NCBI GenBank assembly: GCA_024349765.1
Contig: AP026073.1
Span: 5,704,001 to 5,768,000 of the forward strand
From: Streptomyces nigrescens
GTDB lineage: Bacteria; Actinomycetota; Actinomycetes; Streptomycetales; Streptomycetaceae
DNA length: 64,000 nt
Direction of reading: 5' to 3'
Below, in pieces: positions 1-64,000 of the stretch. Under the pieces are notes generated by a model, which saw nothing but the letters and a program-made list of their open reading frames with translations, had not been told where the DNA came from and ran no database searches. A program made the position numbers and the translations under genes. Each line of letters begins with the position of its first letter. Within the stretch, counting starts at the first letter, position 1.

Positions 1-130
1 CCAGTTCGCCGCGCGGGACACGGCAGGACACTCCGCGGAGCGCGTGCACGGCACCGGCGTCGCTGCCCGCACTGCCGTAACTGCGGTGCAGGTCCTCGAC
101 GATGACCATCGTCGAGGCGTCACCACTCAC
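1..130 (-). CDS. ABC transporter ATP-binding protein, N-terminal fragment
   Basis: The minus strand reads from a GTG at 130 off the left edge, so only about 43 codons are present. The peptide opens VSGDASTMVIVEDLHRSYG, continues with an HALRGVS segment and then PRGEL. That is the usual first beta-strand region of an ABC ATPase of the lipoprotein-release/macrolide-export (LolD/MacB) type, just before the Walker A loop. A strong Shine-Dalgarno (GGAGGAG) lies just upstream of the GTG; an ATG at 109 is a possible alternative start. The Walker motifs lie outside the window, so the family is inferred from the N-terminus only and the substrate is unknown. Confidence 0.7.
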   Translation of the reverse strand, partial: MSGDASTMVIVEDLHRSYGSAGSDAGAVHALRGVSCRVPRGEL

Positions 131-404
131 CTCATCTCCTCCGGGTGCGTTGGACGTGTCCGACGACGCCGACGTGTCCCCCGCACCGCCCGTGTCCGGT
201 CGGGATGCGCTTCCCCCGCTGTGCATGATCCGTTCCCCCCAGTCCCCTTGCGGCATCGGTCCGCCGCGCCGGCCGGGCACCCTCGGCGGTGCCTGCCGAT
301 GGCGTCAGTATGCGTACCGCGCAGTTCGGCAGGCAACGCCTGTGGATAACTCTCGGGCGGGGCCTCGGGCGGGGCCATGGGCGCCAACGCCCGTCCGAAT
401 TCCG

Positions 405-1613
405 TCAGTTCGGGTTCTCGGCGTGGGTCAAGGTCTCCCAGGCCACGAAGAGGTTGTTGGAGCCTGCCGGGCGCTGCTGTTCGGTGAGCTTCTGCGTGCT
501 CGGCATGGCGTGGTGCAGGCGGTTGTGCAGGGCGTTGTAGCCGACCTCGGTGACAGGACCCAGGCCGCGCTTGACGGTGCCGCCGCACAGCCAGGACGGC
601 GGGGCGGTGCCGAGTTCGTAGGTGGCCTGGAAGCCGAGTGCGTGGCGCAGCCGTTCGGCGACCTCGGGGTAGAGGTCCTGGCCCTGCAGGCGGGTGGTCT
701 CGGCGATGTGGGAGATGGCCGACAGGCCGTATCCGGTGTGGGTGAAGTCCCGGCAGGTTTCCTGGGTGAGGCCGTCGACGAAGGTGGACTGGCCCTGCCA
801 GTACTTGATGATCTTGTCGCGGGTGTTCAGGCCGCTGCCCGGTGTGGTCCTGGGCAGATCACCGTCGGACGTGAGGTAGATGTACGCGGGCACGCGGGCG
901 CGGAAGGTGGCGAGGGCCTTGTCGTAGGAGGTCTTGTCCTCCAGGAAGACGGAGATGCCGACGGCGGCCTCCATCATGCTCAGTTCCCAGTTCCCGTTGC
1001 TGTGCGAGCCGTTGATGACCTCGGGGAGGTAGACGGTGCGCAGCATGCCGGCGAAGCGGTCGATGCGGTTCTTCGGCCAGCCGTCGTACGTGTAGCGGAT
1101 GATCTCGGCGGCGCGCGGCCAGGAGGAGCCCGCCCAGCCGGTCTGTAGTGGGGCGTTGCTGTTGGTGTGCTCCTTGAGGGTGGCGGACCAGGCGTCCATG
1201 ATCTGGATCGCCTTGTCGGCGTACCTGCTGTCGCGGGTGAGGTACCAGGCCAGCGAGAGGGTGTAGGCGGCGAGGGCGTCCTCGCGTTCGTCGGTGCAGC
1301 CGTGGTTGGGCTTGGAGTACGGGCCGCATTCGACGGTGGCGCGGGGTTCGGGGGTGCGGGAGAGCGAGGCGTAGGGGCTCGCCATCATCGCGTCGAAGGC
1401 GCTCTTCCAGGGCTGGGAACCGGAGTTGACCTTGCCGCGGACGTGGTCGAGCTGACGGGTGCCGACGAGGACGCCGGGGTGGGTGAAGGTCGCCGGTGCC
1501 GCCGCGGACGGTTTCGGGGCCGCCGGGGCCGCGGTGGACGGGGCGCCTATGAGGAGGCCCGCGGTCAGGGCGCCGGCCAGTGCTCCGGCGACGAGGGTGA
1601 ACGTTCTGCGCAT
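405..1613 (-). CDS. Secreted alginate-lyase-domain protein
   Basis: This is a 402-residue protein starting at the ATG at 1613. It has a clear Sec signal peptide: MRR, a hydrophobic core of about 20 residues, then an Ala-rich cleavage region near residues 28-35. The body resembles the all-alpha alginate/heparin lyase fold (PF05426-like), with an SNGNWELSMMEA helix near the middle that is typical of these enzymes. The likely role is extracellular polysaccharide depolymerisation; the polymer cannot be told from sequence. A GGAAGG stretch precedes the start. A longer in-frame ORF reaches 1883 but adds only residues upstream of the signal peptide, so 1613 was chosen. It appears monocistronic with its own promoter (1717-1745). 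Confidence 0.85.
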   Translation of the reverse strand: MRRTFTLVAGALAGALTAGLLIGAPSTAAPAAPKPSAAAPATFTHPGVLVGTRQLDHVRGKVNSGSQPWKSAFDAMMASPYASLSRTPEPRATVECGPYSKPNHGCTDEREDALAAYTLSLAWYLTRDSRYADKAIQIMDAWSATLKEHTNSNAPLQTGWAGSSWPRAAEIIRYTYDGWPKNRIDRFAGMLRTVYLPEVINGSHSNGNWELSMMEAAVGISVFLEDKTSYDKALATFRARVPAYIYLTSDGDLPRTTPGSGLNTRDKIIKYWQGQSTFVDGLTQETCRDFTHTGYGLSAISHIAETTRLQGQDLYPEVAERLRHALGFQATYELGTAPPSWLCGGTVKRGLGPVTEVGYNALHNRLHHAMPSTQKLTEQQRPAGSNNLFVAWETLTHAENPN

Positions 1614-1716
1614 GGGGGGTGGGCGCCTTCCTGCCGAGATGCTCAAGGGGACGAACGAGGAGCTGTTCTCGTACATGAATGACAGGCGTTGACATGAACG
1701 CGCGTCATGGCTGGGG

Positions 1717-1745
1717 AAAGTAGGGCCAAGGCGACGCCTCGTCAA
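1717..1745 (-). promoter_or_regulatory. Candidate promoter of the alginate-lyase gene
   Basis: On the minus strand TTGACG (1740-1745) and TACTTT (1717-1722) are separated by exactly 17 bases, a good match to a housekeeping promoter. An inverted repeat with CATGA/TCATG arms and a 7-base centre lies just downstream of the -10 at 1693-1709, in a position where a repressor could block transcription. The start codon follows about 100 bases downstream. Confidence 0.5.
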
Positions 1746-1843
1746 GGTGTGTGGCAGGAAGTCAACACGGAGGTGTGGTGGGTCCACCAGGCCGTCACAA
1801 CTGCCCGACGGGCAGGGCGCGTTCAGATACCTGAAAGCAGAAA

Positions 1844-1876
1844 GCGGCCCCCGAGAAGAAGCTCCCCGGAGGCCGC
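1844..1876 (-). terminator. Terminator of the kdp operon
   Basis: On the minus strand a GC-rich imperfect hairpin (GCGGCC arm pairing with GGCCGC, near-complementary inner stem) is followed by a T-rich tail (TTTCTGCTTTC). It sits about 60 bases past the kdpC stop, so it most likely ends the kdp transcript. Confidence 0.6.
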
Positions 1877-1887
1877 CCGCCACCCGT

Positions 1888-1933
1888 CGTTCGGCTCAGC
1901 CATCGTTCGGCTCAGCCATCGTTCCGCTCAGCC
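1888..1933. repeat. Three tandem copies of a 16-bp unit
   Basis: The unit CGTTCGGCTCAGCCAT occurs twice head to tail (1888-1903 and 1904-1919). It is followed by a third, truncated copy with one mismatch (1920-1933). The array lies between the kdpC stop and the operon terminator. The rest of the 1614-1938 gap holds the alginate-lyase promoter and the terminator; I see no gene in it. Confidence 0.8.
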
Positions 1934-1938
1934 CCTGT

Positions 1939-2610
1939 TCAGCCCTTCTCCCCTTGCCCCCGCGCCAGGTCCCGCAGCGCAACGTTCAACTCCAGTACGT
2001 TCACCCGCGGTTCGCCGAGGAAGCCGAGGGTCCGGCCGTCCGTGTGCCGGGTGACGAGCCGGCGCACCGTGGTTGCCGGGAGGTGGTTCTCCTTGGCGAC
2101 GCGGGCGGCCTGGAGTTGTGCGTACGCCGGGGAGATGTCCGGGTCGAGGCCGGAGCCGGACGAGGTGACGGCGTCGGCAGGGACCTTCGACTCGGGGACG
2201 CCGTAGGTCTCGGCGACCCACTTCTTGCGTTCCCGGACCGCCTTGAGCAGGTCGGTGTTGCTGGCGCCCAGGTTGGAGGCCCCGGAGACCTGCAGGTCGT
2301 ACTGGGTGTTGACGCCGTTGGCCCGGTTGCTGCCGAGCCCCGCGGAGGGACGCGGCTGGAAGAACCGCAGGTCGGGGATCGGGTTGCCCTGTTTGTCGGT
2401 GCCCTTGTCGTAGCGCTGGCCGAGGAGCGAGGAGCCGACGACCTTGCCGTGGGAGCGGACCTCGGACCCGTTGGCCCGGTCGGGGAAGGCCGCCTGGGCC
2501 ACGCCGGTGACCACGAGCGGATAGATGACGCCGCACACCACGGTCAGGACGAGCAGGGCGCGCAGGCCGGCGCCGATCAACCGGGCGGTGTTGCGTACCG
2601 AGTTGTTCAT
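1939..2610 (-). CDS. kdpC: Potassium-transporting ATPase subunit C
   Basis: This is a 223-residue protein. One N-terminal membrane helix (about residues 12-35, RALLVLTVVCGVIYPLVVTG) is followed by a soluble domain with the KdpC signatures GSSLLGQ, RPSAG and SGSGLDPDIS. KdpC stabilises the KdpFABC complex and aids ATP binding by KdpB. The length fits KdpC of high-GC actinobacteria, somewhat longer than the E. coli protein. It begins 22 bases after the kdpB stop and is the last gene of the operon. No kdpD or kdpE gene follows; the next gene is the unrelated lyase. Confidence 0.97.
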   Translation of the reverse strand: MNNSVRNTARLIGAGLRALLVLTVVCGVIYPLVVTGVAQAAFPDRANGSEVRSHGKVVGSSLLGQRYDKGTDKQGNPIPDLRFFQPRPSAGLGSNRANGVNTQYDLQVSGASNLGASNTDLLKAVRERKKWVAETYGVPESKVPADAVTSSGSGLDPDISPAYAQLQAARVAKENHLPATTVRRLVTRHTDGRTLGFLGEPRVNVLELNVALRDLARGQGEKG

Positions 2611-2632
2611 GGCGGTTACCACGCTTTCCGCA

Positions 2633-4777
2633 TCAGTGCAGCCCGGGAATGAGGGAGATGAGCAGGTCGATGAGTTTGATGCCGAGGAAGGGGGCGACCA
2701 GGCCACCGAGGCCGTAGACGGTCAGGTTGCGGCGGAGCATCCTGTCGGCGCTGACCGGGCGGTACTGCACGCCCTTGAGGGCGAGCGGCACCAGCGCGAT
2801 GATGATCAGCGCGTTGAAGATGATCGCCGACAGGATGGCGGAGTTGGGGCTGGACAGCCGCATGATGTTGAGGGTGTCCAGGCCCGGGTAGGCCACCGCG
2901 AACATCGCCGGGATGATGGCGAAGTACTTGGCGACGTCGTTGGCGATCGAGAAGGTGGTCAGCGCGCCCCGGGTGATCAGGAGCTGTTTGCCGATCTCGA
3001 CGATCTCGATGAGCTTGGTCGGGTTGGAGTCGAGGTCGACCATGTTGCCGGCCTCCTTGGCGGCCGACGTACCGGTGTTCATGGCCACGCCGACGTCCGC
3101 CTGGGCCAGTGCCGGGGCGTCGTTGGTGCCGTCACCGGTCATGGCGACGAGCTTGCCGCCGGCCTGTTCGCGCTTGATGAGCGCCATCTTGTCCTCGGGC
3201 GTGGCCTCGGCGAGGAAGTCGTCCACGCCGGCCTCGTCGGCGATGGCCTTGGCCGTCAGCGGGTTGTCGCCCGTGATCATGACGGTCTTGATGCCCATGC
3301 GGCGCAGCTCGTCGAAGCGTTCGCGCATGCCCTCCTTGACGACGTCCTTGAGGTGGATGACGCCCAGGACGCGCGGTCCGCGCTCGTCCTCCAGGGCGAC
3401 CAGCAGCGGGGTGCCGCCGGCCTGGGAGATCGCGTCGGTGAGCTGCTGGGCGTCCTCGGCGACCTCGCCACCACGCTCCTGGACCCAGGCGATGACCGAA
3501 CCGGTGGCGCCCTTGCGGACCTTGCGGCCGTCGACGTCCACACCCGACATCCGGGTCTGGGCGGTGAACGGCACCCACTCCGCGTCCACCAGTTCTCCCT
3601 GGTGGCGTTCGCGCAGGCCGTACTTCTCCTTGGCGAGGACGACGATCGAGCGGCCCTCGGGGGTCTCGTCGGCCAGCGAGGAGAGCTGGGCGGCATCCGC
3701 GACCTCGGCCTCCGTCGTGCCGCGGACCGGCACGAACTCGGCGGCCTGGCGGTTGCCCAGGGTGATGGTGCCGGTCTTGTCGAGCAGCAGGGTCGAGACG
3801 TCGCCGGCGGCCTCGACGGCCCGGCCGGACATCGCCAGGACGTTGCGCTGCACCAGCCGGTCCATGCCCGCGATGCCGATCGCCGACAGCAGGGCGCCAA
3901 TCGTCGTCGGGATCAGGCAGACCAGCAGCGCGAGCAGCACGATCATGGGCTGCTCGGCGCCCGCGTAGATCGCGAACGGCTGGAGGGTGACGACGGCCAG
4001 CAGGAAGACGATGGTGAGCGAGGCGAGCAGGATGTTCAGCGCGATCTCGTTGGGGGTCTTCTGCCGTGCGGCGCCCTCGACGAGGTTGATCATCCGGTCG
4101 ATGAAGGTCTCACCGGGCTTCGTGGTGATCTTGATGACGATGCGGTCGGAGAGCACCTTCGTGCCACCGGTGACGGCTGAGCGGTCGCCGCCGGACTCGC
4201 GGATGACCGGGGCCGATTCGCCGGTGATGGCGGACTCGTCGACGGACGCGACGCCTTCGACGACATCGCCGTCACCGGGGATGATGTCGCCGGCCTCGCA
4301 GACGACGAGATCGCCGATGCGCAGCTCGGTGCCGGCGACCTGCTCCTCCACCCCGCCATTCAGCCGGCGCGCCACGGTGTCGGTCTTGGCCTTGCGCAGG
4401 GTGTCGGCCTGCGCCTTGCCGCGGCCCTCGGCGACCGCCTCGGCCAGATTGGCGAAGATCACGGTCAGCCACAGCCAGACGGCGATCGCCCAGCCGAACC
4501 AGTCCCCGGGGGACAGGCAGGCGAAGAGTGTGGTGAGGACGGAGCCGACCTCGACCACGAACATCACGGGGGACTTGACCATCACCCGCGGATCGAGCTT
4601 GCGCAGCGCGTCCGGCAGGGACCTGACCAGCTGCTTGGGGTCGAAGAGGCCGCCGCCGACGCGGCCGCCGCCGGGCTGGTGCCCGCCGGGGAGGTCCTGG
4701 TGCGGGGCGCGGGTCGGGGTGGCTGTCGGGGTGGTGGTCATGGAGCCGGGCTCCTCAGGCTTGGCGGGGGCGGTCAT
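2633..4777 (-). CDS. kdpB: Potassium-transporting P-type ATPase subunit B
   Basis: This 714-residue protein is the catalytic subunit of the high-affinity K+ pump. The phosphorylation motif DKTGT places the acceptor at Asp333. TGES lies at 185-188, where the serine corresponds to the regulatory Ser162 of E. coli Kdp[21 protein letters not shown] forms the hinge. About seven membrane segments are visible. The N-terminus carries about 45 extra Pro/Gly/Thr-rich residues compared with E. coli. The start at 4777 overlaps the kdpA stop by four bases (ATGA), giving translational coupling; internal ATGs in the low-complexity N-terminus are alternative starts. Confidence 0.98.
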
Positions 4778-6495
4778 GACAGGCCCTCCGCCAGCGGGCC
4801 GAGCGCCAGCGCCGGGAAGTAGGTCAGACCGGTGATGATCAGGATGGTGCCGACGAGCAGCCCGGCGAAGAGCGGCTTCTCGGTACGCAGGGTCCCGGCG
4901 GTCTCCGGGATGGGCTTCTGCTCGGCGAGCGAGCCGGCCAGCGCGAGGACGAACACCATCGGCAGGAAGCGACCGAGCAGCATGGCCAGCCCGATCGTGG
5001 TGTTGTACCAGGGCGTGTTGGCGTTCAGGCCGGCGAAGGCGGAGCCGTTGTTGTTGGCGCCGGAGGTAAAGGCGTACAGGACCTCGGAGAAGCCGTGCGA
5101 GCCGGCGCCCAGGGCCTTGGTGTTGAGCATCGAGCCCAGTGCGTCGGGCAGCACCATCGAGGCGGCGGTGAAGCCGAGGACCAGCGTCGGGGTGACGAGG
5201 ATGTAGCAGGCGGCGAGCTTGATCTCGCGGGTGCCGATCTTCTTGCCGAGGTACTCGGGCGTGCGGCCCACCATCAGGCCGGCGATGAACACCGCGATGA
5301 CGGCCATGATCAGCATGCCGTAGAGGCCGGAGCCGACGCCGCCGGGGGCGATCTCGCCCAGCATCATGCCGAGCAGCTGGAGGCCGCCGCCGAAGGCGGT
5401 GAAGGAGGAGTGGAAGGAGTCGACCGCTCCGGTGGAGGTGAGGGTGGTGGCGACCGAGAAGATCGACGAGGCGCCGACGCCGAAGCGGGTCTCCTTGCCC
5501 TCCATGGCGGCGCCCGCGGCCTGCAGGGCCGGACCGCCGTGCGCGAACTCGGTCCACATCATCAGGGCGGTGAAGCCGAGCCAGATGACGCCCATCGTGG
5601 CGAGGACGGCGTAGCCCTGACGCACGTTGCCGACGAGCTTGCCGAAGGTCCGGGTCAGCGCGAACGGGATGACCAGGATCAGGAAGATCTCGAAGAGGTT
5701 GGTGAAGGCGTCGGGGTTCTCGAAGGGGTGGGCGGAGTTGGCGTTGAAGTAGCCGCCTCCGTTGGTGCCCAGTTCCTTGATGACCTCCTGGGTGGCGACC
5801 GCACCGCCGTTGGTCTGCTGGTGCCCGCCCAGGCCGGGTCCGTTCAAGAACTGCCCGACCTCGTGGATGCCGGAGAAGTTCTGGATCGCGCCGCAGGCGA
5901 CCAGGACGACGGCGCCGATGACGGAGATCGGTATGAGGACGCGGATGGTGCCGCGGACCAGGTCGGACCAGAAGTTTCCGAGTTCGCCGGTGCGGGACCG
6001 GGCGAAGCCGCGGACCAGGGCGATCGCGACGGCCATGCCGGTGGCCGCGGACACGAAGTTCTGCACCGCGAGGCCGACGGTCTGCACGACGTGGCCCATG
6101 GCCTGCTCGCCGCTGTAGGACTGCCAGTTGGTGTTGGCGACGAACGACGCGGCGGTGTTGAACGCCTGGTCGGGGCTGATCGACGCGAACCCCAGGGACA
6201 GCGGCAGACCGCCCTGGAGGCGCTGCAGCAGGTAGAGGAAGAGCACCCCGACCGCGGAGAAGGCCAGCACCCCGCGCAGGTAGGCGGGCCAGCGCATCTG
6301 GGCGTCCGGGTTGGCGCCGATGCAGCGGTAGAGGATCTTCTCGGCGCGGAGGTGCCGCGGGGAGCTGTAGACGGCGGCCATGTGGTCGCCGAGGGGGCGG
6401 TACGCCAGGGCCAGCGCCGCGACGAGCGCCGTCAGCTGGAGCACGCCGGCGAGGACGGGGCTCATCGAGCCCGCCGCGGAGGCAGCAGTGGTCAC
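4774..6495 (-). CDS. kdpA: Potassium-transporting ATPase subunit A
   Basis: This 573-residue polytopic membrane protein is the K+-translocating subunit of KdpFABC, related to the SKT channel superfamily. Ten or so membrane helices are visible, as are selectivity-filter-like segments such as [20 protein letters not shown]. It starts with GTG at 6495, one base past the kdpF stop codon, so translation is coupled. It overlaps kdpB by four bases at its 3' end. Confidence 0.97.
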
Positions 6496-6496
6496 C

Positions 6497-6586
6497 TCAG
6501 AACCTCTCCGGGAAGACGAGGGCGAGGACGAGGTATCCCAGCAGGGCGACGGCGACGATCAGGCCGACCGTGTTCTCGACGGTCAC
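6497..6586 (-). CDS. kdpF: K+-transporting ATPase subunit KdpF
   Basis: A 29-codon ORF starts with [22 protein letters not shown], followed by [10 protein letters not shown] and a stop. The single hydrophobic helix ending in a short FPERF tail is the KdpF pattern. KdpF is a lipid-like stabiliser between KdpA and KdpB. It lies immediately upstream of kdpA and overlaps the preceding small ORF by four bases (GTGA). It is too short for routine gene callers. Confidence 0.9.
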
Positions 6587-6666
6587 AGCTTCGCCACCCC
6601 CTTGGCGACGAGGGCCACCAGCGCGAAGACCGCGATCGTGACGACGACGAAGGCCACGTCGGCCAT
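6583..6666 (-). CDS. 27-residue membrane peptide coupled to kdpF
   Basis: An ATG at 6666 preceded by a good AGGAG site opens a 27-codon ORF: MADVAFVVVTIAVFALVALV, then AKGVAKL and stop. It consists almost entirely of one transmembrane helix with a basic C-terminal end. Its stop overlaps the kdpF GTG by four bases, so it is the true first gene of the operon and translation of kdpF probably depends on it. It looks like a second KdpF-sized peptide, though its sequence differs from KdpF. I do not know a described function; it may be an extra small subunit of the pump or a leader controlling kdpF translation. Confidence 0.75.
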   Translation of the reverse strand: MADVAFVVVTIAVFALVALVAKGVAKL

Positions 6667-6816
6667 CGTGTGCTCCTAGAGGGGAGGGGAGTTCGGACCC
6701 CTAGAGCAAACCGCCCGCATGACCGCTCCTGACCGGTGTTGACGCCTCCCTTACGGCCATTAGCGCCCCGTTGACGGATCTCATACGCCGCCCGGCCTGA
6801 CCTGCACAAACGCGGA

Positions 6817-6848
6817 GGGCCCGCACCCCCTCCAAGGGGTGCGGGCCC
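6817..6848 (-). terminator. Strong hairpin terminator after the DUF3710 gene
   Basis: A perfect 13-bp stem (GGGCCCGCACCCC with its complement) encloses a 6-base loop. It lies about 60 bases beyond the DUF3710 stop and separates the dut cluster from the kdp operon, both on the minus strand. The 6667-6816 stretch should hold the kdp promoter, but I find no convincing -35/-10 pair there. Confidence 0.8.
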
Positions 6849-6910
6849 GTGTGACCGTCGTGATCCGGCCGGTCCGGCGCCCTGACGGGCTCCGCCGGCC
6901 GGATCGTGTG

Positions 6911-7678
6911 TCAGCGGATCTCGGTGATCTCCGGTCCGCGCTCCAGGCGCTCCACGCCGCCGCCGAAGCGGGACTGCTCGACCTGCTCCTGCTGCACGCC
7001 GTCCGGCACCATCTGGGCGTCGTCCGGCAGCTTCAGGACGATCGGGTCGCGCGGCGCCATCGGGCCTTCGCCACGGACGATGACGGTGTCCCGGAAGATG
7101 TGCTCCAGCACGCCCGCGGCCTGCGGCTGCACCGCGCCCTGGCCGGAGATCACGCCGCGCAGGAACCACCGCGGGCCGTCCACGCCCACGAACCGCACGA
7201 CCTGCACACCGTTCGTGCCGTCCGGCAGCTGTACCGGCACCTGGGCGCGCAGCTCCCAGCCCAGCGGGCCCTCGACCTCGTCGATGACCCCGCCCTGCTG
7301 GGTGATGCCGGCCGCGATCTCCTCGCGGACCTCGCCCCAGATGCCCTCGTTGCGGGGAGCGGCGAACGCCTGCAGCTGTACGGCGCTGTCCTGCAGCACC
7401 ACCGTCGCGGCGACGATCGCGTCACCGGCGACCTCCACCCGCAGCTCCATGCCCTCGACCCCGGGCACGAACAGCCCGCCGAGGTCGACCCTGCCCTCTC
7501 CGGGGTTGGTGACCTCGGAGGAGTCCCACGGCCCGTCGGGGCGCGGCGCGGGCGGAAGATTGACCCGACCCTGCCCCTCGTCGCTCTCCTCCTCGGCCGT
7601 CGCGCCGGTCACCGTCTCCTCGGCGAGCCCCGCTGCCGACTCCTCAGGAGTCTTGTTCTTCTTGCGACGTCCGAACAC
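6911..7678 (-). CDS. DUF3710 domain protein
   Basis: This 255-residue protein starts with GTG at 7678, one base after the dut stop (its SD lies inside dut). The N-terminus is basic (FGRRKKNK), then an acidic, low-complexity stretch of about 40 residues, then the conserved DUF3710 body (LGGLFVPGVEGMELRVEV to about residue 230). The family is restricted to actinobacteria and regularly sits next to dut, but its biochemical role is not known to me. The tight spacing implies coexpression with dUTPase and possibly a role in nucleotide or DNA metabolism; that is inference from context. Confidence 0.9.
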   Translation of the reverse strand: MFGRRKKNKTPEESAAGLAEETVTGATAEEESDEGQGRVNLPPAPRPDGPWDSSEVTNPGEGRVDLGGLFVPGVEGMELRVEVAGDAIVAATVVLQDSAVQLQAFAAPRNEGIWGEVREEIAAGITQQGGVIDEVEGPLGWELRAQVPVQLPDGTNGVQVVRFVGVDGPRWFLRGVISGQGAVQPQAAGVLEHIFRDTVIVRGEGPMAPRDPIVLKLPDDAQMVPDGVQQEQVEQSRFGGGVERLERGPEITEIR

Positions 7679-7679
7679 G

Positions 7680-8201
7680 TCACTGTCCTTCCCGGTCGGC
7701 ACCGACCGCTGCGTATTCATTCCCGCCCGTGGAGCCGCCCACCGCCGCATGACCGCCGGTGGAACCGAATCCCCCCTCGGCCCGCGCCGAGCCGGGAAGT
7801 TCCGCCACCTCGTGGAAGCGCACCTTCTCGACCTGCTGGACGACAAGTTGGGCGATCCGGTCGAACCTCTCGAACCGCACGGTCTCCCGAGGGTCCAGAT
7901 TGACCACGATCACCTTGATCTCTCCACGGTACCCGGCATCCACCGTCCCGGGGGCATTCACGAGCGCCAGTCCGCAGCGCGCGGCGAGCCCGGAGCGCGG
8001 GTGCACGAACGCCGCGTAGCCGTCGGGCAGCGCGATCGCCACGCCGGTGGGCAGCACCGTGCGCTCCCCCGGCGCCAGCTCGGCCGCCTCGGTGGTCACC
8101 AGATCGACGCCGGCGTCGCCCGGATGCCCGTACGCCGGGACGGGCACCTCCGGGTCGAGCCGCCGCAGCAGTACGTCGACGGGATTGCGTACCTCACTCA
8201 C
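7680..8201 (-). CDS. dut: Deoxyuridine 5'-triphosphate nucleotidohydrolase (dUTPase)
   Basis: This 173-residue protein converts dUTP to dUMP and pyrophosphate, limiting uracil in DNA and supplying thymidylate synthesis. All five trimeric dUTPase motifs are visible in order: GDAGVDL, PRSGLAARCG, GTVDAGYRGEIKV, RFDRIAQLV and the C-terminal lid GGFGSTGGH. A short Gly-rich tail follows. It starts with GTG and overlaps the thioesterase gene by four bases (GTGA), so the thioesterase, dut and DUF3710 genes form one translational unit. Confidence 0.97.
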   Translation of the reverse strand: MSEVRNPVDVLLRRLDPEVPVPAYGHPGDAGVDLVTTEAAELAPGERTVLPTGVAIALPDGYAAFVHPRSGLAARCGLALVNAPGTVDAGYRGEIKVIVVNLDPRETVRFERFDRIAQLVVQQVEKVRFHEVAELPGSARAEGGFGSTGGHAAVGGSTGGNEYAAVGADREGQ

Positions 8202-8791
8202 GGGTTCACCTCGAAGGCTCGCGCGCGCTTGACCTGGTCCGGGTCGGCCATCGCCGCCTGGATCTCCTCGGTCCTTCCGTTCTCGATGAAGTGGTCGACC
8301 TTCACCTCGATGAAGACGGCGTCGGCGCGCACCGCGACCGGGCCGTCCGGGCCGCCTATGCGTCCCACCGCCGTCGAGTAGATCTTCCGCCCGTGCACCG
8401 CGGTGACCTGCGCGTCCAGGTGCAGCACCGTGCCGAGCGGCACCGGCCGTACGAAGTCGGTCTCCAGCCGGCCGGTCACCGCGATCACCCGCAGCAGCCA
8501 GTTCAGCGAGCCGAGCGTCTCGTCGAGCGCGGTGGCCAGCACCCCGCCGTGGGCCAGGCCCGGCGCGCCCTGGTGGGCCTCCTTGACCGTGAACTCGGCC
8601 TGGACGCTCACACCCTCGCCGGCCCGCGCCTCCAGGTGCAGACCGTGCGGCTGGCCGGTGCCACAGCCGAAGCAGCGGTCGTAGTGCGCGCCGAGGAGCT
8701 CTCCAGGCGCCGGCGCCTCGGCGTGCCGGACCGGAGCGACGGCGTCCGTCGGTGGCGTCAGCCGCGCCCTGGGTTCGTCAGTTCCACTCAC
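8198..8791 (-). CDS. PaaI-family hotdog-fold thioesterase
   Basis: This is a 197-residue protein with GTG start at 8791. The core contains CFGCG, followed by the hotdog signature HGGVLATALDETLG, where the Asp/Glu pair is the usual catalytic area of PaaI/YbgC-like acyl-CoA thioesterases, and ends with a short charged tail. The substrate cannot be deduced. It is first in the operon with dut and the DUF3710 gene. It is divergent from the DUF3093 gene, with a 58-base intergenic region that must hold both promoters. Confidence 0.85.
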   Translation of the reverse strand: MSGTDEPRARLTPPTDAVAPVRHAEAPAPGELLGAHYDRCFGCGTGQPHGLHLEARAGEGVSVQAEFTVKEAHQGAPGLAHGGVLATALDETLGSLNWLLRVIAVTGRLETDFVRPVPLGTVLHLDAQVTAVHGRKIYSTAVGRIGGPDGPVAVRADAVFIEVKVDHFIENGRTEEIQAAMADPDQVKRARAFEVNP

Positions 8792-8849
8792 GAGTGCAGA
8801 CCCTACCCGCGCGGATAAGGGGCCCGCGCCGCCGTGCCAAGCTGGAGCC

Positions 8850-9293
8850 ATGCAGTCGTACGAAGAACGTCTCACCGCGCCCCGCTCCTGGTGGGTGATC
8901 GCCGGGCTGATCGGCGTCGCCTGTGCCCTGATGCTGCTCCCGGTGGGGACGCTGCCGATGCTCGGCGGGCTGATCGGCGGGGCGGCGCTGTCCGCAGTGG
9001 CGGTGAGCGCGTACGGGTCGGTGCGGATCCGGGTGGTGGGCGGTGCGCTGATCGCCGGTGACGCGAAGATCCCGGCGTCGGCGCTGGGCGAGGCAGTGGC
9101 GCTGGACGCGGCGGAGGCGCTGGCCTGGCGGACGCACAAGGCCGATGCCCGGGCGTTCATGCTGCTCCGCAGCTATGTGCCGACCGCGGTGCGGGTGGAG
9201 ATCACGGACCCGGACGACCCGACGCCGTACGCCTATCTGTCGACGCGGGACCCGGAGCGTCTGGTGGCGGCACTGACGGCCGTACGCGCCTGA
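8850..9293 (+). CDS. DUF3093 membrane protein
   Basis: This 147-residue protein has two adjacent membrane helices near the N-terminus (about residues 14-55, WWVIAGLIGVACALMLLPVG and LGGLIGGAALSAVAVSAYGS). A small soluble domain contains the family's RIRVVGGALIAGDAKIP strand pair and ends in YLSTRDPERLVAAL. DUF3093 is an actinobacterial family of unknown function that routinely lies next to dut. It is convergent with the downstream hypothetical gene. Confidence 0.88.
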   Translation: MQSYEERLTAPRSWWVIAGLIGVACALMLLPVGTLPMLGGLIGGAALSAVAVSAYGSVRIRVVGGALIAGDAKIPASALGEAVALDAAEALAWRTHKADARAFMLLRSYVPTAVRVEITDPDDPTPYAYLSTRDPERLVAALTAVRA

Positions 9294-9312
9294 CGGGCGG
9301 GCCGGGCTCACC

Positions 9313-9331
9313 GGGCCGGGGATACCGGCCC
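9313..9331. terminator. Bidirectional hairpin between convergent genes
   Basis: A 7-bp GGGCCGG/CCGGCCC stem with a 5-base loop lies in the 54-base space between the convergent DUF3093 gene and the 9348 gene. Confidence 0.55.
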
Positions 9332-9347
9332 CCTTCAGCGGTCCGCT

Positions 9348-10118
9348 TCAGTCGCCGGGCGGGAGCGGGGCCGGTCCGGGCGGCGGAGACGCCGGGAGGG
9401 CGTCGGGAAGTGCGTCCCAGGGCACCTGCCTGGCCCGCAGGTCCTTGCGGATTTTTTCCGCAACTTTTCTGGTGTCGCGGCGGTTCATGAAGCCGCCGAC
9501 GGCGGCGCCCACCATGAACGGGGTGAGGCTGGGGAGGTTGCGCAGCGTGCGCTTCATGATCTGCTGGCGCAGCTCACGCTTCATCTGCCCGCCGAGCGCG
9601 GCGTTCAGCGAGGCCGGTTTCGCGATGTCGATGCCCCGCTCCTCCGTCCACGACGTCAGACAGGCCATCCCGCGCTGGCGGAGATTCCCGGCCGGCCGCA
9701 GGCCGTAGACCTCGTGCAGCTCGGCGATGAGCTTGAGCTCGATCACGGCGACGCCGGTGATCTCGGTGGCCAGCTCGGCCGGCATGGCGGGCGGTACGGG
9801 CAGCATGGCTGCCGCGCCCACGCCCGCTCCGACGGTGGCGGTCCCCGCACAGGCGCCCGCGACGAGCTTGTCGGCGAGTTCCTCGGGGGTCAGTCCGGGG
9901 AACTGGGCGCGCAGGGTGGCGAGGTCGCGGACCTGGATCCGCGGGGCGAGCTCGATGATCCGGTCGGCGATGGCGGCGATCGTCGCCCGTACCCGGCCGC
10001 GCCATACCGGGGCGGTCGGGTCGGCGGGCACGGGCGCGGTTTCGTCGCGTGATCGTGCGCCGGCCGCCGGACCTTGGCCGCCCTCGGGACGCTTGCGGAA
10101 CGGGTTCACGCCAGCCAC
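9348..10118 (-). CDS. Conserved hypothetical protein with Gly/Ala-rich core
   Basis: This is a 256-residue protein. A charged N-terminus is followed by an amphipathic region (IAAIADRIIELAPRIQVRDL), a Gly/Ala-rich hydrophobic stretch (AGACAGTATVGAGVGAAAML, about residues 86-105), and a second short hydrophobic segment with Gly (FMVGAAVGGFMNRRDTRKVA) near residue 215. The C-terminal tail is Pro-rich. Glycine-rich short helices of this sort occur in EcsC-like proteins, but the match is too weak to name. Two GTG codons, at 10118 and 10109, are possible starts. It lies 13 bases after the DUF4193 gene and is probably cotranscribed with it. Confidence 0.8.
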   Translation of the reverse strand: MAGVNPFRKRPEGGQGPAAGARSRDETAPVPADPTAPVWRGRVRATIAAIADRIIELAPRIQVRDLATLRAQFPGLTPEELADKLVAGACAGTATVGAGVGAAAMLPVPPAMPAELATEITGVAVIELKLIAELHEVYGLRPAGNLRQRGMACLTSWTEERGIDIAKPASLNAALGGQMKRELRQQIMKRTLRNLPSLTPFMVGAAVGGFMNRRDTRKVAEKIRKDLRARQVPWDALPDALPASPPPGPAPLPPGD

Positions 10119-10131
10119 GGCGTAGACCGGC

Positions 10132-10434
10132 TCAGGCCGCGCAGTCGCGGCAGATCGGGTTGCCGTTCTTGTCCTCCGCGGCGAGCTGGCTGCGGTGGTG
10201 CACCAGGAAGCAGCTCATGCAGGTGAACTCGTCCTGCTGCTTGGGCAGCACGCGCACCGCGAGCTCTTCGTTGGACAGGTCGGCGCCGGGGAGCTCCAGG
10301 CCCTCGGCCTGCTCGAACTCGTCGACGTCGACGGCCGAGGCGGACTTGTCGTTCCGCCGCGACTTCAGCTCCTCGATGCTGTCCTCGTTGAGGTCGTCGT
10401 CGGTCTTGCGTGGAGTGTCGTAATCCGTAGCCAT
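10132..10434 (-). CDS. DUF4193 zinc-ribbon protein
   Basis: This 100-residue protein has an acidic N-terminal two-thirds and a C-terminal Cys pair arrangement, CMSC and CRDC, about 20 residues apart, which looks like a small zinc ribbon. This is the DUF4193 family, found throughout actinobacteria, with no defined function that I know of; structural zinc and transcription- or sigma-associated roles are possible but unproven. A purine-rich SD (GGGGGAGAG) precedes the ATG. Confidence 0.9.
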   Translation of the reverse strand: MATDYDTPRKTDDDLNEDSIEELKSRRNDKSASAVDVDEFEQAEGLELPGADLSNEELAVRVLPKQQDEFTCMSCFLVHHRSQLAAEDKNGNPICRDCAA

Positions 10435-10970
10435 TTTCGCTCTCCCCCTCTGGGTGTCTGCGGTGTCTCAGCGCTCGTAACGCGTGAGAGGCCGGACTTG
10501 TGCCCGACCTGAGGCGGAGATTTTGCCTCACATCAAGGTCTGTTACTCAATCGACACCCAACCGCACCCCTGAAGAGGTGATCGGTTTGGATGGCGATCA
10601 GGACCGTACACGGTCCGAATGTCGCACCTCGCGCAGCCCATCACCTGTACTTCCCGTGATTCGGGGCCCGGGAAACCCGGACTTCCCCGGCATTCCACCA
10701 GGGCTTTTGATCACGGAGCGTAGATGGCTGGAAATTCGCGTCTGTGAGGGATCACACACGCGATGACCGATGGGTGGACCGGTCCAATTCCGCGCAAAGC
10801 GAACGTGGCGAAGGATCGCTCCCCGCCCCCCTTTTCGTCAAACCGGCCCGGCCGGCAGACCTCCGCGGTGTACGGCCGCGAGACGGGCGATCCTACCCAC
10901 CGGGGCCCTGATGCTGGTCAGGGCGGTGGCGGACGGCTCCAGCGGCCGCACAGCCGCCTTTGCGAGGGCC
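10435..10970. other. Intergenic region between cutS and the DUF4193 gene
   Basis: This 536-base gap has no convincing gene. It must contain the DUF4193 promoter and the cutS 3' end. Visible structure: an inverted repeat TGAGGC/GCCTCA around 10509-10532, and a perfect palindrome GGACCGT-AC-ACGGTCC at 10601-10616. Two short plus-strand ORFs cross the region but lack ribosome binding sites and have poor codon bias. Confidence 0.6.
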
Positions 10971-12233
10971 TCACAGCGGCAGCACCACCCGCATCACGAG
11001 ACCGCCGCCCTCGCGGGGTTCTGCGGTGATGGTGCCGTCGTGTGCGCGGACCACCGAGCGGACGATGGACAGGCCCAGGCCGACGCCCTTGTCGCTGCCG
11101 GTGCGCTCGGTGCGCAGCCGGCGGAACGGCTCGAAGAGGTTCTCCACCTCGTAGGCGGGGACCACCGGCCCGGTGTTGGTGACCACCAGCACCGCACACC
11201 CCGGCTGCGGCTCGGTGCTCACCTCCACCCACCCCTCGGGCACGTTGTAGCGCACCGCGTTCTGCACCAGATTCAGCGCGATCCGCTCCAGCAGCACACC
11301 ATTGCCCTGCACGAAGACCTGCTGGCGCACCCCACGCAGCACCACGCCCTTGGCCTGCGCCTCCTCACGGAGCTGGTCCACGGCCTGAGCGGCGACCTCG
11401 GACAGATCCACCGGCTTCTTGTCCACGACCCGGTTCTCACTGCGCGCCAGCAGCAACAACCCCTCCACCAACTGCTCACTGCGCTCATTGGTGGCCAGCA
11501 GCGTCTTGCCCAGCTGCGCCAGCTCCGGCGAGGCGTCCGGATCGGCCAGCTGCACCTCCAGCAGCGTCCGGTTGATCGCCAACGGCGTCCGCAGCTCGTG
11601 CGAGGCATTGGCCACGAACCGCCGCTGCGACTCGAACGCCCGGTCCAGCCGGTCCAGCATCTCGTCGAAGGTGTCCGCCAGCTCCTTGAGCTCGTCGTCC
11701 GGACCCCCCAACTCGATCCGCCGGTGCAGATCCGACCCCGCCACCCGCTGCGCGGTCCGCGTGATCCGACCCAACGGCGACAGCACCCGCCCCGCCATCG
11801 CATAACCGAACGCGAACGCCACCACCGTCAACCCCAGCAACGCCAGCAACGAACGGTTCAGCAGGCTGTTGAGCGCCAGCGCGCGCTGGTGCTGGAGGCA
11901 CTGCTCGACGGCCTGCTGGAGCAGCGGTCCGGAGGTCTGGGTGGGCAGGTCGCAGATGTCGCTGGTGGACTCGAACTTGCCACCGAGGATCTTCAGTGGC
12001 AGCGCGCTGCCGTCGTGCAGGGCGTCCGCGGCGAGCATGTAGATGATGGTCAGCAGCACGATGCCGGCCATCAGGAACATCCCGCCGTACAGCAGCGTCA
12101 GCCGTATCCGGATCGTCGGCCGGAGCCACGGGAAGGGCCGGACGTTGACCGGCGGGCGGGGGTCCCAGGCGGGTTTGGGCGGGATGGGCTGCGGTGGGGC
12201 GGCCGGCTTGGAGAACGAGGGCAGGGAAGGCAT
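10971..12233 (-). CDS. cutS: Sensor histidine kinase CutS
   Basis: This 420-residue protein has a Pro-rich cytoplasmic N-terminus and TM1 at about residues 43-68. The short extracellular domain contains exactly two cysteines (Cys94 and Cys112). TM2 lies at about 128-148, then HAMP and a HisKA with phospho-accepting His212 in ANASHELRTP, and an HATPase domain (NLVQNAVRYN, GVGLGLSIV). It pairs with CutR. In Streptomyces, CutS has been linked to sensing the extracellular redox/folding state through the conserved cysteine pair; that is knowledge of the family. The gene starts six bases after the cutR stop. Confidence 0.92.
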   Translation of the reverse strand: MPSLPSFSKPAAPPQPIPPKPAWDPRPPVNVRPFPWLRPTIRIRLTLLYGGMFLMAGIVLLTIIYMLAADALHDGSALPLKILGGKFESTSDICDLPTQTSGPLLQQAVEQCLQHQRALALNSLLNRSLLALLGLTVVAFAFGYAMAGRVLSPLGRITRTAQRVAGSDLHRRIELGGPDDELKELADTFDEMLDRLDRAFESQRRFVANASHELRTPLAINRTLLEVQLADPDASPELAQLGKTLLATNERSEQLVEGLLLLARSENRVVDKKPVDLSEVAAQAVDQLREEAQAKGVVLRGVRQQVFVQGNGVLLERIALNLVQNAVRYNVPEGWVEVSTEPQPGCAVLVVTNTGPVVPAYEVENLFEPFRRLRTERTGSDKGVGLGLSIVRSVVRAHDGTITAEPREGGGLVMRVVLPL

Positions 12234-12239
12234 CGCCGG

Positions 12240-12893
12240 TCAGATCCGGTAACCCGAGCCGGGGACGGTGACGATCACCGCGGGCTCGCCGAGCTTGCGG
12301 CGCAGCGTCATGACCGTGACCCGCACGACGTTGGTGAACGGGTCGGTGTTCTCGTCCCAGGCCTTCTCCAGGAGCTGCTCGGCCGAGACGACGGTGCCCT
12401 CGCTGCGCATCAGCACCTCCAGCACCGCGAACTCCTTCGGGGCGAGCTGGACCTCCTTGCCGTCGCGGAAGACCTCGCGGCGGTTCGGGTCGAGCTTGAT
12501 CCCGGCCCGCTCCAGGACGGGCGGCAGCGCGACGGTCGTACGGCGGCCCAGGGCGCGCACCCGGGCGGTCAGCTCGGTGAAGGCGAACGGCTTGGGGAGG
12601 TAGTCGTCCGCGCCGATCTCCAGGCCCTCGACGCGGTCGCTGACGTCTCCGGAGGCGGTGAGCATCAGGACACGGGTGGGCATCCCCAGCTCGACGATCT
12701 TGCGGCAGACGTCGTCGCCGTGGACGACCGGGAGGTCGCGGTCGAGCACGACGACGTCGTAGTCGTTGACCGCGATCCGTTCGAGGGCGGCAGCGCCGTC
12801 GTAGACCACGTCGACGGCCATGGCCTCCCGGCGTAGTCCGGTGGCCACCGCATCGGCGAGCAGCTGCTCGTCCTCGACGACGAGAACACGCAC
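12240..12893 (-). CDS. cutR: OmpR-family response regulator CutR
   Basis: This 217-residue protein has a receiver domain (acidic pocket VVEDEQ, phospho-acceptor Asp51 in VVVLDRDLP, Lys in YLPKPFAF) and a C-terminal winged helix (LAPKEFAVLEVLM, RVTVMTLRRKLGE). Sequence and length agree with CutR as I remember it from S. lividans and S. coelicolor. It is transcribed before cutS. The system was first described in connection with copper/tyrosinase and is now associated with secretion stress and HtrA-type proteases. It starts with GTG. The 330 bases upstream (12894-13223) hold only the divergent promoters of cutR and the small gene at 13224; I see no gene there. Confidence 0.94.
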   Translation of the reverse strand: MRVLVVEDEQLLADAVATGLRREAMAVDVVYDGAAALERIAVNDYDVVVLDRDLPVVHGDDVCRKIVELGMPTRVLMLTASGDVSDRVEGLEIGADDYLPKPFAFTELTARVRALGRRTTVALPPVLERAGIKLDPNRREVFRDGKEVQLAPKEFAVLEVLMRSEGTVVSAEQLLEKAWDENTDPFTNVVRVTVMTLRRKLGEPAVIVTVPGSGYRI

Positions 12894-13223
12894 GTCGCTA
12901 GTCCTTCCTCACGGCCCTTTCGGGCGGGCACAACAATCACTCTGAGCCCTTCCATCCTGCCCCGAAGAGCCATAAACCGGCAGTAAGGCGGGAGGGCGGG
13001 GGCTGGGGCCCGGGGCCGCTGCGCCCGATCGGCAGGATTCCTGGGCGGGTTGAGGTTTCCCTGAGGTTGCGGGTGGGGAGGACGACTGCACACCCGCGAT
13101 CACGCCCTGTTTTTTCTCTGGCGATCCACGTGCCATGAACTGATCCATTCCGCAGGGACCACGCCGTGATCGACCCACCGTCGGCACACCCCCGTGCCAC
13201 CGACCCACGACGAGGGGGCGCAC

Positions 13224-13400
13224 ATGGACGCGTTCACCGCAGGCATTTTGCAGCGCATAGAGAACACCGAAGCCGATCTGGACCGGGCCCGCCGCGCGGG
13301 CGATGACTTCCTCGTCGAGGTCGAGCAGGCCGAGCTCGAGGACCTCCAGCGGCTGGCGAACGAGCACGGTGTGCGTTATGGAGCGGTCAGCAACGCCTGA
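13224..13400 (+). CDS. Small conserved actinobacterial protein
   Basis: This 58-residue protein is mostly one amphipathic helix (RIENTEADLDRARRAGDDFL followed by VEVEQAELEDLQRLANEHG) and probably forms a coiled coil. A GAGGGGG site precedes the ATG. It is divergent from cutR and convergent with the inositol monophosphatase. I do not recognise a family function; codon use is fully Streptomyces-like, so it is likely a real gene. Confidence 0.75.
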   Translation: MDAFTAGILQRIENTEADLDRARRAGDDFLVEVEQAELEDLQRLANEHGVRYGAVSNA

Positions 13401-13420
13401 CCGCGACGGCGTACGGGGAT

Positions 13421-13456
13421 CGCGCCCCGGCACCCAGGACAGGGTGCCGGGGCGCG
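13421..13456. terminator. Perfect 15-bp bidirectional terminator
   Basis: A perfect 15-bp stem (CGCGCCCCGGCACCC and its complement) with a 6-base loop lies between the convergent small gene and the inositol monophosphatase gene. It probably ends both transcripts. Confidence 0.88.
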
Positions 13457-13487
13457 GTCGTGCCCGGGCCGGTGGCGCGGCCGCGGG

Positions 13488-14303
13488 TCAGTCGTGCCAG
13501 GCGCCGAGCTCGTCCAGCAGCGGCTGGAGCTGCGCGAAGAGCTCCGGGGAGGCGGCGAGGGTCAGTTCGTGGGAGGCCGGCTGCCCGGGGCGGCCACCGG
13601 TGCGGGCCCCGGCCTCACGGGCGATCAGCGCACCGGCCGCCAGGTCCCAGGGGTTCAGCCCGCGCTCGTAGTAGGCGTCCAGCCGGCCGCAGGCCACGTC
13701 GCACAGGTCGATGGCGGCCGATCCGCCCCGCCGGATGTCGCGGACCTGCGGCAGCAGGGTGCGCACCACCTCGGCCTGGGCGGCTCGGCGGTCGGCCAGG
13801 TAGCCGAAGCCGGTGCCGAGCAGCGCCTGGGAGAGCTGCGGCGCGGGCCGGTGCCGGATCGGCTCGCCGTTGTTGTACGCGCCCCGGCCCAGGACGGCGT
13901 GACAGGTCTCGCCGCGCATCGGGGCGGCGACGACCCCGACGACCACCTCGCCGTCCTTCTCGGCGGCGATCGACACCGCCCAGGAGGGCAGGTCGTAGAG
14001 GTAGTTGACGGTGCCGTCGACGGGGTCGATGACCCAGCGGATGCCGCTGGTGCCCTCGGTGCTCGCGCCCTCCTCCCCCAGGAAGCCGTCGTCGGGGCGG
14101 TGCTCCCCGAGGAAGCCGGTGATCAGCTTCTCGGAGGCGAGGTCCATCTCGGTGACGACGTCGATCGGGCTGGTCTTCGTGGCGGCCACACCGAGGTCGG
14201 CGGGTCGGCCGTCGCGCAGCAGCGCCCCGGCGCGGCGGGCGGCCTCCAGGGCCAGCTCCAGAAGGTCGTCGTACAGCGCGTCGGTCTGCGTCGGGTCGGG
14301 CAC
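13488..14303 (-). CDS. Inositol monophosphatase family protein
   Basis: This 271-residue protein belongs to the Mg2+-dependent, Li+-sensitive phosphatase superfamily. Motif WVIDPVDGTVNYLYDLP supplies metal-binding Asp residues, an upstream GEE (FLGEEGAS) provides the Glu, and the second signature NPWDLAAGALIAREAGA is present. It most likely hydrolyses myo-inositol-1-phosphate or a related sugar phosphate; in Streptomyces inositol feeds mycothiol and phosphatidylinositol. It starts with GTG at 14303 behind AAGGAG. It lies downstream of the ferrochelatase gene with a gap of about 95 bases. Confidence 0.92.
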   Translation of the reverse strand: MPDPTQTDALYDDLLELALEAARRAGALLRDGRPADLGVAATKTSPIDVVTEMDLASEKLITGFLGEHRPDDGFLGEEGASTEGTSGIRWVIDPVDGTVNYLYDLPSWAVSIAAEKDGEVVVGVVAAPMRGETCHAVLGRGAYNNGEPIRHRPAPQLSQALLGTGFGYLADRRAAQAEVVRTLLPQVRDIRRGGSAAIDLCDVACGRLDAYYERGLNPWDLAAGALIAREAGARTGGRPGQPASHELTLAASPELFAQLQPLLDELGAWHD

Positions 14304-14399
14304 GGTGCTCCTTGCTCGGACGAGCGGCGGTCGGGCAGCGGTGGGCGGCGTACGGCAGTCGGGCGGGCCGCCGGGCGTACGCCGCCGCGGTGTTCGGGT

Positions 14400-15554
14400 C
14401 TACGCGGGGGCCTGGGCGACCGGGCCCTGCCAGTCGGCGCCGGCCGCGGCCGGGCGCGGGGCGCGGGCCGGGCAGCAACCGACCGGGCACAGGTCGTGGG
14501 AGGGGCCGAGGGCGCCGAGGGCGCAGCGCTCGGGGGTGCGGCCGCGTTCGGTGGCGGCGCGCTCCAGGAGGAGCTCGCGGACGGCGGCGGCGAACCGGGG
14601 GTCGGCGCCCACGGTCGCGGACCGGGCGAGGGGCAGTCCCAGTTCGGCGGCCTTGGCGGTGGCCTCGGTGTCGAGGTCGTACTTGACCTCCATGTGGTCC
14701 GAGACGAAGCCGATGGGGGCCATGACCACGGCCGGGACGCCGGCGGCGTGCCGCTCCTCCAGGTGGTCGCAGATGTCGGGCTCCAGCCAGGGGATGTGCG
14801 GGGCGCCGCTGCGGGACTGGTAGACGAGCTGCCAGGGGTGGTCCACGCCGGTCTCCGCGCGGACCGCGTCGGCGATCACCCGGGCCACGTCGAGGTGCTG
14901 GGCCACGTAGGCGCCGCCCTCGCCGCCCTCGGTGTGGTCGTCCGGGGTGCCGGAGGTGTCGGCGGCGGCGGTGGGGATGGAGTGCGTGGTGAACGCGAGG
15001 TGGGCGCCGTCGCGGACGTCGTCCGGCAGCGCGGCGAGGGACGCCAGCACACCGTCGACCATCGGCCGGACGAAGCCGGGGTGGTTGAAGTAGTGCCGCA
15101 GCTTGTCGACCTGCGGGACCGGCAGCCCCTCGGCCTGGAGGGCGGCGAGCGCGTCGGCGAGGTTCTCGCGGTACTGGCGGCAGCCCGAGTACGAGGCGTA
15201 GGCGCTGGTCGCCAGGACGGCGATGCGGCGGTGGCCGTCGCCCACCATCTGGCGCAGGGTGTCGGTCAGGTACGGCGCCCAGTTGCGGTTGCCCCAGTAG
15301 ACCGGCAGTTCCAGGCCGTTCTCGGCGAAATCCTTGCGCAGTGCGTCGAGCAGCTCGCGGTTCTGGGCGTTGATCGGGCTGACGCCGCCGAACAGGAAGT
15401 AGTGCTGCCCCACCTCCTTGAGGCGCTCGCGGGGGATGCCGCGGCCGCGGGTGACGTTCTCCAGGAACGGGACGACGTCGTCGGGGCCTTCGGGGCCGCC
15501 GAAGGAGAGCAGCAGCAGGGCGTCGTAGGGGCGGGGATCACGCTGTTCGGGCAT
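14400..15554 (-). CDS. hemH: Coproporphyrin III ferrochelatase
   Basis: This 384-residue protein inserts ferrous iron into coproporphyrin III in the actinobacterial heme pathway (also called CpfC). The catalytic His191 (TTHSIP) and Glu289 (DHMEVKYD) are visible. Actinobacterial enzymes carry a [2Fe-2S] cluster; the matching cysteines here are Cys125 (SGCRQY) and the C-terminal group at 344 and 356-361 (LCPVGCC). An extra, low-complexity C-terminal tail of about 20 residues follows. The ATG at 15554 gives the family start [20 protein letters not shown]; the longer upstream ORF is not needed. Confidence 0.95.
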
Positions 15555-15736
15555 GGCATCGATCCTGCCACCCTTCCCCCGGGTGCGGCGGGCAGGTCCC
15601 GGTACGCGGACGGCCCGCGAGCGCGGCGGGATCGGTCCGAAAAACCGGAGGCGTGGGGCTGCGCACCGCCCGTAAGCTGTATCGGCCACATACATTCCTT
15701 ACCGATCTTCGGTCCTCATCCGGCGGAGCGCCCCCG

Positions 15737-17008
15737 TTGCCCAGTCCCTACCGCGCCATCTTCGGCCGCCCCGGCACCAAGTCCTTCTCCGCCGCCGGGC
15801 TGCTGGGCCGGATGCCGCTGTCGATGCTGAGCATCGGTGTCGTCACGATGGTCTCCCAGCTGACCGGGCGGTACGGCCTGGCGGGCGCGCTGTCGGCGAC
15901 CCTCGCCCTGTCCGCGGCGGTGCTCGGTCCGCAGATCTCCCGGCTGGTGGACCGGCACGGCCAGCGCCGGGTGCTGCGCCCGGCGACGTTGGTGTCGCTC
16001 GCCGCGGTCGCGGGTCTGCTGCTCAGTGCCCAGCAGCGCTGGCCGGACTGGGTGCTGTTCGTCTTCGCGGCGTGCGCGGGATGCGTGCCGAGCGTCGGGT
16101 CGATGGTCCGGGCGCGCTGGGCGGAGCTGTACCGGGGTTCGCCGCGGGAGCTGCACACCGCGTACTCGTGGGAGTCGATCGTCGACGAGATGTGCTTCAT
16201 CGTCGGGCCGATCCTGTCGATCGGGCTGTCCACCGCGTGGTTCCCGGAGGCCGGGCCGCTGCTGGCGGGGGTCTTCCTGGCGGCCGGGGTGTGTTGGCTG
16301 ACGGCACAGCGGGCGACGGAGCCGGTGCCGCATCCGCGGGGGCAGCAGGCCAGCGGCTCGGCGCTGCGTTCGCCGGGGCTGCAGGTGCTGGTGGGGACGT
16401 TCGTGGCGACCGGCGCGATCTTCGGGGCGATCGACGTGGTGACGGTGGCCTTCGCGGAGCAGGCCGGGCACAAGACGGCGGCCAGTCTGGTGCTGGCCGT
16501 GTACGCGCTCGGTTCGTGCGTGGCCGGTGCCGTCTTCGGGCTGCTGCACCTCAAGGGCCATCCGTCGCGCCGCTGGGTGATCGGGGTGTGCGCGATGGCG
16601 GTGAGCATGGTGCCGCTCCAGATGGTGGGTTCGCTGCCGTTGCTGGCCGTCGCGCTGTTCGTGGCGGGGCTGTCCATCGCGCCGACGATGGTGACGACGA
16701 TGGCTCTGGTCGAGGAGCACGTCCCGCAGTCGAAGCTGACCGAGGGCATGACGTGGACCAGCACCGGTCTGGCCGTGGGGGTGGCGCTGGGTTCGTCGGC
16801 GGCCGGCTGGGTGGTGGACGCCGCCGGTGCGGAGCGCGGCTATCTGGTGCCGGGCGCGTCGGGCGTACTGGCCGCGCTGGTGGCGTTCGCGGGTTACCGC
16901 CGGCTCCGTCCGCGGCAGCCGGCGGCCACGGCGGCCCCGGTCGCGGCGGGCCTGCCCGAAGGCGGCACCGCGGCCGCGGAACGGCAGGGCGGGCAGCCCG
17001 TCGCGTGA
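15737..17008 (+). CDS. MFS transporter
   Basis: This is a 423-residue carrier with about 12 membrane helices and the loop 2-3 motif RLVDRHGQRRVLRPATLVSL typical of the major facilitator superfamily. I chose the TTG at 15737 (LPSPYRAIFGRPGTKSFSAA) because homologues begin with this sequence and a GGAGC lies just upstream; an upstream ATG at 15653 is an alternative. The substrate is unknown; drug/sugar efflux-type carriers are closest in feel. It is divergent from hemH. Confidence 0.88.
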   Translation: MPSPYRAIFGRPGTKSFSAAGLLGRMPLSMLSIGVVTMVSQLTGRYGLAGALSATLALSAAVLGPQISRLVDRHGQRRVLRPATLVSLAAVAGLLLSAQQRWPDWVLFVFAACAGCVPSVGSMVRARWAELYRGSPRELHTAYSWESIVDEMCFIVGPILSIGLSTAWFPEAGPLLAGVFLAAGVCWLTAQRATEPVPHPRGQQASGSALRSPGLQVLVGTFVATGAIFGAIDVVTVAFAEQAGHKTAASLVLAVYALGSCVAGAVFGLLHLKGHPSRRWVIGVCAMAVSMVPLQMVGSLPLLAVALFVAGLSIAPTMVTTMALVEEHVPQSKLTEGMTWTSTGLAVGVALGSSAAGWVVDAAGAERGYLVPGASGVLAALVAFAGYRRLRPRQPAATAAPVAAGLPEGGTAAAERQGGQPVA

Positions 17009-17188
17009 GTCGCGCGGCCCCGGGGGTTACCGGCGGTACGAGATGTCCCGGAGCCGGGTGATTACGGCCGATTCCTTGATCGCGTAATTCCGCTCTCCCC
17101 CTGTGGAGGACCCCGGGGTGACTGACATCATGCGCTCACACCAACGGCGGCCGACCGGCCGGCCCGCGTGAGGGGAGGGGACGTCACC

Positions 17189-18532
17189 ATGGCAGTCAGC
17201 AACGCCGTCGACGGCTCGGGAGGGCGCGGCTCCACCGCCGCCCCGTGGCGCAACTGGGCGGGCAACGTCACCGCCCGCCCGGCCCGGACGGTGACCCCGG
17301 CGAGCACCGAGGAGCTGGCGGCCGCGGTCCGCGCCGCCGCCGCGGACGGGCTGACGGTCAAGGCGGCCGGTACGGGCCACTCCTTCACCCCGGCGGCCGC
17401 CACCGACGGGCTGCTGGTCCGTCCCGAGCGACTGACCGGCGTGCGCGCGGTGGACCGCGCGGCCGGCACGGTCACGGTGGCCGCCGGGACGCCCCTCAAG
17501 CGCCTCAACGAGACGCTGTCCGCGCACGGGCTGTCGCTGACCAACATGGGCGACATCATGGAGCAGACCGTCTCCGGTGCGGTCAGCACCGGTACCCACG
17601 GCACCGGCCGGGACTCGGCGTCGCTGGCCGCCCAGATCTCCGGTCTGCAGCTGGTCACCGCCGACGGCTCGGTGCTGACCTGTTCCGCCGAGGAGAACCC
17701 GGACGTCTTCGCCGCGGCCCGGCTGGGCCTGGGCGCGCTCGGCGTGATCAGCGAGCTCACCTTCGCCGTGGAGCCGGAGTTCCTGCTGACCGCCCGTGAG
17801 GAGCCGATGCCGTTCGACGAGGTGACCGGCCGGTTCGACGAACTGGTCGCCGAGAACGAGCACTTCGAGTTCTACTGGTTCCCGCACACCGGCAACTGCA
17901 ACACCAAGCGCAACAACCGCAGCCAGGGTCCCGCGGCCCCGCCCGGCCGGATCAGCGGCTGGGTCGAGGACGAGCTGCTGTCCAACGGCGTCTTCCAGGT
18001 CGCCTGCGCCGTCGGGCGCGCGCTGCCGGCCGCCATACCGGGTATCGCCAGGATCTCAAGCCGGGCCCTGTCGGCCCGTACGTACACCGACATCCCCTAC
18101 AAGGTGTTCACCTCACCGCGGCGGGTGCGGTTCGTGGAGATGGAGTACGCACTGCCCCGGGCGGCCGCGGTCGCGGCGCTGGGCGAGCTGAAGGCGCTGG
18201 TGGAGCGCTCGGACTTCAAGATCAGCTTCCCGGTGGAGGTGCGCACCGCGCCGGCCGACGACCTCCCGCTGTCCACCGCCTCCGGCCGGGACACCGTCTA
18301 CGTCGCCGTGCACATGTACCGCGGCACGCCCCACGAGGCGTACTTCGCGGCCGCCGAGCGGATCATGACCGCGCACGGGGGCCGCCCGCACTGGGGCAAG
18401 CTGCACACCCGCGACGCGGCGTACCTCGCCGCCGCCTATCCGCGGTTCGGCGAGTTCACCGCGGTCCGGGACCGGCTGGACCCGGACCGCCGGTTCGGCA
18501 ACGCGTACCTGCGCCGGGTGCTCGGGGACTGA
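17189..18532 (+). CDS. FAD-dependent D-arabinono-1,4-lactone oxidase-type oxidoreductase
   Basis: This 447-residue protein has an N-terminal FAD-binding PCMH domain (GTGHSFTPAAATDGLLV; GALGVISELT) and a C-terminal ALO domain ending with the characteristic HWGKLHT and DPDRRFGNAYL. Family members oxidise aldonolactones such as L-gulono- or D-arabinono-lactone with oxygen as acceptor. The ATG at 17189 follows AGGGGA. No signal peptide is seen, so it is probably cytoplasmic. The physiological substrate in Streptomyces is not established. Confidence 0.9.
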   Translation: MAVSNAVDGSGGRGSTAAPWRNWAGNVTARPARTVTPASTEELAAAVRAAAADGLTVKAAGTGHSFTPAAATDGLLVRPERLTGVRAVDRAAGTVTVAAGTPLKRLNETLSAHGLSLTNMGDIMEQTVSGAVSTGTHGTGRDSASLAAQISGLQLVTADGSVLTCSAEENPDVFAAARLGLGALGVISELTFAVEPEFLLTAREEPMPFDEVTGRFDELVAENEHFEFYWFPHTGNCNTKRNNRSQGPAAPPGRISGWVEDELLSNGVFQVACAVGRALPAAIPGIARISSRALSARTYTDIPYKVFTSPRRVRFVEMEYALPRAAAVAALGELKALVERSDFKISFPVEVRTAPADDLPLSTASGRDTVYVAVHMYRGTPHEAYFAAAERIMTAHGGRPHWGKLHTRDAAYLAAAYPRFGEFTAVRDRLDPDRRFGNAYLRRVLGD

Positions 18533-18562
18533 CCCGGGCACCCGACGCGGGGCGCGGCCGGT

Positions 18563-19675
18563 TCAGGAGGCTCCCGGTTCGGGCGCCTCGGCCTCGGGCT
18601 CCGGCCCGCTCTGCTGACCCCCCTGGTGCCCGCCGGTCGCGTCGCCGCTGCCGGTGCCGCCGCTGTCCGCCGACCCGCTCGGGGACGGGTTCGTGGACGG
18701 GTTCGTGGAGGGCGAGCCCTCCGGGTCCGGCGAGGTCTTGCCGCCGTCGGACGGGCTGGGGCTCGGCGACGGCGTGCCGTGATCGGTGCCCCGGCCGTTG
18801 CCGGTGTCGCCGGACCTGCCCGGATCCGGAGTGGCACCGCCGTTGCCGTGCCGGCCGCCGTCCCCCGGGGTGCCGCCCGGGCCGGGCGACTGCGGGGTGA
18901 CGGGCTGGTGCCGGCCGGCGCTCCCGGTCCGGGTGAGGTTGCCGAGCGTGGTGCCCTGCTGGCCGCTCGGGGTCTGCCCGGTCAGCAGCTCGGTGGCGGT
19001 CACCCCGCCCATGGCGAGGGCGAACACCGCGAGCGCGCCGAGTGCCGGCCGCTTCCAGCCGCGCAGCCGCGTGCCGTACGTGGTGGCGCTGACCTCCTCG
19101 GGCCGGCCGACGCGCGACCCGGCCGGGGGCAGGACGGCATCCGGGCGGGCGGGCGCCTGCACCGGTGTCATGGTGGGGACGTCGAGGCGCGGCACCATTT
19201 GAGTCCGGTCGATCGGGTGGGCGTTCGCAGGATCGCGCCGGAGGGCCTGCACGGCCCGGGGGATCACCTGCGTACGGGCCGTGTCGGGCCCGGAGGTCTT
19301 GGCGGCGACGGAGGTGACGTGGTCCTCCGTGCCCTGCTTGTCGAAGGTGGGCAGCACCATCGTGGGGTCGGGCCGCCCTGTCTGCCGGGTGGTGGATCGA
19401 GTGCGGGAGGAGGAGCGGCGCGGCCTCGGCCGGGTGCTGACCGAAGCCTCCTTGATCTGCTCGCCGGTACGCCGGAAGAGGTGCTGGAATATCGACCCGC
19501 CGGTCGTGGCCACGACACTGACCAGACCCGCACCGATGATGGTTCCGTACACACCGAGTTGACCGGCGAGATACGCGGCGACGGCCGCGGCGAGTGCACT
19601 GCCGGACACCTGAGCGACGCTCAGGTCTATCCGCTTCTCCTTCTTCTTCGTGCCTGTTTCGGTTTCTTCGTCCAT
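18563..19675 (-). CDS. Two-TM membrane protein with Ser/Pro/Gly-rich extracellular tail
   Basis: This is a 370-residue protein. A charged N-terminus (DEETETGTKKKEKR) is followed by a hydrophobic stretch at about residues 26-55. A long, basic, disordered linker of about 120 residues comes next, then a second membrane helix at about 210-232 (LGALAVFALAMGGVTATELL). The tail of about 140 residues is very rich in Gly, Ser, Pro, Thr and Asp. I do not recognise a named family. The layout suggests an envelope protein with a disordered external tail. It is convergent with the lactone oxidase, and upstream of sepH on the opposite strand. The exact start is uncertain. Confidence 0.75.
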   Translation of the reverse strand: MDEETETGTKKKEKRIDLSVAQVSGSALAAAVAAYLAGQLGVYGTIIGAGLVSVVATTGGSIFQHLFRRTGEQIKEASVSTRPRPRRSSSRTRSTTRQTGRPDPTMVLPTFDKQGTEDHVTSVAAKTSGPDTARTQVIPRAVQALRRDPANAHPIDRTQMVPRLDVPTMTPVQAPARPDAVLPPAGSRVGRPEEVSATTYGTRLRGWKRPALGALAVFALAMGGVTATELLTGQTPSGQQGTTLGNLTRTGSAGRHQPVTPQSPGPGGTPGDGGRHGNGGATPDPGRSGDTGNGRGTDHGTPSPSPSPSDGGKTSPDPEGSPSTNPSTNPSPSGSADSGGTGSGDATGGHQGGQQSGPEPEAEAPEPGAS

Positions 19676-19934
19676 CTCCAACCTTTGATAGCCCCTTCGA
19701 TCCATCTTGCACGGAGAAGTGACCAATTGGCGGAGTCAAAGGTTCCGAATCTGGGGAATATGTGAAACTCGCCACCCGTGCGTCAGGTCGAGAGATCGAC
19801 AAGGTGACCGACCCCCGCTGTTCCCCCACAAGTTCGGCGGCGCGGCGGTCCACCTCGGTGGTCCGAATGGAGTACTGTGACGAACCCTGGCCCCGGTTCC
19901 CGTCCGGCTGCCCGGAACCCATGGGAGGGGCCAG

Positions 19935-20036
19935 ATGACGGCACTCACCCCGGGGCGCCGCCGCTCGGCACGGGTGATCGGCGACAGGGCAAGCGGCATG
20001 GTCACTGAGCGTTGCGAACTGGTAACCGTGTCATAA
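19935..20036 (+). CDS. Possible 33-codon leader ORF upstream of sepH
   Basis: An ATG with a strong GGGAGGGG site opens MTALTPGRRRSARVIGDRAS, then GMVTERCELVTVS and a stop. Third codon positions are mostly G/C in this frame and less so in the overlapping one. It ends 135 bases before sepH. It could be a short leader peptide or a chance ORF. Apart from this the 19676-20171 gap (496 bases) shows no gene; it must hold divergent promoters for the 18563 gene and sepH. Confidence 0.3.
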   Translation: MTALTPGRRRSARVIGDRASGMVTERCELVTVS

Positions 20037-20171
20037 CGGCGTTTGAGGGCCAAGCCTCGACACGCCGGGCAACTCGGCAATGTTGTGGCAGGCTGCACCC
20101 GGGCAGGCCACACTCGACTAGCGGAAGCAGCGACGCACGTGACGTCGGCAGGCACCACCCGGGAGGTCCCC

Positions 20172-21230
20172 ATGCCCGAACTGCGTGTCGTGGCCGTCTC
20201 CAACGACGGCACACGGCTGGTGCTCAAAGCTGCGGACAGCACCGAGTACACGCTTCCGATCGACGAGCGGCTGCGCGCCGCCGTCCGCAACGACCGCGCG
20301 CGGCTGGGCCAGATCGAGATCGAGGTCGAGAGCCACCTGCGGCCGCGGGACATCCAGGCCCGGATAAGAGCCGGTGCCTCCGCCGAAGAGGTCGCGCAGC
20401 TGGCCGGCATCCCCGTCGACCGGGTGCGCCGCTTCGAGGGCCCGGTGCTGGCCGAGCGCGCCTTCATGGCCGAGCGGGCCCGCAAGACGCCGGTGCGCCG
20501 GCCCGGCGAGAACACCGGCCCGCAGCTCGGCGAGGCGGTCGCGGAGCGGCTGCTGCTGCGCGGCGCCGACAAGGACAGCGTCCAGTGGGACTCCTGGCGC
20601 CGGGACGACGGCACCTGGGAGGTGCTGCTGGTCTACCGGGTCGCCACCGAACCGCACTCGGCGAGCTGGACCTACGACCCGCCGCGCCGGCTCGTCCAGG
20701 CCGTGGACGACGAGGCCCGGGCACTGATCGGCGAGGCCGACGACACGCCCGAGCCGAGCTTCCCGTTCGTGCCGCGGATCGCCCGGCTGCCGCGCGACCG
20801 GCCGCTGGACCGCACGCTGGACCGGCACTCCGAGCGCGGTGAGCGCGGTGCGCAGGCCGGCGGCGAGGACGACGCCCGGGGCGCGGAGGAGGCCACCGGC
20901 GAGCGGGAGCGGGATTCGCTGACCAGCCTGCTGGAGGCGGTGCCGAGCTTCCGCGGCGACATGGTCGTACCGGAGAGCGCCAAGGCGCCGCAGGCCGACG
21001 AGGAGTCCGAGGCCGAGGTCGAGGAGCCGCCGGCCCCGGCGGCGAGCGCGGGGGCGGGTTCCGCGTACGCCGATGTGCTGATGCCGCGGGCAGTGGCCGG
21101 CCACCGCGACCGGCTGACCGGGACGACGGACCGGCAGGCCGAGGCGGACGGCGTCCGGCCCGGCCGCCGGGCCGCGGTGCCCAGCTGGGACGAGATCGTC
21201 TTCGGCACCCGGCGGAAGAAGCCGGAGTAG
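20172..21230 (+). CDS. sepH: Cell division regulator SepH
   Basis: This 352-residue protein has a conserved N-terminal DUF3071 domain (about residues 1-190) with an HTH-like segment GASAEEVAQLAGIPVDRVRR. An acidic disordered middle region follows, and a short conserved C-terminal motif, VPSWDEIVFGTRRKK. In Streptomyces SepH binds FtsZ and promotes filament assembly during sporulation septation; its HTH motif is used for FtsZ, not only DNA, contact. The start at 20172 (MPELRVVAVSNDG) follows GGGAGG and matches the family N-terminus. Confidence 0.95.
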   Translation: MPELRVVAVSNDGTRLVLKAADSTEYTLPIDERLRAAVRNDRARLGQIEIEVESHLRPRDIQARIRAGASAEEVAQLAGIPVDRVRRFEGPVLAERAFMAERARKTPVRRPGENTGPQLGEAVAERLLLRGADKDSVQWDSWRRDDGTWEVLLVYRVATEPHSASWTYDPPRRLVQAVDDEARALIGEADDTPEPSFPFVPRIARLPRDRPLDRTLDRHSERGERGAQAGGEDDARGAEEATGERERDSLTSLLEAVPSFRGDMVVPESAKAPQADEESEAEVEEPPAPAASAGAGSAYADVLMPRAVAGHRDRLTGTTDRQAEADGVRPGRRAAVPSWDEIVFGTRRKKPE

Positions 21231-21254
21231 CGGCCTCCCGCCTCGTGACCCCGT

Positions 21255-21291
21255 CCGTCCGCCCGGTCCCGCTCAGGGGCCGGGCGGACGG
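21255..21291. terminator. Bidirectional terminator between sepH and the rhodanese gene
   Basis: A perfect 12-bp stem (CCGTCCGCCCGG and its complement) encloses a 13-base loop between these convergent genes. Confidence 0.8.
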
Positions 21292-21326
21292 CCGCGTACG
21301 GGGCCGTGCAGGGCCCGTGGCGGGGC

Positions 21327-22166
21327 TCAGCCGGGCTGCGGGCCGGTGGCCACCGGCCGGGCCGGGTCGGCGGACCATTCGCTCCAGGAACCGACGTACA
21401 GGGCCGCGGGGATGCCCGCGTGCGCCAGCGCCAGCACCTGGTGGGCCGCGGAGACCCCGGAGCCGCAGTAGACGCCGACCTCGGCGTCCGGGGTGGCGCC
21501 CAGCGCCGCGAACCGCTCGGCCAGCTCGGCGCGGTCCCGGAAGACCGTGCCGCCCTCGGCGACGTTCTCGGTCGTCGGCGCGGACACCGCACCGGGGATG
21601 TGGCCGGCGACCCGGTCGAGCGGCTCCACCTCGCCCCGGTAGCGCTCGCCGGCCCGGGCGTCCAGCAGGACGCCGCGGCGGGCCAGGGCGGCCGCCTCGT
21701 CCGCGGTCAGCAGCGGCAGCGCGCCCGGCACCGGCGTGAAGTCGCCCGGTTCGGGAGCCGGTTGGGCGGTGCTCAGCTCGCCGCCCGCGGCCCGCCAGGC
21801 GGCCAGCCCGCCGTCCAGCACCCGTACGTCCTGGTGGCCGCTCCAGCGCAGCAGCCACCAGGCGCGGGCGGCCGCCCAGCCCTGTCCGCCGTCGTAGACG
21901 ACCACCGGGTGGTCCGCGCGGACCCCGGCGGCCTGCATCGCCTTGGCGAAGACGCCGAGATCGGGGAGCGGGTGCCGGCCGGCCGGGCCGGGCGGCGCGG
22001 CCAGCTCGGCGTTGAGGTCGACGTAGACCGCGCCGGGCACATGGCCGGCCTCGTACTCGGGGCGGCCGGGCGGGCCCCCGAGCTGGTAGCGGACGTCCAG
22101 GACCACCGGAGGAGCGGACTGCGCCAGCTCGCTCGCGAGTTCGGTAGCGGTGATGATGACATTCAT
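21327..22166 (-). CDS. Thiosulfate/3-mercaptopyruvate sulfurtransferase (rhodanese)
   Basis: This 279-residue protein has tandem rhodanese domains. The first (residues about 5-130) has the CH2-like NxGH segment GHVPGAVYVDL but no active cysteine. The second carries the active loop YCGSGVSA with the sulfur-accepting Cys. It transfers sulfane sulfur to thiol acceptors or cyanide; the CGSGV loop type is common to SseA-like enzymes. The start at 22166 (MNVIITATEL) has an AAGGA site at good spacing; an ATG three codons upstream (22175) is possible. Confidence 0.92.
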   Translation of the reverse strand: MNVIITATELASELAQSAPPVVLDVRYQLGGPPGRPEYEAGHVPGAVYVDLNAELAAPPGPAGRHPLPDLGVFAKAMQAAGVRADHPVVVYDGGQGWAAARAWWLLRWSGHQDVRVLDGGLAAWRAAGGELSTAQPAPEPGDFTPVPGALPLLTADEAAALARRGVLLDARAGERYRGEVEPLDRVAGHIPGAVSAPTTENVAEGGTVFRDRAELAERFAALGATPDAEVGVYCGSGVSAAHQVLALAHAGIPAALYVGSWSEWSADPARPVATGPQPG

Positions 22167-22412
22167 GGGACTCATCCTTGCGTAGCGGCGACTACGTACA
22201 GAAGGCGGGTGCGCACCCTCCGTATGACGGAGTTACGCTCTGCAGTAACGGCTCCGAAACGGACTCGAAACATCAAAACGGGCATTCTCCTTTGCGAACG
22301 CGCCGTGGACGGCGCGGCCGGGGCGCACACCAGGACACAGGGTGCGAGCATCTGCTCGGGACCCGCGCCCGTACCCCCATGGTCAGCCCCCGATCCTCCG
22401 AGGAGAGTGACG

Positions 22413-23201
22413 ATGACGACCGAGGCAGCGACTCGGCGGATGCCCGGCGCGCCCTGCTGGGTGAGCCTCCTGGCCCACAGTCTTACCGCGACCCAGGAGT
22501 TCTACGGCGCGCTGTTCGGCTGGGAGTTCCGCCCGGGGCCGCAGCACTTCGGTCCGTACGCGCGGGCCTTCCTCGACGGCCGGGAGGTCGCCGGGGTCGG
22601 TGAGCTGGCGCCCGACCGTCATCTACCGGTCGCCTGGACCACCTACCTCGCCAGCGACGACGCCGATGTGACCGCCGAACAGGTCCGTTGCTGCGGCGGG
22701 ACGGTGGGCGTCGGCCCGCTGGACGCGGACCATGACGCGGGCCGGATGGCGATCGCCTCCGACCCGCAGGGGGCGATCTTCGGGATCTGGCAGGGCCGGA
22801 CGATGATGGGCACCGCGGTCACCGGCGAGCCCGGCACCCCGGTGTGGAACGAGCTGGTCACCCAGGAGACCGGCGCCGTCAGCCCGTTCTACGAGCACGT
22901 CTTCGGTTTCGAGGCCGAGCCGGCTCCCGCCGACGGCACCGACTCCGGCTCCGACTATCTGACGCTGCGCCTCAAGGGCCATCCGGTGGCCGGCATCCAC
23001 GGCGTGGGCAACGCACCGCTCCGCGACCGCGGCCCCCATTGGATGACGTACTTCGCGGTCCCCGACACGGACGCCGCGGCCCGCCGCGTCACCGAACTGG
23101 GCGGCCACGTACTGCAGCCGGCCCATGAGTCCGCCCACGGCCGGGCGGCCACGGTCGCCGACAGCGAGGGCGCGGTCTTTACGATCGTTCAGCAGCGCTG
23201 A
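22413..23201 (+). CDS. Two-domain VOC (glyoxalase/bleomycin-resistance-like) protein
   Basis: This 262-residue protein has two vicinal-oxygen-chelate repeats, about residues 11-130 (CWVSLLAHSLTATQEFYGAL and LFGWEF) and 143-260 (VWNELVTQETGAVSPFYEHV). Such tandem proteins in Streptomyces include hydroxylases, dioxygenases and antibiotic-binding proteins; no specific activity can be assigned. AGGAGAG precedes the ATG. It is convergent with the ArpA-like regulator, and the unusually clean terminator between them suggests an independent unit. Confidence 0.88.
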   Translation: MTTEAATRRMPGAPCWVSLLAHSLTATQEFYGALFGWEFRPGPQHFGPYARAFLDGREVAGVGELAPDRHLPVAWTTYLASDDADVTAEQVRCCGGTVGVGPLDADHDAGRMAIASDPQGAIFGIWQGRTMMGTAVTGEPGTPVWNELVTQETGAVSPFYEHVFGFEAEPAPADGTDSGSDYLTLRLKGHPVAGIHGVGNAPLRDRGPHWMTYFAVPDTDAAARRVTELGGHVLQPAHESAHGRAATVADSEGAVFTIVQQR

Positions 23202-23210
23202 GCGGGCAGC

Positions 23211-23237
23211 GCAAAAAGTACCGCGCGGTCTTTTTGC
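23211..23237. terminator. Symmetric bidirectional terminator
   Basis: GCAAAAAG and CTTTTTGC arms flank an ACCGC/GCGGT inner stem. Read either way this gives a hairpin with an A-run before and a T-run after, an ideal two-way intrinsic terminator between the VOC gene and the ArpA-like gene. Confidence 0.88.
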
Positions 23238-23249
23238 AGTCGTCCCGAA

Positions 23250-23894
23250 TCAGGAGACCGGCTGCGCACTCCTCGCCTCGAAGAGTCGCTCGGCACGGAA
23301 CGGCGAGGTGTCCAGCCGCGCCAGCACCCCGGGAACGGCGACGTTGGGCAGGAAGAGCTCCAGGAGCCGGGAGATCTCGGCGGAGAGGTCGGGGCCGTGC
23401 GGCACGGCCTCCGCGACGAGCTGCACACCGGTCCAGGCACCGACGAACAGCCGTGCCGTATCGGTCGGATCGACGTGCGGCAGCAGTTCGCCCCGCCGCT
23501 GGGCCTCGATGAGCAGCTCACGGCCCAGCACGATCCAGTCGGGCCAGCGGGTACCGAAGAGACTGCGCGCCTTGGAGTCGACGGACAGGCGTATCGAGGC
23601 ACTCAACAGGGGCTCCCGGGGCAGGCGGTAGGCCAGCAGGAGCGAGATGTCCACCCATTCCTGGAGCTTCAGAACCTGCGGCACCAGGCCCTCCGAGGTC
23701 ACCGCCTCGTCGAGCACACCGCGGGCGAGCTCCTCCTTGGAGGTGAAGTGGAAGTACAGCGCACCACGGGTGAGCTTGGCCCGGTCGATGATGGCGGCGA
23801 TGGTGGCGGCTTCGTAGCCGTATTCGTTGAAGATCTCCGCGGCGGCCACCAGGCAGGCCTTGCGTGTGCGGATCGCCCGTTCCTGTTTTGCCAA
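23250..23894 (-). CDS. Gamma-butyrolactone receptor-type TetR regulator (ArpA/ScbR family)
   Basis: This 214-residue protein is counted from a TTG at 23894 (LAKQERAIRTRKACLVAAAE). That start matches the typical MAKQxRAIRTR opening of ArpA/ScbR proteins and has GGGAG upstream; the ATG at 23930 would add 12 residues without an SD. The N-terminal HTH (about residues 28-50, AATIAAIIDRAKLTRGALYF) is followed by HFTSKEELA and a ligand domain with conserved Trp residues (GTRWPDW, FVGAWTGVQ). Family members repress target genes until a gamma-butyrolactone signal binds. It is divergent from the afsA-like gene and shares an operator region with it. Confidence 0.9.
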   Translation of the reverse strand: MAKQERAIRTRKACLVAAAEIFNEYGYEAATIAAIIDRAKLTRGALYFHFTSKEELARGVLDEAVTSEGLVPQVLKLQEWVDISLLLAYRLPREPLLSASIRLSVDSKARSLFGTRWPDWIVLGRELLIEAQRRGELLPHVDPTDTARLFVGAWTGVQLVAEAVPHGPDLSAEISRLLELFLPNVAVPGVLARLDTSPFRAERLFEARSAQPVS

Positions 23895-23933
23895 CTCGCG
23901 TCTCCCGTGACCACGTGATTTCCACTGCATTGA

Positions 23934-23957
23934 AAAAGACCGCGGACCCGGTATTTT
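23934..23957. promoter_or_regulatory. Candidate ARE-type operator between receptor and synthase genes
   Basis: This 24-bp pseudo-palindrome has left arm AAAAGACCGCGG and right arm ACCCGGTATTTT; the arms match at 9 of 12 positions. Size, A/T-rich ends and GC core agree with autoregulatory elements bound by ArpA/ScbR-type receptors. It lies 40 bases upstream of the regulator TTG and about 45 bases upstream of the synthase ATG, so both genes could be controlled from it. Confidence 0.65.
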
Positions 23958-24002
23958 ACAGCGCGTCACTTCCTTCACGCGTGTCACTTCTAGGGGGACC
24001 GC

Positions 24003-25001
24003 ATGCCCGAAGCCGCCGCCCGTATATGGGAGTTGCCCCAAGACCGCGGGTCTCCCGGCCCCGTGCTCCGCGTTTTCGGTGCTCAGGACAGGGTGGACGC
24101 CGTTGATCCGACGGTAGTGCCTCACGAGTACGCCCATCTCCACCACACGGACCGGGTGTTCATCACTGGCTGGAACCGTCGCGGACCCGGCGCATTCTCG
24201 CTCACCGCCCGGTGGCCTGCCGCCCAGGGTGACGGGCGGTGCGATCCGAGAGTGCTGGCCCAGACCTTCCGGCAGAGCGGGCTGGTGATCGCCCACGCGG
24301 AATACGGCGTACCGCTCTCCCACCACATGCTGCTGCACGACCTGAACTTCACGGCCAATCCGGATTTCCGCCTCCCGGAGGGCCGGTCCACGGTGCTCGA
24401 CGTCGAGGTCACCGTCGCACAGACCCGGCGCAGCGGCCGTTGTGCCAGCGCTCTCGGCATGGTCGTCCGGATCCACCAGGGCGAGGTCACCGTCGCACAG
24501 GCCGAGTCGGAGTTCGCCTGGTCCTCACCGGCGGTGTACCGGCGGCTGCGCGGCGAGCACCTGGGCGTCGACTGGGGTGCCTGGCCACTTCCCGCACCGG
24601 TCGCCCCGGAGCTGGTGGGGCGGGTCGACGAGGCGGACGTGGTGCTCGCCGCCGGAGACCGCCCGCAGCGCTGGCAGCTGCGCAACGACCCCGGCAACAC
24701 CTGGCTGTTCGACCACCCCGTCGACCACGTCCCCGGCCTCGCCCTCCTCGAAGCCGCCTATCAGGCCGCCCACGCCACGGTCGCACCGGCCCACTTCGCC
24801 CCGGCAACCGTCACCAGCAACTACGAGCGCTACGTCGAGTTCGACGAACCCTGCTGGCTCGAAACGGAGTTACGCCCCGCCACCCCCTCAGGCCGCCTCA
24901 CCGTCCTTGTCACCGGCACCCAGGGCGGTCGGACCGTCTTCCGCGCGGGGCTGAGCGGTGCGGCCTGCCAGGGCTCGGGGGCGGGACGGCTCACTGGTTG
25001 A
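24003..25001 (+). CDS. AfsA/ScbA-family gamma-butyrolactone biosynthesis protein
   Basis: This 332-residue protein has two AfsA hotdog repeats, with conserved VPHEYAHLHHTDRVFITGW in the first and NTWLFDHPVDHVPGLALLEA in the second. AfsA condenses a beta-ketoacyl-ACP with dihydroxyacetone phosphate, the first committed step to A-factor-type signals. Its divergent pairing with an ArpA-like gene is the classical signalling locus. It overlaps the following convergent dehydrogenase gene by 11 bases at the 3' ends. The signal structure cannot be told. Confidence 0.92.
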   Translation: MPEAAARIWELPQDRGSPGPVLRVFGAQDRVDAVDPTVVPHEYAHLHHTDRVFITGWNRRGPGAFSLTARWPAAQGDGRCDPRVLAQTFRQSGLVIAHAEYGVPLSHHMLLHDLNFTANPDFRLPEGRSTVLDVEVTVAQTRRSGRCASALGMVVRIHQGEVTVAQAESEFAWSSPAVYRRLRGEHLGVDWGAWPLPAPVAPELVGRVDEADVVLAAGDRPQRWQLRNDPGNTWLFDHPVDHVPGLALLEAAYQAAHATVAPAHFAPATVTSNYERYVEFDEPCWLETELRPATPSGRLTVLVTGTQGGRTVFRAGLSGAACQGSGAGRLTG

Positions 25002-25770
25002 CCAATCCGCCGTCCACCGGCAGCACGGTCCCGGTCAGGAACGGGCAGCGGTCGCTGAGCAGCCATGCCGCGGCCGCCGCGATCTCCTCCGGAGCGGCGG
25101 TACGGCCTTGCGGCGTCGCGGAGTTGGCCATCTCCTCCAGGCCGGGGTTGCGGGCGAACCAGTCGGTGGTGATCTCGCTGCGGGTGGTGCCGGGCGCCAC
25201 CGCGTTCACCCTGATGCCCTGGCGGGCGTACTCGTCCGCCGCGGCCCGGGTGAGCCCCACCACGGCGTGCTTGGAGGCGATGTAGGGGGCGGCGGCCGGG
25301 ATCGCGATCAGACCGGCCACGCTGCTGTTGTTGACGATGGTGCCGGCGCCCTGCGGAAGCATCGCGGCTATCTCGTGGCGCAGGCAGTTCCAGACGCCGC
25401 GCACATTGGTGTCCATGATGGCGTCGTACACGTCGTCGGACATCAGGTGGAGCGGGGTGCGGTCGCCGCCGATGCCGGCGTTGTTGAAGGCCGCGTCCAG
25501 CCGCCCGTACGTCCTGACGGCGAAGTCCACCGCCCGGGCGGCGTCCTCGGCCACGGACACGTCGGCGGCGACATACGCGGCCTCGGCGCCCTCGGCCCGC
25601 AGGGCGCCCGCCAGTTCGGCGAGCCGTTCCTCGCGGCGGGCGACCAGGACGACCGTCGCCCCCTCGTCGGAGAACACCCGCGCCGCCGCGGCGCCGATCC
25701 CACTGCTCGCCCCCGTGACCAGGACGATTTTGCCGGAGAGAAGTTTGCCCGAGAGAAGATCGCTGTTCAT
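24991..25770 (-). CDS. Short-chain dehydrogenase/reductase
   Basis: This 259-residue Rossmann-fold oxidoreductase has the cofactor loop TGASSGIG at residues 19-26, NNAG near 96-99, and catalytic Ser149/150, Tyr163 and Lys167. Arg46-Arg47 after the second strand favours NADP(H). Next to an AfsA homologue, a keto-reductase of this class could reduce the butyrolactone or butenolide intermediate, but the gene is convergent and so not cotranscribed with afsA. That role is inference; general SDR function is certain. Confidence 0.9.
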   Translation of the reverse strand: MNSDLLSGKLLSGKIVLVTGASSGIGAAAARVFSDEGATVVLVARREERLAELAGALRAEGAEAAYVAADVSVAEDAARAVDFAVRTYGRLDAAFNNAGIGGDRTPLHLMSDDVYDAIMDTNVRGVWNCLRHEIAAMLPQGAGTIVNNSSVAGLIAIPAAAPYIASKHAVVGLTRAAADEYARQGIRVNAVAPGTTRSEITTDWFARNPGLEEMANSATPQGRTAAPEEIAAAAAWLLSDRCPFLTGTVLPVDGGLVNQ

Positions 25771-25806
25771 GGGACGAGTCTGGCAGGGGCCGCCCCGGGC
25801 GAGGGG

Positions 25807-26475
25807 TCAGCCCGTCGCGTCCTGCGGCGTCGGGGCGACCGGCAGGACGTCCGGGGAGAGCGCGCCCGCACGGGCCGTGGCGCTGGTCATCCGGCGCAGG
25901 TGGTGGCGGCGGCAGAGCACCTCGTAGCCCACTTCCGCGGTCGTCTGGCGGACGTCGCCGACCACGACCTGGGCGCCCTCGACGACCATCGCGCCGTCCA
26001 CCGTACGGGCGTTGTGCGTGGCCCGGGCGCCGCACCAGCACAGCGCCTCGACCTGCAACGCCTCAATGCGGTCGGCGAGTTCGATCAGGCGCTGGGAGCC
26101 GGGGAACAGCCGGGTGCGGAAGTCGGTGGTGATGCCGAACGCGAAGACGTCCAGGTCGAGGTCGTCGACGACGCGGGCCAGCTGGTCGATCTGGCCGGGG
26201 GCGAGGAACTGGGCCTCGTCCACGATCACGTAGTCCGCCCGGCCGCCACGGGAGAGGTGCGCGACGAGGTAGGCGTACAGGTCCATGCCCTCTTCGACCT
26301 CGACGGCGTCGGTGACCAGGCCCAGCCGCGAGGAGAGCCGGCCCTCGCCGGCCCGGTCGTCACGGGTGAAGATGACCCCCTCCAGGCCCCGAGCGGCGCG
26401 GTTGTGCCCGATCTGCAGCGCCAGGGTGCTCTTCCCGCAATCCATCGTTCCGGAGAAAAATACCAATTCGGACAT
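25807..26475 (-). CDS. tdk: Thymidine kinase
   Basis: This 222-residue type II thymidine kinase phosphorylates thymidine to TMP in the salvage pathway. Present are the P-loop variant SGTMDCGKS, the Asp-containing VIVDEAQF motif and a structural zinc site made from CWCG and CRRHH cysteines/histidines. The start at 26475 (MSELVFFSGTMDCGKSTLAL) agrees with family N-termini; the longer ORF upstream is not needed. The SD is weak. Confidence 0.94.
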   Translation of the reverse strand: MSELVFFSGTMDCGKSTLALQIGHNRAARGLEGVIFTRDDRAGEGRLSSRLGLVTDAVEVEEGMDLYAYLVAHLSRGGRADYVIVDEAQFLAPGQIDQLARVVDDLDLDVFAFGITTDFRTRLFPGSQRLIELADRIEALQVEALCWCGARATHNARTVDGAMVVEGAQVVVGDVRQTTAEVGYEVLCRRHHLRRMTSATARAGALSPDVLPVAPTPQDATG

Positions 26476-26596
26476 GGGTCGGAGGAGGGCCTTTCGGGTC
26501 GGAGTCGTCGCCCGCCCAAGGGAGGGCACGGCCCGCGCGGGGCCAACAGGCGGAGGGCATGGGGAAGTGACGGGCGGGGTCGCGGGCGGGCTGTGG

Positions 26597-27787
26597 TCAG
26601 GTGCGGACTTCCAGGAGCGGCACCAGCTGCTCCATGGAGGTCATCGACCCGTGCATCCCGACCATCTCCGACTCCCGGGGCTCCCGTTCGGTCGCGATGA
26701 TCACCATGTCGGCGTGCGCGGCCGCGACCACGTCGCCGATCCGGTCGCGCACCCGGTCGTCGACGTACGGCCCGAACCACCCGGCGGCGATGGCCTCTTC
26801 GCGACTGGCGACCCACATCTGGTCGCCGACCACCTCGCGCCAGACGGCGAGCACATCGGCGGCCGCGCCCGGATGGGCGTAGACGTGCCGGGCCCGGCCC
26901 TCGCCGCCCAACAGGCGGACACCGGCGCGGAGTTCCCAGTCCTCGTCGAAGTCGATCCGGGACTCCGGGCCGAACGGGATGTCGATCATGCCGTGGTCGG
27001 CGGTGATGTAGAGCGCGCTGCGCGGCGGCAGTTGCTCGGCCAGTCGCTGGGCCAGCCGGTCGACGTACATCAACTGCCCGCGCCAGGCGTCGGAGTTGAC
27101 GCCGTAGCGGTGCCCCTTGCCGTCGACCTCGGAGTAGTACGTGTAGACCAGCGAGCGGTCGGCGGCGCCCAGCTGCTCGGCGGCCAGGTCCATCCGCTCC
27201 TCGCCGGAGAGCCGGCCGTGGAAGGAGCCGCCGCTGAGCGCGATCTTGGTGAGCGGGGTGTGCTGGAAGTCCGGCGCGGAGACCTGGCAGGTGTGGATGC
27301 CCGCGGCGTCCGCGAGCTGGAAGACCGTCGGGTACGGCTGCCAGGCGTACGGGTCGGTCCACGGGTACCAGCGCAGCTGGTTCATCAGCTCACCGGTGGC
27401 CGGGTCCTGGCAGGTGTAGCCGGGCAGGCCGTGGACGCCGGGCGGCAGGCCCGTGCCCACCGAGGCGAGCGAGGTCGCGGTGGTCGAGGGGAAGCCGGCG
27501 GTGAGCGGACGGCCGCTGCCGTTGAACGACGTCCCCAGGAGGGAGGTGAGGAACGGTGCCTCCTCCGGGTGCGCGCGGAGCAGGTCCCAGCCGAGGCCGT
27601 CGATCAGGAAGACACAGGCCCGGTCGGCGGGCGCGAGGTCCATGCCGGTGGCGAGCTCGGTCATGCCGAGGCCGGCGGCGAGGGTGGGCAGCAGATCGGC
27701 GAGCGAGCCGGTGCCGTACTGCGGGACCGGGGCGCCCAGCGGGTCGAGCGGTTCGGGTTCCGGCCAGGCGGGGGCGATGTCGACCAT
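26597..27787 (-). CDS. Alkaline phosphatase superfamily nucleotide pyrophosphatase/phosphodiesterase-like protein
   Basis: This 396-residue protein resembles type I phosphodiesterase/nucleotide pyrophosphatases. It has a metal-binding FLIDGLGWD (Asp near 63), a nucleophile region GFPSTTATSLASVGTG with Thr, and the distal metal motif ITADHGM. No signal peptide is seen. Its substrate is unknown. It begins at 27787 with an ATG that overlaps the stop of the DUF5998 gene by one base (TGATG), indicating coupled translation. Confidence 0.9.
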   Translation of the reverse strand: MVDIAPAWPEPEPLDPLGAPVPQYGTGSLADLLPTLAAGLGMTELATGMDLAPADRACVFLIDGLGWDLLRAHPEEAPFLTSLLGTSFNGSGRPLTAGFPSTTATSLASVGTGLPPGVHGLPGYTCQDPATGELMNQLRWYPWTDPYAWQPYPTVFQLADAAGIHTCQVSAPDFQHTPLTKIALSGGSFHGRLSGEERMDLAAEQLGAADRSLVYTYYSEVDGKGHRYGVNSDAWRGQLMYVDRLAQRLAEQLPPRSALYITADHGMIDIPFGPESRIDFDEDWELRAGVRLLGGEGRARHVYAHPGAAADVLAVWREVVGDQMWVASREEAIAAGWFGPYVDDRVRDRIGDVVAAAHADMVIIATEREPRESEMVGMHGSMTSMEQLVPLLEVRT

Positions 27788-28380
27788 CAGCGGGGGGTGG
27801 TGGTGGCCGCGGTGGCCTCGGAGAGCGCCTGGGCGAAGGCGAGCGTCTCGCGCACCGAGTCGGGGCCGTCGCCGGCCTCGCTGACCCGCAGCGAGAGGTC
27901 GTCGGCGGTGGAGGAGCCGGTGTAGCCGTGGTCCGCCTCGCAGTTGGGGTCGCCGCAGGCGGCGGGCTCCAGGTCCAGCCGGGCCACCGCGCCCCACCCG
28001 ATGGTCAGGACGACCTCGCGGGGCAGCTGGCCGGGGGTGTACGACTCCGGGTTGGCGACCACGCGGCTGAGCACCACGGAGGAGATCCGGCCGAGCTTGA
28101 CGGACTCGGTGGAGGTGGTGGCGTACGGCGACGGGGAGGTGGCGTCGGCGGCCTGCTCGTCGGTGTGGCTGACGATGAAGCGGGTGCCGGTCAGGACGAG
28201 GACGGTGACGTGGCGGCGGACCTCGTTGGCGTCGAAGGTCGTCTCCTGGTGGACGAGGTACGACACCACCGGCTCACCACCGACCGCGGCCTGCACCGCC
28301 TCGGCCACGAGCGTCGGGTAATAGCCACTGCGCTCGATCGCCGCGCGCAGCCCCTGGGTCGTCGTACCGGTCTTAGCCAT
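27787..28380 (-). CDS. DUF5998 protein
   Basis: This 197-residue protein starts MAKTGTTTQGLRAAIERSGY. It is a compact soluble alpha/beta domain with CGDPNCEADHGYTGS near residue 142, where the two cysteines and histidine could bind metal. The family is actinobacterial and typically adjoins the phosphodiesterase-like gene that it overlaps here. Function unknown to me; coexpression with the downstream phosphodiesterase is the main clue. Confidence 0.85.
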   Translation of the reverse strand: MAKTGTTTQGLRAAIERSGYYPTLVAEAVQAAVGGEPVVSYLVHQETTFDANEVRRHVTVLVLTGTRFIVSHTDEQAADATSPSPYATTSTESVKLGRISSVVLSRVVANPESYTPGQLPREVVLTIGWGAVARLDLEPAACGDPNCEADHGYTGSSTADDLSLRVSEAGDGPDSVRETLAFAQALSEATAATTTPR

Positions 28381-28450
28381 GGGGTCCATCCTACGGGGCT
28401 CGGCGGGCACCACAGCCCCCGTGGGGCGGGGTCCGTGCGGTCCGGGCGGC

Positions 28451-31400
28451 TCAGTAGGCGGGCAGGCGGCGGGGGCCCAGGTCGGTGGTGGCGGGCGGCC
28501 GGGCCAGGCGGACGGCGGCGTCCAGGACGGACAGACCGCGCGGGGCGACGACGACCGGTTCGAGGTCCACCCCCACCACCTCGGGGTGGTCGTCGACGAG
28601 CCGGGAGACCCGGAGCAGCAGTTCGGCGAGGGCGGCGGTGTCCACCGGCTGGGAGCCGCGCCAGCCGAAGAGCAGCGGGGCCGCGCGGATCGAGCGGATC
28701 TGCTCGGCGACCTCACGGTCGGTGGCGGGGATGAGACGGTGGGCGACGTCGCCGAGCAGCTGGGAGGGGGCGCCGGCCAGACCGAAGGAGAGCACGGCGC
28801 CGGCGGCCGGGTCGATGGCGGCGCGGATGACCGTGTCGACACCGCGCGGCACCATGGACTGGACGACCGGCCGGAGTTCTTCGGGCGAGCCGAGGAAATC
28901 GGTCAATTCGGCGTAGACGCGGCGGAGTTCGGACTCGCCGGCGATGTCCAGCCGGACTCCGCCGAGGTCGGCGCGGTGCCGGAGGTGGGGCGCGGTGGTC
29001 TTGAGGGCCACCGGGTAGCCGAGGCGGGCGGCGGCGCGCACGGCGGCGTCGGCGTCGGGGGCGGGCAGCACGGGGCGGGTGTGGATGCCGTAGCGGGCGA
29101 GCAGGGCCGCGGCGTCGTCGTCCGGCACCCGCACCGAGCGGCCGTCGGGGACGTCGGCGCTGAGCCGGTCGAGGAGCCGCTCGATGTCGGCACCGGCCGC
29201 GGCCTCCTGGATGTCGTCGTACTCGGGCACCCGGCCGGGGTCGGCCGCCTCCCGGCGCCAGGCGGCGTAGCGGACGGCCTCGGCGAGCGCCCGTACGGCC
29301 CGCTCGGCCGCGGGGTAGGCGGGGATGCGCAGCGGGGCGGCGCGGCGGCGGGGCGGGGCGGCGGCCTCGGCGGCGCGGAGCGGGGGTGTCTGCGCCGCGG
29401 CGCGGGCTCCCGGGGGCGGGCCCGGCGGGAACGGTGGACGGGGCGGCGGGTACGGGGGTCGGGGTGGCGGGGCGGGGGCTGCCGTCGTCGGTGAGGTGGG
29501 GGCGGCCGTGGCCGGCGGGTCGGGTGCGGCGGGGGCCGGCGGGGCGGGCCGATCCGCCGCCGGGGAGTCGGGGCCGGGGCTGGGGCTGGGCGGCGGGGCG
29601 GCGAGGGTCTCGGCCAGGGCGTCCATGGCGAGGTGGACGACCGTGACCGGCTTCTCCGGGTGGGCCGCTGCGGCCGTGCGCAGGGCCGCGGCGAGCGCGG
29701 CGCCCTCGCTCACGCCCGGGGAGGCGCCGTCCTCCTCCCCCACCCAGGGGATGGCCGTGACGATCACCGCGTCGCAGCCGTCGCCGGAGAGCGTCTCGTC
29801 GAGCGCGGCGCGGAAGTCGTCCGGTGTCGCGGCGGAGGGCAGCACCCGGGGGCGCAGCGGCCGGAGGCGCTCGGTCAGACAGGCGTCGTAGGCGAGCAGG
29901 GCCAGGGACTCGGAGTTGCCGAGGATGGCGATGCGCGGGCCGGTCGGCAGCGGCTGGGAGGCCAGCAGCAGCCCGGCGTCGATCAGCTCGGTGACGGTGT
30001 CGACGCGGATCACGCCGGCCTGGCGCATCAGGGCGGCGACCGTGCTGTCGGGGACGCGGACGGTGGGCACGGCGTGGCCGGGCGGGGCGGTGCCGTTGTG
30101 CCGGGCGCCCCGGGCGACCACGACCGGTTTGACGGCGGCGGTGCGGCGGGCCAGCCGGGCGAACTTGCGGGGGTTGCCGATCGACTCCAGATAGAGGATC
30201 ACGACGTCGGTGTCCGGGTCCTCGTACCAGTACTGGAGGAGGTCGTTGCCGGAGACGTCGGCGCGGTTGCCGGCCGAGACGAAGGCGGAGATGCCGGCGA
30301 TCCCGCCGTCCCCGGGGCCGCGGGCGTGCAGTCCGCTGAGCAGGGCGATGCCGATGGCGCCGGACTGGGTGAACAGTCCGATGTGGCCGGCGCCGGGCAT
30401 CTGCGGGGCGAGGGAGGCGTTCAGCCGGACGTCGGCGGCGGTGTTGATCAGGCCGAAGGCGTTCGGCCCGATGATCCGCATGCCGTACGAGCGGGCCTGG
30501 TGGAGCACGGCGCGCTGGCGCTCCCTGCCCTCGGGGCCCGCCTCGGCGTAACCGGAGGAGAGGATCAGCACGCCCTGGACGCCGTGTTCGCCGCAGTCGC
30601 GGATCACCTCGGGGACGCGCTCCGCGGGGACGGCGACGACCGCGAGGTCGACCGGGTCGGGGATCTCCCGGAGCGCGCGGACCGCCGGTACGCCTTCGGG
30701 GTCGAGCCGCCGCAGGTCGTCGGGGAAGGCGTGGTTGACGGCGTGCAGCCGGCCGGTGAAGCCGGCGTCGAGGATGTGGCGCAGGGCCGTGCGGCCGATG
30801 CCGCCGGGGGCGCGGCCGGTGCCGATGACGGCGACCGAGCCGGGGGCGAGCAGCCGCTGGACGGAACGGGCCTCGGCGCGCTGCTCGCGGCTGCGCATCA
30901 CGGCCATGGACTGCTCGGTCGGTTCGAGGTCGAACTCCAGCCGCACCACGCCGTCTTCGAAGGTGCGCTTCTGGGTGTACCCGGCGTCCGTGAACACCTT
31001 GATCATCTTGGTGTTGGCGGGCAGCACCTCGGCGGCGAACCGCCGGATGCCGCGCTCGCGGGCGACGGCCGCGACGTGCTCCAGAAGGGCGGAGGCCACT
31101 CCGCGCCCCTGATGGGCGTCCTGCACCAGGAAGGCGACCTCGGCCTGGTCGTCCTCGGGGCTCTTGGCGGGCAGCCCCTGGTCGTTGATCCGGTCGTAGC
31201 GGACGGTGGCGATGAACTCGCCGCCCACCGTGGCCGCGAGCCCGACCCGGTCGACGTAGTCGTGGTGGGTGAAGCGGTGCACATCGCGGTCGGACAGGCG
31301 CGGGTAGGGCGCGAAGAAGCGGTAGTACTTGGACTCGTCCGAGACCTGTTCGTAGAAGGAGACCAGCCGCTCGGCGTCGTCGGGGGTGATGGGGCGGATC

Positions 31401-31477
31401 CGCGCCGTGCCGCCGTCGCGCAGCACCACGTCGGCTTCCCAGTGGGTCGGGTATGCGTGGTCCGGCGGCTTCTGCAT
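28451..31477 (-). CDS. GNAT acetyltransferase fused to ADP-forming acyl-CoA synthetase (Pat-like)
   Basis: This 1008-residue multidomain protein begins with a GNAT domain at about residues 15-185 with the acetyl-CoA loop QGRGVASALLEH. A CoA-binding Rossmann domain follows at about 207-310 and a succinyl-CoA-ligase-like domain at about 330-620. A Pro/Ala-rich linker (about 627-718) leads to an ATP-grasp domain (about 750-990). Proteins of this kind acetylate lysines of enzymes such as acetyl-CoA synthetase, with the ligase part acting as an acyl-CoA sensor. The N-terminal GNAT is the reverse of the E. coli PatZ order and is usual in actinobacteria. It is divergent from ptsH. Confidence 0.9.
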   Translation of the reverse strand: MQKPPDHAYPTHWEADVVLRDGGTARIRPITPDDAERLVSFYEQVSDESKYYRFFAPYPRLSDRDVHRFTHHDYVDRVGLAATVGGEFIATVRYDRINDQGLPAKSPEDDQAEVAFLVQDAHQGRGVASALLEHVAAVARERGIRRFAAEVLPANTKMIKVFTDAGYTQKRTFEDGVVRLEFDLEPTEQSMAVMRSREQRAEARSVQRLLAPGSVAVIGTGRAPGGIGRTALRHILDAGFTGRLHAVNHAFPDDLRRLDPEGVPAVRALREIPDPVDLAVVAVPAERVPEVIRDCGEHGVQGVLILSSGYAEAGPEGRERQRAVLHQARSYGMRIIGPNAFGLINTAADVRLNASLAPQMPGAGHIGLFTQSGAIGIALLSGLHARGPGDGGIAGISAFVSAGNRADVSGNDLLQYWYEDPDTDVVILYLESIGNPRKFARLARRTAAVKPVVVARGARHNGTAPPGHAVPTVRVPDSTVAALMRQAGVIRVDTVTELIDAGLLLASQPLPTGPRIAILGNSESLALLAYDACLTERLRPLRPRVLPSAATPDDFRAALDETLSGDGCDAVIVTAIPWVGEEDGASPGVSEGAALAAALRTAAAAHPEKPVTVVHLAMDALAETLAAPPPSPSPGPDSPAADRPAPPAPAAPDPPATAAPTSPTTAAPAPPPRPPYPPPRPPFPPGPPPGARAAAQTPPLRAAEAAAPPRRRAAPLRIPAYPAAERAVRALAEAVRYAAWRREAADPGRVPEYDDIQEAAAGADIERLLDRLSADVPDGRSVRVPDDDAAALLARYGIHTRPVLPAPDADAAVRAAARLGYPVALKTTAPHLRHRADLGGVRLDIAGESELRRVYAELTDFLGSPEELRPVVQSMVPRGVDTVIRAAIDPAAGAVLSFGLAGAPSQLLGDVAHRLIPATDREVAEQIRSIRAAPLLFGWRGSQPVDTAALAELLLRVSRLVDDHPEVVGVDLEPVVVAPRGLSVLDAAVRLARPPATTDLGPRRLPAY

Positions 31478-31570
31478 GCGGACAGCGTACGACCGGCCAC
31501 CGACAACCGGCCCGGCGCGCGTAATCTCGGGGTCAGGGGGAGGCTGGGAGCACTCCCGGCAGCGTGAGAG

Positions 31571-31586
31571 AATGGTCTAGACAACA
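31571..31586. promoter_or_regulatory. Candidate DasR-responsive element (dre) upstream of ptsH
   Basis: The 16-mer AATGGTCTAGACAACA matches the DasR site consensus (A-C/G-TGGTCTAGACCA-C/G-T) at 13 of 16 positions, including the full TGGTCTAGAC core. It is centred about 32 bases before the ptsH start. DasR is the GlcNAc-responsive GntR regulator of Streptomyces and is known to control PTS genes. Confidence 0.72.
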
Positions 31587-31610
31587 GTCACGACTTTGAA
31601 GGGCAACACC

Positions 31611-31892
31611 ATGGCTGAGCGCCGCGTGAATGTCGGTTGGGCCGAGGGCCTGCACGCCCGCCCCGCGTCGATCTTCGTCCGGGCGGCCACCGCCTCGGGC
31701 GTCCCGATGACGATCGCCAAGGCCGATGGCAACCCGGTCAACGCGGCCTCTATGCTCGCGGTCCTGGGCCTGGGCGCCCAGGGCGGCGAGGAGATCGTGC
31801 TGGCCTCGGACGCCGAGGGCGCCGAGGTAGCGCTCGACCGTCTGGCCAAGCTCGTCGCCGAGGGTCTCGAAGAGCTGCCCGAGACCGTCTGA
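31611..31892 (+). CDS. ptsH: Phosphocarrier protein HPr
   Basis: This 93-residue protein has phosphorylatable His15 in GLHARPAS and a regulatory-type Ser46 region (NAASMLAVLGLGAQGG). HPr passes phosphate from enzyme I to sugar-specific IIA proteins of the phosphotransferase system. Start at 31611 after GAAGGG; the longer reading starting at 31596 adds five residues not seen in homologues. It is a single gene, ended by a hairpin, with a DasR-type box in its leader. Confidence 0.97.
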   Translation: MAERRVNVGWAEGLHARPASIFVRAATASGVPMTIAKADGNPVNAASMLAVLGLGAQGGEEIVLASDAEGAEVALDRLAKLVAEGLEELPETV

Positions 31893-31918
31893 GTCCCCCG
31901 GGACGCCCCTTCGCACAG

Positions 31919-31961
31919 CGGCCCCGCCACGGTGACCTGAAAAGGTGCCACGGCGGGGCCG
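31919..31961 (+). terminator. Terminator of ptsH
   Basis: A 10-bp perfect outer stem (CGGCCCCGCC/GGCGGGGCCG) with a further imperfect inner stem and an A-rich loop lies 27 bases past the ptsH stop, followed by GTTTCG. The remaining 260 bases to the GntR gene are less GC-rich and contain no gene I can support. Confidence 0.8.
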
Positions 31962-32221
31962 TTTCGCGTGCCGGAGAAATACCGTTCCGGGGGAATGGCC
32001 TCCCCCTCCCCCACGCACATGTCACACCCGCTGCCGCGGAATTTTCGCGGCCTGGGACCACTATGCCGGGAGGCAGGTACGGGAAAGCGTGCCGCGGAAT
32101 GTGCGTACCGGAACGCACGCGCGCAACGGCATACGAAAACGCGCCGATATCCGAATTCAAATCCGGATGCGACGCAATCGCGCCCCGGAAATTCCGCACC
32201 CCTTTGTATACGGCCCGATTG

Positions 32222-32911
32222 TTAAGAACGGGCGCGCGCCGTGTTGACGGGCCGTTTCGTGTCGCTCACGTCGGGCGTGGCGGGGCGCCGCAGCCGGTAC
32301 ACCGGGAGCGACCGCTCGATGTGCGCCGCCATCAGGGCGCGGGCCCGTTCCGCGTCGCCCCGGGCCACCGCGTCCAGCACCGCGCCGTGGTCGTCCCACG
32401 CCTCACCGGCCCGCGGCGGCGGCTCCACCGCATACATCCACTCGATCTTGCGGCGCAGCTGGGTCAGCAGTGCGGTCAGGCTGGGACTGCCGGCCGCCTG
32501 GGCCAGCGTCTCGTGGAACCAGCCGTCGAGTTGGCGCAGGTCGGCGGGGTTGCCGTGGCGGGCCCGCTCGCGGCCGAGCCGTACCAGACCGCGCAGCACC
32601 TTCAGATGGGCGGGGGTGCGCCGGGCGGCCGCGCGGGCCGCACCCAGCGGCTCCAGCAGGGCACGGATGTCGAGCAGGTCGGCGGCCTCCTGCTCGGTGG
32701 GCTCGGCGACGCAGGCGCCCGCGTGGTGGCGGGTGGTGACGAAGCCCTCCGACTGCAGGGTGCGCAGCGCTTCGCGGACCGGCACTCTGGAGACGCCGTA
32801 GCGCGCCGCCAGGATCTCCTCGATCAGCCGGCTCCCCGGCGCCAGTGCACCGGAGATGATGTCCTCGCGAATCGCCGTGCACACCGCATGCGCGGAAATA
32901 TGGCCTCGCAT
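32222..32911 (-). CDS. GntR/FadR-family transcriptional regulator
   Basis: This 229-residue protein has an N-terminal winged helix (residues about 8-70: GSRLIEEILAARYGVSRVPV, REALRTLQSEGFV) and a C-terminal all-helical FCD ligand domain of the FadR subgroup (LDIRALLEPLGAARAA, DHGAVLDAVARGDAERARAL). The effector is unknown. It is encoded upstream of the M23 peptidase on the same strand and convergent with ptsH. Its extended intergenic region is AT-richer than the surroundings. Confidence 0.92.
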   Translation of the reverse strand: MRGHISAHAVCTAIREDIISGALAPGSRLIEEILAARYGVSRVPVREALRTLQSEGFVTTRHHAGACVAEPTEQEAADLLDIRALLEPLGAARAAARRTPAHLKVLRGLVRLGRERARHGNPADLRQLDGWFHETLAQAAGSPSLTALLTQLRRKIEWMYAVEPPPRAGEAWDDHGAVLDAVARGDAERARALMAAHIERSLPVYRLRRPATPDVSDTKRPVNTARARS

Positions 32912-33092
32912 CGATCGTGCCTCCGCCGTAATCCCCGGAAAGCGCCGCCCGGTCGGCGGCTTTTCCGAGACTCTATTCGACCGGCACGGTTTTTCCGACG
33001 GACTCCGCGTATTCGGCGATATTTTTTGGCCAGCGGGCGCGGGGATGCGGAGGCGTGCGCCGGGGGTGCGGGCGGGGCGGCCGGACGCCGGC

Positions 33093-33893
33093 TCAGACGT
33101 TGACGCCGTGCGACCGCAGATACGCGATCGGGTCGATGTCGGAGCCGTAGTCCGGGCTGGTGCGGGCCTCGAAGTGCAGATGCGGGCCGGTGACGTTGCC
33201 GGTGGCCCCGGAGAGGCCGATCTGCTGGCCGGGGGTGACGGTCTGGCCGACCGAGACGCCGATCGACGACAGGTGGCCGTACTGGGTGTACGTGCCGTCG
33301 TGCATCTTGATCACGATGTTGTTGCCGTACGAGCCGCCCCAGCCGGCCTCGACGACGGTGCCCGCGCCGACCGCGTGGACGGAGGTCCCGGTGGCGGCGT
33401 GGAAGTCGATGCCGGTGTGGCTTCCGGAGGACCACAGGCTGCTGGACGCCTTGTAGCCGGTGGAGACGTAGGAGTCGGCGACGGGGGCGACGAAGGCGTT
33501 CAGACGCTTGCGCTCGGCGTCCCGGGCGGCCCGCTCCTTGGCCTCGCGCTCGGCCTTGGCCTTCTTCCTGGCCGCCTCGGCGTGCCGCTCGGCCTCCGCC
33601 GCGCGCTTCTTGGCCTCGGCCTCGGCCTTCGCCTGCACGGCGGCGGTCTCGGCGGCGGCCTGCTGGGCGTCGGCCTGGACCTCCAGGCGGTGGGCGAGTT
33701 CGTCACCGAGCACGACGGCCTGGGTGAGGCCGGTGTCCTGCGTGCGCGCCGCGTCGGTGGCGGCCAGCGCCGGCGAGGCCAGGGTGCCGACGACGCCGGA
33801 GGTCGCGAGGGTGGCTATGCCGGCGAGCTTGCGGGTCGTCCGGGCGCTGCGGCTGGCCCGGCGGTGCTTCCCGGTGGCACGGGTGAACGCCAT
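33093..33893 (-). CDS. Secreted M23 metallopeptidase (LytM domain) with coiled-coil
   Basis: This 266-residue protein has an Ala-rich signal peptide (cleavage near ALA-ATD, residue about 44). A long Ala/Glu/Lys coiled coil (about 55-130) precedes a LytM/M23 domain with the zinc motifs HTGIDFH and GPHLHFEAR. It probably cuts or regulates cutting of peptidoglycan cross-links. Its mRNA carries a c-di-AMP riboswitch (33915-34055), a recurrent arrangement for Streptomyces cell-wall hydrolases, which links expression to osmotic/potassium status. Confidence 0.94.
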   Translation of the reverse strand: MAFTRATGKHRRASRSARTTRKLAGIATLATSGVVGTLASPALAATDAARTQDTGLTQAVVLGDELAHRLEVQADAQQAAAETAAVQAKAEAEAKKRAAEAERHAEAARKKAKAEREAKERAARDAERKRLNAFVAPVADSYVSTGYKASSSLWSSGSHTGIDFHAATGTSVHAVGAGTVVEAGWGGSYGNNIVIKMHDGTYTQYGHLSSIGVSVGQTVTPGQQIGLSGATGNVTGPHLHFEARTSPDYGSDIDPIAYLRSHGVNV

Positions 33894-33914
33894 GTGCTGG
33901 CTTGTCCTTTCCTT

Positions 33915-34055
33915 CCCTCTCGCCTACCGGGTTAGCTGACGGGTTCGGAGCAGGAAGGTCTCCTACGGGCTCCTCCGGAGAGGGGCCCGATTCACCCCAG
34001 GGACGTGGGTCCCCGGCTCCCCTGGCTCGCGCCGTACGGGGACTCGGCGATGACT
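33915..34055 (-). ncRNA. c-di-AMP riboswitch (ydaO/yuaA class)
   Basis: On the minus strand the leader contains GGGGACCCACG, then GGGGTGAATCGG, and then CCGTCAGCTAACCCGGTAGG. This combination is the conserved ydaO core in the right order, ending about 20 bases before the M23 gene start. The class binds two c-di-AMP molecules and turns gene expression off when the signal is high. Outer limits are approximate. A purine-rich GGAAGGAAAGGA follows as the ribosome binding area. Confidence 0.9.
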
Positions 34056-34265
34056 GTCCGGTGCCACTGTTGTGGCGGAGTTGTGACGAACAGCCGGACC
34101 GACGCTAATCGGGGCCACTTCGCGGAGCCAAACGGAACCGCGATTTTGTGCGGGATCCCACAAGTTCCGACCCAACGAGCCCTTACAAACCGGACATACG
34201 ACGGACAACCGGCGGACTCGGGCGGACAGGTACGGACTCCGGCCGACGAGCGGCGGACATACGAC

Positions 34266-34297
34266 GGCTCCCGCGGTGCGCGAACACCGCGGGAGCC
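34266..34297 (-). terminator. Terminator of the M16 peptidase pair
   Basis: A perfect 13-bp stem (GGCTCCCGCGGTG and complement) with a 6-base loop lies about 40 bases past the stop of the second M16 gene. Two copies of CGGACATACGACGG (near 34192 and 34250) lie nearby, in the upstream region of the M23 riboswitch. The rest of the 33894-34334 gap is leader and promoter. Confidence 0.8.
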
Positions 34298-34334
34298 GAC
34301 CGGTCGTGACGCGTCGTCATGCGCCCTGGGCGGA

Positions 34335-35756
34335 TCAGCCGCTGACGACCTTCACCTCTCCGATGCCCAGCGCCTTGACGGGCTCGGTGATCTGCGCGGC
34401 GTCGCCCACCAGGACGGTCACCAGGCGGTCCACCGGGAAGGCGTTGACGGCGGCGGCGGTCGCCTCGACCGTGCCGGTCTCCGCCAGCCGGAGGTACAAC
34501 TGCGCCTGGAAGTCGTCCGGGAGCTGCTGCTCCACCTGGTCGGCGAGGGTGCCCGCGACGGCCGCCGCGGTCTCGTACTTGAGCGGCGCCACCCCGACGA
34601 GGTTCTGCACCGCGACGTCCCGCTCCTCGTCCGTCAGCCCCTCTGCCGCGAGGGTCCGCAGCACCTTCCAGAGGTCCTCCAGCGCGGGCCCGGTGGAGGC
34701 GGTGTCCACCGAGCCGCTGATGGCGAGCAGCGCCGCGCCGGTGGTGCCCTCGGGGGACGTGGGGGCCGTGGAGCGCAGTACCTGGCCGAAGGCGCGCACG
34801 CCGTAGGTGTAGCCCTTCTCCTCGCGCAGGACGCGGTCCAGACGGGAGGTGAGGGTGCCGCCCAGGCAGTACGTGCCGAGCACCTGGGCCGGCCACACGC
34901 GGTCGTGCCGGTCGGCGCCGATCCGGCCGAGGAGCAGCTGGGTCTGGACGGCGCCGGGGCGGTCCACGATCACCACGCGGCCGGTGTCGTCGGCGGCGAT
35001 CGGGGTGGCCTTGACCGGCTCGGCGGTCGAACCGCTCCAGGCGCCGAGGGTGTCGGCGAGCGCCGCGGCCAGGTCGACGCCGGTGAAGTCACCGACGATC
35101 ACGGCGGTGGCCGTGGCGGGCCGGACGTGGGCGTCGTAGAAGGCGCGCACGGCCGCGGCGTCGATCCGCGCGACGGTCTCCTCGGTGCCCTGACGGGGGC
35201 GGGAGATCCGCGCGGTGGCCGGGAACAGCTCCTTGGAGAGCGCCATCGCCGCACGCCGGGCCGGGTTGGCGAGCTCGTGCGGGATCTCGTCGAGGCGGTT
35301 GCGGACCAGCCGCTCGATCTCGCTCTCCGGGAACGCGGGGGCGCGCAGCGCATCGGCGAGCAGGCCGAGCGCACGGGTCAGCCGGGACGCCGGGACCTCC
35401 AGGGAGACGCGTACGCCGGGGTGGTCGGCGTGCGCGTCCAGGGTGGCGCCGCAACGCTCCAGCTCGGCGGCGAAGCCCTCCGCGTCGTATTTGTCGGTGC
35501 CCTCGGACAGGGCGCGCGCCATGATCGTGGCGACGCCGTCCAGGCCCTCGGGCTCGGCGTCCAGCGGGGCGACGAGGTTGATCTCGACCGCGACGACCTG
35601 CTGGCCGGGGCGGTGGCTGGTCAGGAGCGTGAGGCCGTTGGGCAGTTGGCTGCGCTCGGGGGCCGGGAAGGCCCACGGCTTGGGCGCGCCGCTCTGGGGC
35701 TGCGGGTGGAACTGCATGGTGCTCCCTGCGGAATCCTGGCGGGTGTCGTCGCTCAC
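34335..35756 (-). CDS. M16-family peptidase-like protein, non-catalytic subunit
   Basis: This 473-residue protein has the M16 fold but no HxxEH zinc motif; the equivalent place reads GLDGVATIMARALSEGTD. It keeps the Arg/Tyr pair region KGYTYGVRAF that completes the active site in heterodimeric M16B enzymes. It is thus likely the partner of the upstream gene, with which it overlaps by four bases (GTGA). Such dimers degrade peptides or process proteins; the physiological substrate in Streptomyces is not known. Confidence 0.9.
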   Translation of the reverse strand: MSDDTRQDSAGSTMQFHPQPQSGAPKPWAFPAPERSQLPNGLTLLTSHRPGQQVVAVEINLVAPLDAEPEGLDGVATIMARALSEGTDKYDAEGFAAELERCGATLDAHADHPGVRVSLEVPASRLTRALGLLADALRAPAFPESEIERLVRNRLDEIPHELANPARRAAMALSKELFPATARISRPRQGTEETVARIDAAAVRAFYDAHVRPATATAVIVGDFTGVDLAAALADTLGAWSGSTAEPVKATPIAADDTGRVVIVDRPGAVQTQLLLGRIGADRHDRVWPAQVLGTYCLGGTLTSRLDRVLREEKGYTYGVRAFGQVLRSTAPTSPEGTTGAALLAISGSVDTASTGPALEDLWKVLRTLAAEGLTDEERDVAVQNLVGVAPLKYETAAAVAGTLADQVEQQLPDDFQAQLYLRLAETGTVEATAAAVNAFPVDRLVTVLVGDAAQITEPVKALGIGEVKVVSG

Positions 35757-37096
35757 TGCTCCGTCTCCCCTTCCTCGGCGGCGTTGCCGGCCGGCTCGGT
35801 GGGCTCGTAGACGAGCACCGCACGGTTGTCGGGGCGCAACCGGGCCTTGGCGACCGCCTGCACCTCCTCGGGGGTGATGTCCAGGACCCGCTGCACGGCG
35901 GTCAGCGCGAGCTGCGGGTCACCGAACAGGACGGCGAACCGGCACAGTTCGTCGGCGCGGCCGCTGACCGTCGCCAGACGGTCCAGCCATTCGCGCTCCA
36001 GCTGGGCCTGCGCCCGTTCCATCTCCTCCGGGGTGGGCCCCTCGGCGGCGAACCGCGCCAGCTCGTCGTCGACCGCGCGCTCGATGGCGGGCACCTCCAC
36101 CCCGGCGGACGTCTTCACGTCCAGCCAGCCCAGGGAGGGCGCACCGGCCAGCCGCAGCAGGCCGAAACCGGCGGCCACGGCGCTGCGGTCGCGACGCACC
36201 AGCCGGTTGTACAGGCGGGAGGACTCGCCGCCGCCCAGGACGGTCAGGGCGAGGTCGGCGGCGTCCGCCTCACGGGTGCCGTCGTGCGGCAGGCGGTAGG
36301 CCGCCATCAGGGCACGGGAGGGCACCTCCTCCTCGACGACCTCGCGCAGCTCGGTGCCGACCACATCGGGCAGCGTGCCGTCCCGGGGCGGCTGCTTGCC
36401 GTCGTGGGAGGGGATCGAGCCGAAGTACTTCTCGATCCAGGCGAGCGTCCGGGCGGGGTCGATGTCGCCGACGACCGACAGGACGGCGTTGTTGGGCGCG
36501 TAGTACGTACGGAAGAACGCCCGGGCGTCCTCCAGGGAGGCGGCGTCCAGATCGGCCATCGACCCGATGGGGGTGTGGTGGTACGGATGACCCTCCGGGT
36601 ACGCCATGGCCGTCAGCTTCTCGAAGGCCGTGCCGTAAGGGACGTTGTCGTAACGCTGGCGGCGCTCGTTCTTGACGACGTCGCGCTGGTTCTCCAGGGA
36701 TTCCTCGTCGAGTGCGGTCAGCAGCGAGCCCATGCGGTCCGCCTCCAGCCAGAGCGCGAGCTCCAGCTCGTGGGCGGGCATGGTCTCGAAGTAGTTGGTG
36801 CGCTCGAAGCTCGTGGTGCCGTTGAGCGAACCGCCGGCGCCCTGCACCAGCTCGAAGTGGCCGTTCCCCTTCACCTGCGCGGAACCCTGGAACATCAGGT
36901 GCTCGAAGAGGTGAGCCAGGCCCGTACGGCCCTTGACCTCGTGGCGGGAGCCGACGTCGTACCACAGGCAGACCGCTGCGACCGGGGTCAGGTGGTCTTC
37001 GGAGAGCACCACGCGCAGGCCGTTGGCCAGCCGGTGCTCGGTCGCTGTCAGGCCGCCGGAGCCGGCTTGTTCTGTGGCCGTGTGACCCATGGGCAT
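35753..37096 (-). CDS. M16-family zinc metallopeptidase, catalytic subunit
   Basis: This is a 447-residue protein. The inverted zinc motif HLFEH (about residues 62-66) and the downstream Glu in NERRQRYDNVPYG give a complete M16 active site. It resembles insulinase/processing-peptidase beta subunits. The start at 37096 (MPMGHTATEQ) is preceded by AAGGGACG at good spacing; the ATG two codons later is an alternative. It is translationally coupled with the non-catalytic partner downstream. Divergent from parC. Confidence 0.93.
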   Translation of the reverse strand: MPMGHTATEQAGSGGLTATEHRLANGLRVVLSEDHLTPVAAVCLWYDVGSRHEVKGRTGLAHLFEHLMFQGSAQVKGNGHFELVQGAGGSLNGTTSFERTNYFETMPAHELELALWLEADRMGSLLTALDEESLENQRDVVKNERRQRYDNVPYGTAFEKLTAMAYPEGHPYHHTPIGSMADLDAASLEDARAFFRTYYAPNNAVLSVVGDIDPARTLAWIEKYFGSIPSHDGKQPPRDGTLPDVVGTELREVVEEEVPSRALMAAYRLPHDGTREADAADLALTVLGGGESSRLYNRLVRRDRSAVAAGFGLLRLAGAPSLGWLDVKTSAGVEVPAIERAVDDELARFAAEGPTPEEMERAQAQLEREWLDRLATVSGRADELCRFAVLFGDPQLALTAVQRVLDITPEEVQAVAKARLRPDNRAVLVYEPTEPAGNAAEEGETEQ

Positions 37097-37436
37097 GTAC
37101 GTCCCTTCGATCGCTTGCGAGGAAGTTCTGTCACTGTATGCAACCGCGTCGGCATCTGGCGAAGTTCCCGCAGGGCCGCCCCCGAACGAGGGCCCGCGCC
37201 GGGCCGTCGTGGGGCCGCCGCCGGGCCGTCGTGGGGACCGCCCGCGGGCCGCCGCAGGGGCGGAAGGGGGAGTCGCGGTCGGCGTTGTCAGTGGGGCGGT
37301 CCACAATGGTCCGCGTCAGACTCAGAGATACTCGCCGGTTGATCCCCCAGCTGATCGACCCGGCTGATTGACCGACGACGCTCCGGCGCCGTCCCCGACC
37401 TCGGCAGTAGACGCAGCAGAAGGAGCCGCAGCCGCG
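37097..37436. other. Intergenic region between the M16 pair and parC
   Basis: This 340-base divergent promoter region shows no gene apart from the N-terminal extension that could be read from a TTG at 37368. It contains two copies of GGGCCGTCGTGGGG 22 bases apart (37201 and 37223) within a low-complexity G/C stretch. A TACAGT near 37140 on the minus strand could be the -10 of the M16 operon. No clear parC promoter was recognised. Confidence 0.55.
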
Positions 37437-39884
37437 ATGGCCCGCCGCAGCACGAAGACCCCGCCGCCGGACGACTTCGAGGAGAGGATCCTCGACATCG
37501 ACGTCGTCGACGAGATGCAGGGTTCCTTCCTCGAGTACGCGTATTCGGTCATCTACTCGCGCGCCCTGCCGGACGCCCGCGACGGCCTCAAGCCCGTGCA
37601 CCGCCGCATCCTCTACCAGATGAACGAGATGGGCCTGCGCCCCGACCGCGGCTATGTGAAGTGCGCCCGGGTCGTCGGCGAGGTGATGGGTAAGCTCCAC
37701 CCGCACGGCGACGCGTCCATCTACGACGCGCTGGTCCGCATGGCGCAGCCGTTCTCGATGCGGCTGCCGCTGGTCGACGGCCACGGCAACTTCGGTTCGC
37801 TCGGCAACGACGACCCGCCGGCCGCGATGCGGTACACGGAATGCCGGATGGCGTCCGCGACGTCCCTGATGACCGAGTCGATCGACGAGGACACCGTCGA
37901 CTTCTCGCCGAACTACGACGGCCAGGAGCGGGAGCCGGTCGCCCTCCCTGCCGCGTATCCGAACCTCCTCGTCAACGGCACCTCCGGCATCGCCGTCGGT
38001 ATGGCGACGAACATGCCGCCGCACAACCTCGGCGAGGTCATCGCCGCGGCCCGCCACCTGATCAAGCACCCGAACGCCGACCTCGACACCCTGATGCGCT
38101 TCGTCCCGGGCCCGGACCTGCCGACCGGCGGCCGGATCGTGGGCCTCGGCGGCATCCGCGACGCCTACGAGAAGGGCCGCGGCACGTTCAAGATCCGTGC
38201 CACGGTCACGGTGGAGAACGTCACCGCGCGCCGCAAGGGCCTGGTCGTCACCGAACTCCCCTTCACGGTCGGCCCGGAAAAGGTCATCTCCAAGATCAAG
38301 GACCTGGTCGGCTCGAAGAAGCTCCAGGGCATCGCGGACGTCAAGGACCTCACCGACCGCGAGCACGGCCTGCGCCTGGTGATCGAGGTCAAGAACGGTT
38401 TCAACCCCGAAGCCGTCCTGGAGCAGCTCTACAAGCTGACGCCGATGGAGGAGTCCTTCGGCATCAACAACGTCGCGCTGGTGGACGGCCAGCCGCTGAC
38501 GCTGGGCCTGAAGGAGCTGCTGGAGGTCTACGTCGACCACCGCTTCGACGTGGTGCGCCGCCGCAGCGAGTTCCGCCGCAGCAAGCGCCGCGACCGGCTG
38601 CACCTGGTCGAGGGCCTGCTGACGGCCCTGGTGGACATCGACGAGGTGATCCGCCTGATCCGCTCCAGCGAGAACAGCGCGCAGGCCAAGGAGCGGCTCA
38701 TCGAGCGCTTCTCGCTGAGCGACGTCCAGACCCAGTACATCCTCGACACCCCGCTGCGCCGGCTGACCAAGTTCGACCGGATCGAGCTGGAGTCGGAGCG
38801 GGACCGGCTGCAGGACGAGATCGAGAAGCTGACCCGGATCCTGGAGTCGGACGCCGAGCTGCGCAAGCTGGTCTCCGGCGAGTTGGCCGCGGTCGCCAAG
38901 AAGTACGGCACGGACCGGCGCACGGTCCTGCTGGAGTCGGCGGGCACCACGGTCGGCGCGGTGCCGCTGGAGGTCGCCGACGACCCGTGCCGGGTGCTGC
39001 TGTCCTCGACGGGCCTGCTGGCGCGTACGGTCACCGGCGAGGTGCCGTTCGACGTCGACGCCAAGCGGGTCAAGCACGACGTGATCGTCTCGGCGGTGCC
39101 GGCGACCACCCGCGGCGAGGTGGGCGTGGTGACGTCCCTGGGCCGGCTGCTCCGGCTCCCGGTGATCGATCTGCCGCAGCTCCCGGAGACCGCGGCGGCG
39201 CCGAGCCTCGCGGGCGGCGCACCGCTCGCGGAGTTCCTGACGCTCCAGGACGGCGAGGAGCTGGTCTGTCTCACCACCCTGGACGAGTCCTCGCCGGGCC
39301 TCGCGCTCGGTACGGAACAGGGCGTGGTCAAGCGGGTGGTGCCCGACTACCCCGCCCACAAGGAGGAGTTGGAGGTCATCACCCTCAAGGAGGGCGACCG
39401 CATCGTGGGCGCGGCCGAGCTGCGCACCGGTGAGGAGGACCTGGTCTTCATCACCAGCGAGGCGCAGCTGCTGCGCTATCCGGCGTCGCAGGTACGGCCG
39501 CAGGGCCGGCCCGCGGGCGGTATGGCCGGGGTCAAGCTGGGCGAGGGCGCGAAGGTGATCTCGTTCTCGGCGGTCGATCCGGCGGCCGACGCCATGGTCT
39601 TCACCGTCGCCGGTTCGCACGGCACCCTGGACGACTCGGTCGCCACGGCCAAGATCACCCCGTTCGACCAGTACCCGCGCAAGGGCCGGGCGACCGGTGG
39701 CGTGCGCTGCCAGCGGTTCCTGAAGGGCGAGGACTGCCTGATCCAGGCGTGGGCCGGCACGGCGCCGGTGCGGGCGGCGGACGCCAAGGGCTCGCCGGTA
39801 CCGCTGCCGGAGCCGGACCCGCGCCGGGACGGCTCGGGAGTGGCCCTGACGAAGCCGGTGGCCGCGCTGGCGGGACCGGTGTGA
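37437..39884 (+). CDS. parC: DNA topoisomerase IV subunit A
   Basis: This is an 815-residue protein. Type IIA topoisomerase subunit A: catalytic Tyr in AMRYTECRM, breakage-reunion helix region HPHGDASIYDALVRMAQPFS, and a C-terminal beta-pinwheel. It decatenates daughter chromosomes together with ParE (encoded at 53327-55447 on the other strand). I chose the ATG at 37437 (MARRSTKTPPPDDFEERILD) because of GAAGGAG upstream and family agreement; a TTG at 37368 would add 23 residues. The residue at the E. coli GyrA Ser83 position is Ala. Confidence 0.95.
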   Translation: MARRSTKTPPPDDFEERILDIDVVDEMQGSFLEYAYSVIYSRALPDARDGLKPVHRRILYQMNEMGLRPDRGYVKCARVVGEVMGKLHPHGDASIYDALVRMAQPFSMRLPLVDGHGNFGSLGNDDPPAAMRYTECRMASATSLMTESIDEDTVDFSPNYDGQEREPVALPAAYPNLLVNGTSGIAVGMATNMPPHNLGEVIAAARHLIKHPNADLDTLMRFVPGPDLPTGGRIVGLGGIRDAYEKGRGTFKIRATVTVENVTARRKGLVVTELPFTVGPEKVISKIKDLVGSKKLQGIADVKDLTDREHGLRLVIEVKNGFNPEAVLEQLYKLTPMEESFGINNVALVDGQPLTLGLKELLEVYVDHRFDVVRRRSEFRRSKRRDRLHLVEGLLTALVDIDEVIRLIRSSENSAQAKERLIERFSLSDVQTQYILDTPLRRLTKFDRIELESERDRLQDEIEKLTRILESDAELRKLVSGELAAVAKKYGTDRRTVLLESAGTTVGAVPLEVADDPCRVLLSSTGLLARTVTGEVPFDVDAKRVKHDVIVSAVPATTRGEVGVVTSLGRLLRLPVIDLPQLPETAAAPSLAGGAPLAEFLTLQDGEELVCLTTLDESSPGLALGTEQGVVKRVVPDYPAHKEELEVITLKEGDRIVGAAELRTGEEDLVFITSEAQLLRYPASQVRPQGRPAGGMAGVKLGEGAKVISFSAVDPAADAMVFTVAGSHGTLDDSVATAKITPFDQYPRKGRATGGVRCQRFLKGEDCLIQAWAGTAPVRAADAKGSPVPLPEPDPRRDGSGVALTKPVAALAGPV

Positions 39885-39925
39885 GCGGGCCTCTGAGCGG
39901 GCCTCGCCTTCTCTGAAAATGCATG

Positions 39926-39964
39926 AACGCCGTCGGGCCGGTGCGGAACCGGCCCGACGGCGTT
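39926..39964. terminator. Perfect 17-bp bidirectional terminator
   Basis: AACGCCGTCGGGCCGGT and its exact complement with a 5-base loop lie between the convergent parC and CobW genes. Confidence 0.92.
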
Positions 39965-39991
39965 ACGCATCTCCCCTGCCCGTCTACTTGC

Positions 39992-41290
39992 CTACTCGTC
40001 CCCCAACTCGTCTCCGTCGTGGGAGGCCACGTACCGCAGCACGCCCCACATGCTGTTCACATCCGCCTCCGGCGGCCCGGTCTCCCGGCAGTTGTCCAGC
40101 TCCTTGCGGAGCGCCGGGGCATCGATGCCGCTGCCGATGAGGACGAGCTGGGTGCTCCGTTCCTCGCCCCTCGGCCAGGGCTCGGGGTAGAAGCGCAGGA
40201 AGTCGCCGACGGCGTGCACGGTGAACTTCTGCCGGTTCTCGGGGACGTCGAAGTGGACGAAGCCCTTGATGCGGTAGAGCCCGACCGGCCGACTGTCGAG
40301 GAAGTCCATGAGCCGGCGCGGGTGCATCGACTCCGCCGAGCTGAACTCCACGCTCTCGTAGGCGGCGTGAAGGTGCCCCGCGTGGTCCTGGTCACTGTGC
40401 GCACCACAGTCGTCGTGGCCGCAACGGCCGTTCACGGAGCGGTCGTTGGGGTCGTGGTGGCTGTGGTGGTCGTTCGGGCCAGGGTGGCCGTTCGGGTCGT
40501 TGGGGCCGGGGTGGTCATTCGGGTCGTTGGGACCCGGGTGGCCGTTGGGTTCCTTGGAGTCGCGGTAATCGTTCTCGCGGTGGTTTTGGGGGTGCTCGTC
40601 GTGGTGGGCTCGGTGGTGCTCGCCATGGGCCGCGGCCTCACGCAGCAGATCCTCGAAGGACAACTGACGCACGGCCGCGTCGTGGTCCTCCCCCGGCCCG
40701 CGGTCGAAGAACAGCTCGGGGTCGATCCGGCCGTACGCCGTACAGATCACCGGCCGGCCCGGCGCCAGCTCCGCCAGGGTGTCCCGGAGCGCCCGGCGCG
40801 CCGCGTCGTCGATCCGGTCGGCCTTGTTGAGCACCACGATGTCGGCGATGCCGACGTGCCGGGCCAGCTCGGGATGGCGGGCCCGGGTGGACTCGAACTC
40901 GGCGGCGTCCACGACCTCGATCAGCCCGCCGTAGACGATCCGGTCGTTGTCGCTGGCGAGGATCATCCGGATGAGTTCCTGCGGCTCGGCCAGCCCGCTC
41001 GCCTCGATGACGATGACGTCGATACGGGCGGAGGGACGGGCCAGCCGCTCCAGATACGTGTCCAGTTCGCTGGTGTCGACCGCGCAGCACAGACAGCCGT
41101 TGCCGAGCGAGACCATCGAGTCCACCTGCCCGGCAACGGTCATGGCGTCGATCTCGATGCTGCCGAAGTCATTGACGATCGCGCCGATACGGGTCCCGTC
41201 GCCGGCCCGGAGCAGGTGGTTGAGCAGGGTCGTCTTGCCCGAACCGAGGAACCCCGCGAGCACGACGACCGGGATCTGTTGCGTGGCCAG
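39992..41290 (-). CDS. CobW/COG0523-family GTPase with His-rich insert
   Basis: This 432-residue protein is a metallochaperone-type GTPase. It has a P-loop GFLGSGKTT (13-21), the metal-binding GCLCC (residues 65-69), NKAD guanine recognition (155-158) and a C-terminal CobW_C domain (about 315-400). A His/Asp/Asn-rich insert at 222-308 contains three copies of a PN(G/D)HPGPND unit and probably binds zinc or another metal. The most likely start is a CTG at 41290 with GGAGG six bases upstream; no ATG/GTG/TTG in frame is well placed. Family members deliver Zn, Co or Ni. Confidence 0.88.
   Translation of the reverse strand: MATQQIPVVVLAGFLGSGKTTLLNHLLRAGDGTRIGAIVNDFGSIEIDAMTVAGQVDSMVSLGNGCLCCAVDTSELDTYLERLARPSARIDVIVIEASGLAEPQELIRMILASDNDRIVYGGLIEVVDAAEFESTRARHPELARHVGIADIVVLNKADRIDDAARRALRDTLAELAPGRPVICTAYGRIDPELFFDRGPGEDHDAAVRQLSFEDLLREAAAHGEHHRAHHDEHPQNHRENDYRDSKEPNGHPGPNDPNDHPGPNDPNGHPGPNDHHSHHDPNDRSVNGRCGHDDCGAHSDQDHAGHLHAAYESVEFSSAESMHPRRLMDFLDSRPVGLYRIKGFVHFDVPENRQKFTVHAVGDFLRFYPEPWPRGEERSTQLVLIGSGIDAPALRKELDNCRETGPPEADVNSMWGVLRYVASHDGDELGDE
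40469..40549 (-). repeat. Three 27-bp coding repeats in the CobW gene
   Basis: Three in-frame 27-base units encode PNGHPGPND, PNDHPGPND and PNGHPGPND. They are the core of the His-rich insert, and the copy number is likely to vary between strains. Confidence 0.85.
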
Positions 41291-41399
41291 AAGGCGCCTC
41301 CATGGTGCGGGTGGCGGGCCGCACGGCCCGGCGGCGGACGAGCTGTCGATCGTAACGGACCACCGACTGCACGCCGCTCGGGCCGAGCGCCTCGTGCGG

Positions 41400-41897
41400 T
41401 ACGGGGCGGGGGCGGGACCAAGGGACGGGACCACGGGGCGGGACCAAGGGGCGGGGCCGACCGGCCGGCGCCGGGCCAGGGCCGGTCAGGGCCCCTGGTC
41501 AGGCGCCCGGCCAGGGGCCCGGCCAGGGCCTGTTCGGGCGCCGGGCGGGAGCCTGGCCGAGCGCCAGGCGGGAGACGGGTCCCCTGCCAGGCCGGCGCCT
41601 GGTTCGGAACCTGGTCCCGTGCCAGGCCGGCGCCTCGTCCGGAGCCATGCCCGGCACCGCGGCCTGGTGTCGAGGCAGGAGTGCCGAGGCACGTACTGCC
41701 GCCCGGCACCTATGCGCGGTGCCTGCATCCGGTGCCTGCATCCGGTGCCTGTGCGCGGTGCCGGGATCCGATGCCGAGGCGCCGTGCGGGGTCCGGTGCC
41801 GGCGGCCCCGTGCCAGGCCTTCGGCGCCGGTCTCGTTCCATGCCTTCGGCGCCGGCCTCGTGCCGCCGGCTGGGACCCCGTGGTGCGGGTGTGCCGA
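41400..41897. repeat. Degenerate repeat-rich noncoding stretch
   Basis: The 607-base gap between the CobW and citrate synthase genes is filled with imperfect short repeats. GGTGCCTGCATCC occurs twice in tandem near 41720-41745 with further degenerate GGTGCC copies around it. GCCAGGCCGGCGCCT occurs twice (about 41600-41640), GCCTTCGGCGCCGG twice (about 41816-41855), and gggcgggaccaagg/gggacgggacc units recur near 41410-41460. All frames give low-complexity Arg/Pro/Gly/Ala peptides without SD, so it is probably not coding. No promoter stands out. Confidence 0.7.
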
Positions 41898-43067
41898 CTA
41901 GCCGGGCACCACCTCCGGCAGCGGCTGTGGCGGGGGCGGGCCGACGTACCGGGCCGCCGGCCGGATGATCTTCGAATCCTCCGCCTGTTCCAGAATGTTG
42001 GCGCTCCAGCCGACGACCCTGGCCGCGCAGAAGGTGGGCGTGAACATCTCACGCGGCAGCCCGCACAGCTCCATCACGACGCCCGCGTAGAACTCCACGT
42101 TGATGTGCAGCTCGCGGCCCGGCTTGAGCTCGGCCAGGAGCGCCTCGGCGCGCGCCTCCACCTGGACGGCGAACTCCACCAGCGGGCCGCCGAATTCCTG
42201 GGCGATCCCCCGCAGCATCCGTGAGCGCGGGTCCTCGGTGCGGTAGACGGGATGCCCGAACCCCATGATCCGCTCGCCGCGCAGGACCCGTTCGCGGATC
42301 CAGGAATCGATCCGGTCCGGCGTGCCGATCGCGTCGAGCGTGTCCAGTGCCCGGCTGGGCGCTCCGCCGTGCAACGGCCCGGAGAGCGCGCCGACGGCTC
42401 CGACGAGGCAGGCCGCGAGGTCGGCACCGGTGGAGGTGATGACGCGGGCGGTGAACGTCGAGGCGTTGAAGCCGTGGTCGATCGTGGAGATCAGATAGGC
42501 CTCTATCGCCCGGACCCGGCGCGGATCCGGTTCCTCGCCGGTGAGCATGTAGAGGTAGTTGGCGGCGTGCCCCAGATCCGGCCGCGGCTCCACGGGCTGC
42601 TGTCCCTGCGCGAGCCGGTGCAGTGCGGTCAGCAGGGTTGGTACGGCAGCGACGGTGGCGAGCGCGTCGGCCCGCCGGCGGTCGGCGTCGATGTCGTACA
42701 GCGGCCGGAATCCGGCGCTCGCGCCGAGCAGCGACAGCGCGGTGCGCAGCCCGGCGAGCGGACCCGCGAGCGCTCCGGCCCGGGCCAGGGCGGGCAGTGC
42801 GTCGCGTACCGCCGCGGGCAGCGGGCGCAGCGCGGCGGTCTCGGCCTTGAAGGCCGCCAGCTGGACCGCGTCGGGCAGCGCGCCGTGGAACATCAGGTAC
42901 CAGACGTCCTCGAACGTGCGGGTCCGGGCCAGCTCGACGGCGGAGTACTGGCGGTAGTGGTAAAAGCCCTCGCGCCCCCGGACGTCTCCGAGTTGGGTCT
43001 CGGTGACGATGACGCCCGCGAGCCCGCGGGGTGCCTCGATGGGTGCGTTCGCCTCGGCGATCGGCAT
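41898..43067 (-). CDS. Citrate synthase-like protein
   Basis: This 389-residue protein belongs to the citrate synthase family, which condenses oxaloacetate with acetyl-CoA (or propionyl-CoA for methylcitrate synthases). The two catalytic histidines are present: His233 (GPLHGGAP) and His272 (GFGHPVYR). The position of the catalytic Asp (NVDFYSG in E. coli) is Glu325 here (INVEFYAGVVME). Start at 43067 after GAGGAG. It is divergent from an HTH-citrate synthase fusion gene with 114 bases between, which suggests joint regulation. It may be a paralogue with altered activity and not the main TCA enzyme. Confidence 0.92.
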   Translation of the reverse strand: MPIAEANAPIEAPRGLAGVIVTETQLGDVRGREGFYHYRQYSAVELARTRTFEDVWYLMFHGALPDAVQLAAFKAETAALRPLPAAVRDALPALARAGALAGPLAGLRTALSLLGASAGFRPLYDIDADRRRADALATVAAVPTLLTALHRLAQGQQPVEPRPDLGHAANYLYMLTGEEPDPRRVRAIEAYLISTIDHGFNASTFTARVITSTGADLAACLVGAVGALSGPLHGGAPSRALDTLDAIGTPDRIDSWIRERVLRGERIMGFGHPVYRTEDPRSRMLRGIAQEFGGPLVEFAVQVEARAEALLAELKPGRELHINVEFYAGVVMELCGLPREMFTPTFCAARVVGWSANILEQAEDSKIIRPAARYVGPPPPQPLPEVVPG

Positions 43068-43093
43068 GACAGCTCTCCTCGTTCTTCCTCCCC

Positions 43094-43154
43094 CAATATT
43101 GATTCGACTATCTATGCTTGACTCAACACTCGTCAATATTGATTGCATCAATAT
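43094..43154. promoter_or_regulatory. Shared operators between the divergent citrate synthase genes
   Basis: CAATATTGATT occurs at 43094-43104 and again at 43134-43144, exactly 40 bases apart (about four helical turns). The second copy is part of a perfect palindrome, ATATTGAT-TGC-ATCAATAT (43136-43154). These A/T-rich elements stand out strongly in a GC-rich genome and lie between the two starts. They look like binding sites for a dimeric regulator, plausibly the HTH-citrate synthase itself. Confidence 0.7.
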
Positions 43155-43181
43155 ATGGGTCAATGCAGGAGGGTCCTGGAC

Positions 43182-44471
43182 ATGGATGAGTCCGGGTACG
43201 GACGGGCTGGATACGGTGATCCCATGGCGGATCACGACACGGCGCAGGACACCGGCGAGCGACGGCTGAGCACGCGGGAGGCGGCCGACCGGCTCGGCGT
43301 GAAGCCCGAGACGGTCTATGCGTACGTCAGCCGCGGTCAGCTGACCAGCCACCGGGAACCGGGCAGCCGCGGCAGCACCTTCGACCCGAAGGAGGTCGAC
43401 GCGCTGGCCCGCCGCAGCGGCCGCCGCGAACCACCCGCCGCCGGCGCCGAGTTGGCGATCCGCACCGGCATCACACTGATCGACCGCGACCACTGCTACT
43501 TCCGTGGCGTGGACACCGCGGAGCTCGCCGCCCACTACAGCTACGAGGAGGTCGCGGAGTGGCTGTGGACCGGCGTGCTGCGCCGCGGCATCCGCTTCGC
43601 CGCCCCGCAGGACGCCCGAACCGCGGCCTGCCGCGCCGTACGGGCGCTGCCGCCGCACAGCGGGCCGATGGACCGGCTGCGGGTCGCGGTGATCGCCGCC
43701 GCGGCCGCCGATCCGCTGCGGTTCGACCTCTCCGAGGACGCCGTCCTCGGCACCGCTCGCAGCCTGATCCCGACCCTCGTCGACGCCCTCCCGGCGCTGG
43801 GTGAAGAACCCTCCACCACCGGACCGCTCGCCCCCCGGCTCTGGTCCCGGCTGACCGCGGAGCCGGCCGACGTCGCATCGCTGCGGGTCCTGGACGCCGC
43901 GCTGGTCCTGCTCATCGACCACGACCTCGCCGCCTCCACGCTCGCGGTCCGGGTCGCGGCCTCCGCCCGCGCCCATCCGTACGCGATCGTCTCGGCGGGC
44001 CTGGGGGCGCTGGACGGTCCGCTGCACGGCGCCGCGAGCGGGCTGGCGCACAGGATGCTGCTGGAGGTCCTGGACCGGGGCAGCGCGGCCGCCGTCGTGG
44101 CCGACCATCTGCGGGCCGGGCGCCGGGTACCGGGCCTGGGCCACCGCGTCTACCCGGGTGAGGACCCGCGCGCCGGCGTCCTCTTCCGGCTGCTGGCGGA
44201 CGTACCGCAGGCAGCCCCCGCCCTGCGGGCCGCCCGCGAGGTCGTCACCACCACGGCCCGCCACACGGAGCTCAACGCCAACGTCGACCTGGCACTCGCC
44301 GTGCTGACCGTCACGGCGGGGATGCCGCCCGAGGCGGGTGAAACGGTCTTCGCCCTCGCGCGCACCGCCGGCTGGATCGCGCATGCCCTGGAGGAATTCG
44401 ACGAGCGCCCACTGCGTATGCGCCCCAGCGGCCAGTACCACGGCCCACGCCCCCCGCAGCCGCTGCCGTGA
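43182..44471 (+). CDS. Citrate synthase fused to N-terminal helix-turn-helix domain
   Basis: This is a 429-residue protein. Residues about 28-75 form an excisionase/MerR-like HTH (LSTREAADRLGVKPETVYAY, then VSRGQL). A linker leads into a complete but divergent citrate synthase domain (about 90-425) with His282 (GPLHGAAS), His321 (GLGHRVYPGEDPR) and Asp369 (NANVDLAL). AGGAGG precedes the ATG at 43182. It could be a transcription factor that senses CoA esters or oxaloacetate through the enzyme-like domain and acts on the operators at 43094-43154. That is inference; similar fusions are seen in other Streptomyces without, to my knowledge, a settled function. Confidence 0.88.
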   Translation: MDESGYGRAGYGDPMADHDTAQDTGERRLSTREAADRLGVKPETVYAYVSRGQLTSHREPGSRGSTFDPKEVDALARRSGRREPPAAGAELAIRTGITLIDRDHCYFRGVDTAELAAHYSYEEVAEWLWTGVLRRGIRFAAPQDARTAACRAVRALPPHSGPMDRLRVAVIAAAAADPLRFDLSEDAVLGTARSLIPTLVDALPALGEEPSTTGPLAPRLWSRLTAEPADVASLRVLDAALVLLIDHDLAASTLAVRVAASARAHPYAIVSAGLGALDGPLHGAASGLAHRMLLEVLDRGSAAAVVADHLRAGRRVPGLGHRVYPGEDPRAGVLFRLLADVPQAAPALRAAREVVTTTARHTELNANVDLALAVLTVTAGMPPEAGETVFALARTAGWIAHALEEFDERPLRMRPSGQYHGPRPPQPLP

Positions 44472-44833
44472 GCGAGCCCACGCCGCCTTGGGCTCCCTCC
44501 CTGAGCGGGCAGAAGCGGGTCTGCGCGTCGGCCGTAAGCGGGCCCAAGCCCTCGTGTGCGTCTGCCGTGAGCACGCCCGAGCCCTCTTGCGCGTCGGCCA
44601 TGAGCGGCCCCGAGCCATCTCGCTCACCCGCCCTGAGCAGGCCCGAGCGGTCCGGCGTTCCTGCCGCGACGGGGAGCGAGTGGCCGGTCGTTCCCTCGCC
44701 GGCGATCCGTGAGCGATCCCGCGTCGCCGCCATGACGCGACGCCACTTCCCGTTTCCTGCGCCTTCCACGCAGGCGCACGAGCGGTCCGGCGTGCCCGAC
44801 GTCCGAACCATGAGGTTAGGCTCGCCTTCGTGA
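44468..44833 (+). CDS. Possible 121-residue repeat protein coupled to the HTH-citrate synthase gene
   Basis: A GTG overlapping the citrate synthase stop (GTGA) opens an ORF. Its middle consists of an 11-residue tandem repeat: CASAVSGPKPS, CASAVSTPEPS, CASAMSGPEPS and RSPALSRPERS. Third positions are moderately G/C-rich. It has no recognisable domain, and the minus strand is open too, so this may be noncoding repeat DNA. It runs through the iron box and overlaps the next start by four bases. If translated it would couple the citrate synthase and ferredoxin genes. Confidence 0.35.
   Translation: MSEPTPPWAPSLSGQKRVCASAVSGPKPSCASAVSTPEPSCASAMSGPEPSRSPALSRPERSGVPAATGSEWPVVPSPAIRERSRVAAMTRRHFPFPAPSTQAHERSGVPDVRTMRLGSPS
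44522..44653. repeat. Four tandem 33-bp repeats
   Basis: Four head-to-tail degenerate copies of a 33-base unit (core TGCGCGTCGGCCGTAAGCGG) lie between the HTH-citrate synthase and the ferredoxin genes. The fourth is the most diverged. Unit length is a multiple of three, so the reading frame is kept. Confidence 0.8.
44811..44829. promoter_or_regulatory. Candidate iron box (DmdR1/IdeR operator)
   Basis: TGAGGTTAGGCTCGCCTTC matches the 19-bp actinobacterial iron box TTAGGTTAGGCTCACCTAA at 15 positions, including the whole GGTTAGGCTC core. It directly abuts the GTG start of the ferredoxin gene at 44830. The embedded TAGGCT (44817-44822) would serve as a -10 for a leaderless transcript. Confidence 0.72.
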
Positions 44834-45774
44834 GTACCTGCGCCACTGCCTCCCGTAACGGGGCCGAACCGCTCGCCGGGACCTCGGCCACCGCCCGCAC
44901 CTGGTTGCTCATCGAGCAGACCGGCCCCTGGGGAGCCAAGGCGCTCACGGACAGCCACCTCGGCCCCGGACTCGGCCGGGCCCTGAACGCCGCGGCGGAC
45001 GGGACCGGCGTACGCATCGCCCTGATCCGGCGCCCGGGCCGCCATGCCGACTGCCACGGCGTCTCCCGCCGCCGGCTCTTCCTCGCGCACACCGCGCCGG
45101 GGCGCTCCTGGGTCCGCACGACCACCGTCACCGATCCCGGCGCCGCCCTCGGGCTGGACTTCGCCGCCCTCGGCGCGGGCGAACACCACGGCATCTGGGA
45201 ACCGCACTCCGGCGACCCGCTGGTCCTCGTCTGCACCAACGGCAAACGGGACCGTTGCTGCGCCCTGCTCGGCCGACCCCTGGCCGCGGAACTCGCCGCC
45301 GCCGGAATCGACACCTGGGAGGTCACCCACCTGGGCGGCCATCGCTTCTCCCCCACCCTTTTTCTCCTTCCTTACGGTTACGCCTACGGCCGTGCCTCGG
45401 CGCATCTGGTCAAGTCCGCCGTGGAGGCGGCGCGCAGTGGACGGATCGTCTTGGAGCACTGCCGTGGCCGTTCGGCCTGGGACCGCCCCGCCCAGGCGGC
45501 CGACCTCGCGGTCCGTGCCCGGATCCATGAGGACCGCGCGGACGCCCTCGACGTCGTACGGGTCGAGGCCCTGCCGCCCGCCCCCGACGCCACACCGGCC
45601 GGCAGTGCGGGACCGTCCTGGGGCGTCACGGTCGCGCACACGGACGGCCGGACCTGGCAGGTGACCGTCGAACAGCGCACCGACGGCGCTCCCGCGCCGG
45701 CCAGCTGCGGGGCACCCCTCCTTCCCCCGGCGCGGATGGCGGTCTTCTCGCTCACCGCCGCAGATCCGGCCTGA
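44830..45774 (+). CDS. Sucrase/ferredoxin-like (thioredoxin-fold [2Fe-2S]) protein
   Basis: This is a 314-residue protein. The C-terminal half contains the thioredoxin-like ferredoxin signature CTNGKRDRCC followed by HLGGHRFSPT, which together supply cysteines and a histidine for an iron-sulfur cluster. This is the sucraseferredoxin-like family seen in plants, fungi and actinobacteria, with a likely electron-transfer or reductase role. The iron box just before the start suggests repression by iron-bound DmdR1 and use in iron starvation, for example siderophore iron release; that is inference. The GTG start lacks an SD, consistent with leaderless translation. Confidence 0.88.
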   Translation: MSTCATASRNGAEPLAGTSATARTWLLIEQTGPWGAKALTDSHLGPGLGRALNAAADGTGVRIALIRRPGRHADCHGVSRRRLFLAHTAPGRSWVRTTTVTDPGAALGLDFAALGAGEHHGIWEPHSGDPLVLVCTNGKRDRCCALLGRPLAAELAAAGIDTWEVTHLGGHRFSPTLFLLPYGYAYGRASAHLVKSAVEAARSGRIVLEHCRGRSAWDRPAQAADLAVRARIHEDRADALDVVRVEALPPAPDATPAGSAGPSWGVTVAHTDGRTWQVTVEQRTDGAPAPASCGAPLLPPARMAVFSLTAADPA

Positions 45775-46078
45775 CTCCTTCACGACTTCGCGGACACCGA
45801 CCCGGCCACCGACACGGCCGTGTCGGCTCCGACACCGTCACGGACTGTGACGACTCTGCGAGAGTAAGCGGTCACGCTCCGCGACCGAAAGGCCTGTGGA
45901 TAACTCCCGCGAACCCGTCCTTCGCCGTCCACAGCCCGCTTGGCCGCTCCCGTCAACCCGCTCGGTCGCTCCCGTCGCGTCCCGGCCGACGCGCCCCGCG
46001 TGGCCACCCGGACACCCTCCGAATTCCTCGCCGCAGGGATTACCGGCCCGGCGGTCGGCCCGCTTACTGTTCGTCCGT
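45775..46078. other. Intergenic region upstream of the CitA-like kinase
   Basis: In this 304-base gap I see no gene. It contains TGTGGATAA at 45895-45903, a perfect E. coli-type DnaA box, with a GTCCACAG in opposite orientation about 25 bases on. TACTGT at about 46065 could be a -10 just before the kinase start. The 15-mer GCCTGTGGATAACTC around the DnaA-like box also occurs at about 338-352. Confidence 0.5.
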
Positions 46079-47893
46079 ATGGGCGAGAAGGAAGCGTCGG
46101 TTCCGCGCCCGAGCGCCACAGAGCCCTCGGGCCCCGCACCGTTTCCCGCCGGTGCCTCCGCCCCGAGCAAAGCGACCGCCCCGCTCAGCGCTGCCAAGGC
46201 ACGCACCACGGCCGGACCGCGCCTGACGCGCCCCCGGCTGGGCTGGCCGCGGCGCGTCTTCTCCCAGGTGCTGATGATGCAGCTGGCCATCGCCACGGGG
46301 GTCACCGCGCTGGCGACCGGCCTGTTCCTCGCCCCGCTCAGCGCCCAACTGGACGACCAGGCGATGCGCCGGGCGCTCGCGATCGCCCAGACCACCGCCG
46401 CCGAACCGCGTCTCGACGACGCGCTGGAGGCGTCCCGCCCGAGCCCGCACGGCCCCGTCCAGAACGAGGCGGAACGGATCCGCGCGGCCACCGGCGCCGA
46501 GTACGTCGTGATCATGGACAAGCGCGGGGTGCGCTGGTCCCACACCGATCCGGACGAGATCGGGCGCCACGTCTCCACCGACCCGAGCGCCGCGCTCTCC
46601 GGCCGTGAGGTCATGCAGATCGACGAGGGCACCCTCGGCCGCTCCGCGCGCGGCAAGGTCCCGTTGCGGGACGAGCACGGCAAGGTCGTCGGCGCGGTCT
46701 CGGTCGGCATCGCGTACGAGAGCGTGCAGGAGCGGCTGCTGTCCACCGTGCCCCAACTGCTCGCGTACGCGGGCGGGGCGCTCGCCGCCGGGGCACTGGC
46801 CGCCTATCTCGTCTCCCGCCGTCTCCAGCGGCGCACCCATGACCTGGCCTTCTCCGACATCTCCGCGCTGCTCGCCGAGCGGGAGGCGATGCTGCACGGC
46901 ATCCGGGAGGGCTTCGTCGCGCTCGACGGGCAGGGCCGGATCCGCCTGATGAACGACGAGGCGCAGCGCCTCCTCGATCTGCGCGCCGAGGACACCGGCC
47001 GCCCCCTGGAGGCCGCCCTTCCCCCGGGCCGTACGACCGATGTGCTGGCCGGCCGCGTCTCGGGCGCCGACCTGCTGGCGGTCAGCGGGCACCGGGTGCT
47101 GGTGGCGAACCGTATGCCGACCGACGACGGCGGCGCGGTGGTCACCCTGCGCGACCGCACGGAGCTGGAGCGGCTGGGCCGCGAACTCGACGGCACCCGC
47201 GGTCTCATCGACGCCCTCCGGGCCCAGGACCACGAGCACGCCAACCGGCTGCACACTCTCCTGGGCCTGCTCGAACTGGGGCTGCACGAGGAGGCCGTGG
47301 AGTTCGTGACCCGCGTTGTGGGCGTCCACCGGGCCACCGCGGAGCAGGTCACCGAGCGCATCCACGACCCGCTGCTGGCCGCCCTCCTGGTGGGCAAGGC
47401 CACCGTCGCCGCCGAACGGGGCGTGTCCCTGCGGATCGCGTCCGGCACCCGGCTGCCCGACCGCCTGATCGACCCGCACAGCCTGGTCACCGTCCTCGGC
47501 AATCTCGTCGACAACGCCCTGGACGCCACTGCCGGCGCGCCCGACGCCCAGGTGGAGGTGGAGGTGCGGGCCGAGGGACGGACCGCCGTCGTGCGCGTCG
47601 CCGACAACGGGCCGGGCGTGCCCGAGGAGCGCCGGGCCGAGATCTTCACCGAGGGCTGGACCACCAAGGAGCCGCCCGCCCACGGGCAGCGCGGCATCGG
47701 ACTCGCGCTCGTCCGCCGGCTCGCCGAGCGCTACGGGGGCGGCGCCGTGGTGGACGAACGACCAGGAGGCGGGGCCGTGTTCACCGTCACGGTCCCCGAT
47801 GCCCTCTCCGAGGAGCTTCCCGAGCCGGCCGGGATGGCCGGTGACCCCGGGGGCGCGCGCCGCGCCGAGGACGCCACGGAGGCAGGCCGGTGA
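46079..47893 (+). CDS. CitA/DcuS-family sensor histidine kinase
   Basis: This is a 604-residue protein. A long Pro/Ser-rich cytoplasmic N-terminus precedes TM1 at about residues 62-85. The periplasmic-type PDC/CitA sensor domain (about 90-215) contains YVVIMDKRGVRWSHTDPDEI. TM2 lies at about 220-245, followed by a PAS domain (REGFVALDGQGRIRLMNDEA), the DcuS-type H-box QDHEHANRLHTLLGLLELG, and the HATPase (NLVDNALDA, GIGLALVRRL). Such kinases sense carboxylates such as citrate or fumarate. It overlaps the regulator gene by four bases. No SD precedes the ATG, so the start is less certain. Confidence 0.88.
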   Translation: MGEKEASVPRPSATEPSGPAPFPAGASAPSKATAPLSAAKARTTAGPRLTRPRLGWPRRVFSQVLMMQLAIATGVTALATGLFLAPLSAQLDDQAMRRALAIAQTTAAEPRLDDALEASRPSPHGPVQNEAERIRAATGAEYVVIMDKRGVRWSHTDPDEIGRHVSTDPSAALSGREVMQIDEGTLGRSARGKVPLRDEHGKVVGAVSVGIAYESVQERLLSTVPQLLAYAGGALAAGALAAYLVSRRLQRRTHDLAFSDISALLAEREAMLHGIREGFVALDGQGRIRLMNDEAQRLLDLRAEDTGRPLEAALPPGRTTDVLAGRVSGADLLAVSGHRVLVANRMPTDDGGAVVTLRDRTELERLGRELDGTRGLIDALRAQDHEHANRLHTLLGLLELGLHEEAVEFVTRVVGVHRATAEQVTERIHDPLLAALLVGKATVAAERGVSLRIASGTRLPDRLIDPHSLVTVLGNLVDNALDATAGAPDAQVEVEVRAEGRTAVVRVADNGPGVPEERRAEIFTEGWTTKEPPAHGQRGIGLALVRRLAERYGGGAVVDERPGGGAVFTVTVPDALSEELPEPAGMAGDPGGARRAEDATEAGR

Positions 47894-48564
47894 TCGACGT
47901 ACTGATCGTGGACGACGATGCGCAGGTCGCGCGGATCAACGCCGCCTATGTCGCCAAGGTGCAGGGTTTCCGGGTCAGTTGTGTCGCACATACGGCGGCG
48001 GAGGCCCTGGCCGCCCTGGAGACACATCCCGTCGAGCTGATCCTGCTGGACCACTACCTGCCCGACCGGACCGGCCTCCAACTGGTCGGCGAACTACGGC
48101 GTCGTGGCCTCTTCACCGACGTGATCATGGTGACGGCGGCCCGCGACATCGCGACCGTACAGGCCGCGATGCGGCACGGCGCGCTCCAGTACCTGGTCAA
48201 GCCGTTCACCTTCGCTGGCCTGCGCTCCAAGCTGGAGGGCTATGCGGCGCTGCACCGCACCTTCGCCGGCGGCGGGCAGGCCGAGCAGTCCGAAGTCGAC
48301 CGGCTATTCGGCGCGTTGGGCGCCGCCAACGCCGGGCCCGCCGAGCTGCCCAAGGGGCACTCCACCGCCACCGCCGACCGTGTGCGCGCGGTGCTGCGCT
48401 CCGCGGACACCCCGCTCTCGGCCCAGGACGTCGCCCACCGGGCCGGACTGAGCCGGCAGACCGCCCAGCGCTATCTGAAGCTCCTGGAACGCGCCGGCCG
48501 GATCCGCCTCACCCTCCGGTACGGCGAGACGGGCCGCCCGGAACACCGCTACGAATGGGTCTGA
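47890..48564 (+). CDS. CitB/DcuR-family response regulator
   Basis: This is a 224-residue protein. Receiver domain with acidic DDD at 8-10, phospho-acceptor Asp54 (LILLDHYLPD) and Lys in YLVKPFTF. The C-terminal HTH of the CitB type (LSAQDVAHRAGLSRQTAQRY, then LKLLERAGRI) binds DNA. It forms a two-component system with the overlapping CitA-like kinase. The convergent solute symporter operon next door is a plausible target, since such systems usually control organic-acid uptake; this is inference. Confidence 0.9.
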   Translation: MIDVLIVDDDAQVARINAAYVAKVQGFRVSCVAHTAAEALAALETHPVELILLDHYLPDRTGLQLVGELRRRGLFTDVIMVTAARDIATVQAAMRHGALQYLVKPFTFAGLRSKLEGYAALHRTFAGGGQAEQSEVDRLFGALGAANAGPAELPKGHSTATADRVRAVLRSADTPLSAQDVAHRAGLSRQTAQRYLKLLERAGRIRLTLRYGETGRPEHRYEWV

Positions 48565-48577
48565 CCCCTGGCGGAGG

Positions 48578-50179
48578 CTAGACCGCGCCCGCCCCGGTGA
48601 GCGCCCGTACCTCCGTCTCCGCGTGCCGGGCCGGATCGGCGGCCTCCGGGGAGAGCAGTGTTCCCAGCCAGCCCATCAGGAAGCCCAAGGGGATCGAGAC
48701 GGCCCCCGGGTTGGACAGCGGGAAGACGGCGAAGTCCAGGTGGGGGAAGAGGGATTCCGGGCCTCCGGAGACCACGGGTGAGAGGACCACCAGGGTGAGC
48801 GCGGGGACCAGCCCGCCGTAGACGGACCAGACGGCCCCCCGTGTCGTGAAGCGGCGCCAGAACAGGGCGTAGAGCAGGGCCGGCACATTGGCCGAGGCGG
48901 CGACCGCGAAGGCCAGGCCCACCAGGAAGGCGATGTTCAGGTCCTGGGCGAGCAGCGCCAGGGCGATGGCGACGGCTCCGACCGCGACCGCGGCGAGCCG
49001 TGCCACGGCCACCTCGCGGCGCTGCGCGTCCCGTACCGTGCCGCGCGGGCGGCGCAGCGAGGCGTACAGGTCGTGGGCCACGGACGACGAGGCGAGGGTG
49101 ATGCCGGCGACCACGGCCAGGATGGTGGCGAAGGCGACCGCGGCCACCACGGCGAACAGAACCGTTCCTCCGGTGGAGCCCGCCCCGCCTCCCAGGTCGA
49201 CGGCGAGCAGCGGAACGGCGGTGTTGCCCGCCGGGTTGGAGGCCCGGACCGCATCGCTGCCCACTACGGCGGCGGCCCCGAAGCCGAGCACGACGGTCAT
49301 CAGGTAGAAGCCGCCGATCAGCCCGATGGACCAGCCGACGGAACGGCGGGCGGCCCGCGCCGTGGGCACGGTGTAGAACCGCGACAGGATGTGCGGCAGC
49401 CCCGCCGTCCCCAGGACGAGCGCCAGGCCGAGGCTGAGGAAGTCCAGCCGCGCGGTCCAGTCACCGCCGTATTTGAGACCCGGCGCGAGGAACGCCCGTC
49501 CGTGGCCGCTGCGTTCGGCGGCGGTGGTCAGCAGTGCGCCGAGGTCCCCGTGGAACCGGATCACCACCAGGACGGTCAGGGCCACGGCCCCGCCCAGGAG
49601 GAGCACCGCCTTGACCACCTGGATCCAGGTGGTGGCCCGCATCCCGCCGAAGGCGACGTAGACCACCATGAGGGCGCCCACGCCGATCACCATCCAGGTA
49701 CGGGCCTGCGGTCCGGCGCCGCCGAGCAGAAGCGCCACCAGACTGCCGGCACCGACCATCTGCGCCACCAGATAGAGCACGGACACGGTGACGGACGCGG
49801 CGCCGACCGCGATCCGCACGGGGCGCTCCCGCATCCGTGCGGCGACGACATCGGCGAGGGTGAACCGCCCGCAGTTCCGGACGAGTTCGGCCACCAGGAA
49901 GAGCACGAGCAGCCAGGCGACGAGGAAGCCGACCGAATACAGCAGCCCGTCGTAGCCGAAGAGGGCGATCAGCCCGGTGACGCCGAGGAAGGACGCGGCG
50001 GACATGTAGTCCCCCGCGATGGCGAAACCATTCTCCATGGGGGAGAAGAGCCTCCCGCCGGCGTAGAACTCCTCCACGGAGCCACGCCTGCGGCGTCCCG
50101 CCCAGAGGGTGATCGCCAGGGTGAGCGCGATGAAGGCGCTGACCAGAGTCAGGGCGAGGGTCTCGTGGCCGCCGGTCAC
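48578..50179 (-). CDS. Sodium:solute symporter (acetate/ActP-like)
   Basis: This 533-residue protein of the SSS family has about 13 membrane helices. The signature region SVEEFYAGGRLFSPMENGFA and IAGDYMSAASFLG is that of ActP/MctC-type monocarboxylate transporters. It probably takes up acetate, propionate or pyruvate with sodium or protons. The GTG start at 50179 overlaps the DUF485 gene by four bases, the usual pairing of a small DUF485 protein with ActP. Confidence 0.92.
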   Translation of the reverse strand: MTGGHETLALTLVSAFIALTLAITLWAGRRRRGSVEEFYAGGRLFSPMENGFAIAGDYMSAASFLGVTGLIALFGYDGLLYSVGFLVAWLLVLFLVAELVRNCGRFTLADVVAARMRERPVRIAVGAASVTVSVLYLVAQMVGAGSLVALLLGGAGPQARTWMVIGVGALMVVYVAFGGMRATTWIQVVKAVLLLGGAVALTVLVVIRFHGDLGALLTTAAERSGHGRAFLAPGLKYGGDWTARLDFLSLGLALVLGTAGLPHILSRFYTVPTARAARRSVGWSIGLIGGFYLMTVVLGFGAAAVVGSDAVRASNPAGNTAVPLLAVDLGGGAGSTGGTVLFAVVAAVAFATILAVVAGITLASSSVAHDLYASLRRPRGTVRDAQRREVAVARLAAVAVGAVAIALALLAQDLNIAFLVGLAFAVAASANVPALLYALFWRRFTTRGAVWSVYGGLVPALTLVVLSPVVSGGPESLFPHLDFAVFPLSNPGAVSIPLGFLMGWLGTLLSPEAADPARHAETEVRALTGAGAV

Positions 50180-50679
50180 CGCGTGTTCCCCCCGGTCAGT
50201 TCCTGGGTTTCCCAGCGGATCTCCAGCGCCGCGCGGTCCCGCCGCAGCCGTGCGTGCCGCATGTAGGCCCAGGCGAGCAGAAACGTTGTGGCGAACTGGC
50301 CTAGCCCGGCGGCCATCGCGACGTTGAAGGCGCCGACGAGCGGACGGGCCATGAGCCCCGGCGCGGCGATCGCCGCCACCACATAGGCGAGGTACCAGAC
50401 CAGGAAGGCAAGAGTGGCCGGGACGACGAAGCTCCGGTAACGGCGGCGCACCTCCTGGAACGCCCCACTTCGGTGCACCGCCAGATAGATCTCGCCCGGG
50501 GGAATCCCGCTGTCCCGCGGCCCTCCTACGGTCAGCGGCTCCCCGGCATCCCCTTCGCGGCCCGCCGCGTCCGCCGCACCGGCCGATTCCGCCCACCCGG
50601 GGGCGAGGGCGTCGTACCAGGGGTCGTCGAGCCGTACGGCCCCGGGCTCACCGGCCGAGCGGCCGTCGTGCTTGTCCAC
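50176..50679 (-). CDS. DUF485 membrane protein
   Basis: This 167-residue protein has an N-terminal disordered, acidic stretch of about 70 residues not found in the short E. coli YjcH. The DUF485 core with two membrane helices follows (FVVPATLAFLVWYLAYVVAA and VAMAAGLGQFATTFLLAWAY). DUF485 proteins are encoded with ActP-like symporters and are thought to support them. GTG start with AAGGAGAG upstream. Confidence 0.9.
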   Translation of the reverse strand: MDKHDGRSAGEPGAVRLDDPWYDALAPGWAESAGAADAAGREGDAGEPLTVGGPRDSGIPPGEIYLAVHRSGAFQEVRRRYRSFVVPATLAFLVWYLAYVVAAIAAPGLMARPLVGAFNVAMAAGLGQFATTFLLAWAYMRHARLRRDRAALEIRWETQELTGGNTR

Positions 50680-50796
50680 CGAACTCTCCTTGGTGCACGG
50701 GTTGGTTGTCCGTGCCGCCCAAGGGTGGACAGAAAGGAAGATCCCGGACGTGGGCTTCCGGACCCTTCACCCCATCAGGTGATGGACCACCAGGAA

Positions 50797-51471
50797 CTAC
50801 CCGGGCGGCTGTGCGAGCCCGTGGCGGTACGCGTAGTGGATCGCCTGAGCCCGGTCGCGCAGCCCCGCCTTGGCGAAGAGATTGTTGATGTGGGTCTTCA
50901 CGGTCGCCGTGGAGACGTGCAGGGTGCGGGCGATCTCCGGATTCGACAGCCCCTCCGCGACCAGCCGCAACACCTCCACCTCGCGCGCGGTGAGCCCGTC
51001 CGGGGGCTCCGCCGGCGGCTGCGGCACGGTGTGCGCGGGCTCGGTGAAGCGCTCCAGGAGGCGGCGCTGGATCTTCGGCGACAGGCCCGCCTCACCGGAG
51101 AGCACGTCGTCGATGGCGCGGACGATCTCGTCACCGTCCGCGTCCTTGGTCAGATAGCCGCGGGCGCCGGCCTGCAGGGCGGGGAAGAGCGAGTCGTCGT
51201 CGGCGTAGGTGGTGAGCACCACGACCTGGGTGCCGGGGTGCTCCGCGCGGATCCGGCGGGTGGCCTCGACCCCGTCGCAGCGGGGCATGCGCAGGTCCAT
51301 CAGGACGACGTCCGGGGCGTAACGGGCGACCAGTTGGACCGCCTCCTCGCCGTCCGGCGCCGAACCGACGACCTCAATGCCCGGCAACAGCCCCAGCAGC
51401 ATCACGATTCCCTCGCGCACCACCGTCTGGTCATCGGCGACCACGACCCGCGTCACCGTACGTGCCGTCAT
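50797..51471 (-). CDS. NarL/LuxR-family response regulator
   Basis: This is a 224-residue protein. Receiver domain with phospho-acceptor Asp59 (VVLMDLRMPRCDG) and a C-terminal LuxR-type HTH (LTAREVEVLRLVAEGLSNPE, TVKTHINNLFAKAGLRDRAQ). It partners the upstream kinase, overlapping by four bases (ATGA). Targets are unknown; it may act on the adjacent membrane protein operon or on remote genes. Confidence 0.92.
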   Translation of the reverse strand: MTARTVTRVVVADDQTVVREGIVMLLGLLPGIEVVGSAPDGEEAVQLVARYAPDVVLMDLRMPRCDGVEATRRIRAEHPGTQVVVLTTYADDDSLFPALQAGARGYLTKDADGDEIVRAIDDVLSGEAGLSPKIQRRLLERFTEPAHTVPQPPAEPPDGLTAREVEVLRLVAEGLSNPEIARTLHVSTATVKTHINNLFAKAGLRDRAQAIHYAYRHGLAQPPG

Positions 51472-52700
51472 GCGGGCACCCTCAACCGCACCACGAAACC
51501 CTCCTCGTCAGGGCCGGACTCCAGCGTTCCGCCGAGGAGTTCGGCGCGCTCCCGCATCCCGAGCAGACCGTACCCGGAACCGCTCGCGGAGAGTTCGGCG
51601 GACCGCCCGCGGCCCCCGTCGTCCCGCACTTCGAGCCCCACGTCGTCCGCCCCGTAGTCCAGCCGCACCCTCACCCGCGCCCCCGGGGCGTGTTTGCGCA
51701 CGTTCGTGAGCGCCTCCTGGGCGACTCTGCGGACCGCGAGGCCCGCCTCGGCCGGCAGCACACGGGGCTCGCCCGTCACATCCAGCCGAGCGCCCTCAGC
51801 GGCCGTCAGACGGCGCAGGAGGTCCTCGACCGGGATCATCTCCCCGCGGAGGGCGGAAAGCGCCTCACGGGTGCCGTCAAGCCCTTCCCGGGCCATCCCC
51901 CGGCACGCCACGACCCGCTCCAGGAGCTGTGCGCGGTCCGCCTCCAGGTCGGGACTGCGCTGGATCAGTTGCCGCACCGCCTCCAGATGCACCAACTGGG
52001 CGCTCAGGCTGTGGGCGAGGACGTCGTGGATCTCCCGCGCGATCCGGCCCCGTTCGGCCAGTGCCGCCGACTCCGCCTCGGCCTTGCGGGCCGCCCGCTC
52101 CTGGGTCAGCAGCCGCTGGGCGTTACCGCGCGCCTCGGCGTCGAGGCGGATGACGTAGCCGGCCAGGGCCAGGCCCGCGGTGGTCGTGGTGGTCGTCAGC
52201 CAGCTGTCGGTGTTCATCACGGCGTACGCGGCGAGCGCGGCCGACGAGCACAGCAGGCCGACGGCCAGCGGCAGCCGCTCCATCGCGGTGATGGCACAAG
52301 CGCACCACAGGACGATCGCCGGCGTCCGGGCACCGGCGAAGGAGAAGCCGAAGGCCGCGGCCTCCAGGACGAGCAACAGGCCGACGGACGGCCAGAGAAG
52401 GCGCTCGCGCGTCACGCGGAAGAAGGCGCGGAACACCACGAGCGTGGTGGCGACCCCCGCGAGCGCCGCCACCAGTGCCCAGCCCCGGAAGTGCGGCCCG
52501 GCCACGGTGGACCACGTCAGCCCCGCGACGACCAGGACGCGCACCGACCGGCCGATCCACAACCGGGCGCCGCTCATGCCTTCCCGGGACAGCGGCTCCC
52601 GCAGGGGCCAGCTCGTCAAGGAAGGGGGCAGCACGTACGGGCCTCGGTCGGTGGGTGGCGGTATCGGGCGCGCCGTGGCCTCAGCCCGCGACAGGGACAC
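51468..52700 (-). CDS. NarX-type sensor histidine kinase
   Basis: This 410-residue protein has about five hydrophobic helices in the N-terminal half and no large sensor domain. HisKA_3 has the phospho-acceptor in REIHDVLAHSLSAQLVHLE, and the short HATPase has DDGGRGRS and GSGYGLLGMRERA. Kinases with an intramembrane sensor of this kind often respond to envelope stress. The GTG at 52700 lies inside the preceding gene and has no clear SD; starts at or before MSGARLWIG (about 52577) are alternatives. Confidence 0.85.
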   Translation of the reverse strand: MSLSRAEATARPIPPPTDRGPYVLPPSLTSWPLREPLSREGMSGARLWIGRSVRVLVVAGLTWSTVAGPHFRGWALVAALAGVATTLVVFRAFFRVTRERLLWPSVGLLLVLEAAAFGFSFAGARTPAIVLWCACAITAMERLPLAVGLLCSSAALAAYAVMNTDSWLTTTTTTAGLALAGYVIRLDAEARGNAQRLLTQERAARKAEAESAALAERGRIAREIHDVLAHSLSAQLVHLEAVRQLIQRSPDLEADRAQLLERVVACRGMAREGLDGTREALSALRGEMIPVEDLLRRLTAAEGARLDVTGEPRVLPAEAGLAVRRVAQEALTNVRKHAPGARVRVRLDYGADDVGLEVRDDGGRGRSAELSASGSGYGLLGMRERAELLGGTLESGPDEEGFVVRLRVPA

Positions 52701-53169
52701 CGTACGTCCGCTGGAAGGCCTGGGCCCGCCAGGTGGTGACCCCGGTCCGGGTGAGCAGCATGCCGGCGACCGAGAGCATGATCGCCGGGGTGCCCTGATG
52801 GACGCCCATGACCGCGGCGATGGCCATCAGGCCGCCGCGCAGCACCATGGCGCAGAGCCACACGCCGGCCGCCGCCCAGCTGCCCTTGGTCCACACCACC
52901 CCGTCCGCGTCCGTCCAGATGCGCGTCGTCCAGGCCCAGCCCGCACCGCAGCCCAGCCCTATCAGGAGCCCCACGGCCAGCAGGACGGCGGACGCGGTCC
53001 GGTGGGCGGGGTCCAGGAGGCCGGGGTCGCGCACCGCCAGGAAGGCCAGGACGGCGGGGATCAGCCACCACTTCTTGCCCTCGGACGTGATGCGCTGGGC
53101 GCTGAACTGCTTGATGAACACGAACACGACAGCCGCGGCGATCGCCACGATGTTGAGCAGGCCGCTCAT
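52681..53169 (-). CDS. DUF1453/CcdC-like membrane protein
   Basis: This 162-residue protein has four to five membrane helices (first at residues 4-20, NIVAIAAAVVFVFIKQF; then WWLIPAVLAFLAV and others). The pattern resembles CcdC-like DUF1453 proteins. GGAGG precedes the ATG. It overlaps the kinase gene by about 20 bases and so heads a three-gene operon with the two-component system, suggesting it is sensed, or helps sensing, by the kinase. Function not known. Confidence 0.82.
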   Translation of the reverse strand: MSGLLNIVAIAAAVVFVFIKQFSAQRITSEGKKWWLIPAVLAFLAVRDPGLLDPAHRTASAVLLAVGLLIGLGCGAGWAWTTRIWTDADGVVWTKGSWAAAGVWLCAMVLRGGLMAIAAVMGVHQGTPAIMLSVAGMLLTRTGVTTWRAQAFQRTYGVPVAG

Positions 53170-53281
53170 GACCTGAGCCTCCGGGAGACGGGATTTTCCG
53201 ACGTCCCCGACGCTACGGAGAGTGGCCGCCGCGCGGATCGGAGCCAGGGTGGGGCGCGGGTGGAAAGCGCGGCGGGCGCCG

Positions 53282-53299
53282 CTCCACCCTGGGGTGGAG
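53282..53299 (-). terminator. Hairpin after parE
   Basis: A perfect 8-bp palindromic stem CTCCACCC/GGGTGGAG with a 2-base centre lies 28 bases past the parE stop. An extra copy of the GGGTGG element lies about 30 bases further. Confidence 0.55.
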
Positions 53300-53326
53300 A
53301 GACGCCCGCCCGGGCTCAGGGAGCGC

Positions 53327-55447
53327 TCAGGTGTCGATCCGGGAACGGTCCAGCGTGGCCGCGGAGTTGGTGATGAACTCCTTGCGGGGGGCGACCTCGT
53401 TGCCCATCAGGAGGTCGAAGGTCTTCTCCGCCGCCTCCAGGTCGCTGATGTTGATCCGGCGCAGGGTGCGGTGGCGCGGGTCCATGGTCGTCTCGGCGAG
53501 CTGGTCGGCGTCCATCTCACCCAGACCCTTGTAGCGCTGGATGCTGTCCTTGTAGCGGACGTTCTTGCGCTGGAGCTCCAGCAGGGTCTGGCGCAGCTCG
53601 TTGTCGGAGTAGGTGTAGATGTACTTGTCCTGCCCCTTTTTTGGGTTGGTCAGCTCGATGCGGTGCAGCGGCGGCACGGCGGCGAAGACCCGGCCCTGCT
53701 CGACCATCGGACGCATGTAGCGCTGGAAGAGGGTCAGCAGCAGGATGCGGATGTGGGCGCCGTCGACATCGGCGTCGGCCAGGAAGATGACCTTGCCGTA
53801 GCGGGCCGCGTCGATGTCGAAGGTGCGGCCGGAACCGGCCCCTATGACCTGGATGATGGCGCCGCACTCGGCGTTCTTGAGCATGTCCGAGACCGACGAC
53901 TTCTGGACGTTCAGGATCTTGCCGCGGATCGGGAGCAGCGCCTGGAACTCGGAATTCCGGGCCAGCTTCGCGGTGCCCAGCGCGGAGTCGCCCTCGACGA
54001 TGAACAGCTCGCTGCGGTCGACGTCGTCGCTGCGGCAGTCCGCGAGCTTGGCCGGCAGCGAGGAGGACTCCAGCGCCGTCTTCCGCCGCTGCGCCTCCTT
54101 GTGCTGGCGCGCGGCGATGCGGGTGCGGGCCGCGGCGACGACCTTCTCCAGGACGGCGCGCGCCTGCTGCTTGGCGTCCCGCTTCGTGGACGTCAGGAAC
54201 GCCTTCAGCTCCCGGCTCACCACCTGGGCGACGATCCGGGAGGCGGCCGAGGTGCCGAGCACCTCCTTGGTCTGGCCCTCGAACTGCGGCTCGGCGAGGC
54301 GTACGGTCACGACCGCCGTCAGGCCCTCCATGGCGTCGTCCTTGACGACGTCGTCCTCGGCGACACGGAGCAGCTTGCTCGACCGCAGGACCTCGTTGAC
54401 CGTCTTGGTGACCGCGCGCTCGAAGCCGGAGACGTGGGTGCCGCCCTTGGGGGTGGCGATGATGTTGACGAACGACCGGAGCGTGGCGTCGTAGCCGGTG
54501 CCCCAGCGCAGCGCGATGTCGACGCCCAGTTCGCGGGTGACTTCGGTGGGGGTCATGTGGCCGCGGTCGTCGAGGACCGGCACGGTCTCCTTGAACGTGC
54601 CCTGCCCGCTGAGCCGCAGGACGTCGCACACCGCCTTGTCCTGCGCCAGGTACTCGCAGAACTCGCTGATGCCGCCGTCGTAGTGGAAGGTCTCCTCCGT
54701 CTTGCCGGCTCCGTCGAGGCCGCGCTCGTCGCGGACGACCAGGGTGAGGCCCGGGACGAGGAAGGCGGTCTGGCGGGCGCGGGCGTACAGCGTCTCCAGG
54801 GAGAGCTTGGCGTCCTTGAGGAAGATCTGCCGGTCGGCCCAGTAACGGACGCGGGTGCCGGTCTTCGTCTTGGCGATCCGCTTGCCCTTGTGCAGGCCGT
54901 TGGCCGGGTCGAACGGGGCGTCCGGGCCCGATTCCGTGAAGATCCCGGGGACGCCACGGCGGAAGCTGATCGAGTGCGTCTTGCTGTTGCGGTCGACCTC
55001 GACGTCGAGCCGGGCGGAGAGGGCGTTGACGACCGAGGCGCCGACGCCGTGCAGACCGCCGGAGGCCGCGTACGAGCCGCCGCCGAACTTTCCGCCGGCG
55101 TGCAGCTTGGTCATCACGACCTCGACGCCGCTCAGCCCGGTCTTGGGCTCGACGTCCACGGGGATGCCGCGGCCGTTGTCGCGCACCTCCACGGACCCGT
55201 CGTCGTGGAGGACCACCTCGATGTGGTCGCAGTAGCCGCCGAGCGCCTCGTCGACGGAGTTGTCGATGATCTCCCAGAGGCAGTGCATCAGACCGCGGCT
55301 GTCCGTGGAGCCGATGTACATGCCGGGGCGCTTGCGGACCGCTTCGAGGCCCTCCAGGACGAGCAGATGCCGCGCGGTGTAGTTGGAACCGTCCCGGTCT
55401 GCCCCGGTCAGCACTGCGGTGGACGGCACGGACATCTCGGCGGTCAC
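53327..55447 (-). CDS. parE: DNA topoisomerase IV subunit B
   Basis: This is a 706-residue protein. GHKL ATPase N-terminus (VDEALGG, DNGRGIPV, GGLHGVGASVVNALS) and a TOPRIM domain (EGDSALGTAK, DADVDGAHIR). EGDSALG in place of the GyrB EGDSAGG separates ParE from GyrB. It works with ParC (37437-39884) to unlink chromosomes; the two genes are unlinked and in opposite orientation here, as is usual in Streptomyces. The GTG at 55447 has AGGAG upstream; the ATG four codons later is possible. Confidence 0.95.
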   Translation of the reverse strand: MTAEMSVPSTAVLTGADRDGSNYTARHLLVLEGLEAVRKRPGMYIGSTDSRGLMHCLWEIIDNSVDEALGGYCDHIEVVLHDDGSVEVRDNGRGIPVDVEPKTGLSGVEVVMTKLHAGGKFGGGSYAASGGLHGVGASVVNALSARLDVEVDRNSKTHSISFRRGVPGIFTESGPDAPFDPANGLHKGKRIAKTKTGTRVRYWADRQIFLKDAKLSLETLYARARQTAFLVPGLTLVVRDERGLDGAGKTEETFHYDGGISEFCEYLAQDKAVCDVLRLSGQGTFKETVPVLDDRGHMTPTEVTRELGVDIALRWGTGYDATLRSFVNIIATPKGGTHVSGFERAVTKTVNEVLRSSKLLRVAEDDVVKDDAMEGLTAVVTVRLAEPQFEGQTKEVLGTSAASRIVAQVVSRELKAFLTSTKRDAKQQARAVLEKVVAAARTRIAARQHKEAQRRKTALESSSLPAKLADCRSDDVDRSELFIVEGDSALGTAKLARNSEFQALLPIRGKILNVQKSSVSDMLKNAECGAIIQVIGAGSGRTFDIDAARYGKVIFLADADVDGAHIRILLLTLFQRYMRPMVEQGRVFAAVPPLHRIELTNPKKGQDKYIYTYSDNELRQTLLELQRKNVRYKDSIQRYKGLGEMDADQLAETTMDPRHRTLRRINISDLEAAEKTFDLLMGNEVAPRKEFITNSAATLDRSRIDT

Positions 55448-55891
55448 GCGGTTCGCTCCTCGCTGAATTTCTGGCAGTCCGCATTCCGCGGACTCGGTTG
55501 TGGCGGTGTCGCCGGTCAGAGGGTACCGAGGCCTGGTAGAGCCGATGTGACGCCACCCGTAAGCATGCTCATGGTAGTAGAATTTCGCTCGTGCGTTCGA
55601 TCGCTCGTTGGGGTGACGTCCGAGTGACGTGCACATCACGTTCCCTTCGAGGCATGAACCATTTAGGCTCCGGGCACGTCCTCATCAACAACCGGCAAGC
55701 CAGCCGGGGGGACAGACCCAGCACCCAACGTGAATCAGACCACCAAGCAATACGGCTCATTCGCCGCCACCCGGCAGCACCCGGCCCCCTCGAAGAATTT
55801 TTTTCGAGGAAAAGGCACGAGCGGGAACGTTTTCGGCCTGGTTGGATGTTGACCCTGGTACGACAGCTCGTCGAGCTAGAGAAGAGGCGAC
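55448..55891. other. Divergent promoter region of parE and the DUF7455 gene
   Basis: This 444-base region contains no supported gene. It holds a near-perfect inverted repeat GTGACGTG/CACATCAC at 55624-55639, a short hairpin CCTCGAA/TTCGAGG with a T-rich loop at 55788-55809, and TTGACC near 55849. Small ORFs here have poor codon bias. Confidence 0.55.
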
Positions 55892-56122
55892 GTGACTACT
55901 GTTCTGACACCCGCGAGCCCGCTGACGGCCGCTGACCGCTGCGACCGCTGCGGCGCCCAGGCATACCTGCGCGTCGTCCTGATGTCCGGCGGAGAACTGC
56001 TCTTCTGCGCCCACCACGGTCGCAAGTTCGAGCCAGAACTCAAGAAGATCGCCGCGGAAATACAGGACGAGACGGAGCGGCTGAACGCTTCTCCGGCGTC
56101 CGCGTCCGATGAGGAACGCTGA
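55892..56122 (+). CDS. DUF7455 small zinc-ribbon-like protein
   Basis: This 76-residue protein has a CDRCG knuckle (residues 17-21) and CAHHGRKF (from about residue 39), which together offer Cys/His metal ligands. A helical, acidic C-terminus follows. Family DUF7455 is common in Streptomyces next to parE/hrdB. Function unknown. The GTG at 55892 has a GAAGAGG site. Convergent with the protease gene. Confidence 0.88.
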   Translation: MTTVLTPASPLTAADRCDRCGAQAYLRVVLMSGGELLFCAHHGRKFEPELKKIAAEIQDETERLNASPASASDEER

Positions 56123-56248
56123 CACTTCGCATCCACGACGAGCGAGCAGCGGCCCTGCGCCGTGCGGCGGGCGGTCACCCCGGCACCACCGGGGGGCCGC
56201 CCGCACTCGTACGCGCGCCCCGGTTTTCCGCCGGCTCCCCGCGGCGCC

Positions 56249-57058
56249 TCAGCCCGCGCCATGCGCCAGTACCGCCGGAAGCAACGCCGAGGCCCGGGTG
56301 TAGACCCCCGGGCTCCCCGCCTGGCCACAGCCGGTCCCCCAGGACACCAGCCCCACCAGGCGCCCGTGGACGACCAGCGGTCCGCCGCTGTCGCCCTGGC
56401 AGGCGTCCCGCCCGCCGGCCGGCTCCCCCGCACACAGCATGGAACGGGACCGGTACGTTCCGTCCGCGGTGCCCGGATAGGCCCGGGTGCAGACCGCGTC
56501 GCGCAGCACGTTGACATGCGCCGAGCGCAACCGTGACGCGTAGCGGCCCTCGCCCGTGGTGTCTCCCCATCCGTAGACCGTGGCCCGGCTGCCCGGCCGG
56601 TAGGCCCGGTCGTTCCGCCCCGCTATCGGGATGGTCCGGTTCCGTACCGGCCTCGGGAGCGTGAGGACGGCCATGTCGCCCTCATTGGTCCAGCTGTCAT
56701 AGCGGGGGTTCACCCAGACCTTCGCCGGCTTGACCTCCTGCCCCCCGCCGCCGGTGAGGTTGTCGCGCCCGATCACGATGCGCAGGTCCCGGACCTGCTG
56801 CCAGGGGACGCCCAGCACCTCCTTGCCCAGACAGTGCGCGGCCGTCACGACCGTGGAGTGCCCCACCAGCACCCCACCGCAGAACTGACCGGAGCGCTGG
56901 GCCCCGAAGCGCTGATGGGAGGCCAGCGCCACCGCCCAGGGGCTCTGGGACAGTTGCGCGGGCTTCCCGCCGATCACCGACTCGTCCGCGGCCGCCGGCA
57001 CCGGCAGGGTGAGGACCAGTGCGAGGGCTCCGAGAACGGCGCCTGCGGTCGGACGCAT
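56249..57058 (-). CDS. Secreted trypsin-like serine protease
   Basis: This is a 269-residue protein. Signal peptide to about residue 24 (AAA-DES), then a very short propeptide; the mature end would be VIGG at 28-31. Catalytic triad His75 (TAAHC), Asp128 (GDMAVL) and Ser224 (GDSGGP); Asp218 at the base of the specificity pocket predicts cleavage after Arg/Lys. Six cysteines pair as in chymotrypsin-fold enzymes. AGGAG precedes the ATG at 57058; the longer ORF upstream is not supported. Confidence 0.94.
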   Translation of the reverse strand: MRPTAGAVLGALALVLTLPVPAAADESVIGGKPAQLSQSPWAVALASHQRFGAQRSGQFCGGVLVGHSTVVTAAHCLGKEVLGVPWQQVRDLRIVIGRDNLTGGGGQEVKPAKVWVNPRYDSWTNEGDMAVLTLPRPVRNRTIPIAGRNDRAYRPGSRATVYGWGDTTGEGRYASRLRSAHVNVLRDAVCTRAYPGTADGTYRSRSMLCAGEPAGGRDACQGDSGGPLVVHGRLVGLVSWGTGCGQAGSPGVYTRASALLPAVLAHGAG

Positions 57059-57135
57059 ACGGACTCCTGACTGTGGGACAGCTGTCGCCCACCCAGAGTG
57101 ACCCAAACGGCTGCGCCGCGCACCCGGACGGCGGC

Positions 57136-57170
57136 GAGCCCGGCCCCTCCCCATTGGAGAGACCGGGCTC
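57136..57170 (-). terminator. Candidate terminator of hrdB
   Basis: GAGCCCGG and CCGGGCTC arms with a 19-base loop that can pair further lie 29 bases past the hrdB stop. Confidence 0.6.
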
Positions 57171-57198
57171 ACGGCGCTGTACGGGCCGGGCGGTTCGA

Positions 57199-58746
57199 CT
57201 AGTCGAGGTAGTCCCGCAGCACCTGGGAGCGCGACGGGTGACGCAGCTTCGACATCGTCTTCGACTCGATCTGACGGATCCGCTCACGCGTGACGCCGTA
57301 GACCTTGCCGATCTCGTCCAGCGTCTTCGGCTGGCCGTCGGTGAGACCGAAGCGCATGGACACGACGCCGGCCTCCCGCTCCGAGAGTGTGTCCAGAACC
57401 GAGTGCAGCTGCTCCTGCAGGAGCGTGAAACTCACTGCATCGGCGGGCACGACAGCCTCGGAGTCCTCGATCAGGTCACCGAACTCGCTGTCGCCGTCCT
57501 CGCCCAGCGGGGTGTGCAGCGAGATCGGCTCGCGGCCGTACTTCTGGACCTCGATGACCTTCTCGGGGGTCATGTCGAGTTCCTTGGCCAGCTCCTCCGG
57601 GGTGGGCTCGCGGCCCAGGTCCTGGAGCATCTGGCGCTGGACGCGGGCCAGCTTGTTGATGACCTCGACCATGTGGACGGGGATACGGATCGTACGGGCC
57701 TGGTCGGCCATGGCGCGGGTGATGGCCTGGCGGATCCACCACGTCGCGTAGGTCGAGAACTTGTAGCCCTTGGTGTAGTCGAACTTCTCGACCGCACGGA
57801 TCAGACCGAGGTTGCCCTCCTGGATCAGGTCCAGGAAGAGCATGCCGCGGCCGGTGTAGCGCTTGGCCAGGGAGACCACCAGACGGAGGTTGGCCTCCAG
57901 GAGGTGGTTCTTCGCCCGGCGGCCGTCCTCGGCGATGATCTCCAGCTCACGCTTGAGCTTCGGCGCGAGCTTGTCGGAGTTCGCCAGCTTGTCCTCGGCG
58001 AACAGGCCCGCCTCGATGCGCTTGGCGAGCTCGACCTCCTGCTCGGCGTTGAGGAGGGGGACCTTACCGATCTGCTTGAGGTAGTCCTTGACCGGGTCGG
58101 CGGTGGCGCCGGCCGCGGCGACCTGCTGAGCGGGGGCGTCGTCCTCGTCGTCGTCGGACAGGACGAAGCCGGCGTTCTCCGGGGTGTCGGCGCCCTCGGG
58201 GCCCTCGCCCTTGCCGGGCGTCGGGGTCTCCTCGGTCACCTCGTCGTCGAGGAGCTCGTCGACGTCCTTCTTGGACGCGGTCTTCTTCGCAGTGGCCTTC
58301 TTGGCCGTGGTCTTCTTCGCGACCGTCTTCTTGGCGGTCGTCTTCTTCGCCGCTGCCTTCTTCGCAGGCGCGGACTCGGACTCACCGGCCGGGTCCGCCA
58401 CGGGGGCGGGGGCGGCGGCGGTGGTCTTCTTGACCGTGGCGGTCTTGGCCGCGACGGTCTTGGTGGCGGTGCGCTTCGCCGGACTCTTCGCTGCGACGCT
58501 CTTGCGGGTGCGCTTGGGCGCCTCTGCGGCACTGACCATCAGCGTCACACCCTCCTCGTCGAGGATCTGGTTGAGGCTGCGCAGAACGTTCTTCCACTGG
58601 GTTGGCGGAATCTGGTCAGCCTCGAAGGCCCGACGCACGTCATCGCCGGCGATCTGCCCATCTGCCTTTCCCCGCTCGATGAGCGCCATCACAGACTCGG
58701 ACTCGGCGATCTCCGGCGGGAGCGTACGGGATGTGCTGGCCGACAC
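57199..58746 (-). CDS. hrdB: Principal RNA polymerase sigma factor HrdB
   Basis: This is a 515-residue protein. Region 1.1-like N-terminus, then a Lys/Ala/Thr-rich repeat tract (about residues 78-165) peculiar to actinobacterial principal sigma factors, an acidic block, and sigma-70 regions 1.2-4.2: [34 protein letters not shown] (region 2.3/2.4) and [20 protein letters not shown] (4.2). This is the essential housekeeping sigma. GTG start at 58746 ([16 protein letters not shown]) with AGAGG upstream matches the Streptomyces protein. The extended upstream ORF to 58845 is not supported. Confidence 0.97.
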
Positions 58747-59147
58747 GAACAACCTCTCGGAACGATGGAAACGGCTTCCGACCCCGTCCAGTGTGGATCG
58801 GAGCCGACGACCGTCGGTGGGGATGGACCGACGGCGCAGGGGCAACCGGGGAGTTGAACAGCGTCACGAACGCCGCTCGTATTCCCTCCTCGGCTATCAC
58901 CTCTTAAGTCATCGCGCTTCCCGGGAGAGCGTTACGCCCAATCTGCGTGGCCCGAGTCACACCCCATAACGACCCATTCCCTGTCATATGACATGCAATC
59001 CTCCCGAGATCTGCCGCCGGATCCGGTCGACGCCCCGGATCCGGCGAGCGCGTGCGCCTTCGCCGCGTACGGCGTGCCCCGCCCGAGGGGTACGCAGGGC
59101 ACGGGGCCGCGCGGCGCCTACGTTCCGTACGCGGTCGGGTACGGCCT
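58747..59147. other. hrdB promoter region
   Basis: These 401 bases between hrdB and the whiH stop contain the hrdB promoters. I could not assign a -35/-10 pair with confidence, nor a good SigR-type GGAAT-N18-GTT site. A 20-codon ORF on the minus strand (ATG near 58991, GGGAGG upstream, MSYDREWVVMGCDSGHADWA) lies in the leader and could be a short peptide; evidence is weak. Confidence 0.5.
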
Positions 59148-60095
59148 TCAGTGCTCGCGGGGCGCGGGGACGACGTGGTCCACGGGCGTCCCGGAGCCCT
59201 GGCCGGCCGCCTCGCCATGGGCGGCGAGGAGCTGGCGCATCGCGGATTCGGCCGCCGTGGCATCGCCGGAGCCGATGGCGTCGACCACCCGCATGTGCTG
59301 GCCCACGGACGTCTCGACCGGCCGCTCACAGCCGCCGCCGGATCCGCCGGAGACGTGCAGGGCGGCGGAGACGATGCCGGAGAGGTGCTCCAGCATGCGG
59401 TTGCCGGCGAGCTGGAGCAGCAGGGAGTGGAACTCGGCGTCGGCGCGGGCGAAGGTCATGGTGTCGCCCTGGGCCGCGGAGTGGCCCATGATCTCGACCA
59501 TGTCGGCCAGCCGCTGCTGGATGTCCTCCCGGCCGTGCCCGGCGGCGAGGCGGGCGGCGAGCGGCTCGATCGTCCAGCGCAGCTCGCACAGCTCCCGGCG
59601 CTGGTCGTCACGCTGCGGGCCGTAGGCGCGCCACTCGATGATGTCGGGGTCGAGGAGGTTCCAGTCGCTGACCGGACGCACCCGGGTGCCCACGTTGGGG
59701 CGCGCGCTCACGAGCCCCTTGGCCTCGAGGACGCGCAGTGACTCACGGACGACGGTGCGGGAGACCTCGAAGCGCTGGCCGATCTCCTCGGGGACGAGCG
59801 GACGGTCGGCGCCGAGATCACCGGAGACGATCATCTGGCCGAGCTGTTGGACGAGTTGGCCGTGCAGGCCGCGGCCGCGGCTGCCGGCCGCGCGCCGGCC
59901 GACCCGGCCGATCTCCGCCTCGGAGCCGTCCCAGACCTGCGGAACGCGCTCGGCACGCTCCGGGCCGGCCGTGTTGCCGGTGTTCGCGGTGTTGGCGGCG
60001 TTGGCGTAGGGGTAGCGGTCAAGCTCGCCCGGGCCTGCGAGGCCGGTGTCGCCGGGGCGAGCCGCGGTCATCATGGTGTGCGCAAGGGTACTCAC
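59148..60095 (-). CDS. whiH: Sporulation regulator WhiH (GntR/FadR family)
   Basis: This is a 315-residue protein. A low-complexity Asn/Thr/Ala N-terminus (about 1-60) is followed by a winged helix (QLGQMIVSGDLGADRPLVPE, FEVSRTVVRESLRVLEAKGL) and an FCD domain (LCELRWTIEPLAARLAAGHG). It is placed next to hrdB, as whiH is in Streptomyces, and the N-terminal sequence agrees with WhiH as I remember it. WhiH acts in aerial hyphae before septation and represses its own gene. The GTG at 60095 was chosen; an ATG eight codons on is possible. The ligand is unknown. Confidence 0.92.
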   Translation of the reverse strand: MSTLAHTMMTAARPGDTGLAGPGELDRYPYANAANTANTGNTAGPERAERVPQVWDGSEAEIGRVGRRAAGSRGRGLHGQLVQQLGQMIVSGDLGADRPLVPEEIGQRFEVSRTVVRESLRVLEAKGLVSARPNVGTRVRPVSDWNLLDPDIIEWRAYGPQRDDQRRELCELRWTIEPLAARLAAGHGREDIQQRLADMVEIMGHSAAQGDTMTFARADAEFHSLLLQLAGNRMLEHLSGIVSAALHVSGGSGGGCERPVETSVGQHMRVVDAIGSGDATAAESAMRQLLAAHGEAAGQGSGTPVDHVVPAPREH

Positions 60096-60879
60096 GCATC
60101 CTTTGTCGGCGACACCCTGAACACCCTTGAGGTCTTTGGTGAAAAGCACACGAAAGGGTGATCGCCCCCCATCTCTGAATTGACGCTTTATCGGAAGGAA
60201 ATGCGCCACCCAGGGCGAGTTACGGACACCATCCGCAACAACAGGGCGTCAAAACAGGCGCCTTACTCGACCGGAACGGAGAGTCGCAGCGCGCCACGAC
60301 GACATCACCGCAGGCCAGAGCCGGTTGCCTGCAACAACGGTGCGCCGCCTGCGGATTGAGCCGAACCACTTCTCACGACCGATATGTCGCGGTCGATTCC
60401 GGACCGCCACTTGACGGCTACCGCGCAACCACTCCACGAAATCAAGGAATTTCACACGCGGAACAGCGGTATCAACGGGCATCTGCCACACCTGATGCCG
60501 ACCCGTTCCGCACCTCGACTCACGCACCTCTCCGCGCCACGGGCGTTACTCGGCAGGTGAGTTGAGATGCCCGCCCGGGGCGACGACATCGAGGGGCGAA
60601 GCCGTCGATGCGGGCGGCCGCAACGCAGGCCGCGATGCAGGCCGGGGCGCCGCCGGCATCCGATGGCCGCAGGAGCCGCCCCGCCGGGAGAGGCGAGCCG
60701 CAGGCAGGTGAGCGGCTGAACGTCGACCACGGGCGACACGAGTAGCCCGACCCGGACAAGGTATCGGAATATGTCCTATTTTCTCGTAATTGTTCAATCG
60801 TGTCGGTTTCCGCGGTGTGCGGGCACAGGAGAGAACAGCGGCCCGTGGCCGTCCCCACCGGGAAGGCCGAAGGCCGTGC
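60096..60879. other. Long intergenic region between whiH and the Nudix gene
   Basis: These 784 bases hold no gene I can support. The part 60180-60520 is visibly less GC-rich than the rest of the window; 60540-60740 is GC-rich with a minus-strand ORF (60452-60739) of odd composition. The whiH promoter must lie near 60100-60250. An A/T-rich patch at 60765-60800 could be a promoter or regulatory site. Confidence 0.6.
60188..60195 (-). promoter_or_regulatory. Candidate -10 element of a WhiG-type promoter for whiH
   Basis: TCCGATAA on the minus strand matches the WhiG sigma -10 consensus GCCGATAA at 7 of 8 bases, about 93 bases before the whiH start. WhiG control of whiH is established in S. coelicolor. 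No good TAAA -35 lies 15-16 bases upstream, so the call is tentative. Confidence 0.3.
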
Positions 60880-61644
60880 TCAGACCTCGGGGCGCAGCAT
60901 CGGCGGGTTGAGCAGCGTCGCGCCGCCGGCCCGGAAGAGCTGCGCGGGGCGGCCGCCCTGACGCGTCGTGGTGCCTCCCGTCGGCACCAGGAATCCCGGG
61001 GTGCCGGTCACCTTCCGGTGGAAGTTCCGGGGGTCGAGGGCGACCCCCCACACGGCTTCGTAGACCCGGCGCAGCTCCCCCACCGTGAACTCCGGCGGGC
61101 AGAAGGCCGTGGCGAGCGAGGAGTACTCGATCTTCGAGCGGGCCCGCTCCACCCCGTCGGTGAGGATCTGGGCATGGTCGAAGGCGAGGGGGGCCGCCAG
61201 CTCGCCCTCGCGGGCATGGGTGTCGTCCGGCTCCAGCAGGGTCTCGACCGGTGCCCAGCGGGCACTGCGGGCGTCACCGCCGGCCGTGGGAGCGGGCAGG
61301 TCCGGTGCGAGGACCAGATGCGCGACGCTGACGACCCGCATCCGGGGGTCCCGCTTCGGATCGCCGTAGGTGGCGAGCTGTTCCAGATGGGCGCCGTACA
61401 CGGGCGTCGGACCCGTCGGGGTCTGGGCGTGCAGACCGGTCTCCTCGGCCAGCTCGCGGGCGGCCGCTGCCTCGAGGTCCTCGTCGGCCCGGACGAATCC
61501 GCCGGGCAGCGCCCAGCGTCCCTGGAACGGCGGCTCACCGCGGCGCACGGCCAGTGCGCAGAGGGCGTGGCGGCGCACGGTGAGCACGACCAGGTCGACG
61601 GTGACAGCGAAGGGCGGGAAGGCCGACGGGTCGTAGGGAGGCAT
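60880..61644 (-). CDS. Nudix-domain transcriptional regulator (NrtR-like)
   Basis: This 254-residue protein has an N-terminal Nudix domain with the box GGFVRADEDLEAAAARELAE-ETGL (residues about 48-71; hydrolase Glu residues retained). A C-terminal winged helix of the NrtR type follows (FTVGELRRVYEAVWG, DPRNFHRKVTGTPGFLVPTG). NrtR-class proteins bind ADP-ribose-like ligands or sugars and regulate NAD or sugar metabolism; here the adjacent glycogen-debranching-like gene could hint at carbohydrate control (inference). The ATG at 61644 has no SD but lies seven bases after a TATGAT, suggesting a leaderless mRNA. Confidence 0.88.
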   Translation of the reverse strand: MPPYDPSAFPPFAVTVDLVVLTVRRHALCALAVRRGEPPFQGRWALPGGFVRADEDLEAAAARELAEETGLHAQTPTGPTPVYGAHLEQLATYGDPKRDPRMRVVSVAHLVLAPDLPAPTAGGDARSARWAPVETLLEPDDTHAREGELAAPLAFDHAQILTDGVERARSKIEYSSLATAFCPPEFTVGELRRVYEAVWGVALDPRNFHRKVTGTPGFLVPTGGTTTRQGGRPAQLFRAGGATLLNPPMLRPEV

Positions 61645-61650
61645 GGCGTG

Positions 61651-61672
61651 ATCATAGTCGTCCGCCTGACGA
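61651..61672 (-). promoter_or_regulatory. Promoter/operator of the Nudix regulator
   Basis: On the minus strand TATGAT (61651-61656) lies six bases before the ATG, a near-consensus -10 for a leaderless transcript. Directly upstream, in the spacer, is an inverted repeat TCGTC-N5-GACGA (61658-61672), a likely operator for autoregulation. Confidence 0.5.
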
Positions 61673-61691
61673 TAAACAGGCCCGCAGTACC

Positions 61692-63803
61692 TCACGAACG
61701 CAGTTGCAGACCCTCCGCGGCCGCTTCCACCATGCCCATGCCGAGTCTGCTGATCCGTACGGCGAACGGCTGCTCGGCGACGCTCAGCCCGGTGAGCTGC
61801 ATCGCGCCGAGCGGGGCCGTGCCGAGCGGCCGCACGGACACCGTGCCGGCCGGGACATCGGGGCGCAGACCGGCGAGGGCGAGCAGTATGTGCACCGCGC
61901 CGGCCGCCGACACCGCTGCCGGGCGGCAGGCCGCCGGGTGCGGCACGGGAGCTCCGTCGGCCGTGCGCTGCTCCCCCGCGTACATCTCCGGGAGGCGGTG
62001 TCCGAAGCTCTCCGCCGCGTCGAGGACGCCGCGGGTCAGGGCTGCGGCGGCGCGCTCGTGGCCGGCCGCGGCCAGTCCGGCGGCGGCGATCGCCGACTCG
62101 TGGACGCGCACCGCACCGCTGCGGTGGCCGAACGGGTTGTAGCCGCTCTCCTTGGCACCCAGTCCGCGCAGCCCCCACCCGGAGTCCATGGACGGCCCGC
62201 TCAGAAGTCTGGCCAGCTGGTCCGTCTGGGCCGCGTCCAGCAGGCCGGGTGCGAGGGCACCACCGCCGAGCAGTCCGGTGTCGAGGAGGTGGGCGGCGGT
62301 GGAACCCAGGTACGGGACGGGCCGGCCGTCGGCGGTGAGCAGCGCGGCGGGGCGGCCGCCGGCCCGGTCCTCCAGCCAGAAGTCCCGGCGGAACCGGGCG
62401 CGCAGGTCCGCGGCCCACTCGCGAAGGGCCGCGGCGTCGGCGGATCCGCAGGCGTCGAGGAGATCCGCGCCCAGCAGGGCGGCCCGATGGGCGTGGGCCT
62501 GGGTCTCGCAGCGGTACGGCCCGCCGGGAGCCGGATCGGGGATGTAGCCGCCGCGGGCGCGGCCCACCGGGTCGGAGACGATCCGCAGCCATCTCAGACA
62601 CCGTTCCGCGGCGGGCAGCAGCCGTGCGGTCTCCGGCTCGGGCAGTCCCCAGCGGCGCGCCTCCGCGAGCACGGCGGGGAACAGCAGGGTCGCCTCGATA
62701 CCCGTGCAGCTCGGCGGGGCGTGCGGTCCCGCGTCCCGCAGGGCTCCCGGAATTCGGCCGAAATCCGGCCCTGGTGCGGCCTGTTGGCTACGGGCGAGCG
62801 CCCTCAGGGTGCCCGCGGCGAGCCGGGTGCCCAAGGGCAGCAGCATTCTGGCGGCCCACAGCGCCTCGGCCGGTGCCAGCCCGCAGCGCCACGGGAAGCC
62901 GCCCGCCAGATAGACGTCCGCGGGCGCCGCCGGGTCCCGCATCGCCAGGCCGTACAGATCGTCCAGGCCGGCCGCCATGAGGGCGTCGGCCCGGTGGTCG
63001 TCGCACTCCAGCCGGGCGTCAGACCAGGAGCAGGGCGGCCGGTCTGCACGGGTGCGCGGCGTGAAGGTGCCGCTCCGCGGCCCGGGGATGCGGGCGTCCC
63101 CGGCGCGACGGTGCCCGGTGGGGCCGCTGCCCGGTCCGGTCGTCTGCTCCAGTACGGCGCGCAGCTCGATGGTGCGGCGGCCGCCGGCCGGGAGTTCGAG
63201 GTCCCAGCGCAGCAGCCCGGCCGAGGCCAGGGCGTCCTCGGGCGGCGGATCGGCGGTCACCACCGCGTGGACTCCCGGACCGGACCAGCGGAGGCCGGAG
63301 CCGTGGACGGCGGCGCGCAGCTCGGGGCCCGGCAGGCCGACGGCGACGGCTCCGAGCTCCGCCAGGTCGGTCTGCAGGTGGATCTCGACCGGCAGCCTGA
63401 CGGGCCGGGTCGCGCTGCTGAGGAAGGTGATCCGCTCGGTGCCGTCGGCCGTCCGCAGCCGCTCCATGCGGATGTCCGGGTCCGGGCCCCGTTCACCGGT
63501 TCTGCGGATCGTGCCGACGAACCTGGCCCGGTCGGCGGCGGTCATCCGGCCCTGGACGACCAGCGGTTCACCGCCCGCGACCCGCAGCTCGCAGTGGGAC
63601 AGGACCCGCCGTCCGTCCCGGTAGAAGCCCTCCAGGCCCTGGCCGGTCAGCTGTCCCGACACGGGGGACACCGCCAGGGCCGGCAGTGCCACGCAGACCA
63701 GCGAGGAGTGGACGGGCTGCGGTTGAGGGGCCCGGGGCGGCGCCGGACGCCGTTCTTCGGACGGCCGGCGGGCAGGTTGGGTAGTGGGGACGATGCCTGG
63801 CAC
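61692..63803 (-). CDS. Glycogen-debranching-enzyme-like protein (GDE N-terminal domain)
   Basis: This is a 703-residue protein. An N-terminal beta-sandwich (about residues 40-230; FYRDGRRVLSHCELRVAGGE, SSATRPVRLPVEIHL) is followed by an (alpha/alpha)6 barrel like amylo-alpha-1,6-glucosidases and GH63/GH15-type enzymes (YLAGGFPWRCGLAPAEALWA, PSMDSGWGLRGLGAKESGYN, NPFGHRSGAVRVHESAIAAA). It probably acts on an alpha-glucan or trehalose-type polymer. The GTG at 63803 has GGGAG ten bases upstream; 36 residues of longer ORF were left off. It is tail-to-head with the Nudix gene, 48 bases apart. Confidence 0.85.
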   Translation of the reverse strand: MPGIVPTTQPARRPSEERRPAPPRAPQPQPVHSSLVCVALPALAVSPVSGQLTGQGLEGFYRDGRRVLSHCELRVAGGEPLVVQGRMTAADRARFVGTIRRTGERGPDPDIRMERLRTADGTERITFLSSATRPVRLPVEIHLQTDLAELGAVAVGLPGPELRAAVHGSGLRWSGPGVHAVVTADPPPEDALASAGLLRWDLELPAGGRRTIELRAVLEQTTGPGSGPTGHRRAGDARIPGPRSGTFTPRTRADRPPCSWSDARLECDDHRADALMAAGLDDLYGLAMRDPAAPADVYLAGGFPWRCGLAPAEALWAARMLLPLGTRLAAGTLRALARSQQAAPGPDFGRIPGALRDAGPHAPPSCTGIEATLLFPAVLAEARRWGLPEPETARLLPAAERCLRWLRIVSDPVGRARGGYIPDPAPGGPYRCETQAHAHRAALLGADLLDACGSADAAALREWAADLRARFRRDFWLEDRAGGRPAALLTADGRPVPYLGSTAAHLLDTGLLGGGALAPGLLDAAQTDQLARLLSGPSMDSGWGLRGLGAKESGYNPFGHRSGAVRVHESAIAAAGLAAAGHERAAAALTRGVLDAAESFGHRLPEMYAGEQRTADGAPVPHPAACRPAAVSAAGAVHILLALAGLRPDVPAGTVSVRPLGTAPLGAMQLTGLSVAEQPFAVRISRLGMGMVEAAAEGLQLRS

Positions 63804-63928
63804 GCTCTGCGCTCCCTGGTGACGTCGGGGCTTCGTACGGCCTGCGCCATACAGGTGAACGCTCCGGCCGGCGCCCAGGTCACGCCGGCCGCACAACGAC
63901 CGGGCGGTCACCGCCGGCTCCGGTCGCC

Positions 63929-64000
63929 ATGACCGCTCCGCCGCCCGCCACGTCCCCCGGTCGTACGCGCCCCGGGGCCCGTACCGCCGCGGGATCCCCG
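63929..64000 (+). CDS. Possible 5' end of a divergent gene
   Basis: An ATG at 63929 opens a frame that stays open to the window edge (MTAPPPATSPGRTRPGARTA...) with G/C-rich third positions. It is divergent from the debranching-like gene. No clear SD is seen and only 24 codons are available, so it is a weak call. Confidence 0.35.
   Translation, partial: MTAPPPATSPGRTRPGARTAAGSP

Follow-up and report, generated by a model that had tools for sequence, protein, structure and literature searches.

What does a DNA-binding domain do on a citrate synthase, the enzyme that opens the TCA cycle? The question is raised by two genes in the window (the whole 64,000-nucleotide stretch of DNA analysed), P0002 (41898-43067, reverse strand) and P0001 (43182-44471, forward strand). 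The divergent citrate synthase pair named in the original prediction is real, and Citrate_synt is found in both products. P0001 encodes a fusion of an HTH domain with a citrate synthase domain (HTH-CS). Comparison across genomes suggests that HTH-CS is probably a widespread one-component regulator, with the citrate synthase (CS) fold as sensor, that controls both itself and its partner.

The HTH of P0001 had been described as excisionase/MerR-like. The HTH itself holds, with HTH_17 scoring 29.9 bits against a Pfam cut-off of 27, and MerR (22.4 versus 28.2 bits) and MerR_1 (19.5 versus 21.6 bits) fall below their Pfam cut-offs. HTH_17 is matched by all 16 members of set A2 (E<=0.01). The citrate synthase domain (PF00285, 216 bits against a Pfam cut-off of 27) is complete, and alignment recovers His282, His321 and Asp369, confirming that both catalytic His and the Asp are present; these are taken as the counterparts of E. 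coli H264, H305 and D362. Across HTH-CS proteins, H282, D369 and R414 are retained in 71/71 and H321 in 70/71. A paralogue in G003 (L039) retains the HTH and has lost His282 and His247. A motif search suggested that lineage f27 lacks the catalytic His; this was ruled out by alignment, in which the His is kept. In a tree built without the HTH, the citrate synthase domains of HTH-CS proteins are monophyletic (43/43, support 0.93) and the partners are not.

The partner (PF00285, 375 bits against a Pfam cut-off of 27) differs at the catalytic base. Among solved structures the closest in sequence is 2c6x (Citrate synthase 1, B. subtilis CitA), which reads NVEFYAA and so has Glu at the catalytic-base position, as the partner does. 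This position is Asp in 71/71 HTH-CS proteins versus Glu in 55 of the 56 partners that have a residue there.

Table 1. Predicted features of the citrate synthase pair and its spacer (window coordinates).
Feature	Position	Strand	Remark
Partner citrate synthase P0002	41898..43067	-	Citrate_synt and NCBIfam PRK12350, above cut-off
Glu325 of partner	42093..42095	-	replaces catalytic Asp (NVEFYAG)
Left conserved block TTGATTCGACTATCTATG	43099..43116	.	overlaps partner -10; by-eye alignment with S. coelicolor MtrA site TTGACTTAACTGTCCA
Partner promoter TTGACG-18-GATAGT	43107..43136	-	
TTGACT half-site-like repeat	43118..43123	+	between left block and operator; conserved in genus
Operator core TCAATATTGAT-TGC-ATCAA	43133..43151	.	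three half-sites (predicted)
Perfect palindrome ATATTGAT-N3-ATCAATAT	43136-43154	.	
HTH-CS -10 box TACGGT	43212..43217	+	6 nt before ATG 43224; leaderless arrangement
HTH-CS gene P0001, preferred start	43224..44471	+	HTH_17 ahead of a citrate synthase domain in one chain; 43182 is an in-frame alternative start
HTH_17 domain of HTH-CS	43266..43415	+	recognition-helix region TVYAYVSRG
Citrate synthase domain (PF00285) of HTH-CS	43455..44426	+	
Active-site residues of HTH-CS	His282 44025..44027; His321 44142-44144; Asp369 44286-44288; His247 43920-43922	+	

The extent of the spacer depends on where HTH-CS begins. Start 43182, which gives the 114-base spacer first proposed, is indeed preceded by AGGAGGG, but the arrangement conserved among relatives is that of ATG 43224, and a -10 box of the TACGGT kind lies 6-8 nt before an in-frame start in 67 of the 70 distinct genus spacers. 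On sequence grounds 43224 is the preferred start, and the spacer (43068-43223) is therefore counted as 156 bp.

Two kinds of element had been pointed out in this spacer. The copies of CAATATTGATT do occur, at 43094 and 43134, 40 bases apart, but the first is conserved only as TTGATT, as part of a separate left block. The perfect palindrome ATATTGAT-N3-ATCAATAT is present, but its outer AT pair is unconserved, and the genus core is ATTGATTnAATCAAT. Allowing up to 3 mismatches, the palindrome has a single match in the window (none in 100 shuffles), and the strict form occurs once in its own 9.3-Mb genome. It lies upstream of the partner -35, with 18 between the partner's -35 and -10; its distance to the HTH-CS -10 varies. 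A helical phasing of the operator against that box (clusters at 6, 15-17 and 28-30) was rejected, as 62.6% of random sets attain at least the observed value on unique distances. The 70 distinct genus spacers exclude non-divergent and broken-partner loci. Among them the operator is found in 68, a rate biased because 25 of the 70 belong to loci that had been retrieved by searching for the operator. The partner promoter (TTGAC[AG]-18-GA[CT]AGT) is found in 61/70, and TTGAYYnnACTGTCYA in 53/70; by eye, 43099-43114 can be aligned with the MtrA site known from the literature.

Across Streptomyces, the operator follows the HTH-CS gene. It is present in 237 of 392 genus genomes (reversed-pattern control, 1/392), comprising 233/245 genomes with HTH-CS versus 4/147 without. 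Genomes with both thus number 233, with HTH-CS only 12, with the operator only 4 and with neither 143; these counts are per genome, and adjacency of operator and gene was checked in the loci read. The 12 HTH-CS genomes lack the operator at <=2 mismatches, and 3 of them have it with an indel. The operator-only genomes are G021, G081, G199 and G380; the loci of G199 and G380 were read, and no citrate synthase stands at either operator. By eye, the G199 operator lies between genes resembling an MFS transporter and an FAD enzyme.

Rearranged loci separate the parts of the spacer. The pair in G032 is no longer divergent, and each gene has its own palindrome before it; in G316, a relocated partner copy retains the block. 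G250 and the degraded G299 have lost the partner, and the palindrome still precedes HTH-CS. G027, the single genome read with a partner but without HTH-CS, has lost the palindrome and kept part of the left block. The palindrome therefore travels with HTH-CS and with both promoters. Comparison thus establishes the fusion, the monophyly of its CS part, the divergent pairing, the conservation of the predicted operator and its linkage to HTH-CS and both putative promoters. A limit appears in the 12/245 Streptomyces genomes that have HTH-CS but no partner (partner threshold E<=1e-110): 7 of these 12 have lost the spacer operator and retain HTH-CS, which disfavours strict autoregulation.

The same signal recurs beyond the genus. 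Two patterns, TLYAYVSRG from the recognition helix and a CS motif, served to draw a cross-phylum sample, the best 80 of 570, with the operator outside the selection; helix invariance in the 80 is partly selection, because the peptide was a search pattern. Ten were dropped for want of an N-terminal match, leaving 70 HTH-CS loci in a non-random sample. Upstream of these 70 named genes (from the best 80 of 570), the core TCAAYNTTGAY is found in 63, and the core with the third half-site in 54, while 52 have a divergent CS no more than 250 nt away; four have a one-mismatch core, and three (L209, L224, L246) have no recognisable core, with 2-3 mismatches at best. The control counts for core and core plus third half-site are 2 and 0 in 205 stretches, and 8 and 0 in 3500 shuffles. 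A second set from a whole-protein search (25 loci) gives the core in 21, the third half-site as well in 20 and a divergent CS upstream in 17; L039, L168 and L174 lack an exact core, and L157 begins at a contig end. In whole far genomes the operator is found in 28/33 (reversed control, 0/33), and in Caulobacter at 19 of 20 loci read. The proposed check, conservation of the palindrome beside homologues, favours the prediction, with the operator next to the pair in Actinomycetota, Pseudomonadota and Chloroflexota; the outcome named as refuting it, palindromes missing before orthologous pairs, did not occur. Between Streptomyces and Caulobacter the sequence of the spacer signal hardly differs, and it is therefore probable that a metabolic enzyme became a gene switch.

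In the mechanism proposed here, the N-terminal HTH would bind TCAAYNTTGAT-n-ATCAA, the operator of three half-sites between the divergent genes, and operator-bound HTH-CS would control its own leaderless promoter and that of the partner. The CS domain, its active site intact, would act as sensor, the likeliest ligand being a CS substrate or product (oxaloacetate, citrate or acyl-CoA) that alters DNA binding; most likely HTH-CS would repress, and the ligand would lift the repression. MtrA would act at the left end of this spacer. The original notion of an enzyme-fold sensor regulating its metabolic neighbour is borne out in part: a CS-fold regulator acting on that neighbour is strongly supported by a palindrome conserved beside the pair, kept with the separated genes and gone in G027. 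A bolder version, tentative though a real possibility, is that HTH-CS proteins are pan-bacterial dedicated sensors in which the whole CS active site is a metabolite receptor. Oxaloacetate plus acyl-CoA (or citrate) would close the domain just as happens in the enzyme, and this closure, perhaps with reset by slow turnover, would move the HTH pair on an operator barely altered across phyla; the Asp-type sensor and the Glu-type enzyme, responding to shared pools, would make up a feedback pair.

S. coelicolor SCO5831/SCO5832 (citA3/citA4) are most probably orthologues of the pair; in the text available, their neighbours, the sucrase/ferredoxin-like SCO5830 and sensor kinase SCO5829, match those in the window (PMC9739823). 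MtrA binds a probe taken from between SCO5831 and SCO5832, with both genes up at late times in an mtrA mutant, according to the accessible part of the report (PMC12323332). That part names both as citrate synthases and ascribes neither an HTH nor a role at an operator to SCO5831 (PMC12323332). Within the literature found, and as far as its accessible text goes, MtrA is the only protein with published binding to this spacer. C. crescentus citB/citC (CCNA_03757/03758) are citrate synthase genes with consecutive locus numbers, and CitB complements an E. coli gltA mutant whereas CitC does not, in the portion of the report available (PMC7083601). Their identities to B. subtilis CitA given there, 37% and 32%, fit the Caulobacter partner and HTH-CS, so that CitB is probably the partner and CitC the HTH-CS orthologue; the report concerns CitA moonlighting, and the term HTH is absent from its text (PMC7083601).

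Three other readings deserve weight. Because the active-site residues are kept (H282 and D369 throughout), HTH-CS might still be an ordinary enzyme, and the retention of all four residues tallied above is what one would expect of a trigger enzyme, a citrate or methylcitrate synthase that is active, binds DNA as well and couples catalysis to regulation. This is rather unlikely: the failure of CitC to complement gltA, where CitB succeeds, speaks against it (PMC7083601, in the part available), as does the G003 paralogue that keeps its HTH without His282 and His247. A mixed dimer, with HTH-CS as regulatory subunit of the Glu-type partner as well as DNA binder, would suit the pairing across phyla, the Asp/Glu division and the way the distances in one protein follow those in the other (Mantel r 0.71 over 35 pairs), but such a correlation is expected from shared species history and the 12 Streptomyces genomes with HTH-CS alone do without a partner, which makes it improbable.

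Least probable, and by some way, is a spacer that serves only MtrA or another global regulator, with HTH-CS a plain paralogous enzyme bearing a vestigial HTH. The MtrA binding and the late rise of both genes in the mutant agree with it (PMC12323332, accessible part), but in a by-eye alignment the MtrA site falls on the left block (43099-43114) and not on the palindrome; the two come apart in opposite directions in G027 and in G250 and G299, and the palindrome recurs before HTH-CS in phyla far from Streptomyces.

Under the preferred reading of HTH-CS as a regulator, its regulon would in some relatives take in a gene of CoA-transferase family III, which is either unlinked or a neighbour. A similar palindrome stands at an unlinked CoA-transferase promoter in 22/54 Streptomyces with HTH-CS versus 1/36 without, an association confounded by phylogeny; G164 and G165, missed although their palindromes are present, would raise the count to 24/54, and a looser count, with some matches outside the promoter, gives 23/54 versus 1/36. 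The exact palindrome is absent there in 32/54 HTH-CS genomes, the window's own among them. In the 25 clusters listed, CoA-transferase alone recurs as a neighbour across several groups, besides the pair. The CoA-transferases of L207 and L238 are more distant relatives. A wider regulon in other phyla was rejected: seven stretches with further operator matches (Paraburkholderia x2, Pseudovibrio, Chloroflexi x2, an actinobacterial MAG and Mesorhizobium) contain no CS, CoA-transferase or other reference gene.

If HTH-CS is such a regulator, it would turn oxaloacetate, acyl-CoA or citrate directly into a transcriptional signal, explain why side-by-side citrate synthase genes, annotated as redundant enzymes, occur in many genomes, and offer a ready-made biosensor scaffold. 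It would also be an unusually clear example of a protein and its DNA site staying together across phyla. The pair is very probably present in two tractable organisms, S. coelicolor and C. crescentus.

A literature search found no described regulator of the HTH-CS type. A close known arrangement is B. subtilis citR-citA, in which LysR-type CitR is divergent from the minor citrate synthase CitA. Both loci place a CitA-type Glu citrate synthase opposite a dedicated regulator (predicted, for HTH-CS), but CitR is LysR-type, whereas in the window the candidate regulator is a citrate synthase in its own right that bears an HTH_17 head. MerR, BldC and excisionase-type HTH proteins share the HTH_17 match and weak MerR matches with HTH-CS, which differs in that the MerR models stay under cut-off for P0001 and a complete metabolic enzyme makes up the C-terminal part. 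MerR family operators typically lie within a 19-20 bp -35/-10 spacer, unlike the operator here, where 18 separate the partner boxes and the palindrome is upstream of the -35. PutA, BirA and NadR are enzyme-regulator fusions with demonstrated catalysis; like HTH-CS, they join a metabolic enzyme and a DNA-binding domain in one chain, although the enzyme folds differ.

HTH-CS, an HTH_17 head fused to a citrate synthase (CS) domain, and its partner, a divergent CitA-type CS, are about 35% identical and are encoded by two of the four Citrate_synt genes in the 9.3-Mb Streptomyces nigrescens genome (window, G000:C1:5704001-5768000). The partner exceeds the NCBIfam cut-off for PRK12350 'citrate synthase', and HTH-CS lies above no NCBIfam cut-off. 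Near-identical proline-rich tails (PPQPLP) end both HTH-CS (44440-44471) and the partner (41898-41942). DcuS homologues occur within 4 kb in most named Streptomyces loci as well.

Features of the gene pair and its surroundings (window positions)
Feature	Position	Strand	Assignment
P0002, partner ORF	41898-43067	-	Citrate_synt alone, 375 bits (Pfam)
P0001, HTH-CS ORF	43182-44471	+	HTH_17 at 29.9 bits against a cut-off of 27; Citrate_synt at 216 bits (Pfam)
Gene without NCBIfam match	44830-45774		By position, counterpart of sucrase/ferredoxin-like SCO5830
DcuS/DcuR-like two-component pair and MctC-type monocarboxylate symporter	45896-50140		Beyond the HTH-CS/partner pair (NCBIfam)

The spacer between the two genes harbors a candidate operator, a palindrome core (TCAAYNTTGAY) with a third half-site (ATCAA). 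The palindrome is not due to chance: ATATTGAT-N3-ATCAATAT has its sole match in the window here at up to three mismatches, and 100 shuffles give none. TTGATTNNATCAA occurs once in the entire genome, at this spacer, and is therefore absent from the genome's other citrate synthase genes. The relaxed pattern TCAAYNTTGAYn(1-7)TCAA occurs twice, once at this spacer; the second match is TCAATCTTGACCCGGGCTCAA at G000:C1:8016157-8016177.

Among 392 Streptomyces genomes, HTH-CS is present in 245 (E<=1e-38) and the partner in 234 (E<=1e-110), with both in 233, HTH-CS without partner in 12, and partner without HTH-CS in one. The operator pattern (up to two mismatches) is found in 237 genomes and a reversed control pattern in one. 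Operator and HTH-CS coincide in 233 genomes, against operator alone in four, HTH-CS alone in 12, and neither in 143, genome-level counts that are partly explained by common inheritance of one spacer. An ungapped stack of 70 distinct genus spacers, 25 of them from loci retrieved via the operator search itself, reveals one conserved block, TTGATTCGACTGTCCATGCTTGACTnAATnnCTGTCAATATTGATTGAATCAAT, and 68 spacers hold the operator at up to three mismatches. The partner promoter falls within this block on the minus strand (TTGAC[AG]-18-GA[CT]AGT, 61/70). A TAnSGT -10 box lies 6-8 nt upstream of an in-frame HTH-CS start in 67/70, a position that points to ATG 43224 as the probable start of a leaderless HTH-CS transcript in the window.

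The association extends beyond the genus. A phylum search finds relatives in 42 of 346 genomes (E<=1e-36). In 25 distant loci picked by whole-protein similarity (22 from this search plus L036, L037, and L039), the core lies within 300 bp upstream in 21 and is joined by the third half-site in 20; a divergent CS, 42-50% identical to the partner, is upstream in 17. A scan of named genomes places HTH-CS, going by record titles, in Actinomycetota, Pseudomonadota, Chloroflexi, Gemmatimonadetes, Myxococcota, and others, and a 541-kb Deinococcus record in a plasmid collection also matches. Among the best 80 of 570 loci in this sample, 70 match the N-terminal part; the 300 bp upstream contain the core in 63 of these and core plus third half-site in 54, compared with 2 and 0 of 205 control stretches and 8 and 0 of 3500 dinucleotide shuffles. 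Core and third half-site are separated by a gap of 3 in all 16 Streptomyces-like loci where this is measurable; among 37 other loci, 30 have a gap of 6 or 7. A divergent CS stands within 250 nt of HTH-CS in 52 of the 70 loci and farther away in 5, with none in the flank examined in 13. Whole genomes of the named far loci carry the operator pattern in 28 of 33 cases (reversed control, 0/33). A phylogeny of 88 CS domains, built with the HTH excluded, recovers HTH-CS as monophyletic (43/43, support 0.93) but not the partners; HTH-CS and partner distances correlate (Mantel r 0.71, 35 pairs, species history uncorrected).

Within the genus to which a Caulobacter MAG locus belongs, 38 of 41 genomes have HTH-CS; TCAATCTTGATCAAT[AG]TAATCAA occurs in 19 of 20 loci read, and a divergent partner in 18 of 19 within the stretch examined. 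In a published study, an E. coli gltA mutant is complemented by CitB of C. crescentus but not by CitC, and their reported identities to B. subtilis CitA are 37% and 32% (PMC7083601). Aligned parts of the 20 loci agree: partners are ~34-37% and HTH-CS ~28-35% identical to 2c6x, a solved CS structure (Citrate synthase 1). These figures, together with consecutive locus tags, suggest that citC encodes HTH-CS.

Nearer the partner, a left block (TTGAYYnnACTGTCYA) is present in 53 of 70 distinct spacers and aligns by eye with TTGACTTAACTGTCCA, an MtrA site reported between SCO5831 and SCO5832, most probably the orthologous S. coelicolor pair; in that report, MtrA binds a probe of this spacer and both genes are higher in an mtrA mutant at late times (PMC12323332). 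The spacer probably holds two sites for two proteins, the left block as candidate MtrA site and, to its right, the palindrome as putative HTH-CS operator. The two come apart in naturally rearranged genomes. The genes are no longer divergent in G032, where each has its own palindrome copy; that of HTH-CS is perfect, with the partner -35 and left TTGATT decayed. G316 keeps the block with a relocated partner copy, and G027, with a partner and no HTH-CS, keeps ACTGTCCATG and has lost the palindrome. The partner is lost in G250, where the palindrome alone remains before HTH-CS, and in G299, where the palindrome is degraded; G013 has lost partner and palindrome alike. The partner is broken in G400 and G341, which retain the palindrome. 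At L111 (G341:C4), two partner 5' fragments lie upstream of HTH-CS, each beside its own operator. The operator is missing far more often without the partner (7/12 HTH-CS genomes) than with it (5/233), and the partner is therefore a main user of it.

Another gene also appears with the operator. Four Paraburkholderia loci, Pandoraea, and a Dermabacter MAG have no CS beside HTH-CS in the flank examined; the divergent gene there encodes an N-terminally extended CoA-transferase family III protein, identified by Pfam at three of the six loci and by similarity at the rest. In three Streptomyces genomes (G267, G170, and G326), a second operator directly precedes a CoA-transferase homologue of 37-43% identity, among the matches listed. 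The CoA-transferase gene is matched in 98 of 150 Streptomyces genomes. At 90 Streptomyces promoters of this gene, TTGAn5TCAA is found in 22/54 with HTH-CS versus 1/36 without, and at >=72% identity in 22/32 versus 1/11 (Fisher 0.001, phylogeny uncorrected). G013, G131, and G134 have the CoA-transferase palindrome, with partner and spacer operator absent at the thresholds used; the promoter of the S. nigrescens homologue has no TTGAn5TCAA palindrome. Eight Streptomyces promoters (L290, L291, L293, L297, L307, L329, L334, and L341) likewise lack it and carry a TGGCAC-N3-GTGCCA-like palindrome at about the same place, which suggests a different regulator.

Among 71 HTH-CS proteins, His282 and Asp369 are present in 71 and His321 and His247 in 70. 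Glu replaces this Asp in 55 of 56 partners having a residue there, the exception being a Stenotrophomonas CS 1177 nt from HTH-CS, and also in 2c6x, the partner's best solved relative. The DNA-binding paralogue therefore keeps the canonical catalytic set and the lone enzyme a variant one. Another S. nigrescens CS (L003, NVEFWAA) likewise has Glu and, with the partner and 2c6x, would form a CS subfamily with Glu for the catalytic Asp. L039 (G003:C22), a second HTH-CS paralogue, has lost His282 (GTAPGAA) and His247 and kept the HTH; a canonical citrate synthase adjoins it on the same strand.

The best account of these sequence patterns is that HTH-CS acts as a one-component regulator, with direct binding, ligand, and sign all presumptive. 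Across 16 aligned members from a whole-protein search, most positions of the recognition-helix region do not vary; this region would meet an almost invariant operator, itself tied to HTH-CS and to promoters facing it, and the CS domain keeps its ligand site. As to sign, repression is more likely than activation, since the CoA-transferase palindrome, by eye just upstream of a -10-like CATAGT, occupies the core promoter place; at the partner the palindrome lies upstream of -35, and activation may also occur there. Searches of open-licence papers for such fusions and for the S. coelicolor genes brought up no description of an HTH-citrate synthase regulator. The CS-fold sensor and its operator appear undescribed, and an enzyme domain turned regulator is of a kind already known from other enzymes.
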